A stretch of DNA of 64,000 nucleotides from Blastopirellula retiformator (GTDB lineage Bacteria; Planctomycetota; Planctomycetia; Pirellulales; Pirellulaceae): the NCBI RefSeq assembly GCF_007859755.1, contig NZ_SJPF01000001.1, positions 652,234-716,233 of the forward strand. The letters are read 5' to 3'. The notes beneath the pieces were generated by a model. The model was not told the origin of the DNA and made no database searches. It worked only from the letters and a program-made list of their open reading frames with translations. Within the stretch, counting starts at the first letter, position 1, and each line of letters opens with the position of its first letter. This document shows, piece by piece, positions 1-64,000 of the stretch. The position numbers were made by a program, and so were the translations under genes.

Positions 1-545
1 GAACGGCAGCTTGCACGGTCCAGCAGCGGGGCGAAAATGCGTGAAGAGTTCGCGGCGGGATCAAATCTGTTTATGCCGACTGGGCGTGCCGAACAGTATT
101 GCCACGAGGGCATTTTTCAACAGGCAGTTAGCCTGTTCTTCAAGACTTGCTGCTACATTGGATGAGTTTGTTGTCATAACATATGCCTTTCAAAAAGCAA
201 GTTGCTGAAAATTGCCGGCGCCTCGAACCCACCTAATTACTGGGTACGTGCAGCCCTGCGGCATGTCGCTCAACGCCTACCGCAGGTATATTCATGGAAT
301 TTAACGAAACGCACACAGTTACATTCTGAGTGTTTGACACGTGATGAAAGTGCATTTCCAGATACAGTGTTTTCAAAGTCTTGAGAGCCGGTGAAGTGAC
401 TTGGCGACTGGGAATCGATCACTATCCCACGTGGTCAATCAGGTTCGTACAACAAGGCGGTCTGGGACAAGGGCACTACAAATGACGCCTTTCCAGCTTG
501 GTCTCTCAAATTTTATACTCGCTCACCATCAACCCATCTCCCGAC
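1..545. other. Left-edge intergenic region
   Basis: No convincing gene lies here. Short open frames exist, but none has a good ribosome-binding site or a recognisable protein pattern, and the first runs through a repeat fragment (100-131). The stretch from 200 to 545 shows no feature I can name; it presumably contains the promoter of the downstream methyltransferase. Confidence 0.6.
100..131 (+). repeat. Solo right end of the 149-bp MITE family
   Basis: Positions 100-127 are identical to the right terminus of the full copy at 38577-38725, including the hairpin with GGCATTTTT and the end TCAACAGGCAG. It is followed by TTAG (128-131), the usual flanking tetranucleotide. The sequence left of position 100 is unrelated to the element, so the rest has been lost. 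Confidence 0.8.
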
Positions 546-1304
546 ATGGCGGACCCGAACGAACCCACGATTGAGATGATGTTTTCGTTCTTTGAGGGAC
601 TCCATCGCAAGGGGCCGGGGAGCGAAGCCTCGACCTTGAAGGCGCTTGCGCTTTTGAATGACATGCCACCGAATCCCCGAGTTGTCGATTTCGGCTGTGG
701 TACTGGCGCTGCTTCGATTCCTCTGGCACAGAATATCGACTGTGAAATTACAGCCGTTGAAATCCATCAGCCGTTTCTCAACGAACTTGATCACCTTGCA
801 GCACAAGTCGGAGTTGGAGATCGAATCAAAACACTTCAAGTCGACATGGGCAAGCCAACCTTTTCAGAAGACTCGTTTGATGTCATCTGGTGCGAGGCTG
901 CAATCTACAACGTCGGCTTTGAACATGCCCTGCGGATTTGGAAACCACTTCTGCGGTCTGGAGGATATGTCTCGGCGTCTGAAGTTGTGTGGCTGACACC
1001 TGAACCGCCACGCAAGGCACGAGAGTTCTGGGAAGCCGAGTATCCATCAATGGCCACCGTGGATGCCAATGTCTCGATGCTGAGTGAAGCTGGGTTTACG
1101 CCGGTCGATCACTTTGTTTTGCCATCGTCCGACTGGGAAAAATACTACGGCCCCCTGCAACAGCATGTCATTGATTATCGCTCGTCCCACGCAGATAGCC
1201 GGGCAGCGCAATCCTTGGCCGATTCTTTGCAGGAAGAGATCGACCTCTGGAAGGAATACGGCGACAGTTTCGGCTACTGCTTCTTCGTCGGCAGGGCGAA
1301 TTGA
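546..1304 (+). CDS. Class I SAM-dependent methyltransferase
   Basis: A 252-residue cytoplasmic methyltransferase of the Rossmann-like class I fold (Methyltransf_11/25 type). Motif I, VVDFGCGTG, is at about residues 46-54, followed by an acidic end of strand 2 (AVEIH) and a later FDVIWCEAA segment typical of motif IV. The substrate cannot be told from the sequence. A TTG at 498 would add 16 residues. I prefer the ATG at 546 because homologous-looking proteins begin shortly before the FFEGL..GPGS segment, although no strong ribosome-binding site marks either start. The gene stands alone between non-coding stretches. Confidence 0.85.
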   Translation: MADPNEPTIEMMFSFFEGLHRKGPGSEASTLKALALLNDMPPNPRVVDFGCGTGAASIPLAQNIDCEITAVEIHQPFLNELDHLAAQVGVGDRIKTLQVDMGKPTFSEDSFDVIWCEAAIYNVGFEHALRIWKPLLRSGGYVSASEVVWLTPEPPRKAREFWEAEYPSMATVDANVSMLSEAGFTPVDHFVLPSSDWEKYYGPLQQHVIDYRSSHADSRAAQSLADSLQEEIDLWKEYGDSFGYCFFVGRAN

Positions 1305-1908
1305 TCAGAGCGAAGGACAGAAGCACCAATGCGAACCGCCGTGACTGCGGCGATCCCTATCAGGCACTCGGATTTTCTGCCCGGCGATTTTTGAGATCGG
1401 ATCGTCCAGAACTTTTATCAGATAGTTTCTTGTTCAACCCGTGGGCCAGATTCAGAAATTTTGCAACCAGATCGGCGGCCGGGTGGCACGGCTTTATGTT
1501 CACAATCTTGGGTGCCACTGTCGTCTGCGACAGTGCTCTTCAGCCGGTTCAAGTGATCGGATCAGCGTCGAAAGACGTTCAGTGAATTGCAATCGTGCTA
1601 TTTTTTTGTCTTCCGACAGTCAATGCAATACGGTGTTGAATGGACGCTCTGGCAGAAGGTGAAGGCACGGTCGCTGGCGACCTTTGCTTTTCGAACCCGG
1701 GGGTTGATGACGCGGGCCTACCGCAGTTGAGCTGCCGGTTGCGTTTGGTTCATGAGCAAATCCGCTGAGGGGCGTCGATGCGGAAAAGTCTAGCGTCAAC
1801 GATCATTCGGAGCATGCCGACCCAGGGCTAAGTCGCCGGTGGCGACACGCCCTGGGCTCGGTTAGTTAGGCCCGCTGGGTCAATAAAGAGACGTAAGAGG
1901 AGATTCGC
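1305..1908. other. Intergenic region of about 600 bp with hairpins
   Basis: No gene is supported here. A short inverted repeat at 1669-1682 (GGTCGC/GCGACC, followed by a T-rich stretch) could be a weak plus-strand terminator. A nested hairpin is described separately at 1821-1856. The rest shows nothing recognisable. Confidence 0.5.
1821..1856. repeat. Nested hairpin
   Basis: An outer stem CCCAGGGC/GCCCTGGG encloses an inner stem TCGCC/GGCGA. It lies about 50 bp past the stop of the minus-strand cytochrome gene. There is no T-run on either side, so it may stabilise an mRNA end or be a REP-like unit rather than an intrinsic terminator. Confidence 0.55.
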
Positions 1909-4900
1909 TTACTCCACCACCAGCTCCCCATTCATTACCATCCAGTGTCCTGGGAACGTACACAGGTACGGATAACGCCCTGGCTCTTTGGGCGCCGGGA
2001 AGTAGATCGTGAACTCTTGCCCAGGGGAAACAATGTCGGTGTAGGCGAGGATGTCGTCCGACTCGGGGACGTATTGCCGCAGGACGGCGGCCGGATTGGC
2101 GACGAACTTGTTGGCCAGGTCGCCGACGGTGGAGAGCGTGTTCGGTTTGATCAGTACCCAGTTGTGTGGGACGACGTCGGGGTTTTTGAAGGTGAGGGCG
2201 ATCGTCTGGCCAGGCTTCGCTTTCAGCGTCGGGGCAGAGTAGCTGAGGTTCGGGCCGGCGGCGATCGCCAACTGCTGTAGCGGCTGGTCTGCTGGTTTCT
2301 GCTGCCATGGGTTCGGCTCTTTCTTTTTCAGCAGTTCCAGGTCAGTCAGCAGCGGATGGGCGGCGATTGTTTTGGGCGTTGGCTGGTAGCCGGGGATTTT
2401 TTCGTACGGGGCGTCCAGCTGATGAACGGTGACGAAGATCTCCTGCGGCTCTTGGTTGTCGACTTGCAGCAGCAGATGCAATTGATTGACCGGCTGCAGC
2501 TCGGGGATCTCGACGAAGATTTGGTTGTCGCCGATTGGGTGCACGTCGGCGATGTTGACCGCCTCGTGGCCGACGATGCCGGGATGACTGGGGGCGAACT
2601 CGGGCGAACCGTAGCCTGGGCCGTAGCGATAGTTCCAGGCCTGGGCGAATTGGTGGGCCGATTGGCAAGCGGCGGCGTCGATCGGCTGGGCGAAGTCGAT
2701 CAGCACGCCGTTTTGATGGACGTGAAACGCGGTCGGCGTTTGCAGCGGTTTGCCGGTCCAGCGAATGCGGTGCAGACAGCCATCGTCGGGCGTATAGCTG
2801 CCCCACGAGGCCATTCCGCTGATGTAGAGCTGGCCGTCATGCGGATTGTATTTGGCCCGGTGCGTTCCGCTGTGGAAGTTGCCTGGCAGCGGCACGACGG
2901 CGCCTTGCGGTTGGTCGTTTACTTTGTCTCGCAAGACCAGGAAATGCGATCCGCAGCCGAGCGAGGTGTGAATGATGTGACCGGCCAGGGGGCCGAATCG
3001 CGGATCAGGGTTGGTTGCCTGACCGCCGCTGCTGTTGTCGAGCCCGCGGGGGAGATAGACCAGCGGCAACGCAGGCGGCTGGTTGTTTCGGGGGCCAGGA
3101 TAGCCGAAGTGGGGCGGCGTTTTCGCGTTCGGCTCAATCAGGCAGATCATCGACGCCGGAGTCCACGATCCTTCGCTGCATGGCGCCGTCACGGCGCCAT
3201 CCGCACACAGACCGATACCGTCTGGATTGCGGAAGCCGGTCGCCAGCACGCTTACTTGTTTGCCATCGGGCGAAATGCGAATGACCCCTTGCTGACTCGA
3301 AGCGGTGTAGAAGTTTCCTTGTTTGTCGCGAACGAGATCGCAGATGAAGTCGTGCCCGCCGGCTGACGTTTTGTAGGCGTTGGAAAAGCACTCGTAGAAG
3401 TCAGCCTCGCGATCGTTGTTGAGGTCGACTAGCCGCGTGATCTGATCGCGGCCGAGGACATAGATTTGATCGTCGGCGACGACGACGCCGAGCGCTTGAT
3501 GCAGGCCGGCGGCGAATCGTTTCCAGCGAACTGCTTTCAGCTGATCGTCGATGCCGGAGACGAGCCAAACGTCGCCGGTCATGGTGCTGACGACGGCGGT
3601 TCCGTCCGAGAGAAAGTCGTGCCCGCTGGGGAAGATCAGCGTGCCGTAGGGGTTGTTGGTCGGCATCGGAATGGAGTCGATCGCATAGGGGCCGTCGCTG
3701 TTGCCGAGCTTGCCTTCGACGACTAATTCCTCTGGCCATTGGGTCGGCGCCAGACGGAGCAGCCCGGCCATGGGATGATGGTCGATGGTGTTGACCTGTC
3801 GAGAGAGTTGGCCGAACTGGTCGACGGTCGGCATATCGAAGAATTTCGTTTCGCCAAGTCGATAGGCGAAGATGATCTTGGAACCGACGCGGTAGTAGCC
3901 GTAATACTCAAATGGCTGATCGGGCGCTTGGGCTTGAAAGTTGTTGGCGATTTCCCCGTCAGGACGGAGTCCATCGAGATAGCCATGCCGGACCGGCGAC
4001 ATCGTGACGAAGCCGCCGTTCCAGGTCGCTTCATACTTGAGCGTTTGCGGATTGAAGCAGGTCGATAGCTTGTTGGGGCCGCCGACATGCACGCAGACTC
4101 CCTTGGGAATCGCGCGGCCCGGCAAGTGGGTGACGCCGGCCAGGACCGGCGTCTTGTCGATCTTGCCCCAGCGGTCGTCGCGCCAGGTCGCTTCGGTTTG
4201 ATTGCCCCAGTGTCCTTGCTGGCCCCCGTCGAGGCCGGGGAACGCCGGCAGCAGATGGGGCAGGTTGGCTTGCGCGCGAAAGTGGAGTCCCTCTTTGCGG
4301 TAGAAGTCGTAAATGCGATCGCGATTGATCGGGCGTCGCCAAAGGTCCCAGGCGACTTTGTCGAGCGGGGCGTTGTCGTAAACGAACTCGCCGGGTTGCT
4401 CAAAGTTCTTGAACCGCTGGGCCAAACCTTCCGTCTTGCCGAGCGCGGTCAGAAAGCGGACCAGATCGCGGCGCTCGGCGTCGGTCATGCTGTTGGCGAC
4501 CCCGGCCGGCATCAGCGAGCCAAATGGCTTTTCCGCCGCCAGATCATCGAACGCGACTTTGGTTCCCTTTTGCGTTGTGGGATCGAAGATTTCGAGCGCA
4601 TCGGCGGTTTCGTTTCGCTTGTAACCTTTCAGCACTTGCCCATCGGTCCGCTGAAACAGCCAGGTGTTGAACTCGGGCGGAACAGTGCGGCCGGGCCAGT
4701 AGATCGCCTCGACGATTTGCTGCGGCGTCAGTCGCTTGCCGACGTCCGATAGATCGGGGCCGATCGCGCCCCCGTGCCCAGCGATTTTGTGGCAAGAGAC
4801 GCAGGCGAACTTCGCCGAGCGAAACGCATGAATGCCGCGATCGAGATTGCCTTGGGCTTGCGCCGACTCGACAAGTTCCGTGACCAGCTTCGCATCGAAC

Positions 4901-5034
4901 GCCTCAGGAATCGGATCGCCCAGCGGCCCTGTGCCGGGGGCACAAACTTCGGCGGCCGGCTCTGCGGCCAGAGTGACAGATGCAGCGAAGAGCGACAGGC
5001 AGACAGCCGCCAGGCGGATTGAGGGCGCGATCAT
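1909..5034 (-). CDS. Secreted c-type cytochrome/DUF6797/cupredoxin fusion protein
   Basis: A 1041-residue exported protein. The signal peptide ends near residue 23 (VTLAA). A single haem-c site, CVSCH, is at 78-82 inside a cytochrome-c-like domain. The middle (about 210-600) has the DUF6797 pattern of planctomycete membrane-bound dehydrogenase-like proteins, followed by a beta-propeller-like region. The last 120 residues form a cupredoxin (plastocyanin/azurin type) with apparent copper ligands H957, C1025, H1030 and M1034. Haem and type-1 copper in one chain suggest periplasmic electron transfer, perhaps coupled to sugar or alcohol oxidation. The substrate is unknown. It starts at an ATG and appears monocistronic. 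Confidence 0.9.
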   Translation of the reverse strand: MIAPSIRLAAVCLSLFAASVTLAAEPAAEVCAPGTGPLGDPIPEAFDAKLVTELVESAQAQGNLDRGIHAFRSAKFACVSCHKIAGHGGAIGPDLSDVGKRLTPQQIVEAIYWPGRTVPPEFNTWLFQRTDGQVLKGYKRNETADALEIFDPTTQKGTKVAFDDLAAEKPFGSLMPAGVANSMTDAERRDLVRFLTALGKTEGLAQRFKNFEQPGEFVYDNAPLDKVAWDLWRRPINRDRIYDFYRKEGLHFRAQANLPHLLPAFPGLDGGQQGHWGNQTEATWRDDRWGKIDKTPVLAGVTHLPGRAIPKGVCVHVGGPNKLSTCFNPQTLKYEATWNGGFVTMSPVRHGYLDGLRPDGEIANNFQAQAPDQPFEYYGYYRVGSKIIFAYRLGETKFFDMPTVDQFGQLSRQVNTIDHHPMAGLLRLAPTQWPEELVVEGKLGNSDGPYAIDSIPMPTNNPYGTLIFPSGHDFLSDGTAVVSTMTGDVWLVSGIDDQLKAVRWKRFAAGLHQALGVVVADDQIYVLGRDQITRLVDLNNDREADFYECFSNAYKTSAGGHDFICDLVRDKQGNFYTASSQQGVIRISPDGKQVSVLATGFRNPDGIGLCADGAVTAPCSEGSWTPASMICLIEPNAKTPPHFGYPGPRNNQPPALPLVYLPRGLDNSSGGQATNPDPRFGPLAGHIIHTSLGCGSHFLVLRDKVNDQPQGAVVPLPGNFHSGTHRAKYNPHDGQLYISGMASWGSYTPDDGCLHRIRWTGKPLQTPTAFHVHQNGVLIDFAQPIDAAACQSAHQFAQAWNYRYGPGYGSPEFAPSHPGIVGHEAVNIADVHPIGDNQIFVEIPELQPVNQLHLLLQVDNQEPQEIFVTVHQLDAPYEKIPGYQPTPKTIAAHPLLTDLELLKKKEPNPWQQKPADQPLQQLAIAAGPNLSYSAPTLKAKPGQTIALTFKNPDVVPHNWVLIKPNTLSTVGDLANKFVANPAAVLRQYVPESDDILAYTDIVSPGQEFTIYFPAPKEPGRYPYLCTFPGHWMVMNGELVVE

Positions 5035-5153
5035 GGGGCAAGCGTCCGAGGAAGTGATGGGGCAGGGCGCAAGAGGTTATGCCCCAGGTATAGCGGGTTG
5101 GCCGGGGGGACGCAAATTTTTCACTTGGCGGCGAGCAGACGTCAGCGCCTTGC

Positions 5154-5513
5154 CTACGCGGTGATCTCGACGCGATGTCCGTCGGGATCGGCAACCACGG
5201 CGCGACGGCCCCAAGGAGAATCACGGGGAGAAGAAACCGAACTGCCGCCAGCTTCCAGCAGGGCGGTATAGGTCGCGTCGACATCCGCCACGGCGAAACC
5301 GACGCGGGCCGACGTGGTGGGCGAATCATCGCTGGAGAGCGGGTAGATTTCAAACACCTGGCCAGGCGTTTCGGTGGCCAGGTGGATTGGTCCGGCGCCG
5401 TGCGCGTGACGGTCAAACTGCAGGCCGAGAGCTTGATAGAAGATCTCGGCAGCGTCGAGATTGCTGGCGCGAATCACAAACAGGTTGCAGCGCGGAGGGA
5501 AGTCTGGCGGCAT
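5154..5513 (-). CDS. VOC (glyoxalase/bleomycin-resistance fold) family protein
   Basis: A 119-residue single-domain VOC protein. It shows the expected N-terminal NLFVIRASNLDAAEIFYQALGL and C-terminal VVADPDGHRVEIT segments. The His usually found in the first strand as a metal ligand is not evident, so enzymatic activity is uncertain. I chose the ATG at 5513, preceded by AAGGA at 8 bp. An in-frame ATG at 5552 would add 13 residues that overlap a dispersed repeat, so it is less likely. Its role cannot be deduced from its neighbours. Confidence 0.8.
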   Translation of the reverse strand: MPPDFPPRCNLFVIRASNLDAAEIFYQALGLQFDRHAHGAGPIHLATETPGQVFEIYPLSSDDSPTTSARVGFAVADVDATYTALLEAGGSSVSSPRDSPWGRRAVVADPDGHRVEITA

Positions 5514-5541
5514 TCGGTTTGGTCCTTGCTCTGTTTGAATG

Positions 5542-5573
5542 GCCGGCCGCATTCCCTCGCTTGCGCTGCAGGC
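5542..5573 (-). repeat. Copy of a dispersed GGGAATGCGGC intergenic repeat
   Basis: Read on the minus strand, this is GCAGCGCAAGCGAGGGAATG followed by CGGCC. The same core recurs near 38474, 42520, 42669, 48275 and 62886, always between genes. It makes the unit a family of intergenic repeats rather than coding sequence. Confidence 0.65.
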
Positions 5574-5583
5574 TAGTTTTGCG

Positions 5584-6399
5584 CTACGCGTTCAGGCAAT
5601 CCTGCATGTACTTCAGGCTGCCGTCGACTAGCTTTTCGAGACCCGGCGTATAGTCGAACACTTCGACGCTGACCCAGCGGTCGTAGTTGATTTCTTTGAG
5701 GGCTGCGAAGATCGGGTGGAAGTCGATTTCGCCCATGCCGGGGCCCAGCTTGTTGGCGTCGTTGGCGTGGAAGTGGGCGATGTGGCCGGCACTCTCACGG
5801 ATGATCTGCGGGATCGGTTTCGCTTCGCTCGACATCGCTTTCACGTCGAGGTGCAAGTCGACGTTCGGCGAGCCAATCAGCTCGCGCAGTTCCATGCCCT
5901 TTTCGGCGGTCAGCAGAAAGTCCCCTTCGGCCGGGCCGAGCGGCTCGAGGGCGAGCGTAACCCCGCACTCTTCGAGCGTCGGCATCGCGCGGCGGAGACA
6001 ATCGGCCGCCAGCCGCATCGCTTCCGCTTCGCTGACGCCGGGCAATAGGTTCCGCTGCTGTGGACTGCCCAGCACCATCACTGTGCCGCCCAGGTCGCGG
6101 CAGAGCCGGGCCAGTTCGGCGAAGTAATCGCTGGTGCGGTTGCGGACTTCGTCGTCAGGCGTGGTGAGATAAAAGCCTTCGGTCTTGGCGAGTAGCCAGT
6201 GGAGGCCGATCACCGTGATGCCGGCCTCTTCGGCGGCGCGGCGGGTTTCTTCGCGCTGGGCTGGCGTAATGTCATACGCGCTGCTGGCCATGGTGAACGG
6301 GGCGATCTCGATGCCGGTGTAGCCAGCCTCTTGGGCGTATTGAAAACCGCGAGCCAGGGGCCAGTCGCCGAACGTCTCGTTGCAGATGCCGAATTTCAT
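5584..6399 (-). CDS. Sugar phosphate isomerase/epimerase-like TIM barrel
   Basis: A 271-residue cytoplasmic protein of the xylose-isomerase-like TIM-barrel family (AP_endonuc_2). It begins MKFGICNETFGDW and carries EIAPF, LALEPL and DLHLDVKAMS segments. The conserved Glu, Asp and His residues at barrel strand ends (VTLALEPLG, LHLDVKA, IAHFHANDANK, VSVEVFDY) fit a divalent-metal site. The natural substrate is unknown. Planctomycete relatives are usually annotated as sugar phosphate isomerases. The ATG at 6399 is preferred to an upstream TTG at 6471, which would overlap the next gene. Confidence 0.87.
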   Translation of the reverse strand: MKFGICNETFGDWPLARGFQYAQEAGYTGIEIAPFTMASSAYDITPAQREETRRAAEEAGITVIGLHWLLAKTEGFYLTTPDDEVRNRTSDYFAELARLCRDLGGTVMVLGSPQQRNLLPGVSEAEAMRLAADCLRRAMPTLEECGVTLALEPLGPAEGDFLLTAEKGMELRELIGSPNVDLHLDVKAMSSEAKPIPQIIRESAGHIAHFHANDANKLGPGMGEIDFHPIFAALKEINYDRWVSVEVFDYTPGLEKLVDGSLKYMQDCLNA

Positions 6400-6448
6400 T
6401 GCACTCTTGGAAGGTTGGATAGGAACGGGGTGGGTGAGCCAGGTGTGG

Positions 6449-6727
6449 TTACGTTTTGGGGCTACCGGCAATTAGCCGCAGCGCGGCGACGAACAGCGCC
6501 CCGCCGATGATCGACCAGATGATCGGCAGTTGCGTATCGCCGATGGTGATCGGCAGCGGTTCGGGCATGCCGGTCAATTGGGCGAGCTTGCCGCCGAGCA
6601 TCGACCCGACAAACGCGACCGCGATCGACACAAAACAGCCGCCGTTGGTGCCGCCAGCCAAGCTGCGGGCGACGCCGCCGCAGATCGCCGCAACGATCAG
6701 GAACAACAATATCTCGAAGAGGGTCAT
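6449..6727 (-). CDS. GlsB/YeaQ/YmgE-type stress-response membrane protein
   Basis: A 92-residue protein with three hydrophobic helices separated by glycine-rich turns (ICGGVARSLAGG, VGSMLGGKLA, IIGGALFVAALRL). This is the pattern of the transglycosylase-associated/GlsB family. It starts at an ATG with AGGAG about 10 bp upstream. The gene lies 3 bp after the RarA stop on the same strand, so the two are probably co-transcribed. The exact biochemical function of the family is not established. Confidence 0.8.
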   Translation of the reverse strand: MTLFEILLFLIVAAICGGVARSLAGGTNGGCFVSIAVAFVGSMLGGKLAQLTGMPEPLPITIGDTQLPIIWSIIGGALFVAALRLIAGSPKT

Positions 6728-6730
6728 GCT

Positions 6731-8074
6731 TTACGGCTCCTGATCGGGCGAAGGGGATTTGGCGGTGCGCAGTTTGGCGCGAATCTTTTCTAGACGCTGT
6801 TGCAGTTCGGCCTCAAAGCCGCGGGGCACCGGGCGATAGTACTCGCGATCGATTCCCAGATAGTCTTGGGCGGCGACGCCATCCTCGGCGTTGTGGGCGT
6901 ATTGGTAGTCGGCGCCATGGCCCAGTGCCTTCGCACCTTGATAATGGGCGTCTTTCAAATGGACGGGGACCGGGATCAAGCGACCTTCGCGGACGTCCGA
7001 TAGCGCCTCGCCTATCGCCAGCGTGGCGGCGTTTGATTTGGGCGCACAGGCGAGATAGGCGACCGTTTGCGATAGGGTCAGCTGGCACTCGGGCAGGCCG
7101 ATGAATTCGCAGGCCTGCATCGCGGCGACCGCCAGCGACAGTGCCTGGGGATCGGCGTTGCCGATATCTTCGCTGGCCGAGATGACCAGCCGCCGCGTAA
7201 GGAAGCGAACGTCTTCGCCCCCTTCCAACATGCGGGCCAGCCAATACAACGCGGCGTCCGGATCGCTGCCGCGGATGCTTTTGATCAACGCGCTGGCGGC
7301 GTCGTAGTGCGAGTCGCCATCGCGGTCGTATTGAACGGCCTTGCGCTGGACCGACTCGGCGGCCAGCTCTTGCGTGAACTCGACCGGCCGCTCTTTGCTC
7401 GACAGGACGCCGATCTCTAGTGCGTTCAGGGCGCGCCGGGCGTCGCCGTCGCTTACTTCGGCCAAGAAGTCGAGCGCCTCGTCATGGATATTGACCGGGA
7501 TGGCGCCGAGCCCGACCGATTTGTCGGCTAGGGCGCGGCGGATCAGTCCCTTTACATCCTCCGGCGACAGCGGCTGAAACTGGAAGATCTGGCTACGGCT
7601 GACTAGCGCGCTATTGACGGCGAAGAAGGGATTGCTGGTCGTGGCGCCAACCAGGATGACGACGCCGTTTTCGACGTCAGGCAGCAGGGCGTCTTGCTGC
7701 GATTTGTTGAAGCGGTGGATCTCGTCGATGAACAGCAGCGTGCGCCGCCCGCCGACGGCGATTTCGTCTTTGGCCTTCTGCAGCACCTCACGCAGTTCTT
7801 TGACGCCGCTGGTGACGGCGTTCAGCTGCTCAAAGCGGCTACGGCACTCGCGGGCAAGTAGCTGCGCCAGGGTCGTTTTGCCGGTTCCGGGAGGGCCGTA
7901 AAATAAGACCGAGTTCAGCCGATCGGCCTGGATTAAGCGGCGGAGGAGCTTTCCTTCTCCCAGAAAGTGACGCTGGCCGGCGAACTCTTCGAGCGTGCGG
8001 GGGCGCATCCGCGCGGCCAAGGGCCGAATGCGATCGAAGTTTTTCGCTTCCGCTTTTTCGAATAAAGAGGACAC
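6731..8074 (-). CDS. rarA: Replication-associated recombination protein A (AAA+ ATPase)
   Basis: A 447-residue RarA/MgsA/WRNIP1-type AAA+ ATPase that acts at stalled replication forks, related to clamp-loader subunits. Walker A GPPGTGKT is at 60-67, Walker B FIDEIHRF at 115-122, and a sensor-1 GATTSNP segment follows. The C-terminal half has the family's tetramerisation region (DPDAALYWLARMLEGGED, RLVISASEDIGNADP). The frame stays open a further 525 bp upstream across an opposite-strand gene. The likely start is the GTG at 8074, because RarA proteins begin just before the RPLA..RP segment. Confidence 0.93.
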   Translation of the reverse strand: MSSLFEKAEAKNFDRIRPLAARMRPRTLEEFAGQRHFLGEGKLLRRLIQADRLNSVLFYGPPGTGKTTLAQLLARECRSRFEQLNAVTSGVKELREVLQKAKDEIAVGGRRTLLFIDEIHRFNKSQQDALLPDVENGVVILVGATTSNPFFAVNSALVSRSQIFQFQPLSPEDVKGLIRRALADKSVGLGAIPVNIHDEALDFLAEVSDGDARRALNALEIGVLSSKERPVEFTQELAAESVQRKAVQYDRDGDSHYDAASALIKSIRGSDPDAALYWLARMLEGGEDVRFLTRRLVISASEDIGNADPQALSLAVAAMQACEFIGLPECQLTLSQTVAYLACAPKSNAATLAIGEALSDVREGRLIPVPVHLKDAHYQGAKALGHGADYQYAHNAEDGVAAQDYLGIDREYYRPVPRGFEAELQQRLEKIRAKLRTAKSPSPDQEP

Positions 8075-8255
8075 GGTCGCCAGGCTCAGAGGAGAATGAA
8101 TTCGTTCCCTTACTATTGGAATCGTCCGCCGCGATCGGGGCAACCGGGTTGGGAGGTTGTCATTCTGGGCCAGTGCGCAAGAATGAAGCGAAGAGTCGGC
8201 TAACTTTTCCGCGCTAGGCGGCTGACCTTTCGCTTTTCCTGGAAGTTTGTACCAA

Positions 8256-8759
8256 ATGAAGATTCGCCACATGATTTGGATTGTACTGGGCGTCGTTGGG
8301 GCGATTTTCCTGTTTTTCGTCGTCGCGACCGTGATGACGGTCGACGATTGGTCGCGCGATTTGTCAACCAACGTCGCCGAAACGAAAATCAAAGCGTCTG
8401 ATCCGTTGCTGCGGCCGATCTTTCGGAAGGGATCGGTCACGTGTGCCCGGTGGGTGGTCGAAAAAGAGATTGCCGAGATGCCCCGCTGGACGCTTGGCGA
8501 CGTGACCGAAGGAGACGGCGAGGCGGTTCTGCACGCCACCCGCAAGACGCCGCTGTGGGGCTTTGTCGACGACATCCGCATCACGATCAAGCCAACCAAC
8601 GAAGAAGGCGTATCGGTCGACGTCTACAGCAAGTCGCGGCTCGGCAAAGGAGACCTGGGGCAGAACCCGCGGAATATCAAAGAGCTGACCAGGCGACTGC
8701 AGGAAGTGGATGAGGCGGCCTGGGATTGTGATGAAGGTGGATCGCCAGAAGAAAAGTAG
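8256..8759 (+). CDS. DUF1499 family protein with N-terminal membrane anchor
   Basis: A 167-residue protein with one hydrophobic helix (about 8-30) followed by a soluble DUF1499 domain, recognised by VDVYSKSRLGKGDLGQNPRNIKEL. No function is established for this domain. The ATG at 8256 has GGAAG 11 bp upstream. It is divergent from rarA with about 180 bp between the two starts, which presumably holds both promoters. A G/C-rich hairpin (8760-8787) follows the stop immediately. Confidence 0.82.
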   Translation: MKIRHMIWIVLGVVGAIFLFFVVATVMTVDDWSRDLSTNVAETKIKASDPLLRPIFRKGSVTCARWVVEKEIAEMPRWTLGDVTEGDGEAVLHATRKTPLWGFVDDIRITIKPTNEEGVSVDVYSKSRLGKGDLGQNPRNIKELTRRLQEVDEAAWDCDEGGSPEEK

Positions 8760-8787
8760 GTTGGGTGCAGCGAGGCGCTGCCCCAAC
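8760..8787. terminator. Hairpin after the DUF1499 gene, possible terminator or REP-like unit
   Basis: The stem GTTGGG(t)GCAGC pairs with GCTGC(c)CCAAC around a short loop, beginning at the last base of the stop codon. There is no T-run, so Rho-independent termination is doubtful. It separates two convergent genes. Confidence 0.45.
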
Positions 8788-8824
8788 AACGCGTCTCGCT
8801 TTACCCACCTTACGTTGATCGGTC

Positions 8825-9679
8825 CTACGGGATCTCTTTCGGCAACGGCCGCAGTTCCATCTTTCGCACAAACAGTTCCGCCCCTTCGGTTTGCAGCAAC
8901 AACTTGCCGTGGTTGGGGAAGACCTTGTCAGCGCGATTCACGACGACGCCGTTAACGCGATAGACGAGCGAGTCTCCCTGGCAGAAGCATTCGACGGTGG
9001 TCCACTCTTGGCCGGGGCTTTCGACATCTTCTTTGCCGCGGAAGTCGACGACGTCTTTCCAGTCGGGATCGCGGCCGTACCAGTTGATGCGGCCCGCCTT
9101 GAACAGGGTTGGCTTTCCGGTCGGCGACCAAACCGCTTCGCCGTCCCGATCGCGGACGATACTGCACGTCGCTTCGGCCCGCATCACGGCGCCATCGGCG
9201 TCTTTGCCCGCCAGCACCAGGATGTCGCCGACGCCCCCTTCGATGATTTGGCACTCGAGCGACGTCATCCAGGGGCCCGGCTTTTCAGGCGTACCGCCAA
9301 AGCCGCCATCGGGACCTTGGCAGTGGAGCAGCACGCCGCTGTCGCGCGACTTCCCTTTGCGGCTCAGCAGCGTTTCGGTTCCCCAACGATACTCGAGTAC
9401 CAAGTAATAGTTAGCGTACTCGTTACGGGTGATCAATCCCCCAAAGCCGTCGCCCGAGATGTGCAGGACGCCGTCTTTGCCCATGGTAAAGACGTTCCGT
9501 GGATCTTCGTGACCCCCGTCGGTCAGCCAGCTGTAAAAGTGCTGCTTCAAGTCGCCATCACCGAGCAGCGAAATTGTCTCGGTCGGTACGATCGGCTTGG
9601 CGTCAGGCTCAGCGGCCGATAGGGAACTAGCGGAAACAGCGAGAAGCAGCGCGAAGGCGCAGCGGCGGAGGGCGAACAT
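8825..9679 (-). CDS. Secreted DUF1080 (3-keto-disaccharide hydrolase-like) protein
   Basis: A 284-residue exported protein with a signal peptide (MFALRRCAFALLLAVSASSLSA). It is followed by a concanavalin-like DUF1080 domain with ISGDGFGGLITRNEYANYYLVLEYRWG and DSGVLLHCQG motifs. DUF1080 proteins are numerous in planctomycetes, and some family members have been linked to 3-keto-glycoside hydrolysis or carbohydrate binding. The role here is inferred only from the family. It starts at an ATG and appears monocistronic. Confidence 0.87.
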   Translation of the reverse strand: MFALRRCAFALLLAVSASSLSAAEPDAKPIVPTETISLLGDGDLKQHFYSWLTDGGHEDPRNVFTMGKDGVLHISGDGFGGLITRNEYANYYLVLEYRWGTETLLSRKGKSRDSGVLLHCQGPDGGFGGTPEKPGPWMTSLECQIIEGGVGDILVLAGKDADGAVMRAEATCSIVRDRDGEAVWSPTGKPTLFKAGRINWYGRDPDWKDVVDFRGKEDVESPGQEWTTVECFCQGDSLVYRVNGVVVNRADKVFPNHGKLLLQTEGAELFVRKMELRPLPKEIP

Positions 9680-9773
9680 AACCGGGCGAGACCTGTTTTA
9701 GAAGGGAAACGGCAGGGCGAACTCTCTTAATTGCGCAGAGATTTGTTGCATTTACGCGACGCGATAGGCTTAG

Positions 9774-9922
9774 CAGTCCGTTGATTTTCTCGACGGACTG
9801 CGTGATCGCATGGATGCGATCCCAAAATAGCGACGTAAGTCGATATTTTGCGAGCCGCGAAGAGCTACGCTCTGAGCCTGGCGAGGTTGGAAAATGCCAC
9901 GATGGCATTTTTCAACAGGCAG
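9774..9922 (+). mobile_element. 149-bp multi-hairpin MITE, copy B
   Basis: A full-length copy bounded by CAGTCCGTTGA on the left and TCAACAGGCAG on the right (imperfect inverted ends). The direct tetranucleotide TTAG flanks both sides (9770-9773 and 9923-9926). It contains successive hairpins: CAGTCCG/CGGACTG, GATCGCA/TGCGATC, CAAAATA..CGAC/GTCG..TATTTTG and AAAATGCCA/TGGCATTTTT. There is no open reading frame, so any movement must depend on a transposase encoded elsewhere. The right TTAG supplies the stop codon of the adjacent antitoxin gene. Confidence 0.85.
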
Positions 9923-10372
9923 TTAGCCAGGCATACCGCTACGCAAGCGATAGGCCATTTCCCAAAGTCGATCGATTTCTCCCCGTTCAATCACTTCGAT
10001 CGGTTTTAGGCCGTCGAAGGCGGGGTTCGGATCGCTAAACCAAGATCCAAGCGCTGATGGGTCAACAACCTCGCTGAGCGTTTGATGGAGGCGATAGACT
10101 TCGTTGTAGGGGCGACGTAGCTTTTCGACCTGTTGCCCTTCCGACTCGACCTTGGCGAGCGTACGCACCGATACGTTCACGACTCGGCCGAACATGTCTC
10201 GGGACATTTTCAAACGGTCTCGAAGTTCCAATTTTGTTTCGCCGGCGAATCGTACCAGGCCAACGCCTTTGAGACCGTTGACGGAAACGACTTCGGGCTC
10301 AACTCTTTGTTTGGATCGCTTCGGCGGTGCGTGCTTCGGCGAAGGCTTCTTTTTGCTAATACGAGTTGTCAT
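9923..10372 (-). CDS. Xre/MbcA/ParS-type antitoxin (DUF2384) of a RES/Xre pair
   Basis: A 149-residue protein with a basic N-terminus, a central helix-turn-helix-like segment (LRDRLKMSRDMFGRVVNVSVRTLAKVESEG) and a C-terminal DUF2384 toxin-binding region (LGSWFSDPNPAFDGLKPIEVIERGEIDRLWEMAYRL). It is expected to neutralise the RES toxin encoded 87 bp upstream and to bind their control region. The ATG at 10372 is preceded by its own promoter (TATAAT at 10406-10411). The stop codon falls within the TTAG flank of the MITE at 9774-9922. Confidence 0.88.
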   Translation of the reverse strand: MTTRISKKKPSPKHAPPKRSKQRVEPEVVSVNGLKGVGLVRFAGETKLELRDRLKMSRDMFGRVVNVSVRTLAKVESEGQQVEKLRRPYNEVYRLHQTLSEVVDPSALGSWFSDPNPAFDGLKPIEVIERGEIDRLWEMAYRLRSGMPG

Positions 10373-10405
10373 GGTATCGGTTCCTGTCCCGAGGCGGATT
10401 ACTCA

Positions 10406-10433
10406 ATTATAGCTTGCTAATCAGCAGCGTGAA
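10406..10433 (-). promoter_or_regulatory. Promoter of the antitoxin gene
   Basis: On the minus strand, TTCACG (10428-10433), a 16-bp spacer and a perfect TATAAT (10406-10411) lie 34 bp upstream of the antitoxin ATG. This would let antitoxin be made independently of the toxin gene in front of it. It was recognised by consensus only. Confidence 0.6.
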
Positions 10434-10442
10434 GCATAAAAA

Positions 10443-10458
10443 CATGCAAAAATGCATG
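10443..10458. promoter_or_regulatory. Candidate autoregulatory operator
   Basis: CATGCA-AAAA-TGCATG is a perfect 6-bp inverted repeat with a 4-bp centre. It sits 9 bp upstream of the putative -35 of the antitoxin promoter and immediately after the RES stop codon. Binding by the Xre antitoxin is inferred from position and symmetry. Confidence 0.5.
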
Positions 10459-10459
10459 A

Positions 10460-11068
10460 CTAAGTTGGCCATTTGCTGGGATGTGGAGGGAATTCATCAG
10501 GCCTCAGAATCTGGAGCGAGCTTCCAGGATGAAGTTGGTCAGGAAAAACAACTAGGTTCGCGCCTTGTTTGTTCCGAGCAGACGGGACTCGTATCGCCTC
10601 GAAGCCTGCAAGACGGCTGCCGCGTCCGATGGCCTGCGTCCAGGACTCCTCCCCTTGGCTCTGCAGTGACTGCCAGTCCTCCTCGACAAGTTCACGCAAA
10701 CTAAAGCCAATCCTTCGGCGCGTCGTCGTCGATGTAAGATCGAGGACGTTACGGAGCTTGGCTTGGATACCAGCCATGACGCGCGGCCGAACGCTCGACC
10801 CCGGTAAGCCATAGTCAAGAAAAGCCTGATACTCTTCGTGCGTCGCGGTGATCGCGTCTAGCGAGCCATAGACGGCAAGAATGCCTCGACGGTTCCAGCG
10901 GCCGCCAAAGTGCGATGCGCCGAATCCAGAAAGGAAATCTGTCGTGTTCGCATATCTAGTTCCAACGGAACGGTAGAGCGTCGCATCGATCGAATGCGCG
11001 TCAGGAAGGAGCTTTTTGATCGTGCCAAAAAGCTGCAAGACCTCAGGTGATTCTGAATGCGTCGACAT
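10460..11068 (-). CDS. RES-domain toxin
   Basis: A 202-residue RES-domain protein. RES toxins of the ParT/MbcT type act on NAD+ or as ADP-ribosyltransferases. Recognisable segments are LYRSVGTRYAN with the conserved Arg, HFGGRWNRRGILAVYGS, ATHEEYQAFLDYG, and the C-terminal SARNKQGANLVVFPDQ. The ATG is at 11068. It lies upstream of the Xre antitoxin, the reverse of the usual antitoxin-first order. Confidence 0.88.
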   Translation of the reverse strand: MSTHSESPEVLQLFGTIKKLLPDAHSIDATLYRSVGTRYANTTDFLSGFGASHFGGRWNRRGILAVYGSLDAITATHEEYQAFLDYGLPGSSVRPRVMAGIQAKLRNVLDLTSTTTRRRIGFSLRELVEEDWQSLQSQGEESWTQAIGRGSRLAGFEAIRVPSARNKQGANLVVFPDQLHPGSSLQILRPDEFPPHPSKWPT

Positions 11069-11185
11069 GGCTGATAGGATCTCAGACCTAGAACTTGCGA
11101 GCGAAGTTCCGGGATTCTATCAGTGATTGCAGCCCGATTCACGGAATTATAGTTGCCGAACGCATAGTCGAAATTTGGGTTGCCT

Positions 11186-12199
11186 TTACCGCACATCCGC
11201 CGGCACGGTCGCCACTTTCCCGGGGACGCCCCCTTCGTAGATGCTGAACTCGCCCCAGACCGGTAGATGGTCCGAGATCTCCAGCGCCTCATCGATCGAC
11301 AGGTTGAACTCGCGGACGAAGTCATGCACGCCGCCGCGGCCGGTGAACTCGCTGGTCGCTGGCAGCGTGAAGTAGAGGTTGTCGTACGACGCGGTGCCGC
11401 GGGTGTTGGTCATCATGCCGGTCACCGCCGCCGTCAGGCCGCTGACGGCGCCAAGTTCGCCCAGGTTGCGTTCGTCGGTGTTGAAGTCGCCCAGCAGGAT
11501 GACGTCGTCTTCGCCGCGACCGTCGCCGCGCACGGCTCGCAGTACGTCGTCCATCACGTTGATTTCGGTATCGACTTCGTCGGGATCGGTGTGGACGGCG
11601 ACCAGGGTGAAGGTAAACGCCTGATCGGGCTGAGGCCCGCGAACGCGGAACCAGGCGACCAGCGGCTCGCGGTGCAGCGCGTCGGCCGGGTCGTCGATCG
11701 TGTAGAGCTGCGAGCGATCGATCTCGATGCTGGCGGCGTCATAGATAAACGCGTATTGCTCTTTGCTGTCGGTGCGGCCGAGCCGGGGGCCGATCACATA
11801 GTCGTAATGCCGGCCGGCGGCGTTCACCTGGTCGATAAACTGCGGCAAGATCGACTGGTCGAGTGAACGGATCTCTTGAATCGCCACCACGTCGTATTGG
11901 CGGACGATCTGGGCCAGTCGAGCCACGACGTGCGGTTTTTCCATCTTACTGCGACCGAAGACCTGGATATTGAACGAGGCGATCCGGATCGTCTTGCCGC
12001 CGCGGGCGATCGGCACGGTGCGGTTGCTAGCCAGCATCCCGGCTCCGACGCCACCGCCGCCAGACGCATTGGTGGTCGCCGCTGCGTTGCGGGGAACGAC
12101 TTTCAGCCCTTCGAGTCCTTCGATTCGATAGTTCTGAAAGAAGAACCAGCCTGCTCCACAGGCGATTGCGACCACGACTAGTCCGCTCGCTTTGTTCAC
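11186..12199 (-). CDS. Exported endonuclease/exonuclease/phosphatase (DNase I-like fold) protein
   Basis: A 337-residue protein with one N-terminal hydrophobic helix (about 7-21) that could be a signal anchor. An EEP-fold domain follows. Catalytic motifs are visible: ASFNIQ (74-79), QEIR with the metal-binding Glu (E109), LLGDFNTDERN, and SDHLPVW near the C-terminus with the conserved Asp-His. The substrate (DNA or a phosphoester) is not predictable. The start is a GTG at 12199 with GGAG 7 bp upstream. Loss of about 30 C-terminal residues would not touch the catalytic core. Confidence 0.87.
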   Translation of the reverse strand: MNKASGLVVVAIACGAGWFFFQNYRIEGLEGLKVVPRNAAATTNASGGGGVGAGMLASNRTVPIARGGKTIRIASFNIQVFGRSKMEKPHVVARLAQIVRQYDVVAIQEIRSLDQSILPQFIDQVNAAGRHYDYVIGPRLGRTDSKEQYAFIYDAASIEIDRSQLYTIDDPADALHREPLVAWFRVRGPQPDQAFTFTLVAVHTDPDEVDTEINVMDDVLRAVRGDGRGEDDVILLGDFNTDERNLGELGAVSGLTAAVTGMMTNTRGTASYDNLYFTLPATSEFTGRGGVHDFVREFNLSIDEALEISDHLPVWGEFSIYEGGVPGKVATVPADVR

Positions 12200-12373
12200 C
12201 GCTTGCTCCAGGTTGGAAAAATAATCGGATCAGGCAGACTCGCCGCCCGTCAGGAAAGTCCCAGGAATTCGCCCAGAAAAAACGAAGGCCGAGCATCTCC
12301 TTTTCGTTGTATCGACCGCCGACAAGGTCTATCTTGGAAGGGCTATCGGAGGCTCTTACGTGCGGGAGAATCG

Positions 12374-13642
12374 ATGCGGTTTACCTGGTTGCTAGCAGCG
12401 GCATGCTGGACCCTGGCGGTACAACCGGCATGGTCGGATAGGGTCGTGCTGGTGAGCGGCGGCAGCGTGAGCGGCGACTTGGAAGAGTCGCCGGGCGATC
12501 TTCATGCGCCGCGGCGGATCGTCTCGCCGCATGGCGTGATCGAACTGGCGCCAGAGGTGATCCTGGACGTCGAGCGCGAACCGCCGGCGCTGGCCGAGTA
12601 TCGCGATCGGGCCCATCGCGCCGCGCTGAATCTGACCGACCAGTGGAGCCTGGTTCAGTGGTGCCGAGAGAACAGTCTGTATGACGAAGCGAACGCCCAT
12701 TGCGAGCAGATCTTAAAGCTCAATCCCAATCACCTGCAGGCCCGGACTTTACTTGGGTATCAAAAGCGCAACGGCGAGTGGAAACAGCGGGAAGACTATA
12801 TGCAGTCGCGGGGGTTCGTCCGCTACCAAGGTCGCTGGCGGATGCATCAGCAGGTCCAGCTGCTGGAGGAGCGGCGGCTGATCAAAGAGGCCCAGATCGA
12901 ATGGTGGGTCCGACTGAAGCGGTGGCGAGAATCGCTTGGCACGCCGCACGAGCAGGAGAACGAGATCGACTTCTCGCAACTCCGCGATCCGATGGCGATG
13001 GACGGGCTGATTCGTCTATTAGGACGAGAGGGGAACCTCAAGCTGCAGCGACTTTATATCGGCACGCTTGGCAATTTAGAGCATGACGTGGCGCTCGGTT
13101 TTCTGATGAACCATTCGGTCTTTCAAAACAATCCCGATCATCGCGAGATGTGCATGCTCGAAGTGCTGCGGCACCGCCATCCGCTAATGGTCGAGCGCTA
13201 TGCCCGCTTTCTCGATTGCTACGACGCCGGGATCGTCAATCGCGCGGCCGATTGCCTGGCGGCGCTTGATTATCAATCGGCAGTCATGCCGCTGGCCAGC
13301 GCGCTGAGTACGCGGTATATCGTCCGCGAGTTCCGCAACTCGGTCAGTAGAGGTCCGTACGAAGTGAACGCCGTCTATCACTATTCGCGCCAAGCGCCGT
13401 CGCCGTTCTTTGATGTGGTCGGCCCAACGCCGTCGTACCGCATGAAATCGATCGACGACGTGCTCGCGGCGTCGCAGCGCAACCACATCGTCGACTGGGG
13501 CAAGAACGAAAACGTCTACATGGCGCTCCGCAAACTGACCGGCGGGTGCGACTTCGGCTACCATACCGCCAACTGGAAAGCCTGGTACACGCAACAACAG
13601 GTCACCGCGACCCCGATCATCCAAGCCCGCCGGGGCGACTAG
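12374..13642 (+). CDS. Secreted hypothetical protein with TPR-like and HEAT-like regions
   Basis: A 422-residue exported protein of unknown function. The signal peptide MRFTWLLAAACWTLAVQPAWS is followed by a TPR-like segment (YDEANAHCEQILKLNPNHLQARTLLGY). The later part is helical and repeat-like, with pairs such as LGFLMNHSVF..HREMCMLEVLRHRHPLMVERYARFLDC that resemble HEAT repeats. The ATG at 12374 has GGAG 6 bp upstream; the open frame extends 57 codons further but without a usable start signal. It is divergent from the EEP-family gene. Confidence 0.75.
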   Translation: MRFTWLLAAACWTLAVQPAWSDRVVLVSGGSVSGDLEESPGDLHAPRRIVSPHGVIELAPEVILDVEREPPALAEYRDRAHRAALNLTDQWSLVQWCRENSLYDEANAHCEQILKLNPNHLQARTLLGYQKRNGEWKQREDYMQSRGFVRYQGRWRMHQQVQLLEERRLIKEAQIEWWVRLKRWRESLGTPHEQENEIDFSQLRDPMAMDGLIRLLGREGNLKLQRLYIGTLGNLEHDVALGFLMNHSVFQNNPDHREMCMLEVLRHRHPLMVERYARFLDCYDAGIVNRAADCLAALDYQSAVMPLASALSTRYIVREFRNSVSRGPYEVNAVYHYSRQAPSPFFDVVGPTPSYRMKSIDDVLAASQRNHIVDWGKNENVYMALRKLTGGCDFGYHTANWKAWYTQQQVTATPIIQARRGD

Positions 13643-13734
13643 TTGCCTTGGCCCGGGGGATCGCGAAGAATGGAACGCGGAAGCGATCAGGCCTTCCCGT
13701 TCCAATCTGCCAGCACAACCTCAAGAGCAGCCCC

Positions 13735-14121
13735 ATGTCCAAGCCAACCGTCGCCATCCTGGGCGCCAGCAAGAACCGCAACAAATATGGCAACAAGTCG
13801 GTCCGCGCCCACGCGGCCCAAGGTTACGAAGTCTTTCCGATCAACCCCGCCGCCGACGAGATCGAAGGGTTAACGGTTTACAAGAAACTAGCCGATATCC
13901 CGGTCGAGCGACTCGACCGCATCAGCGTCTATCTCTCGCCCGCGGTCGGCCTGCAACTGCTAGAAGAAATCGCCGCCGCGAATGCCAAAGAGGTTTTCTT
14001 CAACCCCGGCGCCGAAAGCGAAGAGCTGTTGGCGAAAGCCCGCGAACTGGGGATTGAGCCGATTCAGGCGTGTAGCATTGTGGATGTGGGGATGTTGCCG
14101 CGGGAGTTGCCGAGCGAGTAA
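13735..14121 (+). CDS. CoA-binding domain protein (YccU-like)
   Basis: A 128-residue single-domain CoA-binding protein with a Rossmann-like fold. The nucleotide-binding start TVAILGASKNRNKYGNKSVR is followed by YEVFPINPAADEIEGLTVYKKLADIP, the usual order in this family, and then by KEVFFNPGAESEELLAKA. Such proteins bind CoA. Their physiological role is unclear. It begins at the ATG at 13735, 92 bp after the preceding gene on the same strand, so co-transcription is possible. Confidence 0.88.
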   Translation: MSKPTVAILGASKNRNKYGNKSVRAHAAQGYEVFPINPAADEIEGLTVYKKLADIPVERLDRISVYLSPAVGLQLLEEIAAANAKEVFFNPGAESEELLAKARELGIEPIQACSIVDVGMLPRELPSE

Positions 14122-14145
14122 GTGGTGCGAAAAGGCGCCGCAGGT

Positions 14146-14592
14146 TCATTCTTCGCGAAACGACTCGTCTTCGGGACGCTTGCCGGCGATCATTTCACTT
14201 GCGACGCCAAACCAATACGCTTCGATCCAGTCTTCGCCCAGCGGAGCGATTCGGTCGACGTTCCAGCCAGCGTCGCGGAGTGAAAACAGCATGGACTCGG
14301 CGGCTCGCGCGTTCGTCGAATGAATAAGGACGGGAGCGAGAGCAGGTTGACTGGCCAGGAACGCCGCGACGTCGCGACCATCGCCTGGGTCGGGGTCATC
14401 GACCGAGTCGGGGAATAGGTCATGGTCGAGGCAAATCAAGTCAGGCGTCGCCGTGAGGGTCTCGTAAGCGGCAATGAAGGCCGGCGCCGTGCGATGGATC
14501 GACAACTCGGCGTGCGGATAATTCTTGACGACGATCGCGAGAAATCGCTGGATGCGATCCGGATCGTCTTCTAGCATGAGAAGGCGTTTCAT
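14146..14592 (-). CDS. Cyclic-phosphate-processing receiver (cREC) domain protein
   Basis: A 148-residue stand-alone receiver-like protein. It begins MKRLLMLEDDPDRIQRF, has the acidic pocket EDD and a central ICLDHDLF carrying the conserved LDHDL signature of the cREC family. The later PVLIHSTNARAAESM segment contains the conserved Ser-Thr-Asn. The family was proposed from genomics to act on cyclic phosphates; this is not demonstrated here. The ATG at 14592 is used because the open frame extends upstream without a good start. It is divergent from the TPR gene. Confidence 0.78.
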   Translation of the reverse strand: MKRLLMLEDDPDRIQRFLAIVVKNYPHAELSIHRTAPAFIAAYETLTATPDLICLDHDLFPDSVDDPDPGDGRDVAAFLASQPALAPVLIHSTNARAAESMLFSLRDAGWNVDRIAPLGEDWIEAYWFGVASEMIAGKRPEDESFREE

Positions 14593-14757
14593 TCGCAGGT
14601 CTTGTCCTTCGCGCTGTTGGTCGGCTGCCTGACGATTACCACGTCGGATCCTCGATTGTATCGGACGGGGCAATAAGCCGTCCTGTTTTTGGCGCCAGAA
14701 TGCACGTCGTGTCGAATCTGCGACTCCAGCGTGGCTCCAGATCGACGAAAGTAAGAG

Positions 14758-15819
14758 ATGAAACTCCCAACCGTCTATGATGACAATATTCTGTGCCATG
14801 ATGACCGCATCGCTCCGGACGGTTCGACCGTTCCCACAGCGGTCTACTCGGTCGTCTATCCGCCAATCGGCTTTTTTCCTTTCTACGATATTGGGAATGG
14901 CGACTATCACGGGCTCTATTGGCCGATCGGCAAAGAGGAGGAGCCTCCGTTGGTCGCGTTTAGCAGTCATGACGCCTGGTCCTTGATTCCCGAGTATTCG
15001 GATATGGAAGCGTTTTACGCCTGTTCGCTGGCGCGTGCGGCGGATGAAGACGACTCGTATTCGCTCGTCTCGTATCGAGAATTGGTAAAGACGGCGACCG
15101 GACGCCCGCCGGTCGAGCATGATCTACGTGGTTTGGCGGCCGATGACTATGAGCAACTGTTGTCGCTCGATTCGACTTCGCCGTTCTATTTGTGTGCCGC
15201 CGGCGACATCCATTTGGGCGGCAACGACGTCGAAGCGGCGGAGCAAAAATATCGAGCGGCCCTCGATGTTCTTCCCGAGTATGTCGCGGCCCACTTTGGC
15301 CTTGCTTCCGTCCTGCGCCGCCAACGACGACTGGAAGAGGCGACGGTTCATTTACGCTTAACGCTGATCGGGCCGATGTCCTTTTATGGAGGTTCGTTTT
15401 GGTCTGATACGGCATTGCCCGGCAATTTTCGGAACGACTGGAGCCGAAAGGCGGTCATGTGGATTCAGCGGTCCAAGACGCTGCACGAGTCGCTCGTCGA
15501 CGATCCTTTCGCAACGCGCATCAATGAGTTGACGTTTGAGACAGGCCTCGCGGAAAATGCCGATATCGACGTGCTTCGGCTGATCGTGGAAAGCTATGCG
15601 GCCAGCGGATCGTTTGCCGATGCGGCTCGAATCTGGATGCTGATCGGCGAAAGAGCCGCGATGGAGACAACCAGTTTCCGCGAGCGCTATGACCTGACTC
15701 CCACGACGTATGGCGGACGGCTCGCGGAGCTGTTGGAACTTTCCGGAAACGAGCGTCGTGCGGCGCTGGTGCGAAATATGCTTGGGGCGATGAAAAAGCC
15801 CGCTGGGCTCTATCTGTAG
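14758..15819 (+). CDS. Cytoplasmic protein with SUKH-like N-terminus and TPR region
   Basis: A 353-residue protein without a signal peptide. Residues 30-85 (FYDIGNGDYHGLYWPIG..EPPLVAFSSHDAWSLIPEY) resemble the SMI1/KNR4 (SUKH) fold, whose members are often immunity proteins. Residues 135-205 contain two TPR-like units (FYLCAAGDIHLGGNDVEAAEQKYRAALDVLPEYVAAHFGLASVLRRQRRLEEATVHL). No toxin partner is seen nearby, so an immunity role is speculative. The ATG is at 14758. Confidence 0.7.
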   Translation: MKLPTVYDDNILCHDDRIAPDGSTVPTAVYSVVYPPIGFFPFYDIGNGDYHGLYWPIGKEEEPPLVAFSSHDAWSLIPEYSDMEAFYACSLARAADEDDSYSLVSYRELVKTATGRPPVEHDLRGLAADDYEQLLSLDSTSPFYLCAAGDIHLGGNDVEAAEQKYRAALDVLPEYVAAHFGLASVLRRQRRLEEATVHLRLTLIGPMSFYGGSFWSDTALPGNFRNDWSRKAVMWIQRSKTLHESLVDDPFATRINELTFETGLAENADIDVLRLIVESYAASGSFADAARIWMLIGERAAMETTSFRERYDLTPTTYGGRLAELLELSGNERRAALVRNMLGAMKKPAGLYL

Positions 15820-15928
15820 TTGGATTGTCGGGGAGTCGGTTGCAAGGGTATTGATTCGCGAACTTGTCCCAGTATCGTGAAGCTAGCAAATTCACCCCGA
15901 GGCCTATCCCGTCCGAAAGAGCCTCTCA

Positions 15929-16477
15929 TGCTTCGCCCCCGTTTGCTCACTCTGCTACTAATCTTCACCTCAATTCCCTTCGCCGCCGCCGCCGAGCCCG
16001 TTCCCGTCATCTTTGACACAGACATATCTGGCGACGTTGACGACGTATTAGCCTTGGCCATGTTGCACGCGCTGGCGGCGAATCTGGCGGAATCGCCCCG
16101 ACGATAACTATTTTGGCCTATCTGCCTGTTGAAAAATGCCATCGTGGCATTTTTCAACCTCGCCAGGCTCAGAGCATAGCTCTTTGCGGCTCGCAAAATA
16201 ACGACTTACGTCGTTATTTTGCGATCGCATCCGTGCGATCACGCAGTCCGTCGAGAAAATCAACGGACTGCTATCAGAGCCGGGCCTGGTGACGGTCGAG
16301 AAGGATGGCTTTACGCGGTTTGCACCCGCCGCCAAGGGACGAGATCGCTATCTGACGATGGACAAAAGTCAGGCGATTCGGGTGATCGAGGCGCAGCGCT
16401 GTTTGGCGAGTCAGCCCCAGTTGCGAAGTAGCCAATTCGACGCGGGCTACGGGGTGATGTTGAGCGCCGCCCGATAG
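15929..16477 (+). pseudogene. Nucleoside hydrolase remnant, internally deleted and split by a MITE
   Basis: The N-terminus is intact (ATG 15929, signal peptide, then IFDTDISGDVDDVLALAMLHAL with the metal-binding aspartate cluster of inosine/uridine-preferring nucleoside hydrolases). The frame then breaks near 16080-16095. Removing the element at 16122-16270 and one CTAT copy restores a continuous C-terminal frame reading DDNYFGLSEPGLVTVEKDGFTRF...YLTM...AIRVIEAQRC. Family members are about 330-350 residues, so roughly two thirds of the gene has been deleted between the two parts. The tail runs into the convergent TolC gene. It is surely non-functional. Confidence 0.85.
16122..16270 (-). mobile_element. 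149-bp multi-hairpin MITE, copy C
   Basis: A full-length copy in reverse orientation, flanked by CTAT on both sides (16118-16121 and 16271-16274). The central hairpin is a perfect 12-bp stem, CAAAATAACGAC/GTCGTTATTTTG. The insertion is inside a nucleoside hydrolase remnant. The protein frame is restored exactly when the element plus one tetranucleotide is removed, direct evidence that the 4 bp are a target duplication. Confidence 0.9.
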
Positions 16478-18192
16478 TCGGCGACCGCTTTGAAGAAGTC
16501 GGCCTTCGACGAGATGTCGGTCAGTTGGGCGTCGGTCGCGGATTGCTCGAAGATGTTCAGTTCGACGACGTCGATGTCGCCGGCGTTGAATTGGATGCGG
16601 GCCAGGGCGAGCGCCTCTTCGGCCAGGCTCACGTTTTGTTCGGCCCGGTAGATTCGCTCTTTGGCGTTCTGTAGGGCCGAGATCGCATCTTGCACCGTGG
16701 CGACCGTCTTGTCGGTCGTAAATTGACGCTTGGCGTTCAATTGCTGCAGCTTGGCCTCGGTCGAGGTGATCTTGCCGAGCGCCGCCCGGCGCTGCAGGGG
16801 GACCTCGCCATAGAGGCCCAGTTCCAACTCAAAGGGGCTTTTGGTGCGATCCACGTTGGCCGGACCGCCGACATCTTTCGATGCGTAGAGCTGCGCGTCA
16901 AGCTTCGGCAGGATCGAGTTCTCGGCGTAGTCGAGTTCGATACGCAGTTGGCGGGCTTTCCATTCCAGTTCCGCCAACATCGGCGACGCGGCGATCGCGG
17001 CCGAAGGCGCCGCGTCCAGTTCTTCGACCGAAGGCAAGTGGGGCGGCGGAAAGTCGCCCGGCAACAGCGAATCGTGCGGCAACAGCGGCTCGCCGATCGG
17101 ATCGCGGAAGAAGAGCGACAGCTTGATCGCGGCGCTTTGCAGTTTTCGTTCCGCCTCGATTAGCTTGGTTTCGCGCGATGCAATCAACTGCTCATTGGTG
17201 ATTCGGGTGATCTGCTTCAGGTCGCCCAGTTCAATCCGCTTTTGAATGCTTTGCACCCGCTGCTCGGCCAACGACAGCAAGTCTTGTTGTGCCCGGCGAG
17301 ACATTCCTGCGGCGACCCAGTCCCAGTAGTAGATCGACGCGACGCGACAGAACTCGATCACCTGAACGCGGATCTCGGGCTCGACGCGACGCCGTTCGAG
17401 TTCGGCTTGAAACAGTTCGGAGCGACGCTGATCGATCGCGCGACCTTTCAGCAGGGGAACGCCGACCCCGGCCGCGAATTCACCGCCGTCGTTGGTTTCT
17501 TCGTCACCATACCAGGGAGGAAAGTATCCGCGGCCGACGCGATAGCCGCCGTACAGATAACCGCCAGCCATCAGCGGTTTTTCGACCGACAGTTTGTTGT
17601 GATAGTTCTTGTAGTAGTTTTCTGGTTTCGAGACCGACTCGCCTTTCAGCTTCACGTCAAAGTCGCCCCACGCGGTGACGTTCTCGCCCAAGGCGACGTC
17701 GCGGCCGAGATAGGCGCTGGTGAGCAGCGGATACGACGATTGCACGGCGGTCAGCACATCTTGCATGCTGAGCGGCTTGGGCTGAATCTCTTCTAGCGGC
17801 GCTTCCAGCAGTCTGGCTGGCGCTTGAGTCGTGAGGGCGTCAGAGTCGAACGACACCGGATAGACGTCAGACTCGGTGTGGTTTGGCGCGGCGGCGTTGT
17901 TGGCGGTGGCGGTCATCTCGACTGGAGCAATCGCCGGCGACTGGCGATGCATAGACAGATGTTGTTGGGGTTGCGGAAGAGAGGCGTGAGCCCGTATTTT
18001 TTCTTCATAAACCGGGGGCGCCGGCGAAGAGGTGCGGCAACCCATTGGGGAGATGGCGGCGGCCAACGCCAGCAGCAGTAGGCCGCCGCAGCGGCTTACT
18101 TGGGAAGCTTGATCTTGGGCTTGGCCTTCTTCTTGTTGATGCCGGGCTTGCCGTCGGCGGCGGTAGGAGGAAAGCCATTGAGTTGTCGCCAT
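16447..18192 (-). CDS. TolC-family outer-membrane efflux lipoprotein
   Basis: A 581-residue outer-membrane channel component. A basic N-terminus leads into a hydrophobic stretch and a lipobox-like ISPMGC near residue 52. Two outer-membrane-efflux-protein repeats follow, with long coiled-coil regions (RRAQQDLLSLAEQRVQSIQKRIELGDLKQ; NAKERIYRAEQNVSLAEEALALARIQFNAGDIDVVELN). The ATG at 18192 overlaps the upstream HlyD gene by 97 bp. No later ATG precedes the lipobox, so the overlap is accepted. It is the last gene of the exporter operon. Confidence 0.85.
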   Translation of the reverse strand: MATTQWLSSYRRRRQARHQQEEGQAQDQASQVSRCGGLLLLALAAAISPMGCRTSSPAPPVYEEKIRAHASLPQPQQHLSMHRQSPAIAPVEMTATANNAAAPNHTESDVYPVSFDSDALTTQAPARLLEAPLEEIQPKPLSMQDVLTAVQSSYPLLTSAYLGRDVALGENVTAWGDFDVKLKGESVSKPENYYKNYHNKLSVEKPLMAGGYLYGGYRVGRGYFPPWYGDEETNDGGEFAAGVGVPLLKGRAIDQRRSELFQAELERRRVEPEIRVQVIEFCRVASIYYWDWVAAGMSRRAQQDLLSLAEQRVQSIQKRIELGDLKQITRITNEQLIASRETKLIEAERKLQSAAIKLSLFFRDPIGEPLLPHDSLLPGDFPPPHLPSVEELDAAPSAAIAASPMLAELEWKARQLRIELDYAENSILPKLDAQLYASKDVGGPANVDRTKSPFELELGLYGEVPLQRRAALGKITSTEAKLQQLNAKRQFTTDKTVATVQDAISALQNAKERIYRAEQNVSLAEEALALARIQFNAGDIDVVELNIFEQSATDAQLTDISSKADFFKAVADYRAALNITP

Positions 18193-19460
18193 ATTTCGTA
18201 GCCTAGCGGAACCTGATTCAGCATGACCCAGCCGTTGGCCTGCACACCCTGTCGCAGGTGTCGGTCATCGGGCCAAGAAGATTTGTCGTCGGGCACTACG
18301 AGGACTCGAAAATTGCCCATTCCATCGTCGGTTGCGTCGACGGAGGCGACTTTGCCGCCAAAGGTGCCGACTGCGACCGAAGGCCAGCCGACGAACTGCA
18401 CGGCGGGCCATCCTTCAAATTGCAAACGAACGTGATCGGCGGTTTGCACCAGCGGCACGTCGTTTCCCGAAACCCAAAGTTCCACCGCCCGTTGCGTCGT
18501 TTCCGGAACGATGGTGAACAGCGTGTCCCCTTCTTTCAGCATCTGTCCCCGTTCAAAGACCTCGACGCGGTATAAGGTCCCATCGCGGGGCGCGGTGATT
18601 TTCAGTCGCTCCAGCTCCGAGAGTTTGATCTCGATTTCGCGGCGTTCCTTGTTGGCGGTGGCGACTTGCCCTAGCGCCTCTTGTTGCATCGCTTTGGCGT
18701 AATCGACCTTGGTTTGCGCTTCGCGCTCTTTTTGGACTCGTTCGTTTTTCTTCGCTTCCAACTCGCCGAGGGCCGCATCGACTTCGAGGTGGGCCGACTC
18801 AAGTTCGGATTTGGCGACGCCGAGGTCTTTCCGCAGTTTTTCGATTTCCTTCTCCGACTGCAGGCCGCTCTCGAACAGCTCGGTCTGCCGTTCCAGGTTC
18901 AACTCGGCCTGCAGGCGTTTCGCTTCGTAGCTGGCAATCAGTTTTTGCTTGGCGTCACGTTTCGCTTGGGCGGCCTCGATCAGTTGTTCGGCGCCCAAAA
19001 CGGCGGCGTTCTTCGCCTCGGTGTAGTCAATGACGTTGCGTCCATAGACCTCGACCTTGGTTTCGGCTGATTTGACCTTGGCGTCCAAGTCGCGCTTCGA
19101 CGCTTCCAGTTGGCTCACCAGGTTGGCGGCGCCTGGCTCCATTTCCAGGATCAGCTCGCCTCGCTTTACTTGCGTCCCTTCGCGAAGCCCGGGTGCAATC
19201 ATCGAAACGACTCCCTTGGTAGGAGCGGTTACCGTCTGCTGTCGCTCTTGGGGAGCGTAGGCGATGACCTGACCGGCGCCCCGGGCAGACTGCTGCCAGG
19301 GGACGAAGATCATTCCGAAGACGCACAGCATCAACAGGACGAACAGGGCGTTCGCCAGCCGCCAAACCCAACGAGACGACTGAACCAGCTTGAGGGCTGG
19401 CAAGCTGTCGTCGCGCGTTTTCGTCAGCATCTGCGGACTCTTCTTGATCAGTTGTCTCAT
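18096..19460 (-). CDS. HlyD-family membrane fusion/periplasmic adaptor protein
   Basis: A 454-residue adaptor linking the ABC exporter to TolC. One N-terminal transmembrane helix (about 33-53) is followed by a lipoyl-like half (QTVTAPTKGVVSMIAPGLREGTQVKRGELILEMEPGA), a long coiled coil (about 115-280) and the second barrel half (ITAPRDGTLYRVEVFERGQMLKEGDTLFTIVP). A basic Lys-rich tail ends the protein. It begins at the ATG at 19460, 44 bp after the ABC gene. Confidence 0.9.
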   Translation of the reverse strand: MRQLIKKSPQMLTKTRDDSLPALKLVQSSRWVWRLANALFVLLMLCVFGMIFVPWQQSARGAGQVIAYAPQERQQTVTAPTKGVVSMIAPGLREGTQVKRGELILEMEPGAANLVSQLEASKRDLDAKVKSAETKVEVYGRNVIDYTEAKNAAVLGAEQLIEAAQAKRDAKQKLIASYEAKRLQAELNLERQTELFESGLQSEKEIEKLRKDLGVAKSELESAHLEVDAALGELEAKKNERVQKEREAQTKVDYAKAMQQEALGQVATANKERREIEIKLSELERLKITAPRDGTLYRVEVFERGQMLKEGDTLFTIVPETTQRAVELWVSGNDVPLVQTADHVRLQFEGWPAVQFVGWPSVAVGTFGGKVASVDATDDGMGNFRVLVVPDDKSSWPDDRHLRQGVQANGWVMLNQVPLGYEIWRQLNGFPPTAADGKPGINKKKAKPKIKLPK

Positions 19461-19504
19461 CGGAACAATCTCATAAATATCGTTAGGATCGATTCGGTCG
19501 AGCG

Positions 19505-21670
19505 CTACTTTGTCCGAAATTTCCGCTGCGAGTTTTCCTGCTCAACGTTGAATTGCCGATTGCATTGCTCCGCCAGACGGCTACGCGACGTTGCGACGAC
19601 CAGGGTCCAGTTCTTCGCCGCCTTGAGACGTGCTAGCAAGCGATCCGCCATTGCGTCGGACAGGCTGTCCAGCACCGAGTCGAGCAACAACACCCGCGGG
19701 CGGCCGACGATCGCTCTGGCGATCATCAGACGCGTCGCCTGACTACCGGTGAGGTTGCGGCCATGCGTCAGCAACTCGGTATTCAATCCATCAGGCAGTT
19801 TCTGAAAGTCTTCCATCAGTTCCACCGTCTCCAGCGCATCGCGAACATCCTTGGCGTTGATGTGAGCGCGGTTTAGGTGGATGTTCTCTTGGATCGAACC
19901 ATGAAAGATTTCGATCTGTCCGGCCAACGCAATATGTTCGCGGAGCGAGTCGGGACGGAGTTCGCGAATGTCGATGCCGTCGATTTCGACGATCCCGCTG
20001 GTCGGCTGTCGCAGACCGCTCAGCAGGCTCAAAATCGACGACTTGCCTGCCCCAGAATCCCCATAGATCGCAGTCGACTCGCCTGGTTTGATCTCTAGTT
20101 CCAAACCGGAGAGGGGCGCATTCGGCCGATTGGCGACCGAGACTCCCTTCAGCCGCATATCGGCGGGCTCCCCTTCGCGAAGGTGAAACAACCGATCATG
20201 CTGTTCGATGCTCAGGTCGAATAGCTGGCCCAGTTTGTCGACCGAGGCCAGCAGGTCGTAATAACTTTCGAGGTGTTTGCCGAGCTTGGCGAACGAACCA
20301 AGCAGCATCATGACGATCAGCTCGGAAGCGACCAACTGACCAAGCGTCATTTCGCCAGAGATCACCAGCCACCCGCCCAAGCCCAACAGCGCCGTACCGG
20401 CAACCGCTTGCAAGCCGAGCACGAACAGAATCTGACGCAGAATGATCTGGAAGTGGGCTCGGCGGGCGTCGAGCCAATGCACCGCTAAATTATCGGCCCG
20501 CTCAAGGGCGTAGGCTTGGCCGCCGTTCATTTTAAAGGCGGTGGTGTGACGCGCCAGTTCCTGCAGCCAAGCGGCGACGGCGTACTTTGCTTTCGATTCC
20601 TTGATCGACGTCTTGACCGCTCCGCGCCCTAGCAAGAAGGTGGCGACGGTGATCAACAACAGCAGGACGATGTCGTAGCCCAGCAGGAAGGGATGATAGA
20701 ACGCCAGGACCGACATGCCGATGATCGTCTGCAGCACAATCACCAAACCATCGAGCAAAAGCGTTGACGTCGCCTTTTGCACGGTGACGACGTCAAAGAA
20801 ACGGTTGGTAAGCTCTGGGCCGTGATGGGCGTCGAACTCGGACTGCTGAACCCGCGGAAGTCGGTAAGCGAGATCTTCCACCACGCGAATAAAGATCCGC
20901 CGCTGCAGCACTTCCGCCACAAACGCAACCAAGCCGCGCATCGCCGCGGCGAAGGCGAGAAAGACAAACAGAAGCATCGCGAGAATAATGATCGGTTGCA
21001 GGTAGCGACCGAAGGCGACCGTGTTTACCAGCACTTCGACGGCGACCGGCGTCGCAAATGCCAGCAAGCCGACCAGCGACGAAAAAATAAGCAGGATCCA
21101 CAGATCCTTGCGCTCGGGCATGAACAGCGAGATGACCCGTGCGAGCGGCTTCAGTCCGTTTTGCGAGGAAGGAGTGTCGGTCGGTCGCGCCGTCGACTGG
21201 CAACTGAGCGCCGGCTGTCCGACGATCCAGCGGCACTTGGCTTCTGGGTCGGTGAGGGCCAACTCTTTGCGAAGCACGCTGCGCGATACCCAACGCGTCT
21301 TCTGGGTCAGCGGCTCCATTACGAGCACTTTGGAGCCCTTGGCCTGAATCAGAACCGCCCAGGCGATTTCGTCCGCCTCGTCGCTCAGACCGTGGGCGAC
21401 CGGCGTGCCATGTTCGACAAAGCCCAAGATCCGGTCCAGGCTGGAGTCGAGCATCCGCACCTTTAGGTGAATGCTCTCGCCAACTTCGACCAGGCGCCGC
21501 GACCAGGCGGCCGGATCATCTCCCGGGATCGCCCGTTTCGCCTCATGCAACAGTCGTCGGGCTTTTCCCCGATCGAACGTAACTCTCGCAGCTGTTGCGA
21601 ATTGCGCCATGATCTCCATCGTGCCATGGAGCGAGCTGTCGTCTTGTGCTGGGGGCCGTCCCTGCGTCAT
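19505..21670 (-). CDS. Type I secretion-like ABC exporter with degenerate catalytic motifs
   Basis: A 721-residue fused exporter. An N-terminal domain (about 1-170) resembles a C39-like domain without catalytic Cys/His. A six-helix ABC transmembrane domain spans about 185-480 and a nucleotide-binding domain about 505-715. Walker A GDSGAGKS (537-544) and the Q-loop (Q585) are intact. The signature reads LTGSQ (640-644), Walker B ends LLLDS with Ser665 where the catalytic Glu belongs, and the switch His is replaced (Ser695). ATP hydrolysis should therefore be weak or absent in this subunit. It is the first gene of the ABC-HlyD-TolC operon; AAGG lies 9 bp before the ATG. Confidence 0.88.
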   Translation of the reverse strand: MTQGRPPAQDDSSLHGTMEIMAQFATAARVTFDRGKARRLLHEAKRAIPGDDPAAWSRRLVEVGESIHLKVRMLDSSLDRILGFVEHGTPVAHGLSDEADEIAWAVLIQAKGSKVLVMEPLTQKTRWVSRSVLRKELALTDPEAKCRWIVGQPALSCQSTARPTDTPSSQNGLKPLARVISLFMPERKDLWILLIFSSLVGLLAFATPVAVEVLVNTVAFGRYLQPIIILAMLLFVFLAFAAAMRGLVAFVAEVLQRRIFIRVVEDLAYRLPRVQQSEFDAHHGPELTNRFFDVVTVQKATSTLLLDGLVIVLQTIIGMSVLAFYHPFLLGYDIVLLLLITVATFLLGRGAVKTSIKESKAKYAVAAWLQELARHTTAFKMNGGQAYALERADNLAVHWLDARRAHFQIILRQILFVLGLQAVAGTALLGLGGWLVISGEMTLGQLVASELIVMMLLGSFAKLGKHLESYYDLLASVDKLGQLFDLSIEQHDRLFHLREGEPADMRLKGVSVANRPNAPLSGLELEIKPGESTAIYGDSGAGKSSILSLLSGLRQPTSGIVEIDGIDIRELRPDSLREHIALAGQIEIFHGSIQENIHLNRAHINAKDVRDALETVELMEDFQKLPDGLNTELLTHGRNLTGSQATRLMIARAIVGRPRVLLLDSVLDSLSDAMADRLLARLKAAKNWTLVVATSRSRLAEQCNRQFNVEQENSQRKFRTK

Positions 21671-22059
21671 TGGGCGGTACCTTTTTTGCGGATTACAGGT
21701 CTTCTGACGATCGCCGCGTCATCTACCCTTTATCGTAACTTAAGCGCAGCTAGATATAGTAGAAGTCTCGGCGGAAATGACCAGTTCCACGATTTGGCCA
21801 GGAAACAGGAAAGTGGCCCATTGGTTGAGCAATCGCCGCAGCCCCATAATTTTAGGCGGCTTGGGCGATTGGGGGGGCAGAATTGCCCGCTATATCATTG
21901 GCTGCAGATTGGACGCTTGGCTGGGGAGGGAATGGGCCGCCAGTAAAATCACTGCATACACGATGGCGGTTGTGTTGATTGCAGTGATTTTGGCGGGCTG
22001 GCGGGTGAAATGCCGTTCCCACGGATAGCGGTTTCCAGCGGTATTGCTGGGGGGACGAC
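21671..22059. other. Intergenic region upstream of the exporter operon
   Basis: This presumably contains the exporter promoter. An 83-codon plus-strand frame (21777-22028) with a hydrophobic stretch is open, but it lacks a ribosome-binding site and overlaps a strong inverted repeat, so it is not called as a gene. Confidence 0.5.
21945..21991. repeat. 12-bp perfect inverted repeat
   Basis: AAAATCACTGCA (21945-21956) and TGCAGTGATTTT (21980-21991) flank a 23-nt centre. It lies between the start of the exporter operon and a gene remnant. It could be a large operator, a transcript hairpin, or the relic of a small element. Confidence 0.6.
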
Positions 22060-22230
22060 TTTCCCAGCCGTGCCGCCTCGATGGCGGCGACGTCGATCTT
22101 TTTCATGGTCATCATCGCGTTGAAAGTTCGCTGATCGCTTGCATCAGCACGGCCGGCGTGATCTACCACGCGAGGCCCCACTTGTCTTTGCAACAGTGGT
22201 TCTCGTAGAAGGGCGTAGGTCCAGCGAATG
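22060..22230 (-). pseudogene. Remnant of a PhnB-like VOC (3-demethylubiquinone methyltransferase-type) gene
   Basis: Minus-strand translation gives FYENHCCKDKWGLAW, a stop codon, then ITPAVLMQAIS. After a frameshift it continues FNAMMTMKKIDVAAIEAA. These match, in order, the C-terminal GWxxDKxGxxWQxxP and MMxMxKxDIAALEAA segments of PhnB-like VOC proteins. Only about the last 50 residues remain, with one stop and one frameshift. The upstream part of the gene is absent. Confidence 0.75.
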
Positions 22231-22276
22231 GACTATTTTGCTGTGCCAGTCAACGAGAAGCAACAGACCGCCAAGT

Positions 22277-23335
22277 CTACGGCGTCGCGTACTTGGCTTT
22301 CGTCGCGGCGTTAAACTTTTTGATCGCATCGTCGCAGGTGCGGTTCTCGAACTCGTAGTTCCACGGTTCGATGTAGCGCATCCTCAGCTCTTCGGCCTGC
22401 CGGAAGACGGCGGTGTAGTCGCCATTGGGAAAGCGTTGTTGCTGGTCGGAGCGGCCGATCACCTGGCCGTAGAGATCGCCTTGGTACTTCTTCAGCAGCG
22501 TGATCAGATCGCCTTGGTAGTTCGTCTTGCCCGAGATCCACCACATGGCGATGCCGACGCGGTCTTCGTATTCGGGTTTTTGGAACTCCTCGATCAAGCG
22601 AGCCGGAATCTTGGCGCTGCGGAACAGTTCGTGCACTTCAAAGGCGGCCGCTTTGTCGGGAAAGGCTTTCATGACGCTTTGAGTCGCACCGGAGGCCGCT
22701 TTCACCCACAGGTCGCCAAACTGCTGTTCGGCATTGCGATCACGCGGGTTGATGCCCGCGACCGTTAGTAGCGTTTCGGTCGCGACGCCGTTGAAATGCC
22801 CTTCGACGCCGTTGCTGGTCATCTGCGGCACGTAGACCAGTTTCAGACGTGGGTCGGCGTTGTACTTTTCGCCCACCGCTTTGAGCATCGCTTGCAGACG
22901 CTGCTGAACGACCGGATTCCAGTACTTGGGCATCTCGACCGGGTTAGCGCGAAATCTCATCGAGAAGGTTTCGACCCCGAGCTGCGAGACCAACCAGCTG
23001 GGCGACAGCGCTTCGCGTTGCGGAAAAGATCGGGGAGATCGCTCGGGCGCGACGGTCGAGGTCCAGCCGCCATGGATCGCCAAGGTCCAGTTCATGCCTG
23101 ACTTCAGCATCGCGACCTGACGCTCGATCGGGGCGAAGTCAAACTTGCCGGGCTCCGGCTCGATCTCGCTCCACGTAACGCGCACCAATCCCCCTTGCAT
23201 CAGCGGGTTGTCCACTGCCCGCGGCGTGATCTTGCTGGCATAGGCGCCGGTCGGTTTGTCGACCTCTTTGCCGGCAGCGGTGGTGACGGCGAACAGGGAA
23301 ACGAGCAGGAGCCATAGCGAGGATGTAGTTTTCAT
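22277..23335 (-). CDS. Secreted beta-galactosidase-like (glycoside hydrolase TIM barrel) protein
   Basis: A 352-residue exported protein. The signal peptide MKTTSSLWLLLVSLFAVTTAAG is followed by a barrel-like domain with GGLVRVTWSEIEPEPGKFDFAPIERQV, a segment typical of GH42/GH5-like enzymes at the second strand. Later LAIHGGWTST, KLVYVPQM and AMWWISGKTNYQGD segments occur. The expected acid/base and nucleophile glutamates are not obvious, so the catalytic class is uncertain. The ATG is at 23335. Confidence 0.72.
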   Translation of the reverse strand: MKTTSSLWLLLVSLFAVTTAAGKEVDKPTGAYASKITPRAVDNPLMQGGLVRVTWSEIEPEPGKFDFAPIERQVAMLKSGMNWTLAIHGGWTSTVAPERSPRSFPQREALSPSWLVSQLGVETFSMRFRANPVEMPKYWNPVVQQRLQAMLKAVGEKYNADPRLKLVYVPQMTSNGVEGHFNGVATETLLTVAGINPRDRNAEQQFGDLWVKAASGATQSVMKAFPDKAAAFEVHELFRSAKIPARLIEEFQKPEYEDRVGIAMWWISGKTNYQGDLITLLKKYQGDLYGQVIGRSDQQQRFPNGDYTAVFRQAEELRMRYIEPWNYEFENRTCDDAIKKFNAATKAKYATP

Positions 23336-23344
23336 GGTGGTTTT

Positions 23345-23375
23345 AATCCCGAAGTGCGCGAGAAGTTTCGGGATT
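23345..23375. repeat. Inverted repeat between two minus-strand genes
   Basis: AATCCCGAA and TTCGGGATT form a 9-bp stem around 13 nt. It lies just upstream of the glycosidase-like gene and downstream of the antitoxin-like ORF. There is no T-run in the minus direction, so termination is uncertain and operator function is possible. Confidence 0.4.
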
Positions 23376-23435
23376 TTGGATATTCAGTTCGAAAATGCCT
23401 CGCAATGTTCGCTTGGCGAACGGCATTTGAACGAC

Positions 23436-23645
23436 TTACGGAGACTCGATTCCGTTCTTCGCACGAAATTGGCGATCGAATTCAGAGAAAGCCGTTACCT
23501 GTCCGGCGTCCATGGCGTCGATGCCAGCCTGCAACGCCAATCGTTCCCGTTCGTTCCTTATCAGTCCATTCACGAACTGTTCGACGTCGGCGTAGCCCGC
23601 TGCCAAAGAGCGCTCCAGCGCGTCATCGAGAATTTGAATTCGCAT
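23436..23645 (-). CDS. Small antitoxin-like protein (ParD/RHH type)
   Basis: A 69-residue frame, MRIQILDDALERSLAAGYADVEQFVNGLIRNERERLALQAGIDAM..., has a short beta strand followed by two amphipathic helices and an acidic tail. This is the composition of ribbon-helix-helix addiction antitoxins. It lies 54 bp after the membrane-protein gene on the same strand. No toxin gene adjoins it, so it may be an orphan or belong to a distant partner. It rests on pattern and composition only. Confidence 0.55.
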   Translation of the reverse strand: MRIQILDDALERSLAAGYADVEQFVNGLIRNERERLALQAGIDAMDAGQVTAFSEFDRQFRAKNGIESP

Positions 23646-23698
23646 TCGACTGTTCCCCAAGCAGATCAGAACTTGCCCGGACAATCGCCCGCGCCTGC

Positions 23699-25264
23699 TT
23701 ACGCCGCTTTCTTCTCTTCCTTCGCCACCGTCATGCGCCGCGGCAGCCAACCTTCGCCAATCACATGCAGGGCCACGCGGTCTTCCAGGTTGGGGCGGAA
23801 GACGGTCAGCAGCAGCAGCGGCATGTACCACGCCAGGTAGGTCGTACCGTCGTTGGCGTGCCAGAACTGAGCGGCCAGCATGATTGCGGCGCTGCAGCTG
23901 AGCATCGTGCCGAGGTTCTTCTGAGCCGGCCAGAACGCCAGCCCGCAGGCACAGATCACAAACGCCACCAAGATCGGAATTCGGAAGTCGTTCGAGTAGA
24001 TGAAGTAATTCCAGAAGCCGGTAAAGCCTTCGCTGCGGGGACTCCACAGACCGAACATCGCGCTGAACTGGTTCAGGAAGGTCGTGACGTTGGGCGCCAC
24101 AATCGCCAGCGTCAGCACCAGCAGCACCAACATCGCGGCGACGCCGAGCGCGAAGCGAACCACTCCGCGTTGCCAATAAAAGCTGACCCACAGCGGCAGC
24201 AGAAACAGCGGGTAATAAACGGTGCCGATCGCCAGGCCGAGGAAAATGCCGGCCCACATCGGGCGTCGATAACAGAGGATCGCCCAGACCAGCAGGGCGC
24301 CTGGCAAGACGTGATCGACGCGCCCCGTATAGAGGGCGGTGTACGGAAGCAGCAGATACAGGAACGCGGCGCCGATCCCCATTGAGAGATTCTCGAAGTG
24401 GCGATAGCCGATCAGCACCACGCCGACCAACAGCGCCAGATTCGACAGGATCGCGACCAGCTTGGTCAGGATGACGATGATCCGCTGGCTCTTCGCTTCT
24501 TCGTCGGTCGGCGCTTCGGCCTGGGCGAATTGCGAGGTCGGGATGCGCGGCAAGAAGCTGAGCAGGCGATAGCCGGGCCCAAAGTGCCGCAGCGACTTTT
24601 CGACTTCTTCCGAGTCGCCGCTCGCCAGCATAATCTCGGCGGCGCGAATGCCGCGGACGTCGGCGTCGCTGGGGCGACCGACGATGATGTTAGAAATCAA
24701 AAAGGTGAACAGCGCGATGCTCATGAACATCATGGCGCCGACGGTGACGTTCGGCTCCAGCATCGGCCGGCGGACCATCGTTGGATCGATGAAGAGCCGC
24801 ACGACGATCAGCCCGCTGAGACAGAAGAGCCAGATGTAGCCATACTTCTCGAGTTGGCGACCTAGCTCTCGCGCCTTGATGCGATCTTCTTCCTGCTGGT
24901 CGAAGTCGGAAGGTTGTTCCGGCAGCGGCACCACTTCGGCCAGTTCCGGTTCTTTGTCGGGTTCAAGATCAAACGAGTCGGAGAGTTCGGCCGAAGGGGG
25001 AACCGGCAGTTCGCTCCCCGGGCCGTCGGGCGGCGCATCGGGATTGACCATTGCGATGACCGGCTGCGACGACTCTAGGATCTTCTGCTGGCCGAAGTGG
25101 ACCATCAGCATGCCCGGTGCGAGCAGAATGATCAAAAAGATGTCGAGGTTGCGGACGCTCCAAACCCGGTTGAACTTAAAGTACAGACCAATCGCCAGCA
25201 GCGACGCGACATAAGCCCACGTCGAGGGATTGATGCTCTCGTACTGAAAGAGGATCTCACGCAT
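23699..25264 (-). CDS. Polytopic membrane protein, possibly GT-C/GT87-like
   Basis: A 521-residue inner-membrane protein with roughly nine or more hydrophobic helices. A Pro/Glu-rich loop of about 50 residues follows the second helix (PDAPPDGPGSELPVPPSAELSDSFDLEPDKEPE). The segment YTALYTGRVDHVLPGALLVWAILCYRRPMWAGIFLGLAIGTVYYPLFLLPLW resembles DUF2029/GT87 glycosyltransferases, but no acceptor is known. The ATG at 25264 is preferred to a GTG at 25312. Confidence 0.72.
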   Translation of the reverse strand: MREILFQYESINPSTWAYVASLLAIGLYFKFNRVWSVRNLDIFLIILLAPGMLMVHFGQQKILESSQPVIAMVNPDAPPDGPGSELPVPPSAELSDSFDLEPDKEPELAEVVPLPEQPSDFDQQEEDRIKARELGRQLEKYGYIWLFCLSGLIVVRLFIDPTMVRRPMLEPNVTVGAMMFMSIALFTFLISNIIVGRPSDADVRGIRAAEIMLASGDSEEVEKSLRHFGPGYRLLSFLPRIPTSQFAQAEAPTDEEAKSQRIIVILTKLVAILSNLALLVGVVLIGYRHFENLSMGIGAAFLYLLLPYTALYTGRVDHVLPGALLVWAILCYRRPMWAGIFLGLAIGTVYYPLFLLPLWVSFYWQRGVVRFALGVAAMLVLLVLTLAIVAPNVTTFLNQFSAMFGLWSPRSEGFTGFWNYFIYSNDFRIPILVAFVICACGLAFWPAQKNLGTMLSCSAAIMLAAQFWHANDGTTYLAWYMPLLLLTVFRPNLEDRVALHVIGEGWLPRRMTVAKEEKKAA

Positions 25265-25675
25265 CGTTACTTTCGGCGTGAGCCTGGCCGCACTTGCGCA
25301 TATCGGTACCACCGCCTAGCGAAACGCGGAGGCCTTCCTGTCGGGAAAGGGAAGTCGGGTCAATCTCTTCAGCATATTCGTTTTCAGGCCAGTTGCAAGA
25401 ACGAGCGGACATCTCCGCTGACCCTGGCGATGACGTAAGCCGTTATAAAAATTAGGCTTGCGCGAACAGGGCGAGCTGTGACGCCTAGCGCCTTCCGCAG
25501 CAGGATACCGCGGTACGGATCTCCCAAAAAACTGCTCCAATGGGGGCTTTGCTCGCCATCGGATCAGAAAAGCTTCATGAACCGAATGCGCCGACCTGTG
25601 CCCATTCTTCATTTTCCCCAGTTAGCCTAACGCGGTATTGCGCCAATTTGGGAACTGGGGAAAAACGGGGCCAGA
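25265..25675. other. Divergent intergenic region
   Basis: About 410 bp separate the starts of the divergent membrane-protein and zinc-ribbon genes. It must hold both promoters, but I could not assign a convincing -35/-10 pair, and no RNA or small ORF stands out. Confidence 0.5.
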
Positions 25676-26377
25676 ATGTCGGACGAAGAGCGGATTCGCT
25701 TCAAATGCGACGCCTGTAATCAGACGCTCAAAGCGAAAATGAAGCACACCGGGCGTAGCTTTAACTGTCCGCACTGCAGCGCCAAGATCCGCGTTCCGAA
25801 GCTCGAAGGCCAGAAATCGGAGGCGGACGACAGCGGCTTACCGGTCGATTCCCAGCCGCCGGCCAGCGACAAGCAGGGCTCGCCCAAGATCAAAAGCGTG
25901 AAGCCAAAATCGCGCGATCGCTCGACCGTCATCCTCAAGCAAAGTCCCCCCGCCAAAGAAAAGCAGAAACGCTCGGCCCGCAAGTTGGGCGTTGAGTTTG
26001 AGCCCGATGTCAGCGAGCGCGAGCTGGAACAACTGATCCAGTGGGCCAAGCAGAATCGCAAAGAACGCATCAAAGCGGCGACTGACAAGTTCCAGGCGAT
26101 CGTCAGCGAGATCACGCCGATTGAGTGGATGGAAGAAATGGTCGTCCGCCGCTATTCAGGATTGCTGATCCTATTTGACGAAGACGAAATGGAAGACAAC
26201 GCCGACCAGGCGTCACAGGCCAACCCGCGACTCTTCACGACCGAGGATCTTTCGCCCGAAACGATCGAGCGGCTGCTCGAGCAACTGCCGCAGATTTTTG
26301 TGCGGGACGAAGAGGGGAAGTTCTCGGTCCGGCAGAGTACCTTGGCGACGTATCAGTTTGATGATGATGAGGACTAA
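25676..26377 (+). CDS. Zinc-ribbon protein of unknown function
   Basis: A 233-residue cytoplasmic protein. The N-terminal zinc ribbon FKCDACNQTLKAKMKHTGRSFNCPHCSAKIRVP (about 9-41) has two CxxC pairs. It is followed by a Lys/Ser-rich linker and a charged helical C-terminal domain. This N-terminal ribbon heads many different planctomycete proteins. The C-terminal part is not recognised. The ATG is at 25676. Its stop overlaps the stop of the convergent gene within the sequence CTAA. Confidence 0.72.
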   Translation: MSDEERIRFKCDACNQTLKAKMKHTGRSFNCPHCSAKIRVPKLEGQKSEADDSGLPVDSQPPASDKQGSPKIKSVKPKSRDRSTVILKQSPPAKEKQKRSARKLGVEFEPDVSERELEQLIQWAKQNRKERIKAATDKFQAIVSEITPIEWMEEMVVRRYSGLLILFDEDEMEDNADQASQANPRLFTTEDLSPETIERLLEQLPQIFVRDEEGKFSVRQSTLATYQFDDDED

Positions 26378-27418
26378 ATCGCCTTCTCATCCGGCAGCGT
26401 AATCTTCAAATCTCGCAGCATCTGCTCGTGCTTGCGACGTTGATCGTCCGAGACGGTCAACCCCAGGAAATCCTTTAGCCATTGCTCCAGTCGCGCCGTT
26501 TCCACCTGGTTGGAGCGGCAAATTTCCGTGAAACTTTGCAAGCGACTGGTCATGTGCTGCAGTTCTGCGGGGCTGGCGGTTGGCAAATGGCGTTCGTAGA
26601 CCTCCAGGCCGCGATCGCAGATTCGCATTTTCGCTGCGCACTCGAAATGCATGTAGTCGTTGAGCCCGGTCCAATAGCTGAGCGCCAGTCGGTCGTTTTG
26701 GCGATCATGCGGATAGTTGTCGAGATAGAGACGCAGGATACCCTCGTTTAGCTTGTCGTTGTTGGAGTGAAGCAGATAGGTCCCCCAGTCGAATGCGATG
26801 ATCTGAGGTTCCGGGGCTTTGCTCGCGGCGAGCGTCGCACCTGGCTAACATCTCGTCCGCCGCTTGCCCATGATCGGTCGTTTCGAGCAGACGCTTGATG
26901 CGATCAATTCGCTCCCGTTCGGCGCTGCTGGGGAGTTGTAGTTCTTTGCAATTCCAGGGCGTCGCTTCTTTTCGCCGGAACCGGGCGAACACCGAATCGC
27001 CCACTTTCGGCCTGCGATCGACCTCTTCCAAGTCGTAGTGTTCGATCAGCACTTCTTCGAGGTCGAGCGTATCAGCGGGCCCCTCTGGACCGAAGAGGCG
27101 TCGCGTTATCTTGAGTCGGATACGATAAATGGACTGTTGCCTGCCGGCGATTGCTCCCAACCCAAATCGAGCAACCGGAAGCTCACGCAACAATTCGACT
27201 TCGACAAGCTCTCCCTCGACCCAGGACCAATTGCGATCGGCGATGAGAACGCCGAAGAGGTTGTCGGTCACATCGATTACTTGCTTGGGAGCGGGGTCGC
27301 CAAGCCGGAATAGCGGTTGAGCCAGCGATGGCGAGGCCGTGAGCAGGATCGCGCTAAAACAGAGAATCAGCGCTGGCGTTGTAGAGAAGCTTAAGCGGAG
27401 GAGAAGACTTCGTTTCAC
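26374..27418 (-). pseudogene. Frameshifted secreted protein of unknown function
   Basis: The first frame (GTG at 27418 with AGGA upstream; signal peptide LLRLSFSTTPALILCFSAILLTASPSLA) continues to about residue 190 (QAADEMLARCDA). The reading then continues smoothly in another frame: LAASKAPEPQIIAFDWGTYLLHSNNDKLNEGILRLYLDNYPHD..LSYWTGLNDYMHFECAAKM..., ending ITLPDEKAI. One extra base near 26840-26855 explains the break. Restored, the protein would be about 347 residues. It is either a recent mutation or a sequencing error. The function is unknown. Confidence 0.75.
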
Positions 27419-27489
27419 GGGCGACAATCCTGCACGAAGCAAAGCCCTCGCCGCCGCCCATAACGCGGCGGCAAGGGGAGGTTCGCAGT

Positions 27490-28653
27490 TTACCGCTGCG
27501 CCGCTTCGACCGCCAACGTTTGAAACGCCTTTCGGACGTCGCTGTCATCGCCGTTGCCGAAGCCGCTGCGCTGGATCATCAGCACGAAGATCATCTTCTT
27601 TTCCGGATCGATCCAGCCTTGCGTGCCGAAGGCGCCGCCGTGGCCGAAGGCGCCGGGGCTGAGCATGCCGGTTACGCCCTGCGGCTCGCGAACCAGGTAG
27701 AAGCCGAGACCCCAACCGCAGCCGGCGGTAAAGCCGGTCTTTAGATCGCCCGTCTGTAGCTTGGTCATTTCGGCGACTGCCGATTCGGACAGATACCGCT
27801 TGCCGTCGGCTTGACCGCCGTCGAGCATCATTTGGTAGAACTTCACCAGGTCGGCGGCTGTGGTGACCAAGCCAGCGCTGGGGTTGGGGCCTTTGACTTT
27901 GCTCGGGTCGCTGTAGGCGTTGCCCGAGGCCTTAAGCGTGCCGGGCTGCTCGCCGGGCGAATAGATCTGGGCGGTCCGGGCCTGTTGCGTTTTGCTGGGG
28001 AAGAAGGTGGTGTCGTTCATCCCAAGCGGTTGGAAGAGGCGCGTTTCCAGGAACTTCTCGAGCGGTATTCCGCTCACCACTTCGACCGCGGCGCCAGCGA
28101 CGGTCAGGCCCGGGCTGTACGACCATTTGCTGCCCGGCTCAAACAGCAGCGGGCGAGTGGCGACCTCTTTGGCGGCGTCGCGCAGCGAAGTCTGAAACGA
28201 TTGGCTCCCCTGAAAACCGGCCGTGTGGGTCATGCAGTCGCGGAAAGTGATCGGCCGTGATGGCGACTTGCCATCTTTCAGCTTCACGTCGGCAAACTCG
28301 GGCAGGTATTTGGAGACCGGCTCGTCGAGCGATAGTTTCCCTTCGTCGACCAGCATCATCACGGCGGTGGCGGTGATCGGCTTGGTCATCGAGGCGATGG
28401 CGAACATCGTGTCGGTCGTCATTGGGCGGTCGGTCTCAAGCACCGCTTTGCCGTCGGCGGCGTGGTGGATGATCTGGCCATCCTTGGCGACCAGGGTGAC
28501 CGCTCCGGCGATCTTGCCTTCGTCGGCGAACTTTTGCATCGCAGCCGAGATGGGGGCGATGTTGGGGGCAGTGGCTTTGGGGGGGGCGGCCTGGGCGAGC
28601 GGCGCCAGCAGCAGAACGCTGACCAGGGAGAGCAGGGTGGTGGGGCGACGCAT
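27490..28653 (-). CDS. Secreted serine hydrolase (class C beta-lactamase family)
   Basis: A 387-residue exported hydrolase of the beta-lactamase/transpeptidase-like fold. The signal peptide is MRRPTTLLSLVSVLLLAPLAQA. The catalytic SxxK is SMTK (S88, K91), the tyrosine motif is in KWSYSPG, and a C-terminal GHGGAFGTQGW replaces the KTG box, as in EstB-like esterases. Its substrate is probably an ester or a peptide rather than a beta-lactam. The ATG is at 28653. Confidence 0.9.
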   Translation of the reverse strand: MRRPTTLLSLVSVLLLAPLAQAAPPKATAPNIAPISAAMQKFADEGKIAGAVTLVAKDGQIIHHAADGKAVLETDRPMTTDTMFAIASMTKPITATAVMMLVDEGKLSLDEPVSKYLPEFADVKLKDGKSPSRPITFRDCMTHTAGFQGSQSFQTSLRDAAKEVATRPLLFEPGSKWSYSPGLTVAGAAVEVVSGIPLEKFLETRLFQPLGMNDTTFFPSKTQQARTAQIYSPGEQPGTLKASGNAYSDPSKVKGPNPSAGLVTTAADLVKFYQMMLDGGQADGKRYLSESAVAEMTKLQTGDLKTGFTAGCGWGLGFYLVREPQGVTGMLSPGAFGHGGAFGTQGWIDPEKKMIFVLMIQRSGFGNGDDSDVRKAFQTLAVEAAQR

Positions 28654-28867
28654 CAGGGGGCTCCTGGGGGTGGAATATTTGGCTGGGAAACACCCAATTT
28701 AACTGAAAACTATGCGGTTTTCCTCCTTCTGAGGGCAGAATGCATGGTTTCGACGAGAAGTCCGTGAAGAATTGACGTTTGCCGTTGCCTTTGCGGCGGA
28801 TCGGGTTAGGATAACTAGCAGCTTGAGTGCAACTGAGTTGCAAGTTTGGTCCGGATTTCAAATTCCC

Positions 28868-29275
28868 ATGCAGAGCCTGATGGCCAAATTCGTCTTCCTC
28901 GCCTACGTCGCTTCGGTGACGCTGGCTCCGGGACTGCACGAACTGTCTGGCTGCCAGCATGCCCACGCACATTCGCACGCTCATGACCATTCGCACACTG
29001 GTCACGATCATCACCATCACGGGTATGATCATGACCATGTTCACTCGCACGCGGCCGGTTCGCCGCGGACGGTAGTCTGGGCCGATGTCGAACTACAGGG
29101 CGATTCGCACGAATGTGCGATCTGTCGTTTTCTGGATCAGAACCTGACGCACGCGTCGACCCCGCTGGTCGACGTGGCGGAAGGAGTCGCTCTGACCCGG
29201 GAGTCCTCGACTCCCGCTTCGCCGCAACTGGCGATTTTCTCTCCGGTTAGCCCTCGAGCTCCGCCGGTCGCGTAA
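28868..29275 (+). CDS. Secreted histidine-rich, metal-binding-like protein
   Basis: A 135-residue protein. The signal-like helix MQSLMAKFVFLAYVASVTLAPGLHELSGC leads into a stretch of about 40 residues containing some 18 histidines in HxH patterns (HAHAHSHAHDHSHTGHDHHHHGYDHDHVHSH). A later CAICRF pair adds Cys ligands. Such segments bind Zn, Cu, Ni or Co. The ATG at 28868 is preferred because it places the hydrophobic segment at the N-terminus; the frame is open upstream. It lies just upstream of, and is probably co-transcribed with, the DUF1559 gene, which also has His-rich loops. Confidence 0.75.
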   Translation: MQSLMAKFVFLAYVASVTLAPGLHELSGCQHAHAHSHAHDHSHTGHDHHHHGYDHDHVHSHAAGSPRTVVWADVELQGDSHECAICRFLDQNLTHASTPLVDVAEGVALTRESSTPASPQLAIFSPVSPRAPPVA

Positions 29276-29417
29276 GTAGTGCACAGCCATGGGCTGCGCA
29301 CGCCAATCTTGCGACCTGATCTTGGGTTGCGGCGACAGCGCCGTGATCTTCCGCTCCGATCCCTGTTTCGATCGGGCCGGGACCTCGAGCCTATCCATCT
29401 TCACCGGAGAGCAGAAC

Positions 29418-30350
29418 GTGCAGAAGCGCGACGCATTTACGTTGGTAGAACTGTTGGTTGTGATTGCGATTATCGGCATTTTGATCGCCCTGTTGTTGCC
29501 GGCGGTGCAGCAAGCCCGCGAGGCGGCTCGGCGCATGTCGTGCACCAACAACCTGAAACAGATCGGCCTGGCCAGCCACAACTATCACGACACGTTCAAG
29601 ACGTTTCCGTCGGGCTGGATCGCGACGGTCGAAGGAACCAACACGCCGTTCGCTCATGGCGAGCCTGGCTGGGGTTGGGCGGCGCAGCTGTTGCCGATGA
29701 TGGAACAGCAAAATCTCGTCGACAGCATGATCGATTTCCGGTTGTCGATTCGCGATTCGGCGCATGCGACGGTTCGCGTTCATCATGTGCAAGGCTATTC
29801 GTGTCCGTCCGATCGGGCGCCCTATACGTTCGAGGCGCATGAAGAAGACCACGGCCACGCCGACACCGGCAGCGGTTCGCACGACGAGTTAGAACTGGCT
29901 TCGGCCAGCTACATTGGCGTGTTCGGGTCGACCGACAATGGCGCCACGACGATCGAAGATTGCGAATCATTTGGCGCCGGCACGAAGTGCGCCGGCAACG
30001 GGGTCTTCCATCACAACAGCGGCACGAAGTTCGCCGCGATCACCGACGGCACGTCAAACACCTTCTTCTGCGGCGAGCGGAAGTTTACCGAAGAATCGCC
30101 GTCGACCTGGCTCGGTTCGCTCAGCGAATCGGAGTACGCGATCGAACGGATCTTGGGGATCGTCGACGATCACGCGCCGAACGACGACCACAACCATCCC
30201 GAAGATTTTCGCAGCCAACACCCGGCCGGCACCAACTTCGCCTTCTGCGACGGTTCGGTCCACTTGATCGTCGAGACGATCGACCTGCAGGTTTATCGCA
30301 ACCAGGCCAATCGTCAGGACGGCCAGGTGATTCCGTCTGACGCTTTCTAG
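29418..30350 (+). CDS. DUF1559 prepilin-like protein with His/Asp-rich inserts
   Basis: A 310-residue planctomycete DUF1559 protein. It begins [39 protein letters not shown], the prepilin-type cleavage/methylation motif, and ends with [16 protein letters not shown], the family's H-X9-DG-type tail. The GTG at 29418 has GGAGAG 7 bp upstream. Two acidic His-rich loops ([18 protein letters not shown] and [14 protein letters not shown]) are unusual for the family and mirror the His-rich neighbour, suggesting a metal-linked role. A strong terminator follows. Confidence 0.88.
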
Positions 30351-30368
30351 GCGATTGCGGAGATAGAC

Positions 30369-30410
30369 AAACGAAAAGGGGAACCGATCGTTCGGTCCCC
30401 CTTTTCGTTT
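30369..30410. terminator. Intrinsic terminator after the DUF1559 gene
   Basis: A stem of about 19 bp (AAACGAAAAGGGG.ACCGA against its complement) has a tight loop, with A-rich left and T-rich right flanks. It can work in both directions, serving the DUF1559 gene on the plus strand. Confidence 0.85.
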
Positions 30411-30419
30411 CTTGGGCGC

Positions 30420-30443
30420 CATTGCCAAGTCTTCGTGGCAATG
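30420..30443. repeat. TTGCCA..TGGCAA hairpin repeat
   Basis: CATTGCCA and TGGCAATG flank AGTCTTCG. The same hairpin with a TTGCCACG stem occurs in inverted orientation at 62930-62949 and 63047-63066. It is probably a member of a small REP-like family. Confidence 0.6.
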
Positions 30444-30565
30444 AATGGATGCTGCTATTGGGGGTAGGATTGCTTGGCAATGCCACGCCGACAACGGGAT
30501 GGAACCGCATTCCTTCGGCTTGCGACTCGGGCTACGATTGCCACCCGCGACCGATATTTTGGCGG

Positions 30566-31447
30566 CTACTTCTTCGCTTCCAGCACGCCTTGCTTTTCCA
30601 TGAAGGTCGTCACCACCTTCGGCCAGTTGGTGACTTCATGCTCGGTCGGTCGCAATCCGTAGCCATGTCCGCCGGTCGGGTAGACGTGCAGTTCGGCCGG
30701 GGTCTTCAGACGCTTCAGGCCCATAAAGAAGGCGACGCTGTTGTTGCAGGGGACCGGATCGTTGGCGGCGTGGATCATGATCGCCGGCGGCGTGGTTTCG
30801 GTCACTTCGGCCCGGTCGTTCAGCTCGACGCTGTCGGGCTCGGTCGTCAGGTAAGCGGGATAGACCAGCACCAGGAAGTCGGGGCGAGCGCTTTGCTTGT
30901 CGGCTTCGTCGATTTCGTCGTACGTCTTCAGGTCGTGACCGACGCCAGTGATCGCGGTCAGATTGCCGCCGGCCGAAAAGCCGAGCAGGCCAATCCGATC
31001 AGGATCGATGCCCCACGCTTTGGCATTCTGGCGGGTCAGGCGAATCGCCCGCTGGGCGTCTTGCATCGGACCGGTTTGGTAGTCCCCCTTGGCCCGGGGA
31101 ACGCGATAGTGAAGCACGACCGCGGTGACGCCGATGTCGTTGAGCCACTTGGCGACTTCGGTCCCTTCCAGGTCGTAGGCCAAGATGTTGTAACCGCCGC
31201 CGGGGCAGACGACGACCGCGGCGCCATTCTTTTTGTCGGCTGCCGGCTGATAGACGGTGATCATCGGCTTGGTGACCTTGGTCACTTTGCGGCCGCTCCG
31301 CTGATCGATCTCTTCGACGATTTCTTCTTTGACGCTCGGGTCTTGGCCAGGAACCTGGCCGGCCGGCCAGAGAATGACTTCGACATTCTCAGCAAACGCC
31401 GGAGCGGCGATCAGCGCCAACAGAGCGGCGGCAAGCAGCGATTTCAT
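30566..31447 (-). CDS. Secreted alpha/beta-hydrolase (acetyl-xylan-esterase-like)
   Basis: A 293-residue exported esterase. The signal peptide is MKSLLAAALLALIAAPAFA. The oxyanion segment CPGGGY (81-86) is followed by the nucleophile elbow GFSAGG with Ser158 and a C-terminal catalytic His in GGHGYGL. An Asp in IHAANDPVP completes the triad. It matches BD-FAE/axe-type carbohydrate esterases that deacetylate polysaccharides. The exact substrate is inferred from the family. The ATG is at 31447. Confidence 0.88.
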   Translation of the reverse strand: MKSLLAAALLALIAAPAFAENVEVILWPAGQVPGQDPSVKEEIVEEIDQRSGRKVTKVTKPMITVYQPAADKKNGAAVVVCPGGGYNILAYDLEGTEVAKWLNDIGVTAVVLHYRVPRAKGDYQTGPMQDAQRAIRLTRQNAKAWGIDPDRIGLLGFSAGGNLTAITGVGHDLKTYDEIDEADKQSARPDFLVLVYPAYLTTEPDSVELNDRAEVTETTPPAIMIHAANDPVPCNNSVAFFMGLKRLKTPAELHVYPTGGHGYGLRPTEHEVTNWPKVVTTFMEKQGVLEAKK

Positions 31448-31539
31448 AGCAGAGTCCTTCAGAATGGGGCGGGGGGGATGCAGTGGCGAGAATAGTCGAC
31501 GCCGCGCCGGGATGCAACTTGGGGAAGTCTCGCTTGCCG

Positions 31540-32163
31540 CTACGTATCGACCGTCACGTCATCCCAATGATCAGCGTCATAGATCCACTCAAACGCGTAG
31601 CAGCGTTGCCACAAGACCGGGTATTGCAGATCGCGCGGCAGCGGGCTGCGCCCTTTCACCGCTTGGCGAACGTAGCAATGCAAATTGTAGTGGCGATCGT
31701 GCTCGGCCAGGATCTCGCCGGCGGGGCGCAGCTGCGCCGATTGGACGAACGCGTCGATCGAACCTCCCAGCGGCGGGATCAGTTCGTCGACCAGCTTAGC
31801 CGTGTCGCATGTCTTGGTCGGCAAGCCGAGGGTCGTGATCTTGCCAATTGTCCAGAGCAACGCCCAGGCCGCTTCGGGGCGCCAGACGGCGATTGAGCAA
31901 TTGCGCTCGGACGGTTCGTCCGCTTTCAGCAGCGCCAGTTCCCAGGGAGAAATGTCGCCGGTCAGACCTTGCGAGTCGAGCCATTCGAACACTTCGCCGC
32001 CGTCGACGCCATAACCGACCGCCGCGACGCCGTGCAAGATCAGGATGCGGCGGGCGATCTCGACCGCCGTTTCGGGCAACGCTTCTTCGCAGTCGGGAAT
32101 CGCCGGCACGACCTCTTCGCTCCAGACCTTGTGAGCGATGGCGAACTGTTTGGTCGTCGTCAT
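31540..32163 (-). CDS. DUF4272 domain protein
   Basis: A 207-residue cytoplasmic protein matching the DUF4272 layout: an N-terminal AVEIARRILILHGV helix pair, a central PEAAWALLWTIGKI and a C-terminal RCYAFEWIYDADHWDDV. No enzymatic motif is seen and the family has no assigned function. The ATG at 32163 is 13 bp after the ankyrin gene on the same strand, so the two are likely an operon. Confidence 0.8.
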   Translation of the reverse strand: MTTTKQFAIAHKVWSEEVVPAIPDCEEALPETAVEIARRILILHGVAAVGYGVDGGEVFEWLDSQGLTGDISPWELALLKADEPSERNCSIAVWRPEAAWALLWTIGKITTLGLPTKTCDTAKLVDELIPPLGGSIDAFVQSAQLRPAGEILAEHDRHYNLHCYVRQAVKGRSPLPRDLQYPVLWQRCYAFEWIYDADHWDDVTVDT

Positions 32164-32176
32164 GAGGAACGCCTAC

Positions 32177-32728
32177 TTAGACTTCTTCCCGCTCCGCTTC
32201 CAGTTCGTAGGCGGTTTTCGCCCCATGCTGGCGGAGCAACTCGATCACCGCCGGATCGTCGGTCCAGTCGATCGCGGCCAGGCGGCAGCCGGGGTCGTCG
32301 TACAGATTGTAGAGCCGGTTCAGTTCGACGCCGGCTTCGACCAGCAAAGTGGCGTACCGCAGGCGACGCTCTGGCGTCAGCTTCCAGTTCAGCGCCGAGA
32401 CGAGCGAGCGATCGAGATTGGGATTGGCGCCGCGGGCGATCAGCAGTTCGACCACTTCGTCCTTTTCCGACAAGATCGCCGCATGCAACGGAGTATCGCT
32501 GGTCGGAATCGTCTGAACGTCGATATTGTAGCCAGCGTCGAGCATCGCCGCGACGATCTCGGCGCTGCCATGTTTGACGGCGACGCTTAGCCACGGACGC
32601 TTGAGGTCCTCGGTGGTGACGAAGTCTCGGACCAGCGAGGGGTTGGCGGCCAGGACTGCTTGAACCTGCTCTAGGTCTTGGGCGTAAATGGCGCGGCCCA
32701 AGGCTTGATTGGCGGACTTATCGAACAA
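32177..32728 (-). CDS. Ankyrin-repeat protein
   Basis: A 183-residue soluble protein with about four ankyrin units; the clearest are HGSAEIVAAMLDAGYNIDVQ, DTPLHAAILSEKDEVVELLIARGANPN and DPAVIELLRQHGAK. It is presumably a protein-protein interaction scaffold. The start is a TTG at 32728 with AGGAAA about 10 bp upstream; no ATG exists before the first repeat. It is probably co-transcribed with the DUF4272 gene. Confidence 0.78.
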   Translation of the reverse strand: MFDKSANQALGRAIYAQDLEQVQAVLAANPSLVRDFVTTEDLKRPWLSVAVKHGSAEIVAAMLDAGYNIDVQTIPTSDTPLHAAILSEKDEVVELLIARGANPNLDRSLVSALNWKLTPERRLRYATLLVEAGVELNRLYNLYDDPGCRLAAIDWTDDPAVIELLRQHGAKTAYELEAEREEV

Positions 32729-32778
32729 CGGACGACGCTTTCCTGCGAGCGGAACGGAAGGGGGGGAAAGCGTCTATT

Positions 32779-33933
32779 CTAACCCTGACTTTGCCGCAGC
32801 GCCGACCGGATGGCGATAAACTCGCCGACGTTTTCCAGGTCGAGCACGCCCACAATCTGGCCATTGGCGACGATCGGCATCGAGTTACAGGCGCCTTTTT
32901 GCAGCCGTTCGTAGGCGATTTGCAGCATTTCGCTGGGCGTAGCGACCTGAAAATCGGTCCGCATCACGCCGCTGATGGGCGCCTGATTGCCGTTCTCGGC
33001 CAGGGCTTTCAGCAGATCGTGCTTGGTCAGCATGCCAACCACTTGGCCGCCGTCGACCACCGGAAAGTCTTGCTGAAAGCCGGCCAGCACGTGACTGGCG
33101 GCGACGCCCAAGGTTTCGTCGGGGCGAACCGTCTCGAAATGGGTAATCATCACGCTGCGGATTGGGATGCCGGTTAGCGCGAATTTCCGCTGCACCATCG
33201 ACGCTTCGGCGGTCGCTCCCATCCAGACGAACAGCGCAATAAAGACCAGGAGCGGATTGTAAAACAGGCCGAAGAAGCCGAACAGAAACGCCATCAACTG
33301 CCCGACGCCGGCGGCGACCTGCGTGGCCTGAACGTAGTCCATATTCATCGCCAGAAAGGCCCGCAGCACCCGTCCCCCGTCCATCGGAAAGGCGGGGAGC
33401 AAGTTGAAAATGACCATCACCACGTTAAAGCCGAACAGGATGAAGCAGACGGCCGCCGTCTGTTGCCAGAAGGTCAGGTCGGTCATCGTCTTCATCGACG
33501 CGTTCTCACCAAAAGCCGAACCAAGATACTGCAGGGCGAGATTGCGATCGGTGGCTAGGCTGCCGATTAGCAGCGCCAGGACGAAGAACAGAATTGCCAA
33601 GACCACGTTGACCATCGGGCCGGCGAGCGCCACGACCAGCTCTTGTTTCGGGTCTTCCGGCATCCGTTCCAGCCGAGCGACGCCGCCGATCGGCAGCAGC
33701 GTGATGTCTTTCGTACCGATTCCGTAGCGCCGCGCGGCCAGGGCGTGTCCCAACTCGTGCAGCACAACGATAAAAAAGATCGCTGCGACCATCGCCAGGC
33801 CAAACAGGGTATCGCTCAGATCATCGCCGCGCGTCCAATGGAGCGCCGCGAACCAGACCAGAATGATCAGGAAGGTGAAGTGGACGTACACGCCGATGCC
33901 GAACAGGGTGCCGATCCGTAACGACCATTTCAT
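32779..33933 (-). CDS. Site-2-type intramembrane metalloprotease with CBS pair
   Basis: A 384-residue M50 family membrane protease. HELGH (59-63) lies in a transmembrane helix and FNLLPAFPMDGG carries the third zinc ligand (D185). At least five hydrophobic helices precede two CBS domains (about 250-380; IRSVMITHFETVRPDETLGVAASHVL and ISGVMRTDFQVATPSEMLQIAYERL). Cleavage of a membrane substrate gated by nucleotide binding to the CBS pair is expected from the family. The ATG is at 33933. A minus-strand terminator lies 80 bp upstream. Confidence 0.92.
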   Translation of the reverse strand: MKWSLRIGTLFGIGVYVHFTFLIILVWFAALHWTRGDDLSDTLFGLAMVAAIFFIVVLHELGHALAARRYGIGTKDITLLPIGGVARLERMPEDPKQELVVALAGPMVNVVLAILFFVLALLIGSLATDRNLALQYLGSAFGENASMKTMTDLTFWQQTAAVCFILFGFNVVMVIFNLLPAFPMDGGRVLRAFLAMNMDYVQATQVAAGVGQLMAFLFGFFGLFYNPLLVFIALFVWMGATAEASMVQRKFALTGIPIRSVMITHFETVRPDETLGVAASHVLAGFQQDFPVVDGGQVVGMLTKHDLLKALAENGNQAPISGVMRTDFQVATPSEMLQIAYERLQKGACNSMPIVANGQIVGVLDLENVGEFIAIRSALRQSQG

Positions 33934-34015
33934 ACTTCAAACGCCTTTCGATCCCAGGTTGCAAAAACTAGTTGAATTGTAGAGCAGAAACGACGCGGCG
34001 AACCAGATTGCGCAT

Positions 34016-34047
34016 AAAAAAACGCCGCACCCAAATTTGGGTGCGGC
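34016..34047 (-). terminator. Intrinsic terminator on the minus strand
   Basis: A perfect 24-bp palindrome, stem GCCGCACCCAAA (34024-34047), is followed on the minus strand by a run of seven T. It sits upstream of the M50 gene and about 200 bp downstream of the ncRNA terminator. No protein gene in this stretch explains it. Confidence 0.85.
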
Positions 34048-34094
34048 ATCTTGCTGAGCTTCAGCTATATCAATTTGTTACGACGCGGAACTAG

Positions 34095-34137
34095 TTGCCT
34101 GTTGAAAAATGCCACGAGGGCATTTTTCAACAGGCAG
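34095..34137. mobile_element. 43-bp palindromic MITE derivative, copy D
   Basis: It consists only of the right-end hairpin sequence in both orientations (T/CTGCCTGTTGAAAAATGCC, a 4-nt centre, then the complement). It is flanked by CTAG on both sides (34091-34094 and 34138-34141). The internal 106 bp of the family are missing. The matching tetranucleotides suggest it transposed in this form or shrank after insertion. Confidence 0.8.
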
Positions 34138-34246
34138 CTAGGGTTAGCCCCGATAGCGAGAGCTATCACGGCTGACCAGTTGTTGAAAGGTTCTGTAGAA
34201 GTGCGGAAGAAGATCGACCCAAGTGCGAAAGAGTTCGCGAGCAAGA

Positions 34247-34390
34247 AATAAAAAAGCCCGGCGCGCGATTGTTAGGAGTCATCGCGCGTCGGGTTCACGC
34301 TACGGGGTGCTTACCTAACGCTCCGTGTAGCGTCCCTGTCCGACCGCGGTCATCTGGAGCCAGATCACCGAAAGGGCCCATCAGCCGGAC
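34247..34390 (-). ncRNA. Candidate structured non-coding RNA, about 144 nt
   Basis: A minus-strand transcript is bounded by a sigma-70-like promoter and a strong terminator. Predicted elements in order: GUCCG/CGGAC closing a hairpin CGGU.AUCUGG/CCAGAU.ACCG; then CGCUAC/GUAGCG; then the terminator stem CCCG.CGCGCGAU/AUCGCGCG.CGGG followed by six U. The loop of the CGCUAC hairpin holds GUUAGG and the terminator loop holds CCUAAC, allowing a 6-bp kissing interaction. The 5' GUCCGGC can also pair with the 3' GCCGGGC. It lacks the SRP RNA and tmRNA signatures. A 6S-like RNA is possible but not shown. Confidence 0.6.
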
Positions 34391-34396
34391 ATTTGT

Positions 34397-34425
34397 AATC
34401 TAGGACGCAATTCCGAAAGACGCAA
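34397..34425 (-). promoter_or_regulatory. Promoter of the candidate ncRNA
   Basis: On the minus strand, TTGCGT (34420-34425), a 17-bp spacer and TAGATT (34397-34402) would place the start near the first G of the folded RNA at about 34390. The same TTGCGT -35 occurs before the mbtH-like gene. Confidence 0.55.
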
Positions 34426-34429
34426 ATTT

Positions 34430-35083
34430 ATTTTTTGCGGCGTATTCGGCGCGCTAGAGCGGTTTTCCTTCATCTGTATCGTTCTGGCTGGTTGCGGCCG
34501 CGCTGGTCGGCGTTGACCTGCATCGACGAATCTTGAGGATTCGCCTGCTTCGGTCGCCTGGACCAGCTTGCCTCACTAACGCCAGAAACGCTACAGCTAT
34601 CAGAAAAACGCTCAAGGGCCACCGCTAACCTCGCAGCACTTTAAATTGCTGCGCAATGAACATGACGTGCGCGCTCTCGCCCCACGTGTCGCTCTGCTGT
34701 CGGATCAGGCGAAACCTCGGATGTTTGGGGGTGCGGCGATCGGCGGCGGAATCGGAGCAATTGTCGCCGTCAGCTCGGCCTTGATCGTCGGAGGAGAAAT
34801 GGCTGCCAGTACCGCTCCGCTCGGCTTGGCCCTTACCGGCGCCATTGTCGGGACGCTGCTCGGCGGTTTTACCGGTTGGGGAATTCCCCGTGACCAAGAG
34901 GCGGACGTGATGCGAATGTTAGCTGGCCGCCGTGGCAGTTCATTGCTTTGCCGAGTCGTCTGACCCGACCGATCGAATTGCCGAAGGGGTGAATATGGCC
35001 GAAGAAAGCCGACTCCATCATGCCAGCTGAGCTGGTTCGCTTCTTGCCAGCGGCGAATCGAAGCCAAGCGAAAGGGGACGAAT
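34430..35083. other. Region with a weak membrane-protein ORF
   Basis: The only coding signal is a plus-strand frame from about 34646 to 34963. It reads FGGAAIGGGIGAIVAVSSALIVGGE..APLGLALTGAIVGTLLGGFTGWGIPRDQEADVMRML, like the glycine-rich hydrophobic hairpin of general-stress/DUF-type membrane proteins. It has only a TTG start and no ribosome-binding site, so it may be the decayed 3' part of such a gene. The rest shows nothing. Confidence 0.4.
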
Positions 35084-36529
35084 CTACTCGTCCCCTTTGA
35101 CCACCTGTTCGACCGTGATGCCAAGCGCCCGCATCTTGTGGCGAAGGCTGCCGCGGGTGATCCCCAACAGCGCCGCCGCTTTCGACTGATTGCCGGCCGT
35201 CTTGTCGAGCACGAACGACAGCAATCGCTGTTCCATCCATTCGAGCGATTCGGCGTACATATTTTCAGAGCCGCGCGATTCCAGTTGGGTGAGGAAGACG
35301 TCAAACGCATCTTCGTCGCTCCCCTGCGATTCGCCGCTCGGGCGAATCGGCGCCGCCCCACCAAACAGTTCCGGCGGCAGCCACTCTGGCGCAAGGACGG
35401 TCGACGTCGCCATCAGCATCGACTTCCGCAAAACTTCTTGCAGCTCGCGGATATTGCCGGGCCAGTCATACGCCTTCAACCGAGCCAGCGACTCGGCCGA
35501 AAGACCGGTGATCTCTTTGCCCAACTGCTTGTTGAACTGCTTCAGGAAGTACTGAACAAGTTGCTCCAGATCGCCGTCCCGATCGCGCAGCGGCGGGATC
35601 GCAATCTCAAACGACTTGAGCCGGTGGAATAGGTCCAAGCGGAAGTCGCCGTCGGCGATCATTTCTTCCAGGTCGCGGTTGGTGGCGGAGATGATCCGCA
35701 CGTCGGTGGTGATCGTTTCGGCGCCGCCGAGCCGCTCCAACCGCTGATCCTGCAGCAAGCGCAGCACCTTGGCCTGGATCGTCAGGGACATGTCCCCCAC
35801 TTCGTCCAGGAAGATCGTGCCGCCGTTGCACTGCTCGAACTTACCAATTCGCCGCGAGTCGGCCCCGGTGAAGGCGCCTTTTTCGTGACCGAACAATTCG
35901 CTTTCGAGCAACGTCTCGCGGAGGGCTGCACAGTTGACCGCCAGGAACGGTTCGCTGTTGCGATTGCTGTGTTGGTAAATTGCCCGGGCGATCAGCTCTT
36001 TGCCGCTGCCGCTTTCGCCCCGGACCAGGACGTTGACGTTCTGGGCGGCGACGCGGCCCACTTCTTTGTAGACCGCCAGCATCTGCGGGCTGCGACCAAT
36101 CAGCAGGTCGCCGCTTTCGTTCTCTTCGGCTTGCTGCGACGTCAGGACGACCGGCTCGTGCATCAGGCGGCGGTTCTCGATCGCCCGCTCGACCAGTTCC
36201 TGGACCATGCCGACATCGAGCGGCTTAACCAGGTAGTCGTACGCGCCGAGCTTCATCGCCTCGATCGTCGTCTCGCTGTCATCGCGACCGGTGACGAAAA
36301 TGATCGGCAGCTTGGAGTCGATCTGGCGGATCTGCCGAGCCAGGTCGAGACCATTGATCTCCGGCAGCATGATGTCGAGCAACAGCACGTCGATCGTGTG
36401 TTTTTCGATCAGGGGGATGACTTCGGCCGCGCGCTGCGAGGTTAGTACATCAACCTCGCTTCCTTCGAAGCAACGCTGGACTAAGCGCGCTACGGCACGA
36501 TCGTCGTCAACGACAAGAATCTGCGTCAT
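35084..36529 (-). CDS. NtrC-family sigma-54-dependent response regulator
   Basis: A 481-residue regulator with three domains. A receiver domain has the phosphoacceptor D52, acidic pair D9/D10, T80 and K102. The AAA+ sigma-54-interaction domain has Walker A GESGSGKE (171-178), GAFTGAD (218-224) and DWPGNIREL. A Fis-type HTH lies at the C-terminus (NQSKAAALLGITRGSLRHKMRALGI). It should activate sigma-54 promoters when phosphorylated. No histidine kinase is adjacent. The ATG at 36529 is used; the frame is open 14 codons upstream. Confidence 0.95.
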   Translation of the reverse strand: MTQILVVDDDRAVARLVQRCFEGSEVDVLTSQRAAEVIPLIEKHTIDVLLLDIMLPEINGLDLARQIRQIDSKLPIIFVTGRDDSETTIEAMKLGAYDYLVKPLDVGMVQELVERAIENRRLMHEPVVLTSQQAEENESGDLLIGRSPQMLAVYKEVGRVAAQNVNVLVRGESGSGKELIARAIYQHSNRNSEPFLAVNCAALRETLLESELFGHEKGAFTGADSRRIGKFEQCNGGTIFLDEVGDMSLTIQAKVLRLLQDQRLERLGGAETITTDVRIISATNRDLEEMIADGDFRLDLFHRLKSFEIAIPPLRDRDGDLEQLVQYFLKQFNKQLGKEITGLSAESLARLKAYDWPGNIRELQEVLRKSMLMATSTVLAPEWLPPELFGGAAPIRPSGESQGSDEDAFDVFLTQLESRGSENMYAESLEWMEQRLLSFVLDKTAGNQSKAAALLGITRGSLRHKMRALGITVEQVVKGDE

Positions 36530-36623
36530 AGATGTCTTAGAGATGTGCGGGTCTTCCGCGTCCCTCCTCAAAGGTAAGTCCCGGCTATCGAAGTTTATAA
36601 TGCAACGTATTGATCAGTCTAGC

Positions 36624-36720
36624 TGCCTGTTGAAAAATGCACTCGTGGCATTTTCCAACCTCGCCAGGCTCAGAGCGCATCCCTGCGATCACGCAGTCCG
36701 TCGAGAAAATCAACGGACTG
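36624..36720 (-). mobile_element. 97-bp deleted MITE, copy E
   Basis: Both family termini are present and CTAG flanks each side (36620-36623 and 36721-36724). The central CAAAATA hairpin and the AGAGCTA segment, 52 bp in all, are missing. It lies between the sigma-54 regulator and the GH32-like gene. Confidence 0.85.
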
Positions 36721-36819
36721 CTAGTTGCGTCACGGCAAGACGAGGGGATTGGGCGAAAGTTCGCGACTCGCCCGCAATTCGTGGGGAATCTTCGGCAAGT
36801 TAGGTTAGAGGAATTGCGG

Positions 36820-38382
36820 TTATTGTGCGAGCGTCTCATCCGTCGACACCGGTCGATGCATCCGTTCGAGATGAATTTGATCGATATCCAGGCAGGCGCT
36901 TTCGACGTAAACGCCGATTTTACCCTCAGAAAAGGTCTGATCGGCCAGCGAAATCACGATGCGATGATCAATGGAAAACTCGATGTAACTGCCGTAGGCG
37001 ACCAGGCGAATCTCGCACGGACGGTCCAAACGGCTCCGCCAATAGCCGGCCTGTAGCGTGTCAAAGCTCATCATATGCTCGCCGGTAGCCCCATTATCGG
37101 TCCGCCAAGAGCGCAATTGTGCGACGCCTCGATACATGTCGAGTGATAGAAAGTAGCCATCCTGCGAATCGGGATCGATCCGGAACACCAGCCCGCATTT
37201 GCCGTTGCCCTGCATGTCGAGCCGGGCCCTAAGGCGAAAACAGTTGACCGTCGCGCCGAATAGAAACGCCTGAAACCCATAGTCGTTGCGGAGACGAATC
37301 GAGCCGGCGTCATGGTTCACCTCGGCCGAGCCATCTTTGTCGGTCAGCATCTTCGAGATCTGAAACATCTGCGGCGTCGCATCGGCCTTGATCTCCTGAT
37401 CGAAACCTTCAAACGACGCGACCTGCAATTGTCCATCCGAAAGCTGTCTGATTCGCTTCGGCGGCGGCAGCAGGTTTTTGACCGTGCGGCGGGTGATGTC
37501 GTGCGAGTAGAAGTTCCAGATCATCGGGCCATGGTCGTCAAAACAGATCCGCCCGGCGTAGTTCCCCTTCGGTAGCAGCACGTTGTCAAAGAAGTTCGCC
37601 CACGGCTTTTCGAGATCGGCGGCGTGCCAGTAGCGGATCTTGGCGTCTTCCCGAATACTGCCGATCAAGTAGCGTTCGCCCCGCAGTTTCATAAGGTTGG
37701 GGACTTCGATGTCGTCGTACAGGCCTGGGTGAAACAGGCTGGGGTGCGCTTCAAATTGGTTCTCGGCCGTCTCTTCCATCAGCGAGACGCAGCCCCGTCG
37801 GCAGACCGGGCCATCGGGAACCCGCGCCGCCGCCATCAACCAGCCGCGCCCTTCGTCGTAATAGTAGAAAGGATCGCGGAAACTGATCCAGCGGCGACCT
37901 TCCGACAGTTTGCTTTCGTAATAGGGCGCCGGGGACTCGAGCGGGAAATGGCTCTCTTCGTCGTACGGCGCATTGATCAGACTCGGCGGGGCGTCGGTGA
38001 TGCGACAACGCTTGCACTGATTGACCCAGCGGACCGGCGATTTGACCCATTGGTAGAGGTCGTCGCTGGTCGCCATGCCCAGTCGCTGCACCAGGCCGTT
38101 GTCATGCTGCGACAGCCCGGTGTAGAACATCCGCCACGAGCCTGGCTTGTACGGATTGGGGGAGACGTGCATCGTCCACAGCATCGAGTCGTCCCACGCC
38201 CCGGGGTGCCCGATGAACAGCGCGTTTTCGACCCGATGCCACGCTAGCCCGTCATCGCTGACCGCATGGGCGATAAAGTCGTGATTCGGCAAAACGAGAT
38301 GAAACAGATGGTACATCCCGTCGTGATACACGACGTCAACGTCCCCCATCGTTTTTCGGCCGCTATCCGACTCATGGTACAT
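36820..38382 (-). CDS. GH32-like glycoside hydrolase (fructan/sucrose-type fold)
   Basis: A 520-residue protein with no signal peptide. A five-bladed-propeller region contains FRDP (168-171) and EVPN (226-229), the transition-state stabiliser and acid/base motifs of GH32/GH68-type enzymes. The N-terminal nucleophile motif WxNDPNG is replaced by GDVDVVYHDGMYHLF. A C-terminal beta-sandwich (about 330-510) fits the GH32 C-terminal domain. Substrate specificity is unknown and the N-terminal divergence leaves activity uncertain. The ATG is at 38382. Confidence 0.8.
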   Translation of the reverse strand: MYHESDSGRKTMGDVDVVYHDGMYHLFHLVLPNHDFIAHAVSDDGLAWHRVENALFIGHPGAWDDSMLWTMHVSPNPYKPGSWRMFYTGLSQHDNGLVQRLGMATSDDLYQWVKSPVRWVNQCKRCRITDAPPSLINAPYDEESHFPLESPAPYYESKLSEGRRWISFRDPFYYYDEGRGWLMAAARVPDGPVCRRGCVSLMEETAENQFEAHPSLFHPGLYDDIEVPNLMKLRGERYLIGSIREDAKIRYWHAADLEKPWANFFDNVLLPKGNYAGRICFDDHGPMIWNFYSHDITRRTVKNLLPPPKRIRQLSDGQLQVASFEGFDQEIKADATPQMFQISKMLTDKDGSAEVNHDAGSIRLRNDYGFQAFLFGATVNCFRLRARLDMQGNGKCGLVFRIDPDSQDGYFLSLDMYRGVAQLRSWRTDNGATGEHMMSFDTLQAGYWRSRLDRPCEIRLVAYGSYIEFSIDHRIVISLADQTFSEGKIGVYVESACLDIDQIHLERMHRPVSTDETLAQ

Positions 38383-38473
38383 ACGCGTTTTCGCTCCAGC
38401 TGCGAGATCAAGGATTTGCCTTCAATCTAGCATGTTTTGGCTTGCGTTCCGACCGCAATCCCCCCGGAGTAGC

Positions 38474-38572
38474 CGCCACGCAAGCTAAGGAATGCGGCCG
38501 CAAGCAAAATGACGAATGTCTAATGCCAAGAAGCGAAGTCTCTTTCTTCGATTAGACATTGGTGATTAGTCA
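38474..38572 (+). repeat. Composite intergenic repeat (GGAATGCGGC unit plus AATGTCTAAT hairpin)
   Basis: An AAGGAATGCGGCCGCAAGC unit is followed by AATGTCTAAT and, 26 nt on, its complement ATTAGACATT. The core AATGCCAAGAAGCGAAGTC is shared with 42573-42591. It abuts the MITE copy at 38577, so the 38383-38792 gap is almost entirely repeats. Confidence 0.7.
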
Positions 38573-38576
38573 TTAG

Positions 38577-38725
38577 CAGTCCGTTGATTTTCTCATCGGG
38601 CTGCTGGATCGCAGGGATGCGATCCCAAAATAGCGACGTAAGTCGTTATTTTGCGAGCCGCGAAGAGCTATGCTCTGAGCCTGGCGAGGTTGGAAAATGC
38701 CACGAGGGCATTTTTCAACAGGCAG
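38577..38725 (+). mobile_element. 149-bp multi-hairpin MITE, copy F
   Basis: A full-length copy flanked by TTAG (38573-38576 and 38726-38729). Compared with copy B, the first hairpin reads CAGTCCG/CGGGCTG and the third has a G opposite T. Both keep pairing as G-U wobbles in RNA, hinting that structure matters. Confidence 0.88.
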
Positions 38726-38792
38726 TTAGACATTTCCGGCCGCACTGCCTCGGTTCGCGCCTCGCGCTTCGTGTCAGACATGCGGCTGGATG

Positions 38793-41225
38793 CTATTGCT
38801 GCATCGCGTACAGCAAGATGTTGGCGGCGATCCGGGCGGCGTCTTCGCGGATGTAGCCTTCGCACTGCAGCGACGAGCCGTTCTCCATCGCGCAGCTCAA
38901 GTCGAGCGGTGAGAAGACCGCGACCAGGCGATCGTCGATCCACAGCCCCTCCAGTTTGGGCGACTGCCGGGTTTGCGTCGCCTGCAGGCCTTCTCCCTCT
39001 TGGCGTTCCTGTGGATCGTTGACCGAAACGGTGGTGATGTCGAAACCGTTGTACGCTTCGGAGAAGATCGGATGATCGAGCGGAATCTCTTTTAATTCGG
39101 CATCGGGAAACATCATTTTCATTTCGCGACGGAACGCCGTCGTGAAGGGAACGCTGGCGCAGATCGCGTCGGCGAACAGGAACCCGCCGCGATTCAAGTG
39201 ATCATAGATCGCGGTTCGCTCTTTCGGCGTGAACTTGAAATCGCGACGACCATGCATGAACAGGATCGGAAATTCGTACAGCTTTTCGTTGCTCGCCGGA
39301 ATCAAATGAGGCGACGCGTCAAAGCGGAAATCCAATTGACGCCCGGCTACCTTGACCATGTTCGAAAGCGCCGCCGGAGCGTCATCGGCCCCGCCGGTGT
39401 GTCGCACTTTGCCGACGATTAGCGTGTTGCGGGTCTGGCCATCTTCAACCCCCAACGAGTCGTCAATTTCGACTTCCTGCAGTTTTTCTTTCAGCTTGCG
39501 GCCGGTCGCGTAGGCCAGCACGTTGGCCCCGATCAAGTTGCCGGCTTCGATCCTGGCTCGCACTTTTTCGGGGTACTTGGCGACCGCTTCGCTGCGGTTC
39601 AGTTCCCAGAAGCAGCCGAGATCTTCGGGGCAATAGACGACGCTGGTGCGGCAGCAAGCGTCGATCCCCAACAGCGGCTTGGCATACTCGGCCTCGACCG
39701 GCGCTTCGGCAAACCAGATCGGATGGTCCGGCGGCAACAGCCGCAGCGGCGCTTCGGGGAAAAGCCGTTTCATCAGCGCGCGGAAGTCGGCGTCAAACTG
39801 GGCGCCGCCACACGCCGCTTCGGCAAAGACGAAACCTCCTTGCTCGATGTACAGCTTCAGGCTCTTTTCCTGTTCCGCCGTTAGCTTCAGGCCATCGCTG
39901 CCGCTGATCCACAAGACCGGCGTTTGCAGCAGGTCTTCGGTCGTCGCATGCTTGGCGTCGATTACCTGCCAGGTCATCCGCTGGTTGCCCCACCGCGGCT
40001 CGATGAAGTGGGTCAAGTTGGCGATGTCGCTGCGATGGCGATTCCAGTCGTGGCTGACGGTCCGGCGGGGGCCGTCGGCGTCATGCTTGTACTTGGCGAT
40101 CAACACCGGGCGGCGTCCCTTGGCCAAAAACAGCAGGGCCAGCGAGGTCGCGACCGCCGGGTGCGAGACTTCGGCGTTGCCCGTCCCACGCCACGATCCG
40201 CTCAGCGAGTCCTGATTGTTGACCAGCATTTCGGCGCCTTCGCGATACCAATCGTGATCACCGATAAAGCGGCGACCGCCTAAGCGTCCTACGCGTTCGA
40301 CTGCGTAGAGATAGTAAAGCAGATTGAGCGAATCGCCCCCGTCGGCCGGGTTGGTGTAGACGGTAAAGTTGCGGCCCAGCCAGTTGTAGCCATCCTCGAT
40401 GGCGTCGTTGGGCGTTTGCTGGCCGCAGCACTGGATCGACTCGCCATTGACGACGGCGTCTCCCTCGGCCAGACGTTTGGTGGTGATGATCATCGACGAG
40501 ATCCCGGCTGCGGTCATACTGCCGCGCCCCGGCGAGTTGGGCAAATAACCCCACGATCCATTCGGGTTCTGCGCTTTCTCCCAATAGTCGTGCGAAACCC
40601 GCCAGGTCGGTTCGTCGACTTTCGCCCCCACATGGGCCGCTTCGTCGAGGGCCAAAATGGCGAATTGCGTGTTCGAGTTATCGCCGCCGCCGCCGCCGCG
40701 CGGGTCGGAATAGGTCCACATGCCGCTGCGATCGCCGCCCCGAATTTGAATGCCCGACAGTTTTTGGGCGTCGGCGACGATCTTCGCCTTGCGACCGACG
40801 GGATCGGCCAGGCCATACGCCATGATCTGCAGACTAAGGGCGTAGGTGTGCTCGGGCTGGCCAATTTTCGCTTCGAGATAGCCGAGGGCTTTGACGATCG
40901 CCGGATCATCGGGGTCGACGCCACTTTCGATCATCGCCAACATCACCAGACTGGTGACGCCGCCAGGTTGACCTGGGTATTCGGCCCAACCTCCATCGGG
41001 TTGTTGTTGCTTGCGGAGGAAGTTGATGCCGCGGGAGATCGACTCGTTGACCAGCTGCGGCGTAACCGCCTGACCGCCGCGGCGCACGTGTTGCGCTGCA
41101 GCCGATGGCAAATTGATCGACAAAGTCGCCGCAATCGCCACAATCGCCAAGGGTGCATAGGCAAACTGCGTAAGCTTTTCAGAGATCGAAAACAGGCTAG
41201 CTGCGTCGCGACTGTTGGTCGACAT
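38793..41225 (-). CDS. Secreted prenyltransferase-repeat/DUF4159 protein
   Basis: An 810-residue protein with an N-terminal signal-anchor region (about 24-45). The first half carries squalene-cyclase/prenyltransferase-like repeats (GINFLRKQQQPDGGWAEYPGQPGG; YWEKAQNPNGSWGYLP). The second half contains two DUF4159 domains (about 420-565 and 590-805), each with a GGFxFAxAxCxxxxF-type motif. It is divergent from the MoxR operon, an arrangement common in planctomycetes, where DUF4159 genes accompany the BatA-like cluster. The function is unknown. The ATG is at 41225. Confidence 0.85.
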   Translation of the reverse strand: MSTNSRDAASLFSISEKLTQFAYAPLAIVAIAATLSINLPSAAAQHVRRGGQAVTPQLVNESISRGINFLRKQQQPDGGWAEYPGQPGGVTSLVMLAMIESGVDPDDPAIVKALGYLEAKIGQPEHTYALSLQIMAYGLADPVGRKAKIVADAQKLSGIQIRGGDRSGMWTYSDPRGGGGGDNSNTQFAILALDEAAHVGAKVDEPTWRVSHDYWEKAQNPNGSWGYLPNSPGRGSMTAAGISSMIITTKRLAEGDAVVNGESIQCCGQQTPNDAIEDGYNWLGRNFTVYTNPADGGDSLNLLYYLYAVERVGRLGGRRFIGDHDWYREGAEMLVNNQDSLSGSWRGTGNAEVSHPAVATSLALLFLAKGRRPVLIAKYKHDADGPRRTVSHDWNRHRSDIANLTHFIEPRWGNQRMTWQVIDAKHATTEDLLQTPVLWISGSDGLKLTAEQEKSLKLYIEQGGFVFAEAACGGAQFDADFRALMKRLFPEAPLRLLPPDHPIWFAEAPVEAEYAKPLLGIDACCRTSVVYCPEDLGCFWELNRSEAVAKYPEKVRARIEAGNLIGANVLAYATGRKLKEKLQEVEIDDSLGVEDGQTRNTLIVGKVRHTGGADDAPAALSNMVKVAGRQLDFRFDASPHLIPASNEKLYEFPILFMHGRRDFKFTPKERTAIYDHLNRGGFLFADAICASVPFTTAFRREMKMMFPDAELKEIPLDHPIFSEAYNGFDITTVSVNDPQERQEGEGLQATQTRQSPKLEGLWIDDRLVAVFSPLDLSCAMENGSSLQCEGYIREDAARIAANILLYAMQQ

Positions 41226-41456
41226 AAATATCTAACTTTTCAATAGTTAACGCAGTTGATGAAGCGCCCGTACACGTTGCCGCCGACGGCTGGGATTTCT
41301 AGAATCACGCTGTCTGGACGCATCATCCCCATATTTTAGAGCCATTCGGCGTTTGGGGGCGACAAAATTGCAAATTCCATTCGCACTCCGAGTAATCGGC
41401 TTCGCCTCGACAACCCGTAGCCGGCCAGTGATTTCAGCCCAGTAGAGGATCGCTTC

Positions 41457-42473
41457 GTGGCAAAAACCCGCAACCTTGGCGAAGTACTACAAGAGTTTAA
41501 GCAACAGCGGCTGGTGATGCAGCAAGAGTTGCAGAAGGTCATCGTCGGCCAGGAAGACGTTATCGAGCAATTGTTCGCCGCCATCTTTACTCGCGGACAT
41601 TGCCTGTTGGAAGGGGTGCCGGGCTTGGCCAAGACGTTGATGGTCAGCACTTTGGCCCGCGTTCTCGACATGCAGTTCAAGCGGGTGCAGTTTACGCCTG
41701 ACCTGATGCCGTCCGACATTACCGGCACCAATGTGTTGGAAGAAGACGAGCATGGCCGCCGTAACTTCCGCTTTGTCGAAGGGCCGGTCTTCACCAACAT
41801 TCTCTTGGCGGACGAAATCAATCGTACGCCTCCCAAGACGCAGGCCTCGCTGTTGCAAGCGATGCAGGAGCGCGAGGTGACCGTCGGCCGCGAGACGTAC
41901 GATCTGCCTGATCCCTTCTTCACGATCGCCACCCAAAACCCGATCGAACAAGAAGGAACCTACCCGCTGCCGGAAGCGCAGCTCGACCGCTTCATGTTCA
42001 ACATCATCATCGGCTATCCCACGCTCAATGAAGAAGAGCGAATCTTGTCGACCACTACGCGGCAAGAGAAGGTCGAAGTGCGCAAGATCTTCTCGGCCCG
42101 GGCGATCCTCAACATTCAAAAGCTGGTGCAGTCGGTCGCCGTCAGCGAGTACGTGGTGAAGTATGTCGCCCGACTGGTTCGCGCGACCCGGCCGAAAGAT
42201 CCGGAGACGCCGAAGTTCGTCAAAGAACTGGTCGACTGGGGCGCTGGTCCCCGTGCCGGACAAAACCTGATCAACGGCGGCAAAGCGATCGCCGCGATGG
42301 AAGGCCGGTTCTCGGTCGCGATCGAAGACGTCAAGAAGATCGCGATCCCGGTACTCCGTCACCGCATCAGCACCAACTTTCAAGCCCAAGCCGAAGGAAT
42401 GACCAACGAAGACGTCATCCGCAAACTGCTGGAAGAAATCCGCGAACCGGAAGTGGAGAAATTCGAGAAGTAA
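41457..42473 (+). CDS. MoxR-family AAA+ ATPase
   Basis: A 338-residue chaperone-like ATPase of the MoxR (AAA_3) group. Walker A GVPGLAKT is at 53-60 and Walker B ILLADEINR with sensor 1 IATQNPIEQEGTYPLPEAQLDRF follows. MoxR proteins work with DUF58 and VWA proteins, as encoded next, possibly in metal insertion or protein-complex maturation at the envelope. The GTG at 41457 has GAGGA 8 bp upstream. A 260-bp repeat-rich gap separates it from the DUF58 gene. Confidence 0.95.
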   Translation: MAKTRNLGEVLQEFKQQRLVMQQELQKVIVGQEDVIEQLFAAIFTRGHCLLEGVPGLAKTLMVSTLARVLDMQFKRVQFTPDLMPSDITGTNVLEEDEHGRRNFRFVEGPVFTNILLADEINRTPPKTQASLLQAMQEREVTVGRETYDLPDPFFTIATQNPIEQEGTYPLPEAQLDRFMFNIIIGYPTLNEEERILSTTTRQEKVEVRKIFSARAILNIQKLVQSVAVSEYVVKYVARLVRATRPKDPETPKFVKELVDWGAGPRAGQNLINGGKAIAAMEGRFSVAIEDVKKIAIPVLRHRISTNFQAQAEGMTNEDVIRKLLEEIREPEVEKFEK

Positions 42474-42477
42474 GTAG

Positions 42478-42495
42478 GTCAGGCCTCGGCCTGAC
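42478..42495. repeat. GTCAGGCC/GGCCTGAC hairpin
   Basis: A perfect 8-bp stem with a 2-nt loop lies just after the MoxR stop. It could attenuate transcription between moxR and the DUF58 gene, but it has no T-run. Confidence 0.5.
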
Positions 42496-42519
42496 GCCAC
42501 CCCGCAAACCAACAATACG

Positions 42520-42695
42520 CGAGCCCGCAGCGCCAGCGAGGGAATGGAATCGGAAATGTCTAATGACTAGTCACTAATGTTTAATGCCAAGAAGCGAAGT
42601 CCTCTCCCTCATTAGGCATTAGTGATTAGGCATTAGTGATTAGGCATTAGTCATTTTGCTTGCAGCCACATTCCCTCGCTGGCGCTGCGGGCTCG
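42520..42695. repeat. 176-bp element with 27-bp perfect inverted ends
   Basis: The left arm (42520-42546, beginning CGAGCCCGCAGCGCC) and right arm (42669-42695) are exact reverse complements. Inside lie AATGTTTAAT...ATTAGGCATT and a 14-bp tandem repeat (42611-42652). The arms are also found singly elsewhere. No flanking duplication is clear. It sits in the middle of the MoxR-DUF58 operon. Confidence 0.8.
42611..42652 (+). repeat. Three tandem 14-bp repeats
   Basis: ATTAGGCATTAGTG occurs at 42611-42624 and 42625-42638, with a third copy at 42639-42652 ending in C. It lies inside the 176-bp element and is a likely site of copy-number variation. Confidence 0.85.
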
Positions 42696-42734
42696 TGTAA
42701 AGCTTGGCCATCCATCAACGCCCTACAAGATCCT

Positions 42735-43631
42735 ATGTCCACCGTCGAGAGCTACCTCAAGCCTGAAGTGATCCGCCAGATATCGCGGCTCGACTTGCGC
42801 GCTCAGTTCGTCGTGCGGGGGTTCTTTCAGGGGTTGCACGCCAGTCCGTATCACGGCTTCTCGGTCGAGTTCAGCGAGCATCGTCGCTACGAACATGGCG
42901 ATGATCCCAAAGACATCGACTGGCTCGTCTACGCCAAGACCGATCGCTACTACATCAAAAAGTTTGAAGCCGAAACCAATATCACCGGCTACCTGGCGAT
43001 GGATCTCTCGAAGTCGATGGGCTACACCTATCGCCAAGAGATGACCAAGTTCGACTACTCGATCTCGCTGGCGGCGGCGCTATGCTACTTGATGGTGCAT
43101 CAGCAAGACCCGGTTGGGTTGGTGACGTTCGATACCAAGATCCGCCAGAGTCTGCCGCCCAAGTCGAAGCGGAAGCATCTGGGGGACGTCCTTTCGTTGT
43201 TGGCCAACTTGCAGCCGACCGGCGAAACCGACATCGCCCACAGCTTGTCCCAACTGGCCGCGATGCTCAAACACCGGAGCGTCGTGATGATCTTCAGCGA
43301 TCTGTTGTCGGATCCCGAAGAGGTATTCAAGGCGCTCTATCAACTTCGCCATCGCCAGCACGACGTGATCTTGTTTCACGTGCTGGACGAAGCGGAGGTG
43401 ACGTTTCCGTTTGATGGGATGGTCGAACTGGAAGACCCCGAGTCGAACGAGACGCTCAAGCTGGACGCCAATAGCTATCGCGCCGACTATCGTAAAGAGG
43501 TGGAAGCGTTTCGCGAGCGCTATCGCCGCGACTGCGCCAAGGCGGGCGTCGACTACGTCGAGCTCGACACCAGCATGCCGTTTGACAAGGCGCTGACCGA
43601 ATACCTGATTAACCGCCGCACGAGGTTTTAA
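42735..43631 (+). CDS. DUF58 domain protein
   Basis: A 298-residue soluble DUF58 protein with a VWA-like fold. The signature FSEHRRYEHGDDPKDIDWLVYAKTDRYYIKKFEAETN is at about 44-80. It is followed by MDLSKSMGY, a MIDAS-like DxSxS motif, and FSDLLSD. These proteins partner MoxR ATPases. The ATG at 42735 is chosen; the frame runs upstream through the repeat element. The next gene follows after 3 bp. Confidence 0.92.
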   Translation: MSTVESYLKPEVIRQISRLDLRAQFVVRGFFQGLHASPYHGFSVEFSEHRRYEHGDDPKDIDWLVYAKTDRYYIKKFEAETNITGYLAMDLSKSMGYTYRQEMTKFDYSISLAAALCYLMVHQQDPVGLVTFDTKIRQSLPPKSKRKHLGDVLSLLANLQPTGETDIAHSLSQLAAMLKHRSVVMIFSDLLSDPEEVFKALYQLRHRQHDVILFHVLDEAEVTFPFDGMVELEDPESNETLKLDANSYRADYRKEVEAFRERYRRDCAKAGVDYVELDTSMPFDKALTEYLINRRTRF

Positions 43632-43634
43632 GCC

Positions 43635-45986
43635 ATGCAGTTGGCCAACCTCAGTTTGCTTGTCGGCGGCCTGTTGATCGGCGTGCCGATTCTGCTGCAT
43701 CTGGTGATGCGGCAACAACCGAAGCGGATCGAGTTCCCCGCTTTGCGGTTCGTCCGTGCGCGGCAAGTGCAAAACCAACGCCGGCTCGAGCTGAAACATT
43801 GGATCCTGCTGCTGCTCCGCTGCTGCATCATCTTGCTGTTGGCGCTGGCGCTAGCTCGACCGAGCGTCAGTTCGGCCTCGGTTAGCAGCTGGGTGATGGT
43901 TGGGATCTTGGCGTTTGGCGCGGCGATCGCCGGCATTATTGCGGCGGCGACCTGGACGGTTGGCGCCAGTCGCGGTTTGGCGATCGGCATGACTGGACTG
44001 GCCGTGGCGCTGCTCATCGGTTTGGGGATCGTGACGCCGATGGCGCTGTCGGCCGGCGGCGGCGGTTCGCTGGGGGATCAAGAGGCGCCGGTGTCTGCGG
44101 TGTTCGTTTTCGACACTTCGCCGCGACTTCTCTATCAGCATGAGAATCAGACGCGGCTCGAAAAGGCGCAAGAGATGGCGGTTTGGCTGACCGGCCAGTT
44201 GCCGCCCGAGAGCGAAGTGGCGGTCGCCGATCGTCGCACCGGGGCGTCGATCTTTGCGGCCGATATTGGCGCCGCTCGCCAGGCGATTCAGCGGCTGGAA
44301 GTTTCGGCCGGCGGCGAGAGTATCGACCGCGTCGTGTCGCAGGCGATCGATCTGGCCGACTCGAGCGAGAAGAAGCGGAAAGAGATTTACGTTTTTACCG
44401 ACCTGAGCGAGCCTGCCTGGAAAGGGGCCGCGCAGAGCGACTTGAAGCGGAAGCTGGCCGATCATCCCGACTATCCGCTCTACTTGATTGACGTCAGTGC
44501 GGTCGACGTTCGCAACACGGCGGTCGCCGATTTGCAACTGTCCGCCGATAGCGTCTCGAAGAACAGCGACGTGTTGCTGCAAGTCGACGTCGCTCATGAT
44601 GGGCCGGAGGCTTCGCAGACGTTGGAGCTCTATCTGGAGCAACCGGATGACACGCTGCCGATCGTCGAAGATGGCAAGCTGCTATTGCCGAAGGCGGACC
44701 GCCGCGATCGCCGCAATCTACAGTTGGCCGATGGCGAGACGATGTCGGTCCAGTTTCGACTGGCCGATTTGCCGGTTGGCGTCCATAACGGCTGGGTCAG
44801 TTTGGCGGCGGTCGACGGGCTCGACGCCGACGACAAGCGGTGGTTTACGCTGGAAGTGCGGGAACCTTGGCCGCTGTTGATCGTCGAGTCGAAGCCTGGC
44901 GCTGGGCGAGACTTAATCAACGCCATCGCTCCGCCGGCGTTTCAAGAGTCAGGCCGGGCGCCCTTTGCCGTTGATGTGGTGACGCCGGACACGCTCGAGC
45001 GGCAAGAGCTGGACGGTTATCGCGGCGTCGTGCTGATCGACCCCGGCGCCTATACGAACAGCGTCTGGCGAAAGCTCGATGCGTATGTAGAGCGGGGCGG
45101 GGGACTGGCGATCTTTTTGGGGCCGAGCGCTACGCCAGCGCTGGCGCAGCTGAACGCTGAAGAGCCGCAGAAGCTGCTGCCGGGCAAACTGGCGCGACAA
45201 TGGCGAGCCGGCGAACGACTCTGGTATCTCGAACCGAAAGACTATCAGCACAGCTTGCTGGCGCCATTTCGCGAGATCGGCGATAGCGTGCCGTGGCGTA
45301 GTTTTCCGATTGATCGCCACTGGTCGCTGGAAGACCTGGAGCCGGACGCCAACGTCGTGATTCCGTACAGCGACGGAATGCCGACCTTGATCGAACAGCG
45401 AGTCGGCGAGGGATTGGTGCTGACCTTTACTACGTCGATCGCGTCGGATGAGTCGCCGGCCTGGAACAACCTGTTCACCGGCTTCGACTCGTGGCCCTTC
45501 TTTGTGCTGTCGAATCAGATGGCCCGCTACGTGGTGCGGAGCGGCGAAGAGCGGTTGAACTATTTTGTCGGCGAACGAGCGTCGCTATTGACCGGCCCGC
45601 AGCAAGCTGAGCAGACGCATTTGCTGTTCACGCCGCGCGGAGGGGACCCACAAGAGGTGATACCGGATCGCGGCTTGATTTTGATTCCGTTCACCGATCA
45701 GATCGGCACGTATCGCTTGCGTCCGCTGGGTGGCGGTCCGCTGCTTGGTTTCAGCGTCAATTTGCCGCCATTTGCAACGCAGCTTTCGCCGCTGCCGCCG
45801 GAAGAGCTGAACGAGATCTTCGGCGCCGAACGCTATCAGCTGGCGAAAGAGCAGAGTGAGATCGAGCGCGAGCAAGGCAAAGCTCGCGTCGGCCGCGAGT
45901 TTTACTCGCCGTTGATCCTGCTGGTCGCCCTGATGCTGGCGATGGAATTCGCCTTGTCGCAGCGCTTCTATCGGCAGGAGGCGTAG
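43635..45986 (+). CDS. BatA-like membrane protein (N-terminal aerotolerance domain)
   Basis: A 783-residue protein. The N-terminal BatA domain (LLVGGLLIGVPILLHLVMRQQPKRIEFPALRFVRARQVQNQRRLELKHWILLLLRCCIILLLALALARP) has two transmembrane helices. Two further helices lie at about 80-145. A VWA-like domain follows (FVFDTSPRLLYQHENQTRLEKAQEMA), and a GATase-like segment sits around 430-520 (LDGYRGVVLIDPG). A C-terminal helix anchors it. It is predicted to act in the envelope with MoxR and DUF58. Confidence 0.88.
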   Translation: MQLANLSLLVGGLLIGVPILLHLVMRQQPKRIEFPALRFVRARQVQNQRRLELKHWILLLLRCCIILLLALALARPSVSSASVSSWVMVGILAFGAAIAGIIAAATWTVGASRGLAIGMTGLAVALLIGLGIVTPMALSAGGGGSLGDQEAPVSAVFVFDTSPRLLYQHENQTRLEKAQEMAVWLTGQLPPESEVAVADRRTGASIFAADIGAARQAIQRLEVSAGGESIDRVVSQAIDLADSSEKKRKEIYVFTDLSEPAWKGAAQSDLKRKLADHPDYPLYLIDVSAVDVRNTAVADLQLSADSVSKNSDVLLQVDVAHDGPEASQTLELYLEQPDDTLPIVEDGKLLLPKADRRDRRNLQLADGETMSVQFRLADLPVGVHNGWVSLAAVDGLDADDKRWFTLEVREPWPLLIVESKPGAGRDLINAIAPPAFQESGRAPFAVDVVTPDTLERQELDGYRGVVLIDPGAYTNSVWRKLDAYVERGGGLAIFLGPSATPALAQLNAEEPQKLLPGKLARQWRAGERLWYLEPKDYQHSLLAPFREIGDSVPWRSFPIDRHWSLEDLEPDANVVIPYSDGMPTLIEQRVGEGLVLTFTTSIASDESPAWNNLFTGFDSWPFFVLSNQMARYVVRSGEERLNYFVGERASLLTGPQQAEQTHLLFTPRGGDPQEVIPDRGLILIPFTDQIGTYRLRPLGGGPLLGFSVNLPPFATQLSPLPPEELNEIFGAERYQLAKEQSEIEREQGKARVGREFYSPLILLVALMLAMEFALSQRFYRQEA

Positions 45987-45988
45987 CG

Positions 45989-48256
45989 ATGTCGAGCTGG
46001 TACTTGCAACCGACATTCGGCAGCCTGGCCGTCGTCTTTATCACGGCGCTGGTCCTGGTCGCGCTGCTAGCGATCGCCCCGTCCTTCGCTTCGACCAGCG
46101 AACGGCGCCGCGGACTGATCGCGCTCTTACGATTTGGCGCGATCCTGCTACTGGTGCTGACGATGTTGCGGCCTACCTGGCTGACGACCACGACCCGGCC
46201 GCAGACGGCGACGCTGGTGGTGCTGTTCGACGCCAGTCAAAGCATGTCGATACCCGACTCCTCTAGCGGTAAGACGCGGTACGAGGCGGTCAAGGACGCG
46301 CTGCAAGGGGTGCAGTCCGATCTCGCTGCGCTCGGCCAGAACATCGAAGTCGCCGTTTACTCGTTTGACGACAAGGCGGAGCGGGCCGCGTTTGAGCGCG
46401 GCGCGATCACCTTTCCGCCCAAAGCGGACGGCCGCTTTACCGACATCGGGTCTTCTATGGACGATGTGCTGCGGCAGATGGCGGGGAAAAAGCTCGCGGG
46501 GGTCGTGCTGTTGTCGGACGGCGCCCAGCGGGTGTTTACTCCGCGGGTAGAGCTGCAGCGAGCCGCTCGCGACTTGGCTCGCTTGGATGTGCCGCTGCAT
46601 ACGCTCACCTTCGGCCAGGCGATCGATCCGTCGCAGGCTCGCGACGTGGCGGTCAAAACGCTGGCCGATCAGTTCACCGTCTTCGTTAAGAACGAATTGG
46701 TCGTTCAGGCGGCGGTCCACATTCAAGGGATGGCCAATCGCCCGGTTCCGGTCCAGTTGATCCTGGAGAACGAAAAGGGAGAAGCGACCGTCATCGAGAC
46801 GAAGCGGATCCAGACCAGCAAAGACCAAGAGACGCTTGACGTCGGCTTTCGCTACACGCCGCAGACGCCAGGGCAATACAAGCTGACGGTCGCCGTCGAG
46901 CCGCAAGAGGGAGAGTTGATCTCGAAGAACAATCGGCTCGACGCCTATCTGAACGTGCTTTCGGGCGGGCTGAAGGTGCTTTACCTGGAAGGCCGCGTGC
47001 TCGATCGCCACGAGCAGAAGTTCCTCCGCCGCGCGATCGCCACTTCGGCCGACATGCAGATCGATTTCCAATGGATCGATCGTCGCCGCCGCAGCCAATG
47101 GCCGATCGACCTGACCAAGCAGATCGAAGCAGGGAAGTACGACGTCTTTTTGATCGGCGACCTCGACTCGACCGCCCTGACCGACGAAACCTGGACGCTG
47201 ATCGCCAAGCAGGTTGAAGAGGGAAAAGGGCTGATGATGCAAGGCGGCTTCCATTCGTTTGGCGCTGGGCGTTATCAGCGGACGGCGCTGGCCGACGTGT
47301 TGCCGATCACGATCAACCGGTTTGAAGGGCAAGATTTCGACGCGCCGATTCGGGAAGACTTGCATATCTCGGGGCCTTTCTCGCTGAGGCCGGCCAAGCC
47401 GCACTACTTGACGACGATCGCGGTACTGAACGAGAACGACAACGTCTGGCGAACCTTGCCGCCGATGCATGGCGCCAATCACTTTGAAGCGGTGAAGCCG
47501 CGAGCGCAAGTCTTGCTAGAGTCGGACCGCAATGAGCCGATCTTGATTGCCGGCGAGTATGGCTTAGGCCGCGTGTTGGCCTTCGCCGTCGACGGCACGT
47601 GGCAATGGGCGATGCTGGGCAAGGCCGATCTGCACAAGCGTTTTTGGCGGCAGGCAATTCTTTGGCTCGCCAAGAAAGAAGAGCTCGAGCGCCGGGACGT
47701 CTACGTCGAACTGCCACAGCGACGCTTTCCGCCCCAGTCCGACTTCACCTTTAACGCCGGAGCACGCGACGCCGCAGGCGACGTGATTGCCGACGCCACC
47801 TTCCAGGCGTCGCTTATCGCACCGGACGGCAGCAAGAGCAGTCTGCGTCTCTCGCCGGGGGACGAAGGGGTGATTGGCGCCGTCGAGACGGGAGAAGCGG
47901 CCGGCGATTATCTGATCGAAGTGACGGCGCTGCGCGACGGCAAACCGCTGGGGACCGGCAAAGGACGCTTCTTTGTCGCCGATCAAGACTTGGAGCTGGC
48001 CGACCCCTCGGCCAAGCCATCACAAATGGCGAGCCTGGCCGCGATCACCTCGGCCGCCGGTGGACGAGCGTGGGCGGCGGAGCAATTGCCGGAGCTGATC
48101 GAACTGGTCAAGAAGTCGCCGCCCGAAACCGAAGTCGAGGTCCAAACCAAATGGACCTGGCCCGAGTCGACCCGCGACGCGTGGCTGAACCTGATCCTGG
48201 TCGTCGCGCTGTTAGGCGGCGAATGGTATCTGCGGAAGAAGTGGGGGATGGTTTAA
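45989..48256 (+). CDS. Membrane VWA/glutamine-amidotransferase-like protein
   Basis: A 755-residue protein with two N-terminal helices. A VWA domain with MIDAS DASQSMS lies near residues 75-240, and a class-I-GATase-like domain (about 320-540; VFLIGDLDSTALTDETWTLIAKQVEEGKGLMMQGGFHSF) lacks a clear catalytic Cys. A C-terminal transmembrane helix follows (LNLILVVALLGGEWYLRKKW). AGGAGG is 7 bp before the ATG, and the gene starts 3 bp after the BatA-like stop. It is the last gene of the operon. Confidence 0.88.
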   Translation: MSSWYLQPTFGSLAVVFITALVLVALLAIAPSFASTSERRRGLIALLRFGAILLLVLTMLRPTWLTTTTRPQTATLVVLFDASQSMSIPDSSSGKTRYEAVKDALQGVQSDLAALGQNIEVAVYSFDDKAERAAFERGAITFPPKADGRFTDIGSSMDDVLRQMAGKKLAGVVLLSDGAQRVFTPRVELQRAARDLARLDVPLHTLTFGQAIDPSQARDVAVKTLADQFTVFVKNELVVQAAVHIQGMANRPVPVQLILENEKGEATVIETKRIQTSKDQETLDVGFRYTPQTPGQYKLTVAVEPQEGELISKNNRLDAYLNVLSGGLKVLYLEGRVLDRHEQKFLRRAIATSADMQIDFQWIDRRRRSQWPIDLTKQIEAGKYDVFLIGDLDSTALTDETWTLIAKQVEEGKGLMMQGGFHSFGAGRYQRTALADVLPITINRFEGQDFDAPIREDLHISGPFSLRPAKPHYLTTIAVLNENDNVWRTLPPMHGANHFEAVKPRAQVLLESDRNEPILIAGEYGLGRVLAFAVDGTWQWAMLGKADLHKRFWRQAILWLAKKEELERRDVYVELPQRRFPPQSDFTFNAGARDAAGDVIADATFQASLIAPDGSKSSLRLSPGDEGVIGAVETGEAAGDYLIEVTALRDGKPLGTGKGRFFVADQDLELADPSAKPSQMASLAAITSAAGGRAWAAEQLPELIELVKKSPPETEVEVQTKWTWPESTRDAWLNLILVVALLGGEWYLRKKWGMV

Positions 48257-48274
48257 TCCGGGACACTAACCCCA

Positions 48275-48302
48275 GACGCAAGCCAAGGGAATGCGGCCGC
48301 AA
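48275..48302 (+). repeat. Copy of the GGGAATGCGGCCGCAAGC intergenic repeat
   Basis: It reads ACGCAAGCCAAGGGAATG followed by CGGCCGCAAGC, matching 38474 and the arms near 42520/42669. It lies between the VWA gene and the terminator of the convergent TlpA-like gene. Confidence 0.65.
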
Positions 48303-48326
48303 GCAGAAGCAACAGAGCCGCAGCGC

Positions 48327-48356
48327 AAAAAAAACCATGCCGATAAATCGGCATGG
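48327..48356 (-). terminator. Intrinsic terminator of the TlpA-like gene
   Basis: A perfect 10-bp stem, CCATGCCGAT/ATCGGCATGG, with an AA loop is followed on the minus strand by eight T. It lies about 30 bp after the stop of the gene at 48388. Confidence 0.9.
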
Positions 48357-48387
48357 CTCTTTAGTTTTCGATCTGTAATCGGGGAAC

Positions 48388-49509
48388 TTAACCTTCGCCC
48401 AGCAGCTCTTTGACCTTGGCTTCGATCGCTTTGGCGTTGGCTTCGCCCGAGCCGACCTTCACCAGTTGGACGATTCCCGTTTGGTCGATCACGACGACTT
48501 GGGGAATGCCGCTGACGCCGTAGTACTTGAAGATGTCCTTCGACTCGTTGACGATCAGCGGGTAGGTCAGTTCGTGCGACTTGGCGAATTTGCCTAGCAT
48601 CGCGACTTCGGCTTCGTGCGAAACGTCTTCGCCGCGGGCCGGCTTTTCGGTTTCTTCGTTCCAGTCGTAGCCGTAGTAGCTGGTGACGCCGATCACTTGT
48701 ACCCCTTTGTCAGCCAAGTCGGCGTTCCAGTGGCGAACGTGCGGGAACGACGCAATGCAGGGACCGCACCAGATGGCGAAAAAGTCGAGCACAACCACTT
48801 TGCCTTTCACGTCGGCGTCGGTCAGCGACTCCGCGTTCACGCAGGTGTCGGCCGACAGCGGCATCGCCGGCTTGCCGATCAGCGCCGCCAATTTCTTCTG
48901 CGACTCGATCGAGCGCTGCAGACGACCGAGCTGCGACGCGGCTCGCTTAACCGCCGTCTGATAGGCTTCGTCTTCGCTCTCCTCCGCTAGTTTCTCGAGA
49001 TAGGCCACCCCGGCATCGACCGGCTCTTTCGCCTTTTGCCAATCGCTGCGGACGAGCACCGCGTTGTCGGCGTACAGTTTCATCGTGTAGCGGTTCACCC
49101 AAGCCGGATCGGTCGGCGATTCGGCGATCTTGGCTTTCATGTCTTCCAGCGACCACAGCGAGTTCGCCAGATTGCGTTCGGTCATGCCGACTTGATTGCG
49201 AACGATCATCAGGGCGACCACCGCGGGGCGTTCGGTTGGCTTCACTTCGGCCAGGCCCGCTTGCAGTTTGGACAGCATTTCGACGGCGGCTTCGGGCTCT
49301 TTTTCACTCAGGGCCTTTGCTGCTTCCAACTGTTTTTCGCCAAAAGCCTTGATCGCGTCGGCGTCATCCGGGCTGGCTTGCAAGGTTTCGAGCGTCACCG
49401 ATTCCGCCGGAGCGGTTTCGCTGGGCGTTTCTTCCGCACGAAGTAGGGCCGGAGCGATGATCGCCGAAGTCAGTAAGATGGCGGTCATCAGGGTCTTGGT
49501 CATTCTCAT
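48388..49509 (-). CDS. Secreted TlpA-like thioredoxin-fold protein
   Basis: A 373-residue exported protein. The signal peptide ends near ALLRAEE. A helical region (about 30-210) precedes a TlpA/AhpC-type thioredoxin domain with the redox motif WCGPC (247-251) in VVVLDFFAIWCGPCIASFPHVRHW and the cis-Pro SGIPQVVVID. It probably reduces periplasmic disulfides. AGGAG lies 6 bp before the ATG at 49509, and a strong terminator follows the gene. Confidence 0.9.
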   Translation of the reverse strand: MRMTKTLMTAILLTSAIIAPALLRAEETPSETAPAESVTLETLQASPDDADAIKAFGEKQLEAAKALSEKEPEAAVEMLSKLQAGLAEVKPTERPAVVALMIVRNQVGMTERNLANSLWSLEDMKAKIAESPTDPAWVNRYTMKLYADNAVLVRSDWQKAKEPVDAGVAYLEKLAEESEDEAYQTAVKRAASQLGRLQRSIESQKKLAALIGKPAMPLSADTCVNAESLTDADVKGKVVVLDFFAIWCGPCIASFPHVRHWNADLADKGVQVIGVTSYYGYDWNEETEKPARGEDVSHEAEVAMLGKFAKSHELTYPLIVNESKDIFKYYGVSGIPQVVVIDQTGIVQLVKVGSGEANAKAIEAKVKELLGEG

Positions 49510-49750
49510 TAGGGCTCCTAGTAGTCCGTCTTGGTTGTTGGCGATCGCACGCGCAGGGCATGTAAAGACAAAGAGGCGCAGCGTTCAGCGCGACCTGCCG
49601 GCAAGCAAAGAGCACGAATGTTACGCTCGCAAAGAATGTTCTAGGAATTGAGCCTACCAGCCATGAGCAGGCGCACAAGATTCCTCAAGAAGTTTTCAAG
49701 GAATAGGCAACTGTCAGAGATTCTGACTTCTTCTTGGGAAAATCTCGCGG

Positions 49751-50083
49751 CTATTCGTCTTCGTCCTCATCCTCGTCGTTCCAAGTCACCATCTCCCCAA
49801 AGCAGACCTCGCCGGTATTGATCGCTTTCTGGCGTAGCTTGGTGTGAACGGTCTGATCCTCCGGCGTCCAGTCGAACGAGTCGTACAGCAGGCACCACTC
49901 GATGTTGATCAGTTCCAGATTCTGCGCGGCGATCGCCCCTTCAAACATCGTGACCGCTTCGTAGAAGTTGCCGCTCGGCACAAAGCAGTGAGTGAAGATG
50001 CCGGAGACTTCCGCAGGATTATATGCGCTCTCGGCGGTCGGCTTTAGTTCGACCATCAAAAAGTAGGTGGCAGGCTCAGACAA
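49751..50083 (-). CDS. Small acidic hypothetical protein
   Basis: A 110-residue cytoplasmic protein of unknown family with a compact mixed alpha/beta pattern (TYFLMVELKPTAESAY..GIFTHCFVPSGNFYEAVTMFEGAI) and an extremely acidic tail (WNDEDEDEDE). The start is a TTG at 50083 with AGGAA 8 bp upstream. The internal ATG at 50056 has no ribosome-binding site. It is divergent from the catalase gene. Confidence 0.6.
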   Translation of the reverse strand: MSEPATYFLMVELKPTAESAYNPAEVSGIFTHCFVPSGNFYEAVTMFEGAIAAQNLELINIEWCLLYDSFDWTPEDQTVHTKLRQKAINTGEVCFGEMVTWNDEDEDEDE

Positions 50084-50323
50084 CGGGCGGTTCCTAACAG
50101 AGATTGACGGGGTAATTTCGTCGCCGTCATCGTAGCAGCCAGCTGGGTGGTCTGCCTATCCGGCGTCGCACCGGCGCAACTGTCGCGCGAGGGGAAAAAT
50201 CGTTCCCCCCCGCCTTTCTGCGAGAGAGACGCTCGTCTCGGTGACGACGATCCGCGGGAGACCTACAATAACGGTTTCCATACATGCCGGGCGACGAGAC
50301 AACAAGCGAAGGGCCGCAAAAAT

Positions 50324-51775
50324 ATGAGTGACAAGAAACCGAAGCCAACCACCACCGACGCCGGCATTCCGGTCGCCAGTGACGAACATTCGCTGACCGT
50401 CGGCGCCGATGGGCCGATCTTGCTGCACGATAATTACCTGATCGAGCAGATGGCGAACTTCAATCGCGAGCGAATCGCCGAGCGACAGCCGCACGCCAAA
50501 GGCTCCGGCGCGTTCGGGCAATTTGAAGTGACCCACGACGTCAGCGCCTATACCAAGGCGGCCGTCTTTCAGCCTGGGACGAAGACTGACGCCCTGATGC
50601 GCTTTTCGACCGTAGCCGGAGAGCGTGGCAGCCCCGACACATGGCGCGATCCGCGGGGCTTTGCGCTGAAGCTCTACACCACCGAAGGCAACTACGACAT
50701 GGTGGGGAACAACACGCCGGTCTTCTTCATCCGCGATCCAATGAAGTTTCAGCACTTCATCCGCTCGCAAAAGCGTCGCGCCGACAACGGCCTGCGTGAT
50801 CATGATATGCAATGGGATTTCTGGACGCTCTCGCCTGAGTCGGCGCATCAGGTCACCTGGCTGATGGGCGATCGCGGCATTCCCAAAACCTGGCGAAACA
50901 TGAACGGCTATTCGAGCCATACCTACATGTGGGTCAACGCCAAGGGAGAGCGGTTCTGGGTGAAGTATCACTTCAAGACCGATCAGGGAATCGAATGCCT
51001 GACGCAGGACGAAGCGGTTCGCATCGCCGGCGAAGACTCCGACTATCATCGCCGCGACTTGTTCAATTCGATTCAGCAGGGAGACTATCCCAGCTGGACG
51101 CTGCAGATGCAGATCATGCCGTACGAAGAGGCCGAAACCTACCGCTTCAATCCGTTCGACCTGACCAAGGTTTGGCCGCACAGCGACTATCCGCTGCAAG
51201 AGGTCGGCAAGCTGACGCTCAACCGCAACCCAACCGATTTCCATACCGAAATCGAACAGGCCGCCTTCGAGCCGAACAACCTGGTCCCCGGCATTGGCGC
51301 CAGTCCCGACAAGATGCTGCTCGGTCGAATGTTCGCCTATGCCGATGCCCACCGTGCCCGGATGGGAGTCAACTACAAGCAGATTCCGGTCAATCGTCCG
51401 CAGTGCCCCTTCCATAGCTATAGCAAGGATGGCGCCATGCGGACCGAGAACGTGACGGATCCAGTTTACGCGCCCAACTCCAAAGGAGGCCCGCAGGCCG
51501 ATCCCGATCGATATCCGCAGAACGACGTCTGGGACGCCGGCGGCAGCTTCGTTCGCGAGGCCTACACGCTGCGAAAGGATGACGACGACTGGGGCCAGGC
51601 CGGCACGCTGGTTCGTGAAGTGATGGACGACGCGGCCCGTGATCGCCTGGTGTCGAACGTTGTCGGCCACTTAAGCGATGGCGTCTCGTCGCCGGTGCTC
51701 GAGCGAGCGATTCAATACTGGCGCAACATCGACAAGAAGATTGGCGATCGAATTGCGGAAGGGATCAAGAGTTAA
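50324..51775 (+). CDS. Monofunctional haem catalase (small-subunit type)
   Basis: A 483-residue catalase that dismutates hydrogen peroxide. The distal His (H57 in HAKGSGAFG), distal Asn (N130 in GNNTPVFF) and proximal haem Tyr (Y339 in [14 protein letters not shown], with R335) are all present, as are the NADPH-region residues typical of clade 3. The ATG at 50324 has GAAGGG upstream. No signal peptide is present. Its 3' end overlaps the convergent TetR gene by 4 bp. Confidence 0.95.
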
Positions 51776-52398
51776 CTCGAGACTCCATACCGGCTCAGGA
51801 ACATCTCCACCGTCGAGCGAACGATTCTGTCAAGTTCCGTTTTCGACGGTGGCGGTTCCAACCGGAACGCCTGCGGCCAAAAAGTGAACGTCTGCAACAT
51901 GCCGCAGAACTGAGCCGCGGCGAATTCACAGTCGTCGATCTTCAGTTGTCCGGCGGCGACCACTTCTTCTAGCCAGCGAACCAGCCGCACGCGGAACCGC
52001 TTTTGATCGCCGATCGTTTGTTCGGCCAGTTGCGGCGCCATCAAGAATCGTGAAAGCGTTACCCGGACGACGCTTTGAAAGCTGTCAGAGGTAAACAGCT
52101 CGATGATCCGATTCGCCTTTTCAATCAGTTGCTCATCCAGCGGCTCGTCTGGCGCGTAGGGAGCGTCGGGCATCGCCTCGGTCGTGTCGAGCAGCTCCTG
52201 GACGATCGCCAGAAAGAGGGCGTCTTTGCTCTCAAAGTGGTTGTAGACCGTCCGTTTGCTTACCTCGGCCGTCTCCGCGATCTTGTTCATTCTGGTGTTG
52301 TCGAAGCCGCAGGCCTCGAATTCTTTCACCGCAGCCGCGACGATCGCCGCCCGTTTTCGATCGGTGAGACGGGACTCCGCAGGAAGCTCGACAGACAA
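51772..52398 (-). CDS. TetR/AcrR-family transcriptional repressor
   Basis: A 208-residue regulator with an N-terminal HTH ([46 protein letters not shown]) and a C-terminal ligand/dimer domain. It is divergent from an RND efflux pair and so probably represses it. The start is a TTG at 52398 with AAGGTG 6 bp upstream. The ligand is unknown. The 97 bp between the two starts contain repeated motifs suited to an operator. Confidence 0.92.
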
Positions 52399-52412
52399 AA
52401 TTACACCTTGGG

Positions 52413-52460
52413 GTTTACTTTCGGGTGGGGTCGCCTAAACTGTACCGAGCGGTTTACTTT
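52413..52460. promoter_or_regulatory. Candidate TetR operator in the divergent promoter
   Basis: GTTTACTTT occurs twice in direct orientation (52413-52421 and 52452-52460). TAAAC (52436-52440) and GTTTA (52452-52456) form an inverted repeat with an 11-bp centre. The position between tetR-like and efflux genes supports an operator, but binding is inferred. Confidence 0.5.
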
Positions 52461-52494
52461 TCGGCAAGTTCTCTTTGCAGTCAAAGGCGTGGCT

Positions 52495-54231
52495 ATGGCC
52501 TTTATCCGCATGTTATTGCATTTTCCGGCTTTCGTCGCCGTCGCTGGTCTCTTGGCTGGCGGGGTTTTCGGCTGTTCCCAACAGGCGGAAGTTGCGGATG
52601 TCCGCAAGCCGCCGCGGCCGGTCTCGACCATGACCCTGACTACGACGCGTCCTGGGGTCGGTTCCGAGGTAACCGGATCGGTCGTTTCTTGGAAAACGGA
52701 GCAAATTGGCTTCGAGGTCCCGGGTCGAGTCCGCCAGGTGATCGAGCCAAACGAGCAGATCGAAGGGCGAATCGTCGCCGAAAATGGTGAAACGCATCTG
52801 CTGTCGGAGGGGACTCCGCTGGCTCGGCTCGATGACGAGCGGCTGCGGATCGCGGTCGGATCGGCCAAGGCGGCTGTTGAAGTGAGCCGCCGTCAGATTG
52901 ATGCGGTTCACGTCGATATCGAGCAGCGGATTCCGGCCAGCATCGCCGCCGCCGAAGCGGAAAAGAAACTGGCCGCGATCGAACTGGCTCGGACCGAAAA
53001 GCTGTTCAACAAGTCGGCCAGCACCCAGGCCAATCTTGATCAGGCGACCACCAACATGGCGACCGCCGAAGCGAACCTGGCCCGATCGAAGGCGGAGCTT
53101 GCCGCTCGGCAGGCAGAACTCCGTTCGCTCGAAGCGCAGACGCTGCAGGCCGAACAGCAACTGGCCGACGCCGAACGCGATCTGCAAGACGCGGTCCTCT
53201 ACAGTTCTTTCCGCGGGCAGGTCGCCCAGACACATGTTTTGCCAGGCAGTTATGTCGGCGCCGGCGACCCAGTCGTGACGGTCCAGCTGATGGATCCGGT
53301 CTCGATCGAGTTTGAACTGTCGGCCGCCGCGTCACGCAAGTTTCAACATGGCGACTCGCTCCGCGTTTACACGATCAATCCGGCTCGACAGCGCAAGGAC
53401 CTGTGTGGTTTCGTCTATCTGACCGACGCGGTCGCCGATCCGCAAACGCGAACCTTTACGGTTAGGTTGCTGGCGCGAAACGAAGAAGTGCAGATGACCC
53501 CGCCGAGCGAATTGCAGGGATATCCGATCGCCCGGACGATTGACCTGTGGCCGCTGAACATCGGCCCGGTTCTCAGCGGCGACGAGCGACTGTTTGTCGA
53601 GGAAGAGTCGATCCACTACGACGCCCAAGGCGCCTTCGTCTGGAAAGCGACCAATCGGCACATGGGCGAAATCTCCGACAACAAGAATCGCGTCTTGTCG
53701 GTCAAGAAGATCCGCGTATTGGCCCAGCCGGTTAAAGTGCCGTTTCTGGGCAATTGGCATTTTGTGCCGGTCACGATTCAAAGCGATCAAGACTTTGATC
53801 CCGAGCGTGATCTGATCGCCGGCAAGCTGATTGTTGAAGGACAACAGCCCGATGACTGGGACGGCGACAAATTGCTGTACGACCGGGGCGGCTGGCTATT
53901 GCGGCCAGGCGATCTGGTACGGGTCGAACTGTCGGATGAGTCGAACGAGGCGGGGCTCTACGTCCCGATGAAAGCTTTGCGGCACGCTGGCGAAGAGGCC
54001 TCGGTATTTGTCGTGGATCGCAGCAATCCCGATCAGCCGATCGCCCGCAAGGTGCTGGTCAACATCTTGACCGACGACGCCGCGCTGCGACAAGAAGCGA
54101 CGCTGCAGCGAATTGAACCGATCGATCCGGAGAGTCTGGCGTCGGGCGCCGAGCTTGTCGTCGAAGGTACCCATTACCTGGTCGATGGAGATGAAATCGT
54201 CATCATCAAAAAGCCAGGAGCCGCCGAGTGA
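52495..54231 (+). CDS. RND efflux periplasmic adaptor lipoprotein, enlarged
   Basis: A 578-residue membrane-fusion protein. A lipobox-like GGVFGC lies near residue 27. Lipoyl halves and a coiled-coil hairpin (about 115-230) are followed by the beta-barrel (YSSFRGQVAQTHVLPGSYVGAGDPVVTVQLMDPVSIEFEL). At about 340-470 there is an additional segment (DLWPLNIGPVLSGDERLFVEEESIHYDAQGAFVWKATNR..) not seen in ordinary adaptors of 350-420 residues. The ATG is at 52495. It overlaps the next gene by 4 bp, so they are translationally coupled. Confidence 0.9.
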   Translation: MAFIRMLLHFPAFVAVAGLLAGGVFGCSQQAEVADVRKPPRPVSTMTLTTTRPGVGSEVTGSVVSWKTEQIGFEVPGRVRQVIEPNEQIEGRIVAENGETHLLSEGTPLARLDDERLRIAVGSAKAAVEVSRRQIDAVHVDIEQRIPASIAAAEAEKKLAAIELARTEKLFNKSASTQANLDQATTNMATAEANLARSKAELAARQAELRSLEAQTLQAEQQLADAERDLQDAVLYSSFRGQVAQTHVLPGSYVGAGDPVVTVQLMDPVSIEFELSAAASRKFQHGDSLRVYTINPARQRKDLCGFVYLTDAVADPQTRTFTVRLLARNEEVQMTPPSELQGYPIARTIDLWPLNIGPVLSGDERLFVEEESIHYDAQGAFVWKATNRHMGEISDNKNRVLSVKKIRVLAQPVKVPFLGNWHFVPVTIQSDQDFDPERDLIAGKLIVEGQQPDDWDGDKLLYDRGGWLLRPGDLVRVELSDESNEAGLYVPMKALRHAGEEASVFVVDRSNPDQPIARKVLVNILTDDAALRQEATLQRIEPIDPESLASGAELVVEGTHYLVDGDEIVIIKKPGAAE

Positions 54232-57200
54232 AATACCTGCCTGAATTCGCCGTACAGCGACCGACGGTGGTCGTTTCGATCGTGTTGATGACGGTCGCCT
54301 GGGGGCTCGTCAGCTTCATGACGATGCCGCGCCGGGAAGATCCCGAGTTCACGATCAAGGTCTGCGTCGTCGCCACTCGTTGGGACGGCGCGTCGGCCCA
54401 GAAAGTCGAAGAGCTGATTACCGATCCTCTGGAAGAAACGATCGACGGCCTGGAAGAGGTCAAGCTGATTCGCTCTACCTCTAGCAACGGGTTGTCGACG
54501 ATCTTTGTCGAGCTGGAAGATGCGCTGCCGAGCGACAAGGTTGACGACATCTGGGACAAGGTCCGGGCTCGCGTGCGGAACGTGCAGATGCCGGAGCCGA
54601 ACGTCACGCCGTACGTCAACGACGAGTTCACCGACACCAACATCATCCTGTTTGCGGTGCATCAGAAGCCGCTGGATGGCGCCAAGGTGATTGACCCGGC
54701 GTTCGCCTACACGCCGCGTGAGATCGATCTCTTTTCCGAGCAGATTCGTGACGAGTTGCGGCTCTTGCCGGGCGTCGCCAAGGTCGATCGCTTTGGCGTG
54801 CTGGAAGAGGCGATCTATATCGAAACCGATGCGGGCACCTGGTCGAAGTTGGGACTTACTTCGACGCAACTGCAGCAGTTGGTGGCTGCTCGTAATATCG
54901 TCGCCCCCGGCGGAACGATTGACGCTGATGACGGCCGTTTCTACGTGAAGCCAGGGGGCGAAATTGACGCGGTGCAAGAGCTCGATTCGATCATCGCCGG
55001 GCTCTCGCCGACCGATAGCGCCGCCAATCACGTCTATCTCGATAGCTTGGGGCTGAACGTGCGTCGCGACTATCTCGATCCGCCGCCGCTCATTTGTCGC
55101 TATGGCGATACCGAGCTCGAACAGCGGGCCGTGATCGTTGCCGTGACGATGAAGTCCGGCTCCAACATTATCGACATCTGCGATTCGGCCAAGGCGAAGG
55201 TCAACCAGATGCAGAACGTCACCGGCGTGTTGCCGCCCGACTTGGGCGTGACGATCATTTCGGACCAGTCCGATAGCGTCAAAGGCCGCATTCGCGACGT
55301 GCTCGTCAACATCATTGAGGCGATCCTGATCGTGATCGTCGTGGTCTACCTAGTGGTCGGCTTTCGCACGGCGACGGTGATGGCGGCCAACATTCCCTTC
55401 GTCGTGCTAGCGTCGATCGGCGTCATCACGCTGTTCAATGTGCAGCTCGAGCAGATGTCGTTGGCCTCGATGATCATCGCGCTGGGCCTCTTGGTCGACA
55501 ACGCAGTGCAGATCTGCGACCAGGCCCGCACCAATCAGGCGGCCGGGATGTCGCCAACCGAAGCGGCGGTCTCCGGGGCCCAGATGCTGGGAGCGTCGAT
55601 GCTCAACGGCACGCTCACCACCATCGCCGCCTTTGTGCCGATGCTGATCGCCCTGGATGGCGCCAATCGCGAGTTCATCTACGGCCTGCCGATCACGTTG
55701 TCGGTGATGCTGGCGATCAGTTGGATCTTGGCGATGACGTTTTGCGTCATCTTGGCGGCCGCGTTCATCCGGGCGCCTAAAGACCCGGCCAAGCCGACCG
55801 CGCCAATTCCATGGCTGATGGCCTGGTGCGCCAAGCGATTTCGTCGGGGAGGAAAGCCGCATGGCGAAGGGCACGGGTTCATCTACGAAACTTACGCGTT
55901 ATTTGGGCGCGTGGCGCTGCGGTTCAAGTTCGCCACGATCGCCCTGGCAGTCTTGGTGTTGATCTTGGCGATGCGATTGCCGGTCGGTAGCGAGTTCTTT
56001 CCGCTTACCGAACGCGATCAATTTGTGGTCGAAGTCTGGTTGCCGGAGATCGCCACGATTGATCAGACCGACGAAGTCGCCAAACGGGTCGAAGAAATGA
56101 TCCGTAAGCTTTCCCCCTACGTCGACGACGAAGGGAACCAGCGGCAGCGCCTGGCCGCGATGCGAACCTTGGTCGGCGGCGGCGGTTCGCGGTGGTACCT
56201 GTCTTGGGAACCAGAGCCGCGCAAGCCCAACTACGCCGAGATCCTGATTCACACGACTGATGGAAAACTAACGCACGAGTTTGCCGAAGAGCTGCGGGCC
56301 GTCGCGCAGCAAGGGGACGAGTCGCTGGGACTGCAGCCGATCGTGGGCGCCCGCGTCGTGCCGATCGAAATGTTCCTGGGTCCGCCGGCCGATCCGGTCG
56401 TGATGCGGGTTGTGGGAGATGGTTTCGCCGATATGAAACGTCTGCACGCGACGGCTGATCGCGTGAAGGCGATGGTCGAGGCCGATCCAGAAACGTGGGA
56501 CGTCAACGACTCGTGGGGCGTCGAAGGCTATCAGCTGCGGGTCAATGTTGATCCCGACAAAGCGAGTTTGTCGCAGGTCGGCAACTCGCAGATCGCCGAA
56601 ACGCTGAACGCCTATTATTCGGGTCGGCTGCTGACCATCTTCCGTGAAGGGGATCACCAGGTGCCGGTCTATTTCCGGCTCCGTCCAGAAGGACGACGGT
56701 CGATCGCCGACATTGAATCGGCCTACGTCGAGGGAGACATCGGCAAGATTCCGCTTTCGGCGGTGGCGAGCGTCTCGGCCACTTGGGAGCCCGCCATCAT
56801 CGATCGCCGCGACATGAACCGCACGATCGAAGTTCGCTCACGCGTCGAGCCTGGCGCCTCGGGCAACGACATCACGATGAAAGTGATGAACTCGCCGGAG
56901 ATGAAAGAGCTGCAAGAGCATCTGCCGCCCGGCTTCCGTGTGGAGATCGGGGGCGCCTTGGAAGAGTCGCTCAAGGCGCAAGGGAATATGATGAAGTCGT
57001 TCGGGCTGTCGTTCATCGTGATCATCTTGCTGCTGATCATTCAGTTCAACAGTCTCTCCAAAATGATGGTGATCGTCGGCACGTTGCCGTTGGCGATGAT
57101 CGGATCGATCTTCGGGTTGTGGGTGACGTCCAATCCGCTTGGCTTTATGCCGCAGCTGGGTGTGTTGTCGCTGTTTGGCATCGTGCTGAACGCGGGCATT

Positions 57201-57551
57201 ATCTACATGGAGTTCGCCGACATCGTGCTGCGAGAGCGGGCCGAAAAGAAGCAGGGGGACGGGCCGATTTTGGGCTTGTCGAAAGCAGAATTTCGCGCCG
57301 CCCTGGTCGAAGCGGGGCGCCAGCGACTGATGCCGATCTTCTTGACCACGGCGACCACGGTGGGCGGTTTATTCCCGTTGGCTTTGGCCGGCGGTCCGCT
57401 GTGGGAAGGGATGGCGTGGCTGATGATTTATGGGTTGATGGTGGCGACGCTGCTGACGTTGTTCGTAATACCCGCACTTTACGCCGTAGTTATCGAAACC
57501 TTCGGGATCAGACCATTTTCGATCAACGGAATTTCTGAGCCGGTCGAATAG
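54228..57551 (+). CDS. RND-family efflux permease
   Basis: A 1107-residue inner-membrane proton-driven transporter of the AcrB/MMPL superfamily with twelve predicted helices and two large periplasmic loops. The helix-4 proton-relay region reads ALGLLVDNAVQICDQ, with one Asp retained and Asn at the second position. The GTG at 54228 overlaps the adaptor stop (GTGA), with AGGAG 7 bp upstream. Typical substrates are drugs, solvents or lipids; none can be assigned. No TolC gene is in this operon. Confidence 0.94.
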   Translation: MKYLPEFAVQRPTVVVSIVLMTVAWGLVSFMTMPRREDPEFTIKVCVVATRWDGASAQKVEELITDPLEETIDGLEEVKLIRSTSSNGLSTIFVELEDALPSDKVDDIWDKVRARVRNVQMPEPNVTPYVNDEFTDTNIILFAVHQKPLDGAKVIDPAFAYTPREIDLFSEQIRDELRLLPGVAKVDRFGVLEEAIYIETDAGTWSKLGLTSTQLQQLVAARNIVAPGGTIDADDGRFYVKPGGEIDAVQELDSIIAGLSPTDSAANHVYLDSLGLNVRRDYLDPPPLICRYGDTELEQRAVIVAVTMKSGSNIIDICDSAKAKVNQMQNVTGVLPPDLGVTIISDQSDSVKGRIRDVLVNIIEAILIVIVVVYLVVGFRTATVMAANIPFVVLASIGVITLFNVQLEQMSLASMIIALGLLVDNAVQICDQARTNQAAGMSPTEAAVSGAQMLGASMLNGTLTTIAAFVPMLIALDGANREFIYGLPITLSVMLAISWILAMTFCVILAAAFIRAPKDPAKPTAPIPWLMAWCAKRFRRGGKPHGEGHGFIYETYALFGRVALRFKFATIALAVLVLILAMRLPVGSEFFPLTERDQFVVEVWLPEIATIDQTDEVAKRVEEMIRKLSPYVDDEGNQRQRLAAMRTLVGGGGSRWYLSWEPEPRKPNYAEILIHTTDGKLTHEFAEELRAVAQQGDESLGLQPIVGARVVPIEMFLGPPADPVVMRVVGDGFADMKRLHATADRVKAMVEADPETWDVNDSWGVEGYQLRVNVDPDKASLSQVGNSQIAETLNAYYSGRLLTIFREGDHQVPVYFRLRPEGRRSIADIESAYVEGDIGKIPLSAVASVSATWEPAIIDRRDMNRTIEVRSRVEPGASGNDITMKVMNSPEMKELQEHLPPGFRVEIGGALEESLKAQGNMMKSFGLSFIVIILLLIIQFNSLSKMMVIVGTLPLAMIGSIFGLWVTSNPLGFMPQLGVLSLFGIVLNAGIIYMEFADIVLRERAEKKQGDGPILGLSKAEFRAALVEAGRQRLMPIFLTTATTVGGLFPLALAGGPLWEGMAWLMIYGLMVATLLTLFVIPALYAVVIETFGIRPFSINGISEPVE

Positions 57552-57602
57552 CCAATCAGAACGAAGAAGGCGGAAGTTCGTCGTAAGACGAACCAAGCGA
57601 AA

Positions 57603-57643
57603 GAAGGCCCAAGTCACTGCCTCGGCGCGGGCCTTCTTTTTTC
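57603..57643 (+). terminator. Intrinsic terminator of the RND operon
   Basis: AGAAGGCCC and GGGCCTTCT form a 9-bp stem around 18 nt, followed by a run of T (57638-57643). It lies about 50 bp after the permease stop. Confidence 0.9.
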
Positions 57644-57670
57644 GAAACGGGCTTGCATTGGCATACCGCG

Positions 57671-57703
57671 CACAAAGAAACGCAACGAGTTAAACCCGTT
57701 GCG
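57671..57703 (-). terminator. Terminator of the Tat-exported repeat protein gene
   Basis: CGCAACG and CGTTGCG form a 7-bp stem around 9 nt. On the minus strand it is followed by TTTCTTT. It lies 30 bp after the stop of the gene at 57733. Confidence 0.7.
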
Positions 57704-57732
57704 CCTCTTTGCAGCGTCAGCTTGGGGCAGCG

Positions 57733-58857
57733 CTAGTTGCTCTCTTTACAGTCGGCCAAGGCCAGCAGGGCGAATGCGGTCGCCAGGTTAGCGTCGCCTT
57801 CCATCCACTGAGTGTTGCTGTTGACCCACGAGCCATCTTCCTGTTGGCGTTTGGCCAGTTCGGCGATCAGTTCCTTGCGCCAATCATGGGCGACGCCGGC
57901 GGCATCGGTGATCGTCGGCTCGCCAAAGGCGTCGAGCGCCTTAGCGAACGTTTGGTAATAGTAGAAGACGCCGGCCTGGCCCATGCCGGGATTGGCCGAG
58001 ACGTCAAAGTTGTCGCGGACGTACTTGAGGACCGCTTCGACCCGCGGATCGTCTTTGTCGACGCCGGCGTAGATCATGCTCTTCAGCCCAGCGTAGCCCA
58101 TCGAACCATAGCTGCGCAAGCCGCCGTTGGGGGTGCCGCGGTCTCCCTGGTCGCCGCTGACGGCCGGGGTGTAGTAGAAGCCGCCGTCTTCCACCTTGTC
58201 CGCGAACTTGGTGGTGTTGTACTTGCTTTCGAGGTTCTGGCAGCGGCCGACGAAGATCAGCGCTTTTTGGATCGCTTCGTCATCTTCTTTGGCGCCGCTA
58301 GAAACGAGAGCGTCGACCATGAAGGCGGTGTTCGACAGGTCGGGACGCGTCTTGCCGCTATACCCAGAGCCGCCGTAGTTGACGTCTTCTTCCCCCACGC
58401 CGTCGGTGTCGGTGATCTGCACGCCGCGGACGAACTGCTCGGCGTTCTTCACCACTTCGTCGTACTTGCCGTCTTTGTTCGCCTTGTTGAAGCAGATCAG
58501 CGCGATGCAGGTTTCGTAGTTTTTCAGGCGACCGTTGGCGGCGTAAATGCCCCCGTCGTCCCGAACCGCTTTCTCTAGGTAAGCCAGGCTCTTGGCGACT
58601 TGCGGATCGTTGACGCCGCGGCCATGTTCCAGCAGGGCGAGCGTCGCCAGCGCGGTCGGACCGATGCCGATCTGTGCGCTGTACGAGCCGTCGGCCGCTT
58701 GCTTGCCGGCCAGGTAGTTCACCCCTTTGGAGACGACCGCCTCGTAATCGGCGTCAGCCGCAGCGGCGGTTTGCGGTAAGTGGCAGGCCAGCGTCAAAGC
58801 GACCAGCGGCAGTGCGGCCGCGAGAAACTTACGCCGATGGGTGGGGTTAAGCGTCAT
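57733..58857 (-). CDS. Tat-exported prenyltransferase/squalene-cyclase-repeat protein
   Basis: A 374-residue protein with a twin-arginine signal (HRRKFLAAALPLVALTLACHLPQTAAA), suggesting export of a folded protein. The mature part is an alpha-toroid-like array of repeats such as GVNYLAGKQAADGSYSAQIGIGPTALATLALLEHG and RCQN..GGFYYTP. The DCTAE/DXDD catalytic motifs of true cyclases are not seen, so it may bind or scaffold rather than catalyse. It resembles the first half of the DUF4159 protein at 38793. GGAGA precedes the ATG at 58857. Confidence 0.82.
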   Translation of the reverse strand: MTLNPTHRRKFLAAALPLVALTLACHLPQTAAAADADYEAVVSKGVNYLAGKQAADGSYSAQIGIGPTALATLALLEHGRGVNDPQVAKSLAYLEKAVRDDGGIYAANGRLKNYETCIALICFNKANKDGKYDEVVKNAEQFVRGVQITDTDGVGEEDVNYGGSGYSGKTRPDLSNTAFMVDALVSSGAKEDDEAIQKALIFVGRCQNLESKYNTTKFADKVEDGGFYYTPAVSGDQGDRGTPNGGLRSYGSMGYAGLKSMIYAGVDKDDPRVEAVLKYVRDNFDVSANPGMGQAGVFYYYQTFAKALDAFGEPTITDAAGVAHDWRKELIAELAKRQQEDGSWVNSNTQWMEGDANLATAFALLALADCKESN

Positions 58858-59149
58858 GAAGGTCTCCAGGTTCGTTCCAGGGGTGAGAGCAAGCCGGACT
58901 AGTTAGCAATTGCTGCGCCAGGCCGGATATTCGTTACAAAATGGCGGAAGCTCGATATAGCCTCTATTTATTAATACCGCGCTTACGGCGGTTGGTAACG
59001 GTTGTCGATGAAAACGACATTGCTGTTGCCTCATTCGACAGCCTCCCAGAGGCGTTTTTCCGTTTTTAGCGCCGGTCATGACCTAGACTAGAAGACCCCC
59101 TGGGGAAGTTTGTGCGCGTTTAACTGTCGCCGCTGAGGAAGAAAGAACC

Positions 59150-59767
59150 ATGTCGCGTTACGTATTGGCCGTCGCTTTGATCGTCTCTGGTTTCGGCGTA
59201 TGTCCCGTGTCGGCCGCGCAGCCGGTGGACGACGAAGTCGAACTGGTCGACGTCGATGAGCTGTACGAGTTTGGACAGTTGGCCGCGACGCTGGCGACCT
59301 ATCGTCCCAATCCGTATCTCTATCGCGACGAAGCGATCAAGCTGCAGCAGATCGCCAACGAGCTGGTCGGGCGCGAAGTCGAGTTCACTGCGGGCGTCCG
59401 CAGCTTCAAATGCGACGAAGTGCTGATCAACGTTTCGTGGACCGGTCGCACCAACATTGCGATGCAACACAATTACGCGCCGATGTTCGGCAATAACGAG
59501 ACCCTGGTCTACGAGCCGATGCCGCGCCGCAACCTGTTTGTGCAGCCGGTCGGACTTCGCATTGGCGAAGAGATTCCGCTGTCGCTGGTTCGCAAGTTGA
59601 ACGTCGGCGATGGGCTGGTGTTCCGCGGCACGATCATCGCCGCCCCGACCTGGCTGACGTGCGACATGTTCGCCCCGCGGGTCGGCGTGGTGGTCGCCGA
59701 TTGGAAGATTGTCGCGGCGAACAATAACGTCGTCGAGATTGATCTGGAAACCAGCAATCCGAACTAA
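59150..59767 (+). CDS. Secreted hypothetical protein
   Basis: A 205-residue exported protein. The signal peptide MSRYVLAVALIVSGFGVCPVSA is followed by an acidic stretch (DDEVELVDVDELYEFG) and a beta-rich domain (VGREVEFTAGVRSFKCDEVLINVSWTG...GDGLVFRGTIIAAPTWLTC). Two cysteines could form a disulfide. GAGGAAG lies about 10 bp before the ATG. No family is recognised. Confidence 0.75.
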   Translation: MSRYVLAVALIVSGFGVCPVSAAQPVDDEVELVDVDELYEFGQLAATLATYRPNPYLYRDEAIKLQQIANELVGREVEFTAGVRSFKCDEVLINVSWTGRTNIAMQHNYAPMFGNNETLVYEPMPRRNLFVQPVGLRIGEEIPLSLVRKLNVGDGLVFRGTIIAAPTWLTCDMFAPRVGVVVADWKIVAANNNVVEIDLETSNPN

Positions 59768-59986
59768 CGACTTCCCTTTCTTACCAAACCGCCCTCCGCC
59801 AAATCGCGCAATTATTTGCCGAGAGGGCGCGAAAAAGGGGGGATCGGTGCGCAATTTTGCGGATCTTTCGGCAACGCGTCGGTCGTTCCTGCCGCGGTCG
59901 TAGTGTAAAATGAAGAGCTTGGGCGGCCCTTGCGGACGCCCCATATACCAAGAAGAATTGTTCACTCTCAACCGGAACTGAGATTC

Positions 59987-61120
59987 ATGCGTATTGCGTC
60001 CGCCTGTTTAGTTGCGCTGCTGATGGCCGTTTCGACCGCAGCGGCCGCCGACACGCTCGGCATCTCGAAGACCAAGCCGGCCGAAGGGCCTTTCGTCGAA
60101 ATCGACGGCGGCTTTATGGTCCCCTACGAAATCACCGTCCCCGGCGCCGAAGTCAAACTGTCGATGGTTCCCGTCCCCGGCGGGACGCGCGTGATGGGCG
60201 AAGGCGACTCGGCCTACACCGTCAAGGTCGAACCGTTTTGGATGCAAAAAACCGAAACGACCTGGGCTCAGTACAAAGAGTTCATGGCGCTCTACGACCA
60301 GCTGAAAAAGATCGAAGGCGCCGGCGTCCGTCCGGTCACCGACGACAACAAGGTCGACGCGGTCACGATTCCGACGCCGCTGTACGAACCGAGTTTCACG
60401 TTTGAAAATGGTGAAGATCCGCAACAAGCGGCCGTCACCATGACGCAGTACTCGGCGATGCAGTACAGCAAGTGGATCAGCGGCGTGACCGGCGATCAGT
60501 ATCGTCTGCCGAGCGAGGCCGAATGGGAATTCGCCGCCGCCGGTGGAGAGAAAGGTCCTTACTCGTTTGGCGACGTCGACAAGATTGGCGATTACGCTTG
60601 GTACGTCGACAACGCGGACGGCGCTCAAGCCAAGGTTGGCGAAAAGAAGCCGAATCAATATGGCCTGTACGACATGAACGGCAACGTCTGGGAATGGGTG
60701 CTGGACGCCTATACCGAAGAGACGCCTGAGGCGCTGGCCGGCAAGACGGTCACCGTCGCCGAAGCGATCCAATGGCCGACCGAACCGTTCCCGCTGTGCT
60801 CGAAGGGCGGATCGTGGGATGACGACGCCGAGAACTGCAAAGTCACCTCGAAGCTCGGTTCGCACGACGACGACTGGAAAGCGTCCGACCCCAACTTCCC
60901 GCTTAGCCCGTGGTGGTTCACCGAGTACCCGTCGACTTGCGTCGGGTTCCGCTTGATCCGTCCGCTGACCGAATTGCCGAAGACCGAAATGCGGAAGTAC
61001 TGGGACTCGCTCCCCGAATCGCTGCAGTTTGACGTGACCGATCGTCTCGGCGGCGGCCGCGGAGTGTTGGGTCTGGTCGACGAAAAGTTGCCCGAAGCGA
61101 TCAAGCAGGTTCAGGACTAA
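59987..61120 (+). CDS. Secreted formylglycine-generating-enzyme (SUMF1) fold protein
   Basis: A 377-residue exported protein. The signal peptide MRIASACLVALLMAVSTAAAAD is followed by an FGE/SUMF1 domain with MVPVPGGTRVMGEGDS, YRLPSEAEWEFAAAGG, QYGLYDMNGNVWEWVLDAYTEE and GGSWDDD. In true sulfatase-activating enzymes two active-site cysteines lie near the C-terminus. Here only PLCSKGGSW and STCVGFRL offer cysteines, so sulfatase activation is doubtful. Many planctomycete SUMF1-fold proteins have other roles. A strong terminator follows. Confidence 0.85.
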   Translation: MRIASACLVALLMAVSTAAAADTLGISKTKPAEGPFVEIDGGFMVPYEITVPGAEVKLSMVPVPGGTRVMGEGDSAYTVKVEPFWMQKTETTWAQYKEFMALYDQLKKIEGAGVRPVTDDNKVDAVTIPTPLYEPSFTFENGEDPQQAAVTMTQYSAMQYSKWISGVTGDQYRLPSEAEWEFAAAGGEKGPYSFGDVDKIGDYAWYVDNADGAQAKVGEKKPNQYGLYDMNGNVWEWVLDAYTEETPEALAGKTVTVAEAIQWPTEPFPLCSKGGSWDDDAENCKVTSKLGSHDDDWKASDPNFPLSPWWFTEYPSTCVGFRLIRPLTELPKTEMRKYWDSLPESLQFDVTDRLGGGRGVLGLVDEKLPEAIKQVQD

Positions 61121-61152
61121 TTGTCCGGCTGCCACGAATCGACAAATCAAGA

Positions 61153-61184
61153 AACGCCGAGGTATCGCGCCTCGGCGTTTTTTT
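61153..61184 (+). terminator. Intrinsic terminator of the FGE-fold gene
   Basis: A perfect 10-bp stem, AACGCCGAGG/CCTCGGCGTT, with a 7-nt loop runs into seven T. It lies 30 bp after the stop. Confidence 0.95.
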
Positions 61185-61447
61185 GTGCACGTTGCGTGAA
61201 GAGGCGTGCTAGCACTCGCGCTGGGCGCCTCCGTACAACTGGCGCACCTTGAATATTGCGCACTTCGCCGGCCGCCATCAAGCCATCCACGCCAAGTAGC
61301 GGTAAACACGTTCCACTTGGGCGGACGATACGACGAAAGACGCTTTCGCGTCAGGAAGGTGCGGCAGGGCGTCAACGGCAAACGCGACCCGGATGGCGGA
61401 TTCGGCGTCGCCCAGGTACGGATACCTCTTTCTGGAAAACCAAAGAC

Positions 61448-62854
61448 ATGAAGTTGATCGCCTCACTCGGTTTGTTCGTGATTGCGGCGGCATCGCTGTC
61501 TAGCGTCGTGCTCGCCGCAGCTCCTACGCCTGGTGCGATGGTCATTGACAGCGCCTGGCCAGCTGGCGACGTCGGGTTCGAGATGACCGATCCGCAAGTG
61601 GCGCCGGTCGGCTACTACGCCGATCATGGCGCTTCCCAGATGGGCGGCGGTCATGGCGCGGCGCGCGATTGTCTCTGCTGCCGCCCGACGCTTACCAATG
61701 GTCTATGGGGTTACGGCTATTGCCTGGCCGATCACGGCATCGGCATCAAGAGCTCGCTGACGCAGTTCTACCAAGGACCTTCCAGCGGCGGCGCTCAGCA
61801 GAACTTCAGCTACGGCGCCAAGTTCGATCTGTACGTCGACTTCAACACCGAGAAGATGGGGCTATGGGAAGGGGGCGACATCCTGATTCACGCCTCGGAA
61901 TGGCAGTTTGGCGAGAACGCCAACGCCGACGCCGTCTTCGCTTCGCCGGTCAACGCCAACCTATTGTATCCGACCAACCAACCTTCGTACTCCGTCTCGC
62001 ACTTGCTGTTGACGCAACAACTCGGCGGCGGACACTTGGCGATGGTGGGCCGCTACAGCATGCTCGACTTGTGGGAAGGTTTTTATCCGGACTATGGGCA
62101 TGGTCTCGACGGCTTCATGAACGTCTCGATGATCATTCCCTTGAACATTATCGTGCCGACCGTCGCGCCGACCTCAAACATGGCCGGCCTGGTGAAAGCA
62201 GGCGAACGCGGTCTGGAGCGCGGCGTGATCGTCACCGAGACCACCAATCATGCGACCAACGTCGGTCTCGACTTCCAAAACGGGGTTACGATCCTTGGGT
62301 TTGATCGGCTCTATACCGACATCGGCGGGCTGGCCGGTTCGCATACTGTCGTCGCGACCTACGCCACCGGCACGTTCCGCGACTTCAATCCCAACGGCTG
62401 GATCACCGGTCCGGCTGGCCTGGTGCAAATTCCGATCTTGGGAGAGCAGAAAGGATCGTGGTCAGCCGGCTACATCGCCGAGCAACGACTGTGGCAAGAT
62501 CCCTGTAGCGCCAATCGCTACGCCAAGGCGATGCTCACTCTGGGCGTCGCTGATCACGACACCAGTCCGTATGGCTTTGGCGCCAACGTTTCTTCCGAAG
62601 CGTTCGGCTGGTTCGCTTCTCGCCCAAGCGATCGCATGGGGATCGGTTACTTCTACTACGATTTGTCCAATGGCTTCCAGGAAGCGATCCAGGCCCTCGG
62701 CCCCGCGCAGAACGTCCAAGGTGGCGAAATCTACTACAATGCAGCGATCACGCCGTGGTTCCATCTGACCGCCGACATCCAGGCGATTCGCCCGATCTTC
62801 GAGGCGAACGACACGGCGATCGTGCTGGGCCTCCGCGGCCGGATCGACTTCTAG
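61448..62854 (+). CDS. Carbohydrate-selective porin, OprB family
   Basis: A 468-residue outer-membrane beta-barrel. The signal peptide MKLIASLGLFVIAAASLSSVVLAA is followed by a Cys-containing linker (HGAARDCLCCRPTL) and an OprB domain starting DHGIGIKSSLTQFYQG. Alternating hydrophobic strands end with a terminal Phe (GLRGRIDF), the usual barrel-assembly signal. It should admit sugars. The ATG at 61448 is chosen; the frame is open far upstream. Confidence 0.88.
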   Translation: MKLIASLGLFVIAAASLSSVVLAAAPTPGAMVIDSAWPAGDVGFEMTDPQVAPVGYYADHGASQMGGGHGAARDCLCCRPTLTNGLWGYGYCLADHGIGIKSSLTQFYQGPSSGGAQQNFSYGAKFDLYVDFNTEKMGLWEGGDILIHASEWQFGENANADAVFASPVNANLLYPTNQPSYSVSHLLLTQQLGGGHLAMVGRYSMLDLWEGFYPDYGHGLDGFMNVSMIIPLNIIVPTVAPTSNMAGLVKAGERGLERGVIVTETTNHATNVGLDFQNGVTILGFDRLYTDIGGLAGSHTVVATYATGTFRDFNPNGWITGPAGLVQIPILGEQKGSWSAGYIAEQRLWQDPCSANRYAKAMLTLGVADHDTSPYGFGANVSSEAFGWFASRPSDRMGIGYFYYDLSNGFQEAIQALGPAQNVQGGEIYYNAAITPWFHLTADIQAIRPIFEANDTAIVLGLRGRIDF

Positions 62855-62885
62855 TCGTAAGTCGATTTGTCCCTGGTACATTAAC

Positions 62886-62913
62886 CCGAGGCGCGAGCCG
62901 AGGGAATGTGTGC
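62886..62913 (+). repeat. Degenerate copy of the GGGAATG intergenic repeat
   Basis: GAGGCGCGAGCCGAGGGAATG followed by TGTGCGCAAG is a divergent copy of the family at 38474 and 48275. Confidence 0.5.
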
Positions 62914-62929
62914 GCAAGTCTGGGCGCTG

Positions 62930-63066
62930 TTGCCACGTCTTCGTGGCAATGATTGCGTTCGCCAGTTCGTTGCGGCGCCGTCTGCCCGAAAACCGGGAGT
63001 CGCATTTAGCAGCTCCCCAATCAACCGGCAACCTCGCGTACATTCGTTGCCACGAAGACGTGGCAA
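62930..63066. repeat. Inverted pair of TTGCCACG hairpins
   Basis: TTGCCACGTCTTCGTGGCAA (62930-62949) and its reverse complement (63047-63066) face each other 97 bp apart, each itself an 8-bp hairpin. The inner flanks also show partial similarity. No gene lies between; the 62855-63194 gap is essentially repeat sequence. Confidence 0.75.
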
Positions 63067-63194
63067 CGGCGCCCATCTATTAAGAACTTCACGATCCAAC
63101 GAAAAGTTGACGCGCCCCTGCCGGTGGTTGATACTAGGGCCACACTCCATGCCCTCCCAGCTTGCGCCTCCACCCCCGACAGAAGGCCCTTCTC

Positions 63195-63326
63195 ATGCAC
63201 CTATTCCGCTCGTTTCGCAACTTGCTGACGGTCGCCGCTTGTTTGCTGCTGATTGGCTCCCCGGCCCTGGCCGCCGAAGAGGCGAAGCGCCCCAACGTCA
63301 TCTTCATTCTGGCCGATGACAAGTAA
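63195..63326 (+). pseudogene. N-terminal stub of a secreted sulfatase
   Basis: A 43-codon frame encodes a complete signal peptide (LLTVAACLLLIGSPALA) and the sulfatase start KRPNVIFILADD, which holds the two metal-binding aspartates. It then ends at a stop after one more residue. Full sulfatases are 450-550 residues and carry a Cys/Ser formylglycine site, which is absent. What follows shows no sulfatase similarity, so the rest is deleted. Confidence 0.85.
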
Positions 63327-63688
63327 CAGCCTGTACGTGGGATACCGAAGAAACACAAGGAAAACGCAGAGAAGACAGCGTTTCCGATGGTAGTTGGGAA
63401 TCACGGAGGATCGTGCCAAATTCAGGTGGATTCAACGGGATTAACTACACTTTGCTACAGCAGGGCAGAATTCGTGATGTGAAGGAAGATTCACCGAAAC
63501 GGCGCAGAAGTAGAGGTGCACGCGGTTAAACGGACGAGCAACGTGAATTCGCGCGGGTGTTGGGTTACACTCTTCTCGCCCCCCGCACGATACTGATTGC
63601 GTTACGTCTTACGCGTTTGGTACAATCACGTAAACGTCATTCCAGACTAGGTTGGTTGAGAACGAGAGAATAGTCGGAGGAACACCGT
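63327..63688. other. Intergenic region before the mbtH-like gene
   Basis: No gene or repeat is recognised in this 360-bp stretch, whose base composition is more A-rich than its neighbours. The promoter listed separately is its only feature. Confidence 0.5.
63597..63626 (+). promoter_or_regulatory. Putative promoter of the mbtH-like gene
   Basis: TTGCGT (63597-63602), an 18-bp spacer and TACAAT (63621-63626) lie about 60 bp upstream of the start codon. It was recognised by consensus only. Confidence 0.5.
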
Positions 63689-63916
63689 ATGTCGCAGGCT
63701 CACCCTGACGAATCGACTACCTACAAAGTTGTTGTCAATCACGAGGAACAATACTCGATCTGGCCATCTCATCGAGTAATTCCGCTTGGTTGGTCTGAGG
63801 AGGGGTTTGAGGGTCCAAAGCAAAACTGCCTTGAGCACATTAAAGTTGTATGGACCGACATGCGCCCGCTAAGTTTGCGAAAGGAAATGGAAAACTCCGA
63901 AGAGCACAACAATTGA
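63689..63916 (+). CDS. MbtH-like protein, NRPS adenylation-domain partner
   Basis: A 75-residue protein carrying the diagnostic MbtH pattern: [15 protein letters not shown], then [12 protein letters not shown] with conserved tryptophans, then [18 protein letters not shown]. MbtH proteins bind and activate adenylation domains of non-ribosomal peptide synthetases. GGAGG lies 8 bp before the ATG. No NRPS is in this window; a partner may lie just beyond the right edge or elsewhere. Confidence 0.93.
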
Positions 63917-64000
63917 ATTGCGGCGTTGTTTTGGCGAGCAGGGTAGATGACACGGCGATTGCGCCATGATGGGCAATCTGCAATAATCCGGCAAGTACGT

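Follow-up and report, generated by a model that had tools for sequence, protein, structure and literature searches.

The 149-bp element dispersed through the analysed stretch of Blastopirellula retiformator DNA (64,000 nucleotides, hereafter the window) is almost certainly a MITE. We consider it likely, taking all parts of the explanation together, that it has been moved in trans by an IS1182-like transposase that inserts at YTAR sites, and that its interior of five hairpins has been conserved. It has inserted with 4-bp duplications that are mostly YTAR, empty sites for it were found, it is present in high copy number, and its ends and target match those of IS1182-like elements in relatives. 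The mechanism is an ordinary one, a MITE moved in trans, and the well-conserved structured interior is the unusual part.

Copies in the window

Six whole or partial copies were found in the window (Table 1). Those at 9774, 16122 and 38577 were read directly as exactly 149 bp, with the ends given in an earlier sequence-only reading, and the plus-strand tetranucleotides which that reading listed beside its five two-ended copies (TTAG, CTAT, CTAG, CTAG, TTAG) all agreed with ours. Its statement that the five copies have common termini does not hold for the one at 34095-34137, which consists of two inverted right ends. The copy that it placed at 36624 begins at 36623 and is a 98-bp, internally deleted form, and its "solo end" at 100 proved to be the right end of a copy into which an IS4-family element had inserted. 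The left end of this split copy was located at C1:650425, 1.8 kb upstream of the window and across an assembly gap; its TTAG flank and IS4 insertion point agree with those of window 102-127. The split copy spans 1936 bp, the same span as another gap-containing copy.

Near-perfect 43-bp palindromes made of two MITE right ends were found by pattern at two places genome-wide, window 34095-34137 (flanks CTAG/CTAG) and C4:293886-293928 (flanks TTAG/CTAG). Forms of about 96-115 bp with internal deletions also recur, at C3:589378-589473, 596663-596777 and 660759-660873 and at window 36623-36720.

Table 1. Positions of the element, its hairpins and the associated IS4-family sequence (window coordinates unless a locus is named)
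Feature	Position	Strand	Basis
IS4-family insertion, end with its own terminal repeat, outside the MITE	1-101
Right part of the copy split by IS4, followed by TTAG	102-127	+
Second copy of the IS4 9-bp duplication	102-110		by analogy
Left target duplication, TTAG	9770-9773		read directly
Full 149-bp element, five consecutive hairpins	9774-9922	+	direct reading, DNA and RNA folds
Hairpin 1; left terminal repeat CAGTCCGTTGA forms the outer arm	9774-9800	+	folds, pair counts
Hairpin 2; GGA in or beside the loop	9804-9821	+
Hairpin 3	9823-9850	+
Hairpin 4; interrupted stem GCGAGCCG...GGCGAGG	9851-9885	+
Hairpin 5; overlaps the right terminal repeat TCAACAGGCAG (9912-9922); IS4-family target in other copies	9886-9916	+
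Right target duplication, TTAG	9923-9926		read directly
Full 149-bp element, flanks CTAT/CTAT	16122-16270	-	direct reading; empty counterpart in congener G002
43-bp palindrome, two inverted right ends, flanks CTAG/CTAG	34095-34137
98-bp copy with internal deletion, flanks CTAG/CTAG	36623-36720	-
Full 149-bp element, flanks TTAG/TTAG	38577-38725	+
IS4-family element loci	window 1-101; own-genome L071, L072, L073, L074, L081, L182, L183, L109

Copy number, target duplications and empty sites

The whole genome (6.2 Mb in 10 contigs, 97% complete) was searched with a two-ended pattern, which gave 167 exact-ended copies versus 0 for a reversed-pattern control. The sequence YTARCAGNCYGTTGAW matched 239 times in the genome versus 2 in the control, some of these matches not being MITE left ends. 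Among the 59 distinct loci read first, which had been chosen for good ends, the length was 149 bp in 57 and the 4-bp flanks were identical in 50. Because of that selection, an unselected 800 kb of contig C3 was examined together with the window. This set comprised 50 full copies (47 from C3 and three from the window; 16 partial segments were left out), 40 of which had identical 4-bp flanks. When left and right flanks were shuffled against each other, the mean was 9.9 and the maximum 18 in 2000 shuffles. YTAR accounted for 33 of the 40 identical flanks, and the left flank was YTAR in 34 of all 50 full copies. The 800 kb of C3 held 36 exact-ended and 47 full copies; scaled from the 167 exact-ended copies, we estimate about 220 full copies genome-wide. 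By our estimate the MITE makes up about 0.5% of the genome. The relatives' copies showed identical 4-bp flanks in 36 of 91 cases (shuffled mean 12.0, maximum 25), the 91 being what remained of 127 matches once those from the own genome, on the wrong strand or in fragments, and a number of weak or duplicate ones, had been dropped.

Direct evidence of insertion comes from two empty sites. At C3:571477 a copy lies within a repeat of about 100 bp, of which four uninterrupted examples, when aligned, have one TTAG in place of the two beside the element. For the copy at 16122, the joined flanks align to a syntenic region of congener G002 over 75 bp, without gaps and at 80% identity, the tetranucleotide itself differing by a substitution. 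Relative to a segment close by, the G002 match is inverted, which shows that rearrangement has occurred there. At the interval of 9774, which shows good synteny in congeners G001, G002 and G003, the covariance model detected no element; absence alone can be stated at this site because divergence of the spacer prevents an alignment over the joint. The single covariance-model match in the three 20-kb congener regions was weak (19 bits) and lay elsewhere in G003. The element is therefore absent from both window sites that could be compared (9774 and 16122), and always-occupied orthologous sites, which the sequence-only reading had named as evidence against transposition, were not what we found. 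The flanks are likewise consistent genome-wide, and together with the empty sites they bear out its proposal of transposition with 4-bp YTAR duplications.

Each property of a MITE was observed. The element is short and has no transposase gene, for which 149 bp is too small, in agreement with the earlier statement that it has no ORF. It has many copies with identical ends (167 versus 0 in the control) and a target-site duplication of fixed length (40 of 50 versus 9.9 shuffled, and the empty sites). Its terminal repeats are common to an autonomous element, IS1182-like, present in relatives and as relics only in its own genome. Its two ends are imperfect repeats, with only 8 of 11 bases in agreement.

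The repeat that the MITE interrupts at C3:571477 (GAGCGTTTTTCTGATAGCTGTAGCG..., about 100 bp) is itself dispersed and distinct from the MITE; it occurs at window 34520-34613 and at many places on C3.

Conservation of the five-hairpin interior

The predicted fold of the plus strand of 9774-9922 is more stable than those of shuffled sequences, with z = -8.35 as DNA and z = -6.51 as RNA. Homologues were present in all three congeners and in other families. A covariance model, applied at E <= 1e-6 with at most seven candidates scored per genome, detected the element in 35 of the 396 genomes sampled from the order. These genomes represent nine families, in one of which (f8) the matches were weaker and shorter, at about 119 bp. 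When 23 copies were aligned with MAFFT, 96.1% of cells were paired; both sides had changed in 64 cells, compared with 18.6 for shuffled and 1-8 for slid controls. The number of doubly changed pairs was weakly above the shuffles (11 versus 7.7, a value reached by 11 of 500), and further pair types were equal to them (35 versus 34.6). Covariation thus exceeds the controls, two of the five measures being weak or equal to shuffles. Across 26 copies from eight families, double changes occurred at 20 of 44 pairs. Compensatory changes have preserved the interior across families as a module of five hairpins; it is not leftover transposase sequence, and this conservation suggests that the fold itself matters.

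A GGA lies within residues 27-50 in all 26 sequences of alignment A4. The motif might be read as CsrA-like, a candidate reading that rests on one hairpin. Rfam gave no match at gathering score in the window and none up to E = 5 in 9674-10022, and a consensus scan of one copy detected neither a terminator nor a sigma-70-like promoter.

Within the window's own family, four genomes belonging to a single genus each carry one relative of the element between tRNA-Val and tRNA-Asp (loci L290, L292, L293 and L297 in G106, G214, G122 and G134; the tRNA-Val is called Cys in one of the four). It has neither hairpin 1 nor mobile ends and is on the strand opposite to the tRNAs. Inspection by eye indicated that hairpins 2, 3 and 5 still pair although their sequences differ; hairpin 4 is kept in three genomes and has lost its inner part in G134. 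Four other listed genomes of this genus gave no match at E <= 1e-6. Selection on structure after insertion is a possible, unproven, interpretation of these tRNA-cluster copies.

Strand counts and the possible meaning of the fold

It is quite conceivable, if somewhat doubtful, that the hairpins are functionless, maintained by template-switch correction of imperfect palindromes in replication in a purely selfish MITE. Such correction alone would make G-T and A-C mismatches equally common. The rare stem changes within the window's own genome are indeed near symmetric between strands (G-T 21, A-C 15, p = 0.41), and in alignment A1, where decayed copies are more numerous, the positions are almost balanced (20 G-U versus 17 A-C; 42 versus 17 cells), without the bias of A4. 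The location of 45 of the 47 C3 copies outside genes, according to our own rough gene calls, is also as expected for harmless sites. However, the genome-level consensus of 14 genomes contained 13 G-U versus one A-C, beside 13 other mismatches, and nine versus one when distinct types were counted (p = 0.02). Each of these genomes has at least three copies; those with fewer were left out, the window's own genome (one row) among them, and the rows of some genomes hold a wrong-strand or repeated match, which the majority rule should outvote. A4 showed the same direction, with 58 G-U versus 6 A-C cells and 23 versus 6 positions. Moreover, palindrome correction does not account for the unpaired GGA near loop 2, which is kept in every sequence of A4.

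The excess of G-U over A-C in the genome-level consensus hints at a folded top strand, the strand counts being few, non-independent and in conflict between data sets. The orientation of the copies sits awkwardly with a read-through RNA of the top strand: in 20 of 27 tandem gene contexts, again by our rough gene calls, the element is opposite to transcription. We read these counts to mean that amplifying lineages depend on the top strand, whereas copies decay neutrally once inserted. In this part of the proposed mechanism, which we hold less firmly, the folded top strand, as RNA or as single-stranded DNA, would be under selection in lineages that are still amplifying, and individual inserted copies would then decay nearly neutrally. 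A function of the fold is a candidate one and unproven. A bolder version, which we regard as rather unlikely, would make the element a mobile structured RNA with a conserved GGA, carried between IS1182-type ends, spread across an order of planctomycetes and fixed in the tRNA cluster of one genus, where compensatory change of its inner hairpins continued after the mobile ends had been lost. If this were true, either a MITE became domesticated as this RNA, or the MITE captured its cargo from it.

An IS1182-like transposase as candidate mobiliser

The window's own genome contains a truncated 405-aa transposase (L077) next to an element end in which CTAG is followed by CAGCCCGTTGA. Relatives of L077 in other genomes include complete ones, and 14 of 15 loci outside the own genome have CAGCCCGTTGA-like sequence at both ends. 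Identical flanks (CTAG, TTAG or CTAA) were found in 11 of these 14 two-ended copies, and YTAR adjoins every IS1182-like end, though the pattern did not require it. Nine of the 14 came from one genome, G059, and several copies have broken genes. Among the named genome records, 45 loci encode relatives: 11 had both ends (six with identical flanks), six had one end, and 28 had none, these last being mostly contig-edge fragments or loci whose identity is near or below 50%. The best of eight IS ends agreed with the right end of the MITE at 18 of 20 bases (G059) and with its left end at 16 of 20 (L189). The MITE (10 genomes) and the IS1182-like transposase (eight) co-occurred in five of 60 genomes (hypergeometric p = 0.002, relatedness ignored). 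G059, with its nine IS1182-like loci, gave no MITE match in this 60-genome search.

Against NCBIfam models, three complete proteins scored best with IS1182, at about 195 bits, below the curated cut-off of 270, and second-best with IS5_4, at 92-118 bits, below the cut-off of 140. We therefore use the label "IS1182-like". The sequence-only reading had pointed to IS5-type transposases; this was close, considering the rank of IS5_4, and is probably wrong, as IS1182 scores best. It had also proposed looking for a full IS with matching ends, and IS1182-like elements of this kind were found in relatives, with only relics in the own genome. There, an intact matching transposase was not found, only the L077 remnant with one matching end and a fragment, L118, so the source of transposase has been lost, was missed or lies elsewhere. 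Amplification is probably past, or its source lost or missed. None of the 61 IS1182-like loci held the hairpin module, inside or nearby (E <= 0.01), which means that the MITE did not arise from a known relative by simple internal deletion. Action of a transposase in trans follows as an inference, and an IS1182-like mobiliser is likely. In the mechanism that we propose, an IS1182-like IS would supply in trans a DDE transposase that recognises the imperfect terminal repeats CAGTCCGTTGA and CTGCCTGTTGA, moves the MITE into YTAR sites and leaves the 4-bp duplication; that this particular transposase did the moving is the inferred part.

A complete IS1182-family gene lies beside a MITE copy at L075 (about C4:7757-9061), and its unrelated inverted repeats rule it out as the partner.

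YTAR is a target of IS5- and IS701-type families. Movement of the element by another DDE family that prefers YTAR, of IS5 or IS701 type, would fit this target and the second-best score of the candidate transposase with IS5_4, but we judge it improbable. At 23 DDE_Tnp_1 loci, leaving aside whole MITEs and the IS4 copies within MITEs, single matching ends with NTAR were seen only near L061, L064 and L077. The first two are members of a transposase group in which the remaining copies have no such ends, so that the IS1182-like remnant L077 is the sole convincing case. A search of the genome for DDE_5 (PF13546), the IS701 domain, gave no match.

The IS4-family element is an independent insertion

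A 426-aa protein of the IS4 family (NF033592, 217 bits, cut-off 115) is encoded inside MITE copies. Two such units (L071 and L073) are 1709 bp long and have MITE ends, YTAR flanks and the 426-aa ORF. With this length, these ends and the 4-bp flanks, the IS4-family element looked convincing as the parent of the MITE. The MITE would then be an internal deletion of the 1709-bp unit, which a direct repeat at the deletion point would account for, and would be moved by the IS4-family transposase encoded between identical ends. We regard this as very improbable, and it is largely refuted by the element's own terminal repeat, CAATACYGTTCGGCACG, its 9-bp duplication, its presence in both orientations in the MITE and its occurrence wholly outside the MITE, seen once in the own genome (L072). 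Own copies free of assembly gaps measure 1551 bp; gaps occur in L080, L081, L182 and L183, half of the eight own copies. The 9-bp duplication was identical in six of eight own two-ended copies and in seven of 12 relatives' copies, and non-identical at L071 (8 of 9 bases), L080, L173, L179, L170, L180 and L171. The 12 relatives' copies all lie outside the MITE, often in G-rich, REP-like sequence. The IS4-family element is an independent IS that uses the right hairpin of the MITE as a landing site.

Kin of the IS4-family element in G003, G014 and G030 also have G-rich or REP-like surroundings.

Comparison with known systems

REPs are not known to make a target duplication. A REP/REPIN-like nature of the MITE, with movement by a single-strand HUH (RAYT) transposase that would need hairpin ends, is very improbable: terminal hairpins are present and the left-flank NTAG resembles the GTAG tag of REP families as given in the available part of PMC3733652, but the flank is variable instead of a fixed GTAG-type tag (GTAG in one of 59 loci) and is duplicated on the other side, as in DDE insertion, and the empty sites carry a single tetranucleotide.

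Bacterial MITEs are usually viewed as shrunken insertion sequences. The interior of the present one is a fold conserved over several families and not recognisable transposase debris, which makes it testable whether a geneless passenger can be selected for its structure. Three mobile layers coexist in one genome: a decayed IS1182-like mobiliser, a MITE with more than 100 copies, and an IS4-family element that lands in the MITE hairpin. The compensatory conservation of the hairpins across families, the IS4-family insertion in the right hairpin and the palindromic derivative at 34095 go beyond what the sequence-only reading described. The element was not recognised in open-licence papers on MITEs, IS1182, YTAR and repeats of Planctomycetes or Pirellula, which is weak evidence of novelty.

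The GTAG- and CGTC-tagged REPs, which occur in Planctomycetes among others, are alike in being palindromic and of high copy number; as outlined in the portion of PMC3733652 that was available, they are 20-40 bp long, whereas the MITE is 149 bp long with terminal repeats and 4-bp duplications. The IS4 family is represented inside several MITE copies but inserted there independently, and it differs from the MITE in its ends and its 9-bp duplication.

The transposase group of the candidate mobiliser scores best with the IS1182 family, whose elements, unlike the MITE, carry a transposase. The family member ISPse1 has a terminal repeat and, in a table row of the accessible section of PMC3281130, the value 4, apparently the duplication length, and is to that extent similar. 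IS1272, of the same family, replaces stem-loops without a duplication according to the accessible section of PMC5678879; in contrast, the MITE duplicates a tetranucleotide, and no stem-loop was replaced at the two empty sites.

The closest published parallel is bcr1, from the Bacillus cereus group, an element of about 150 bp with 11 to 130 copies per strain and a conserved stem-loop (PMC6542083 and PMC2267715, in the sections available). On the evidence of those sections, bcr1 resembles the MITE in its length, its copy number by tens, its mobile-element features and its stem-loop structure, and differs in its TTTAT motif and its restriction to one species group, whereas the MITE has IS1182-like ends, YTAR duplications and covariance-model matches in nine families of an order. 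The MITE is a structured variant of a kind already known.
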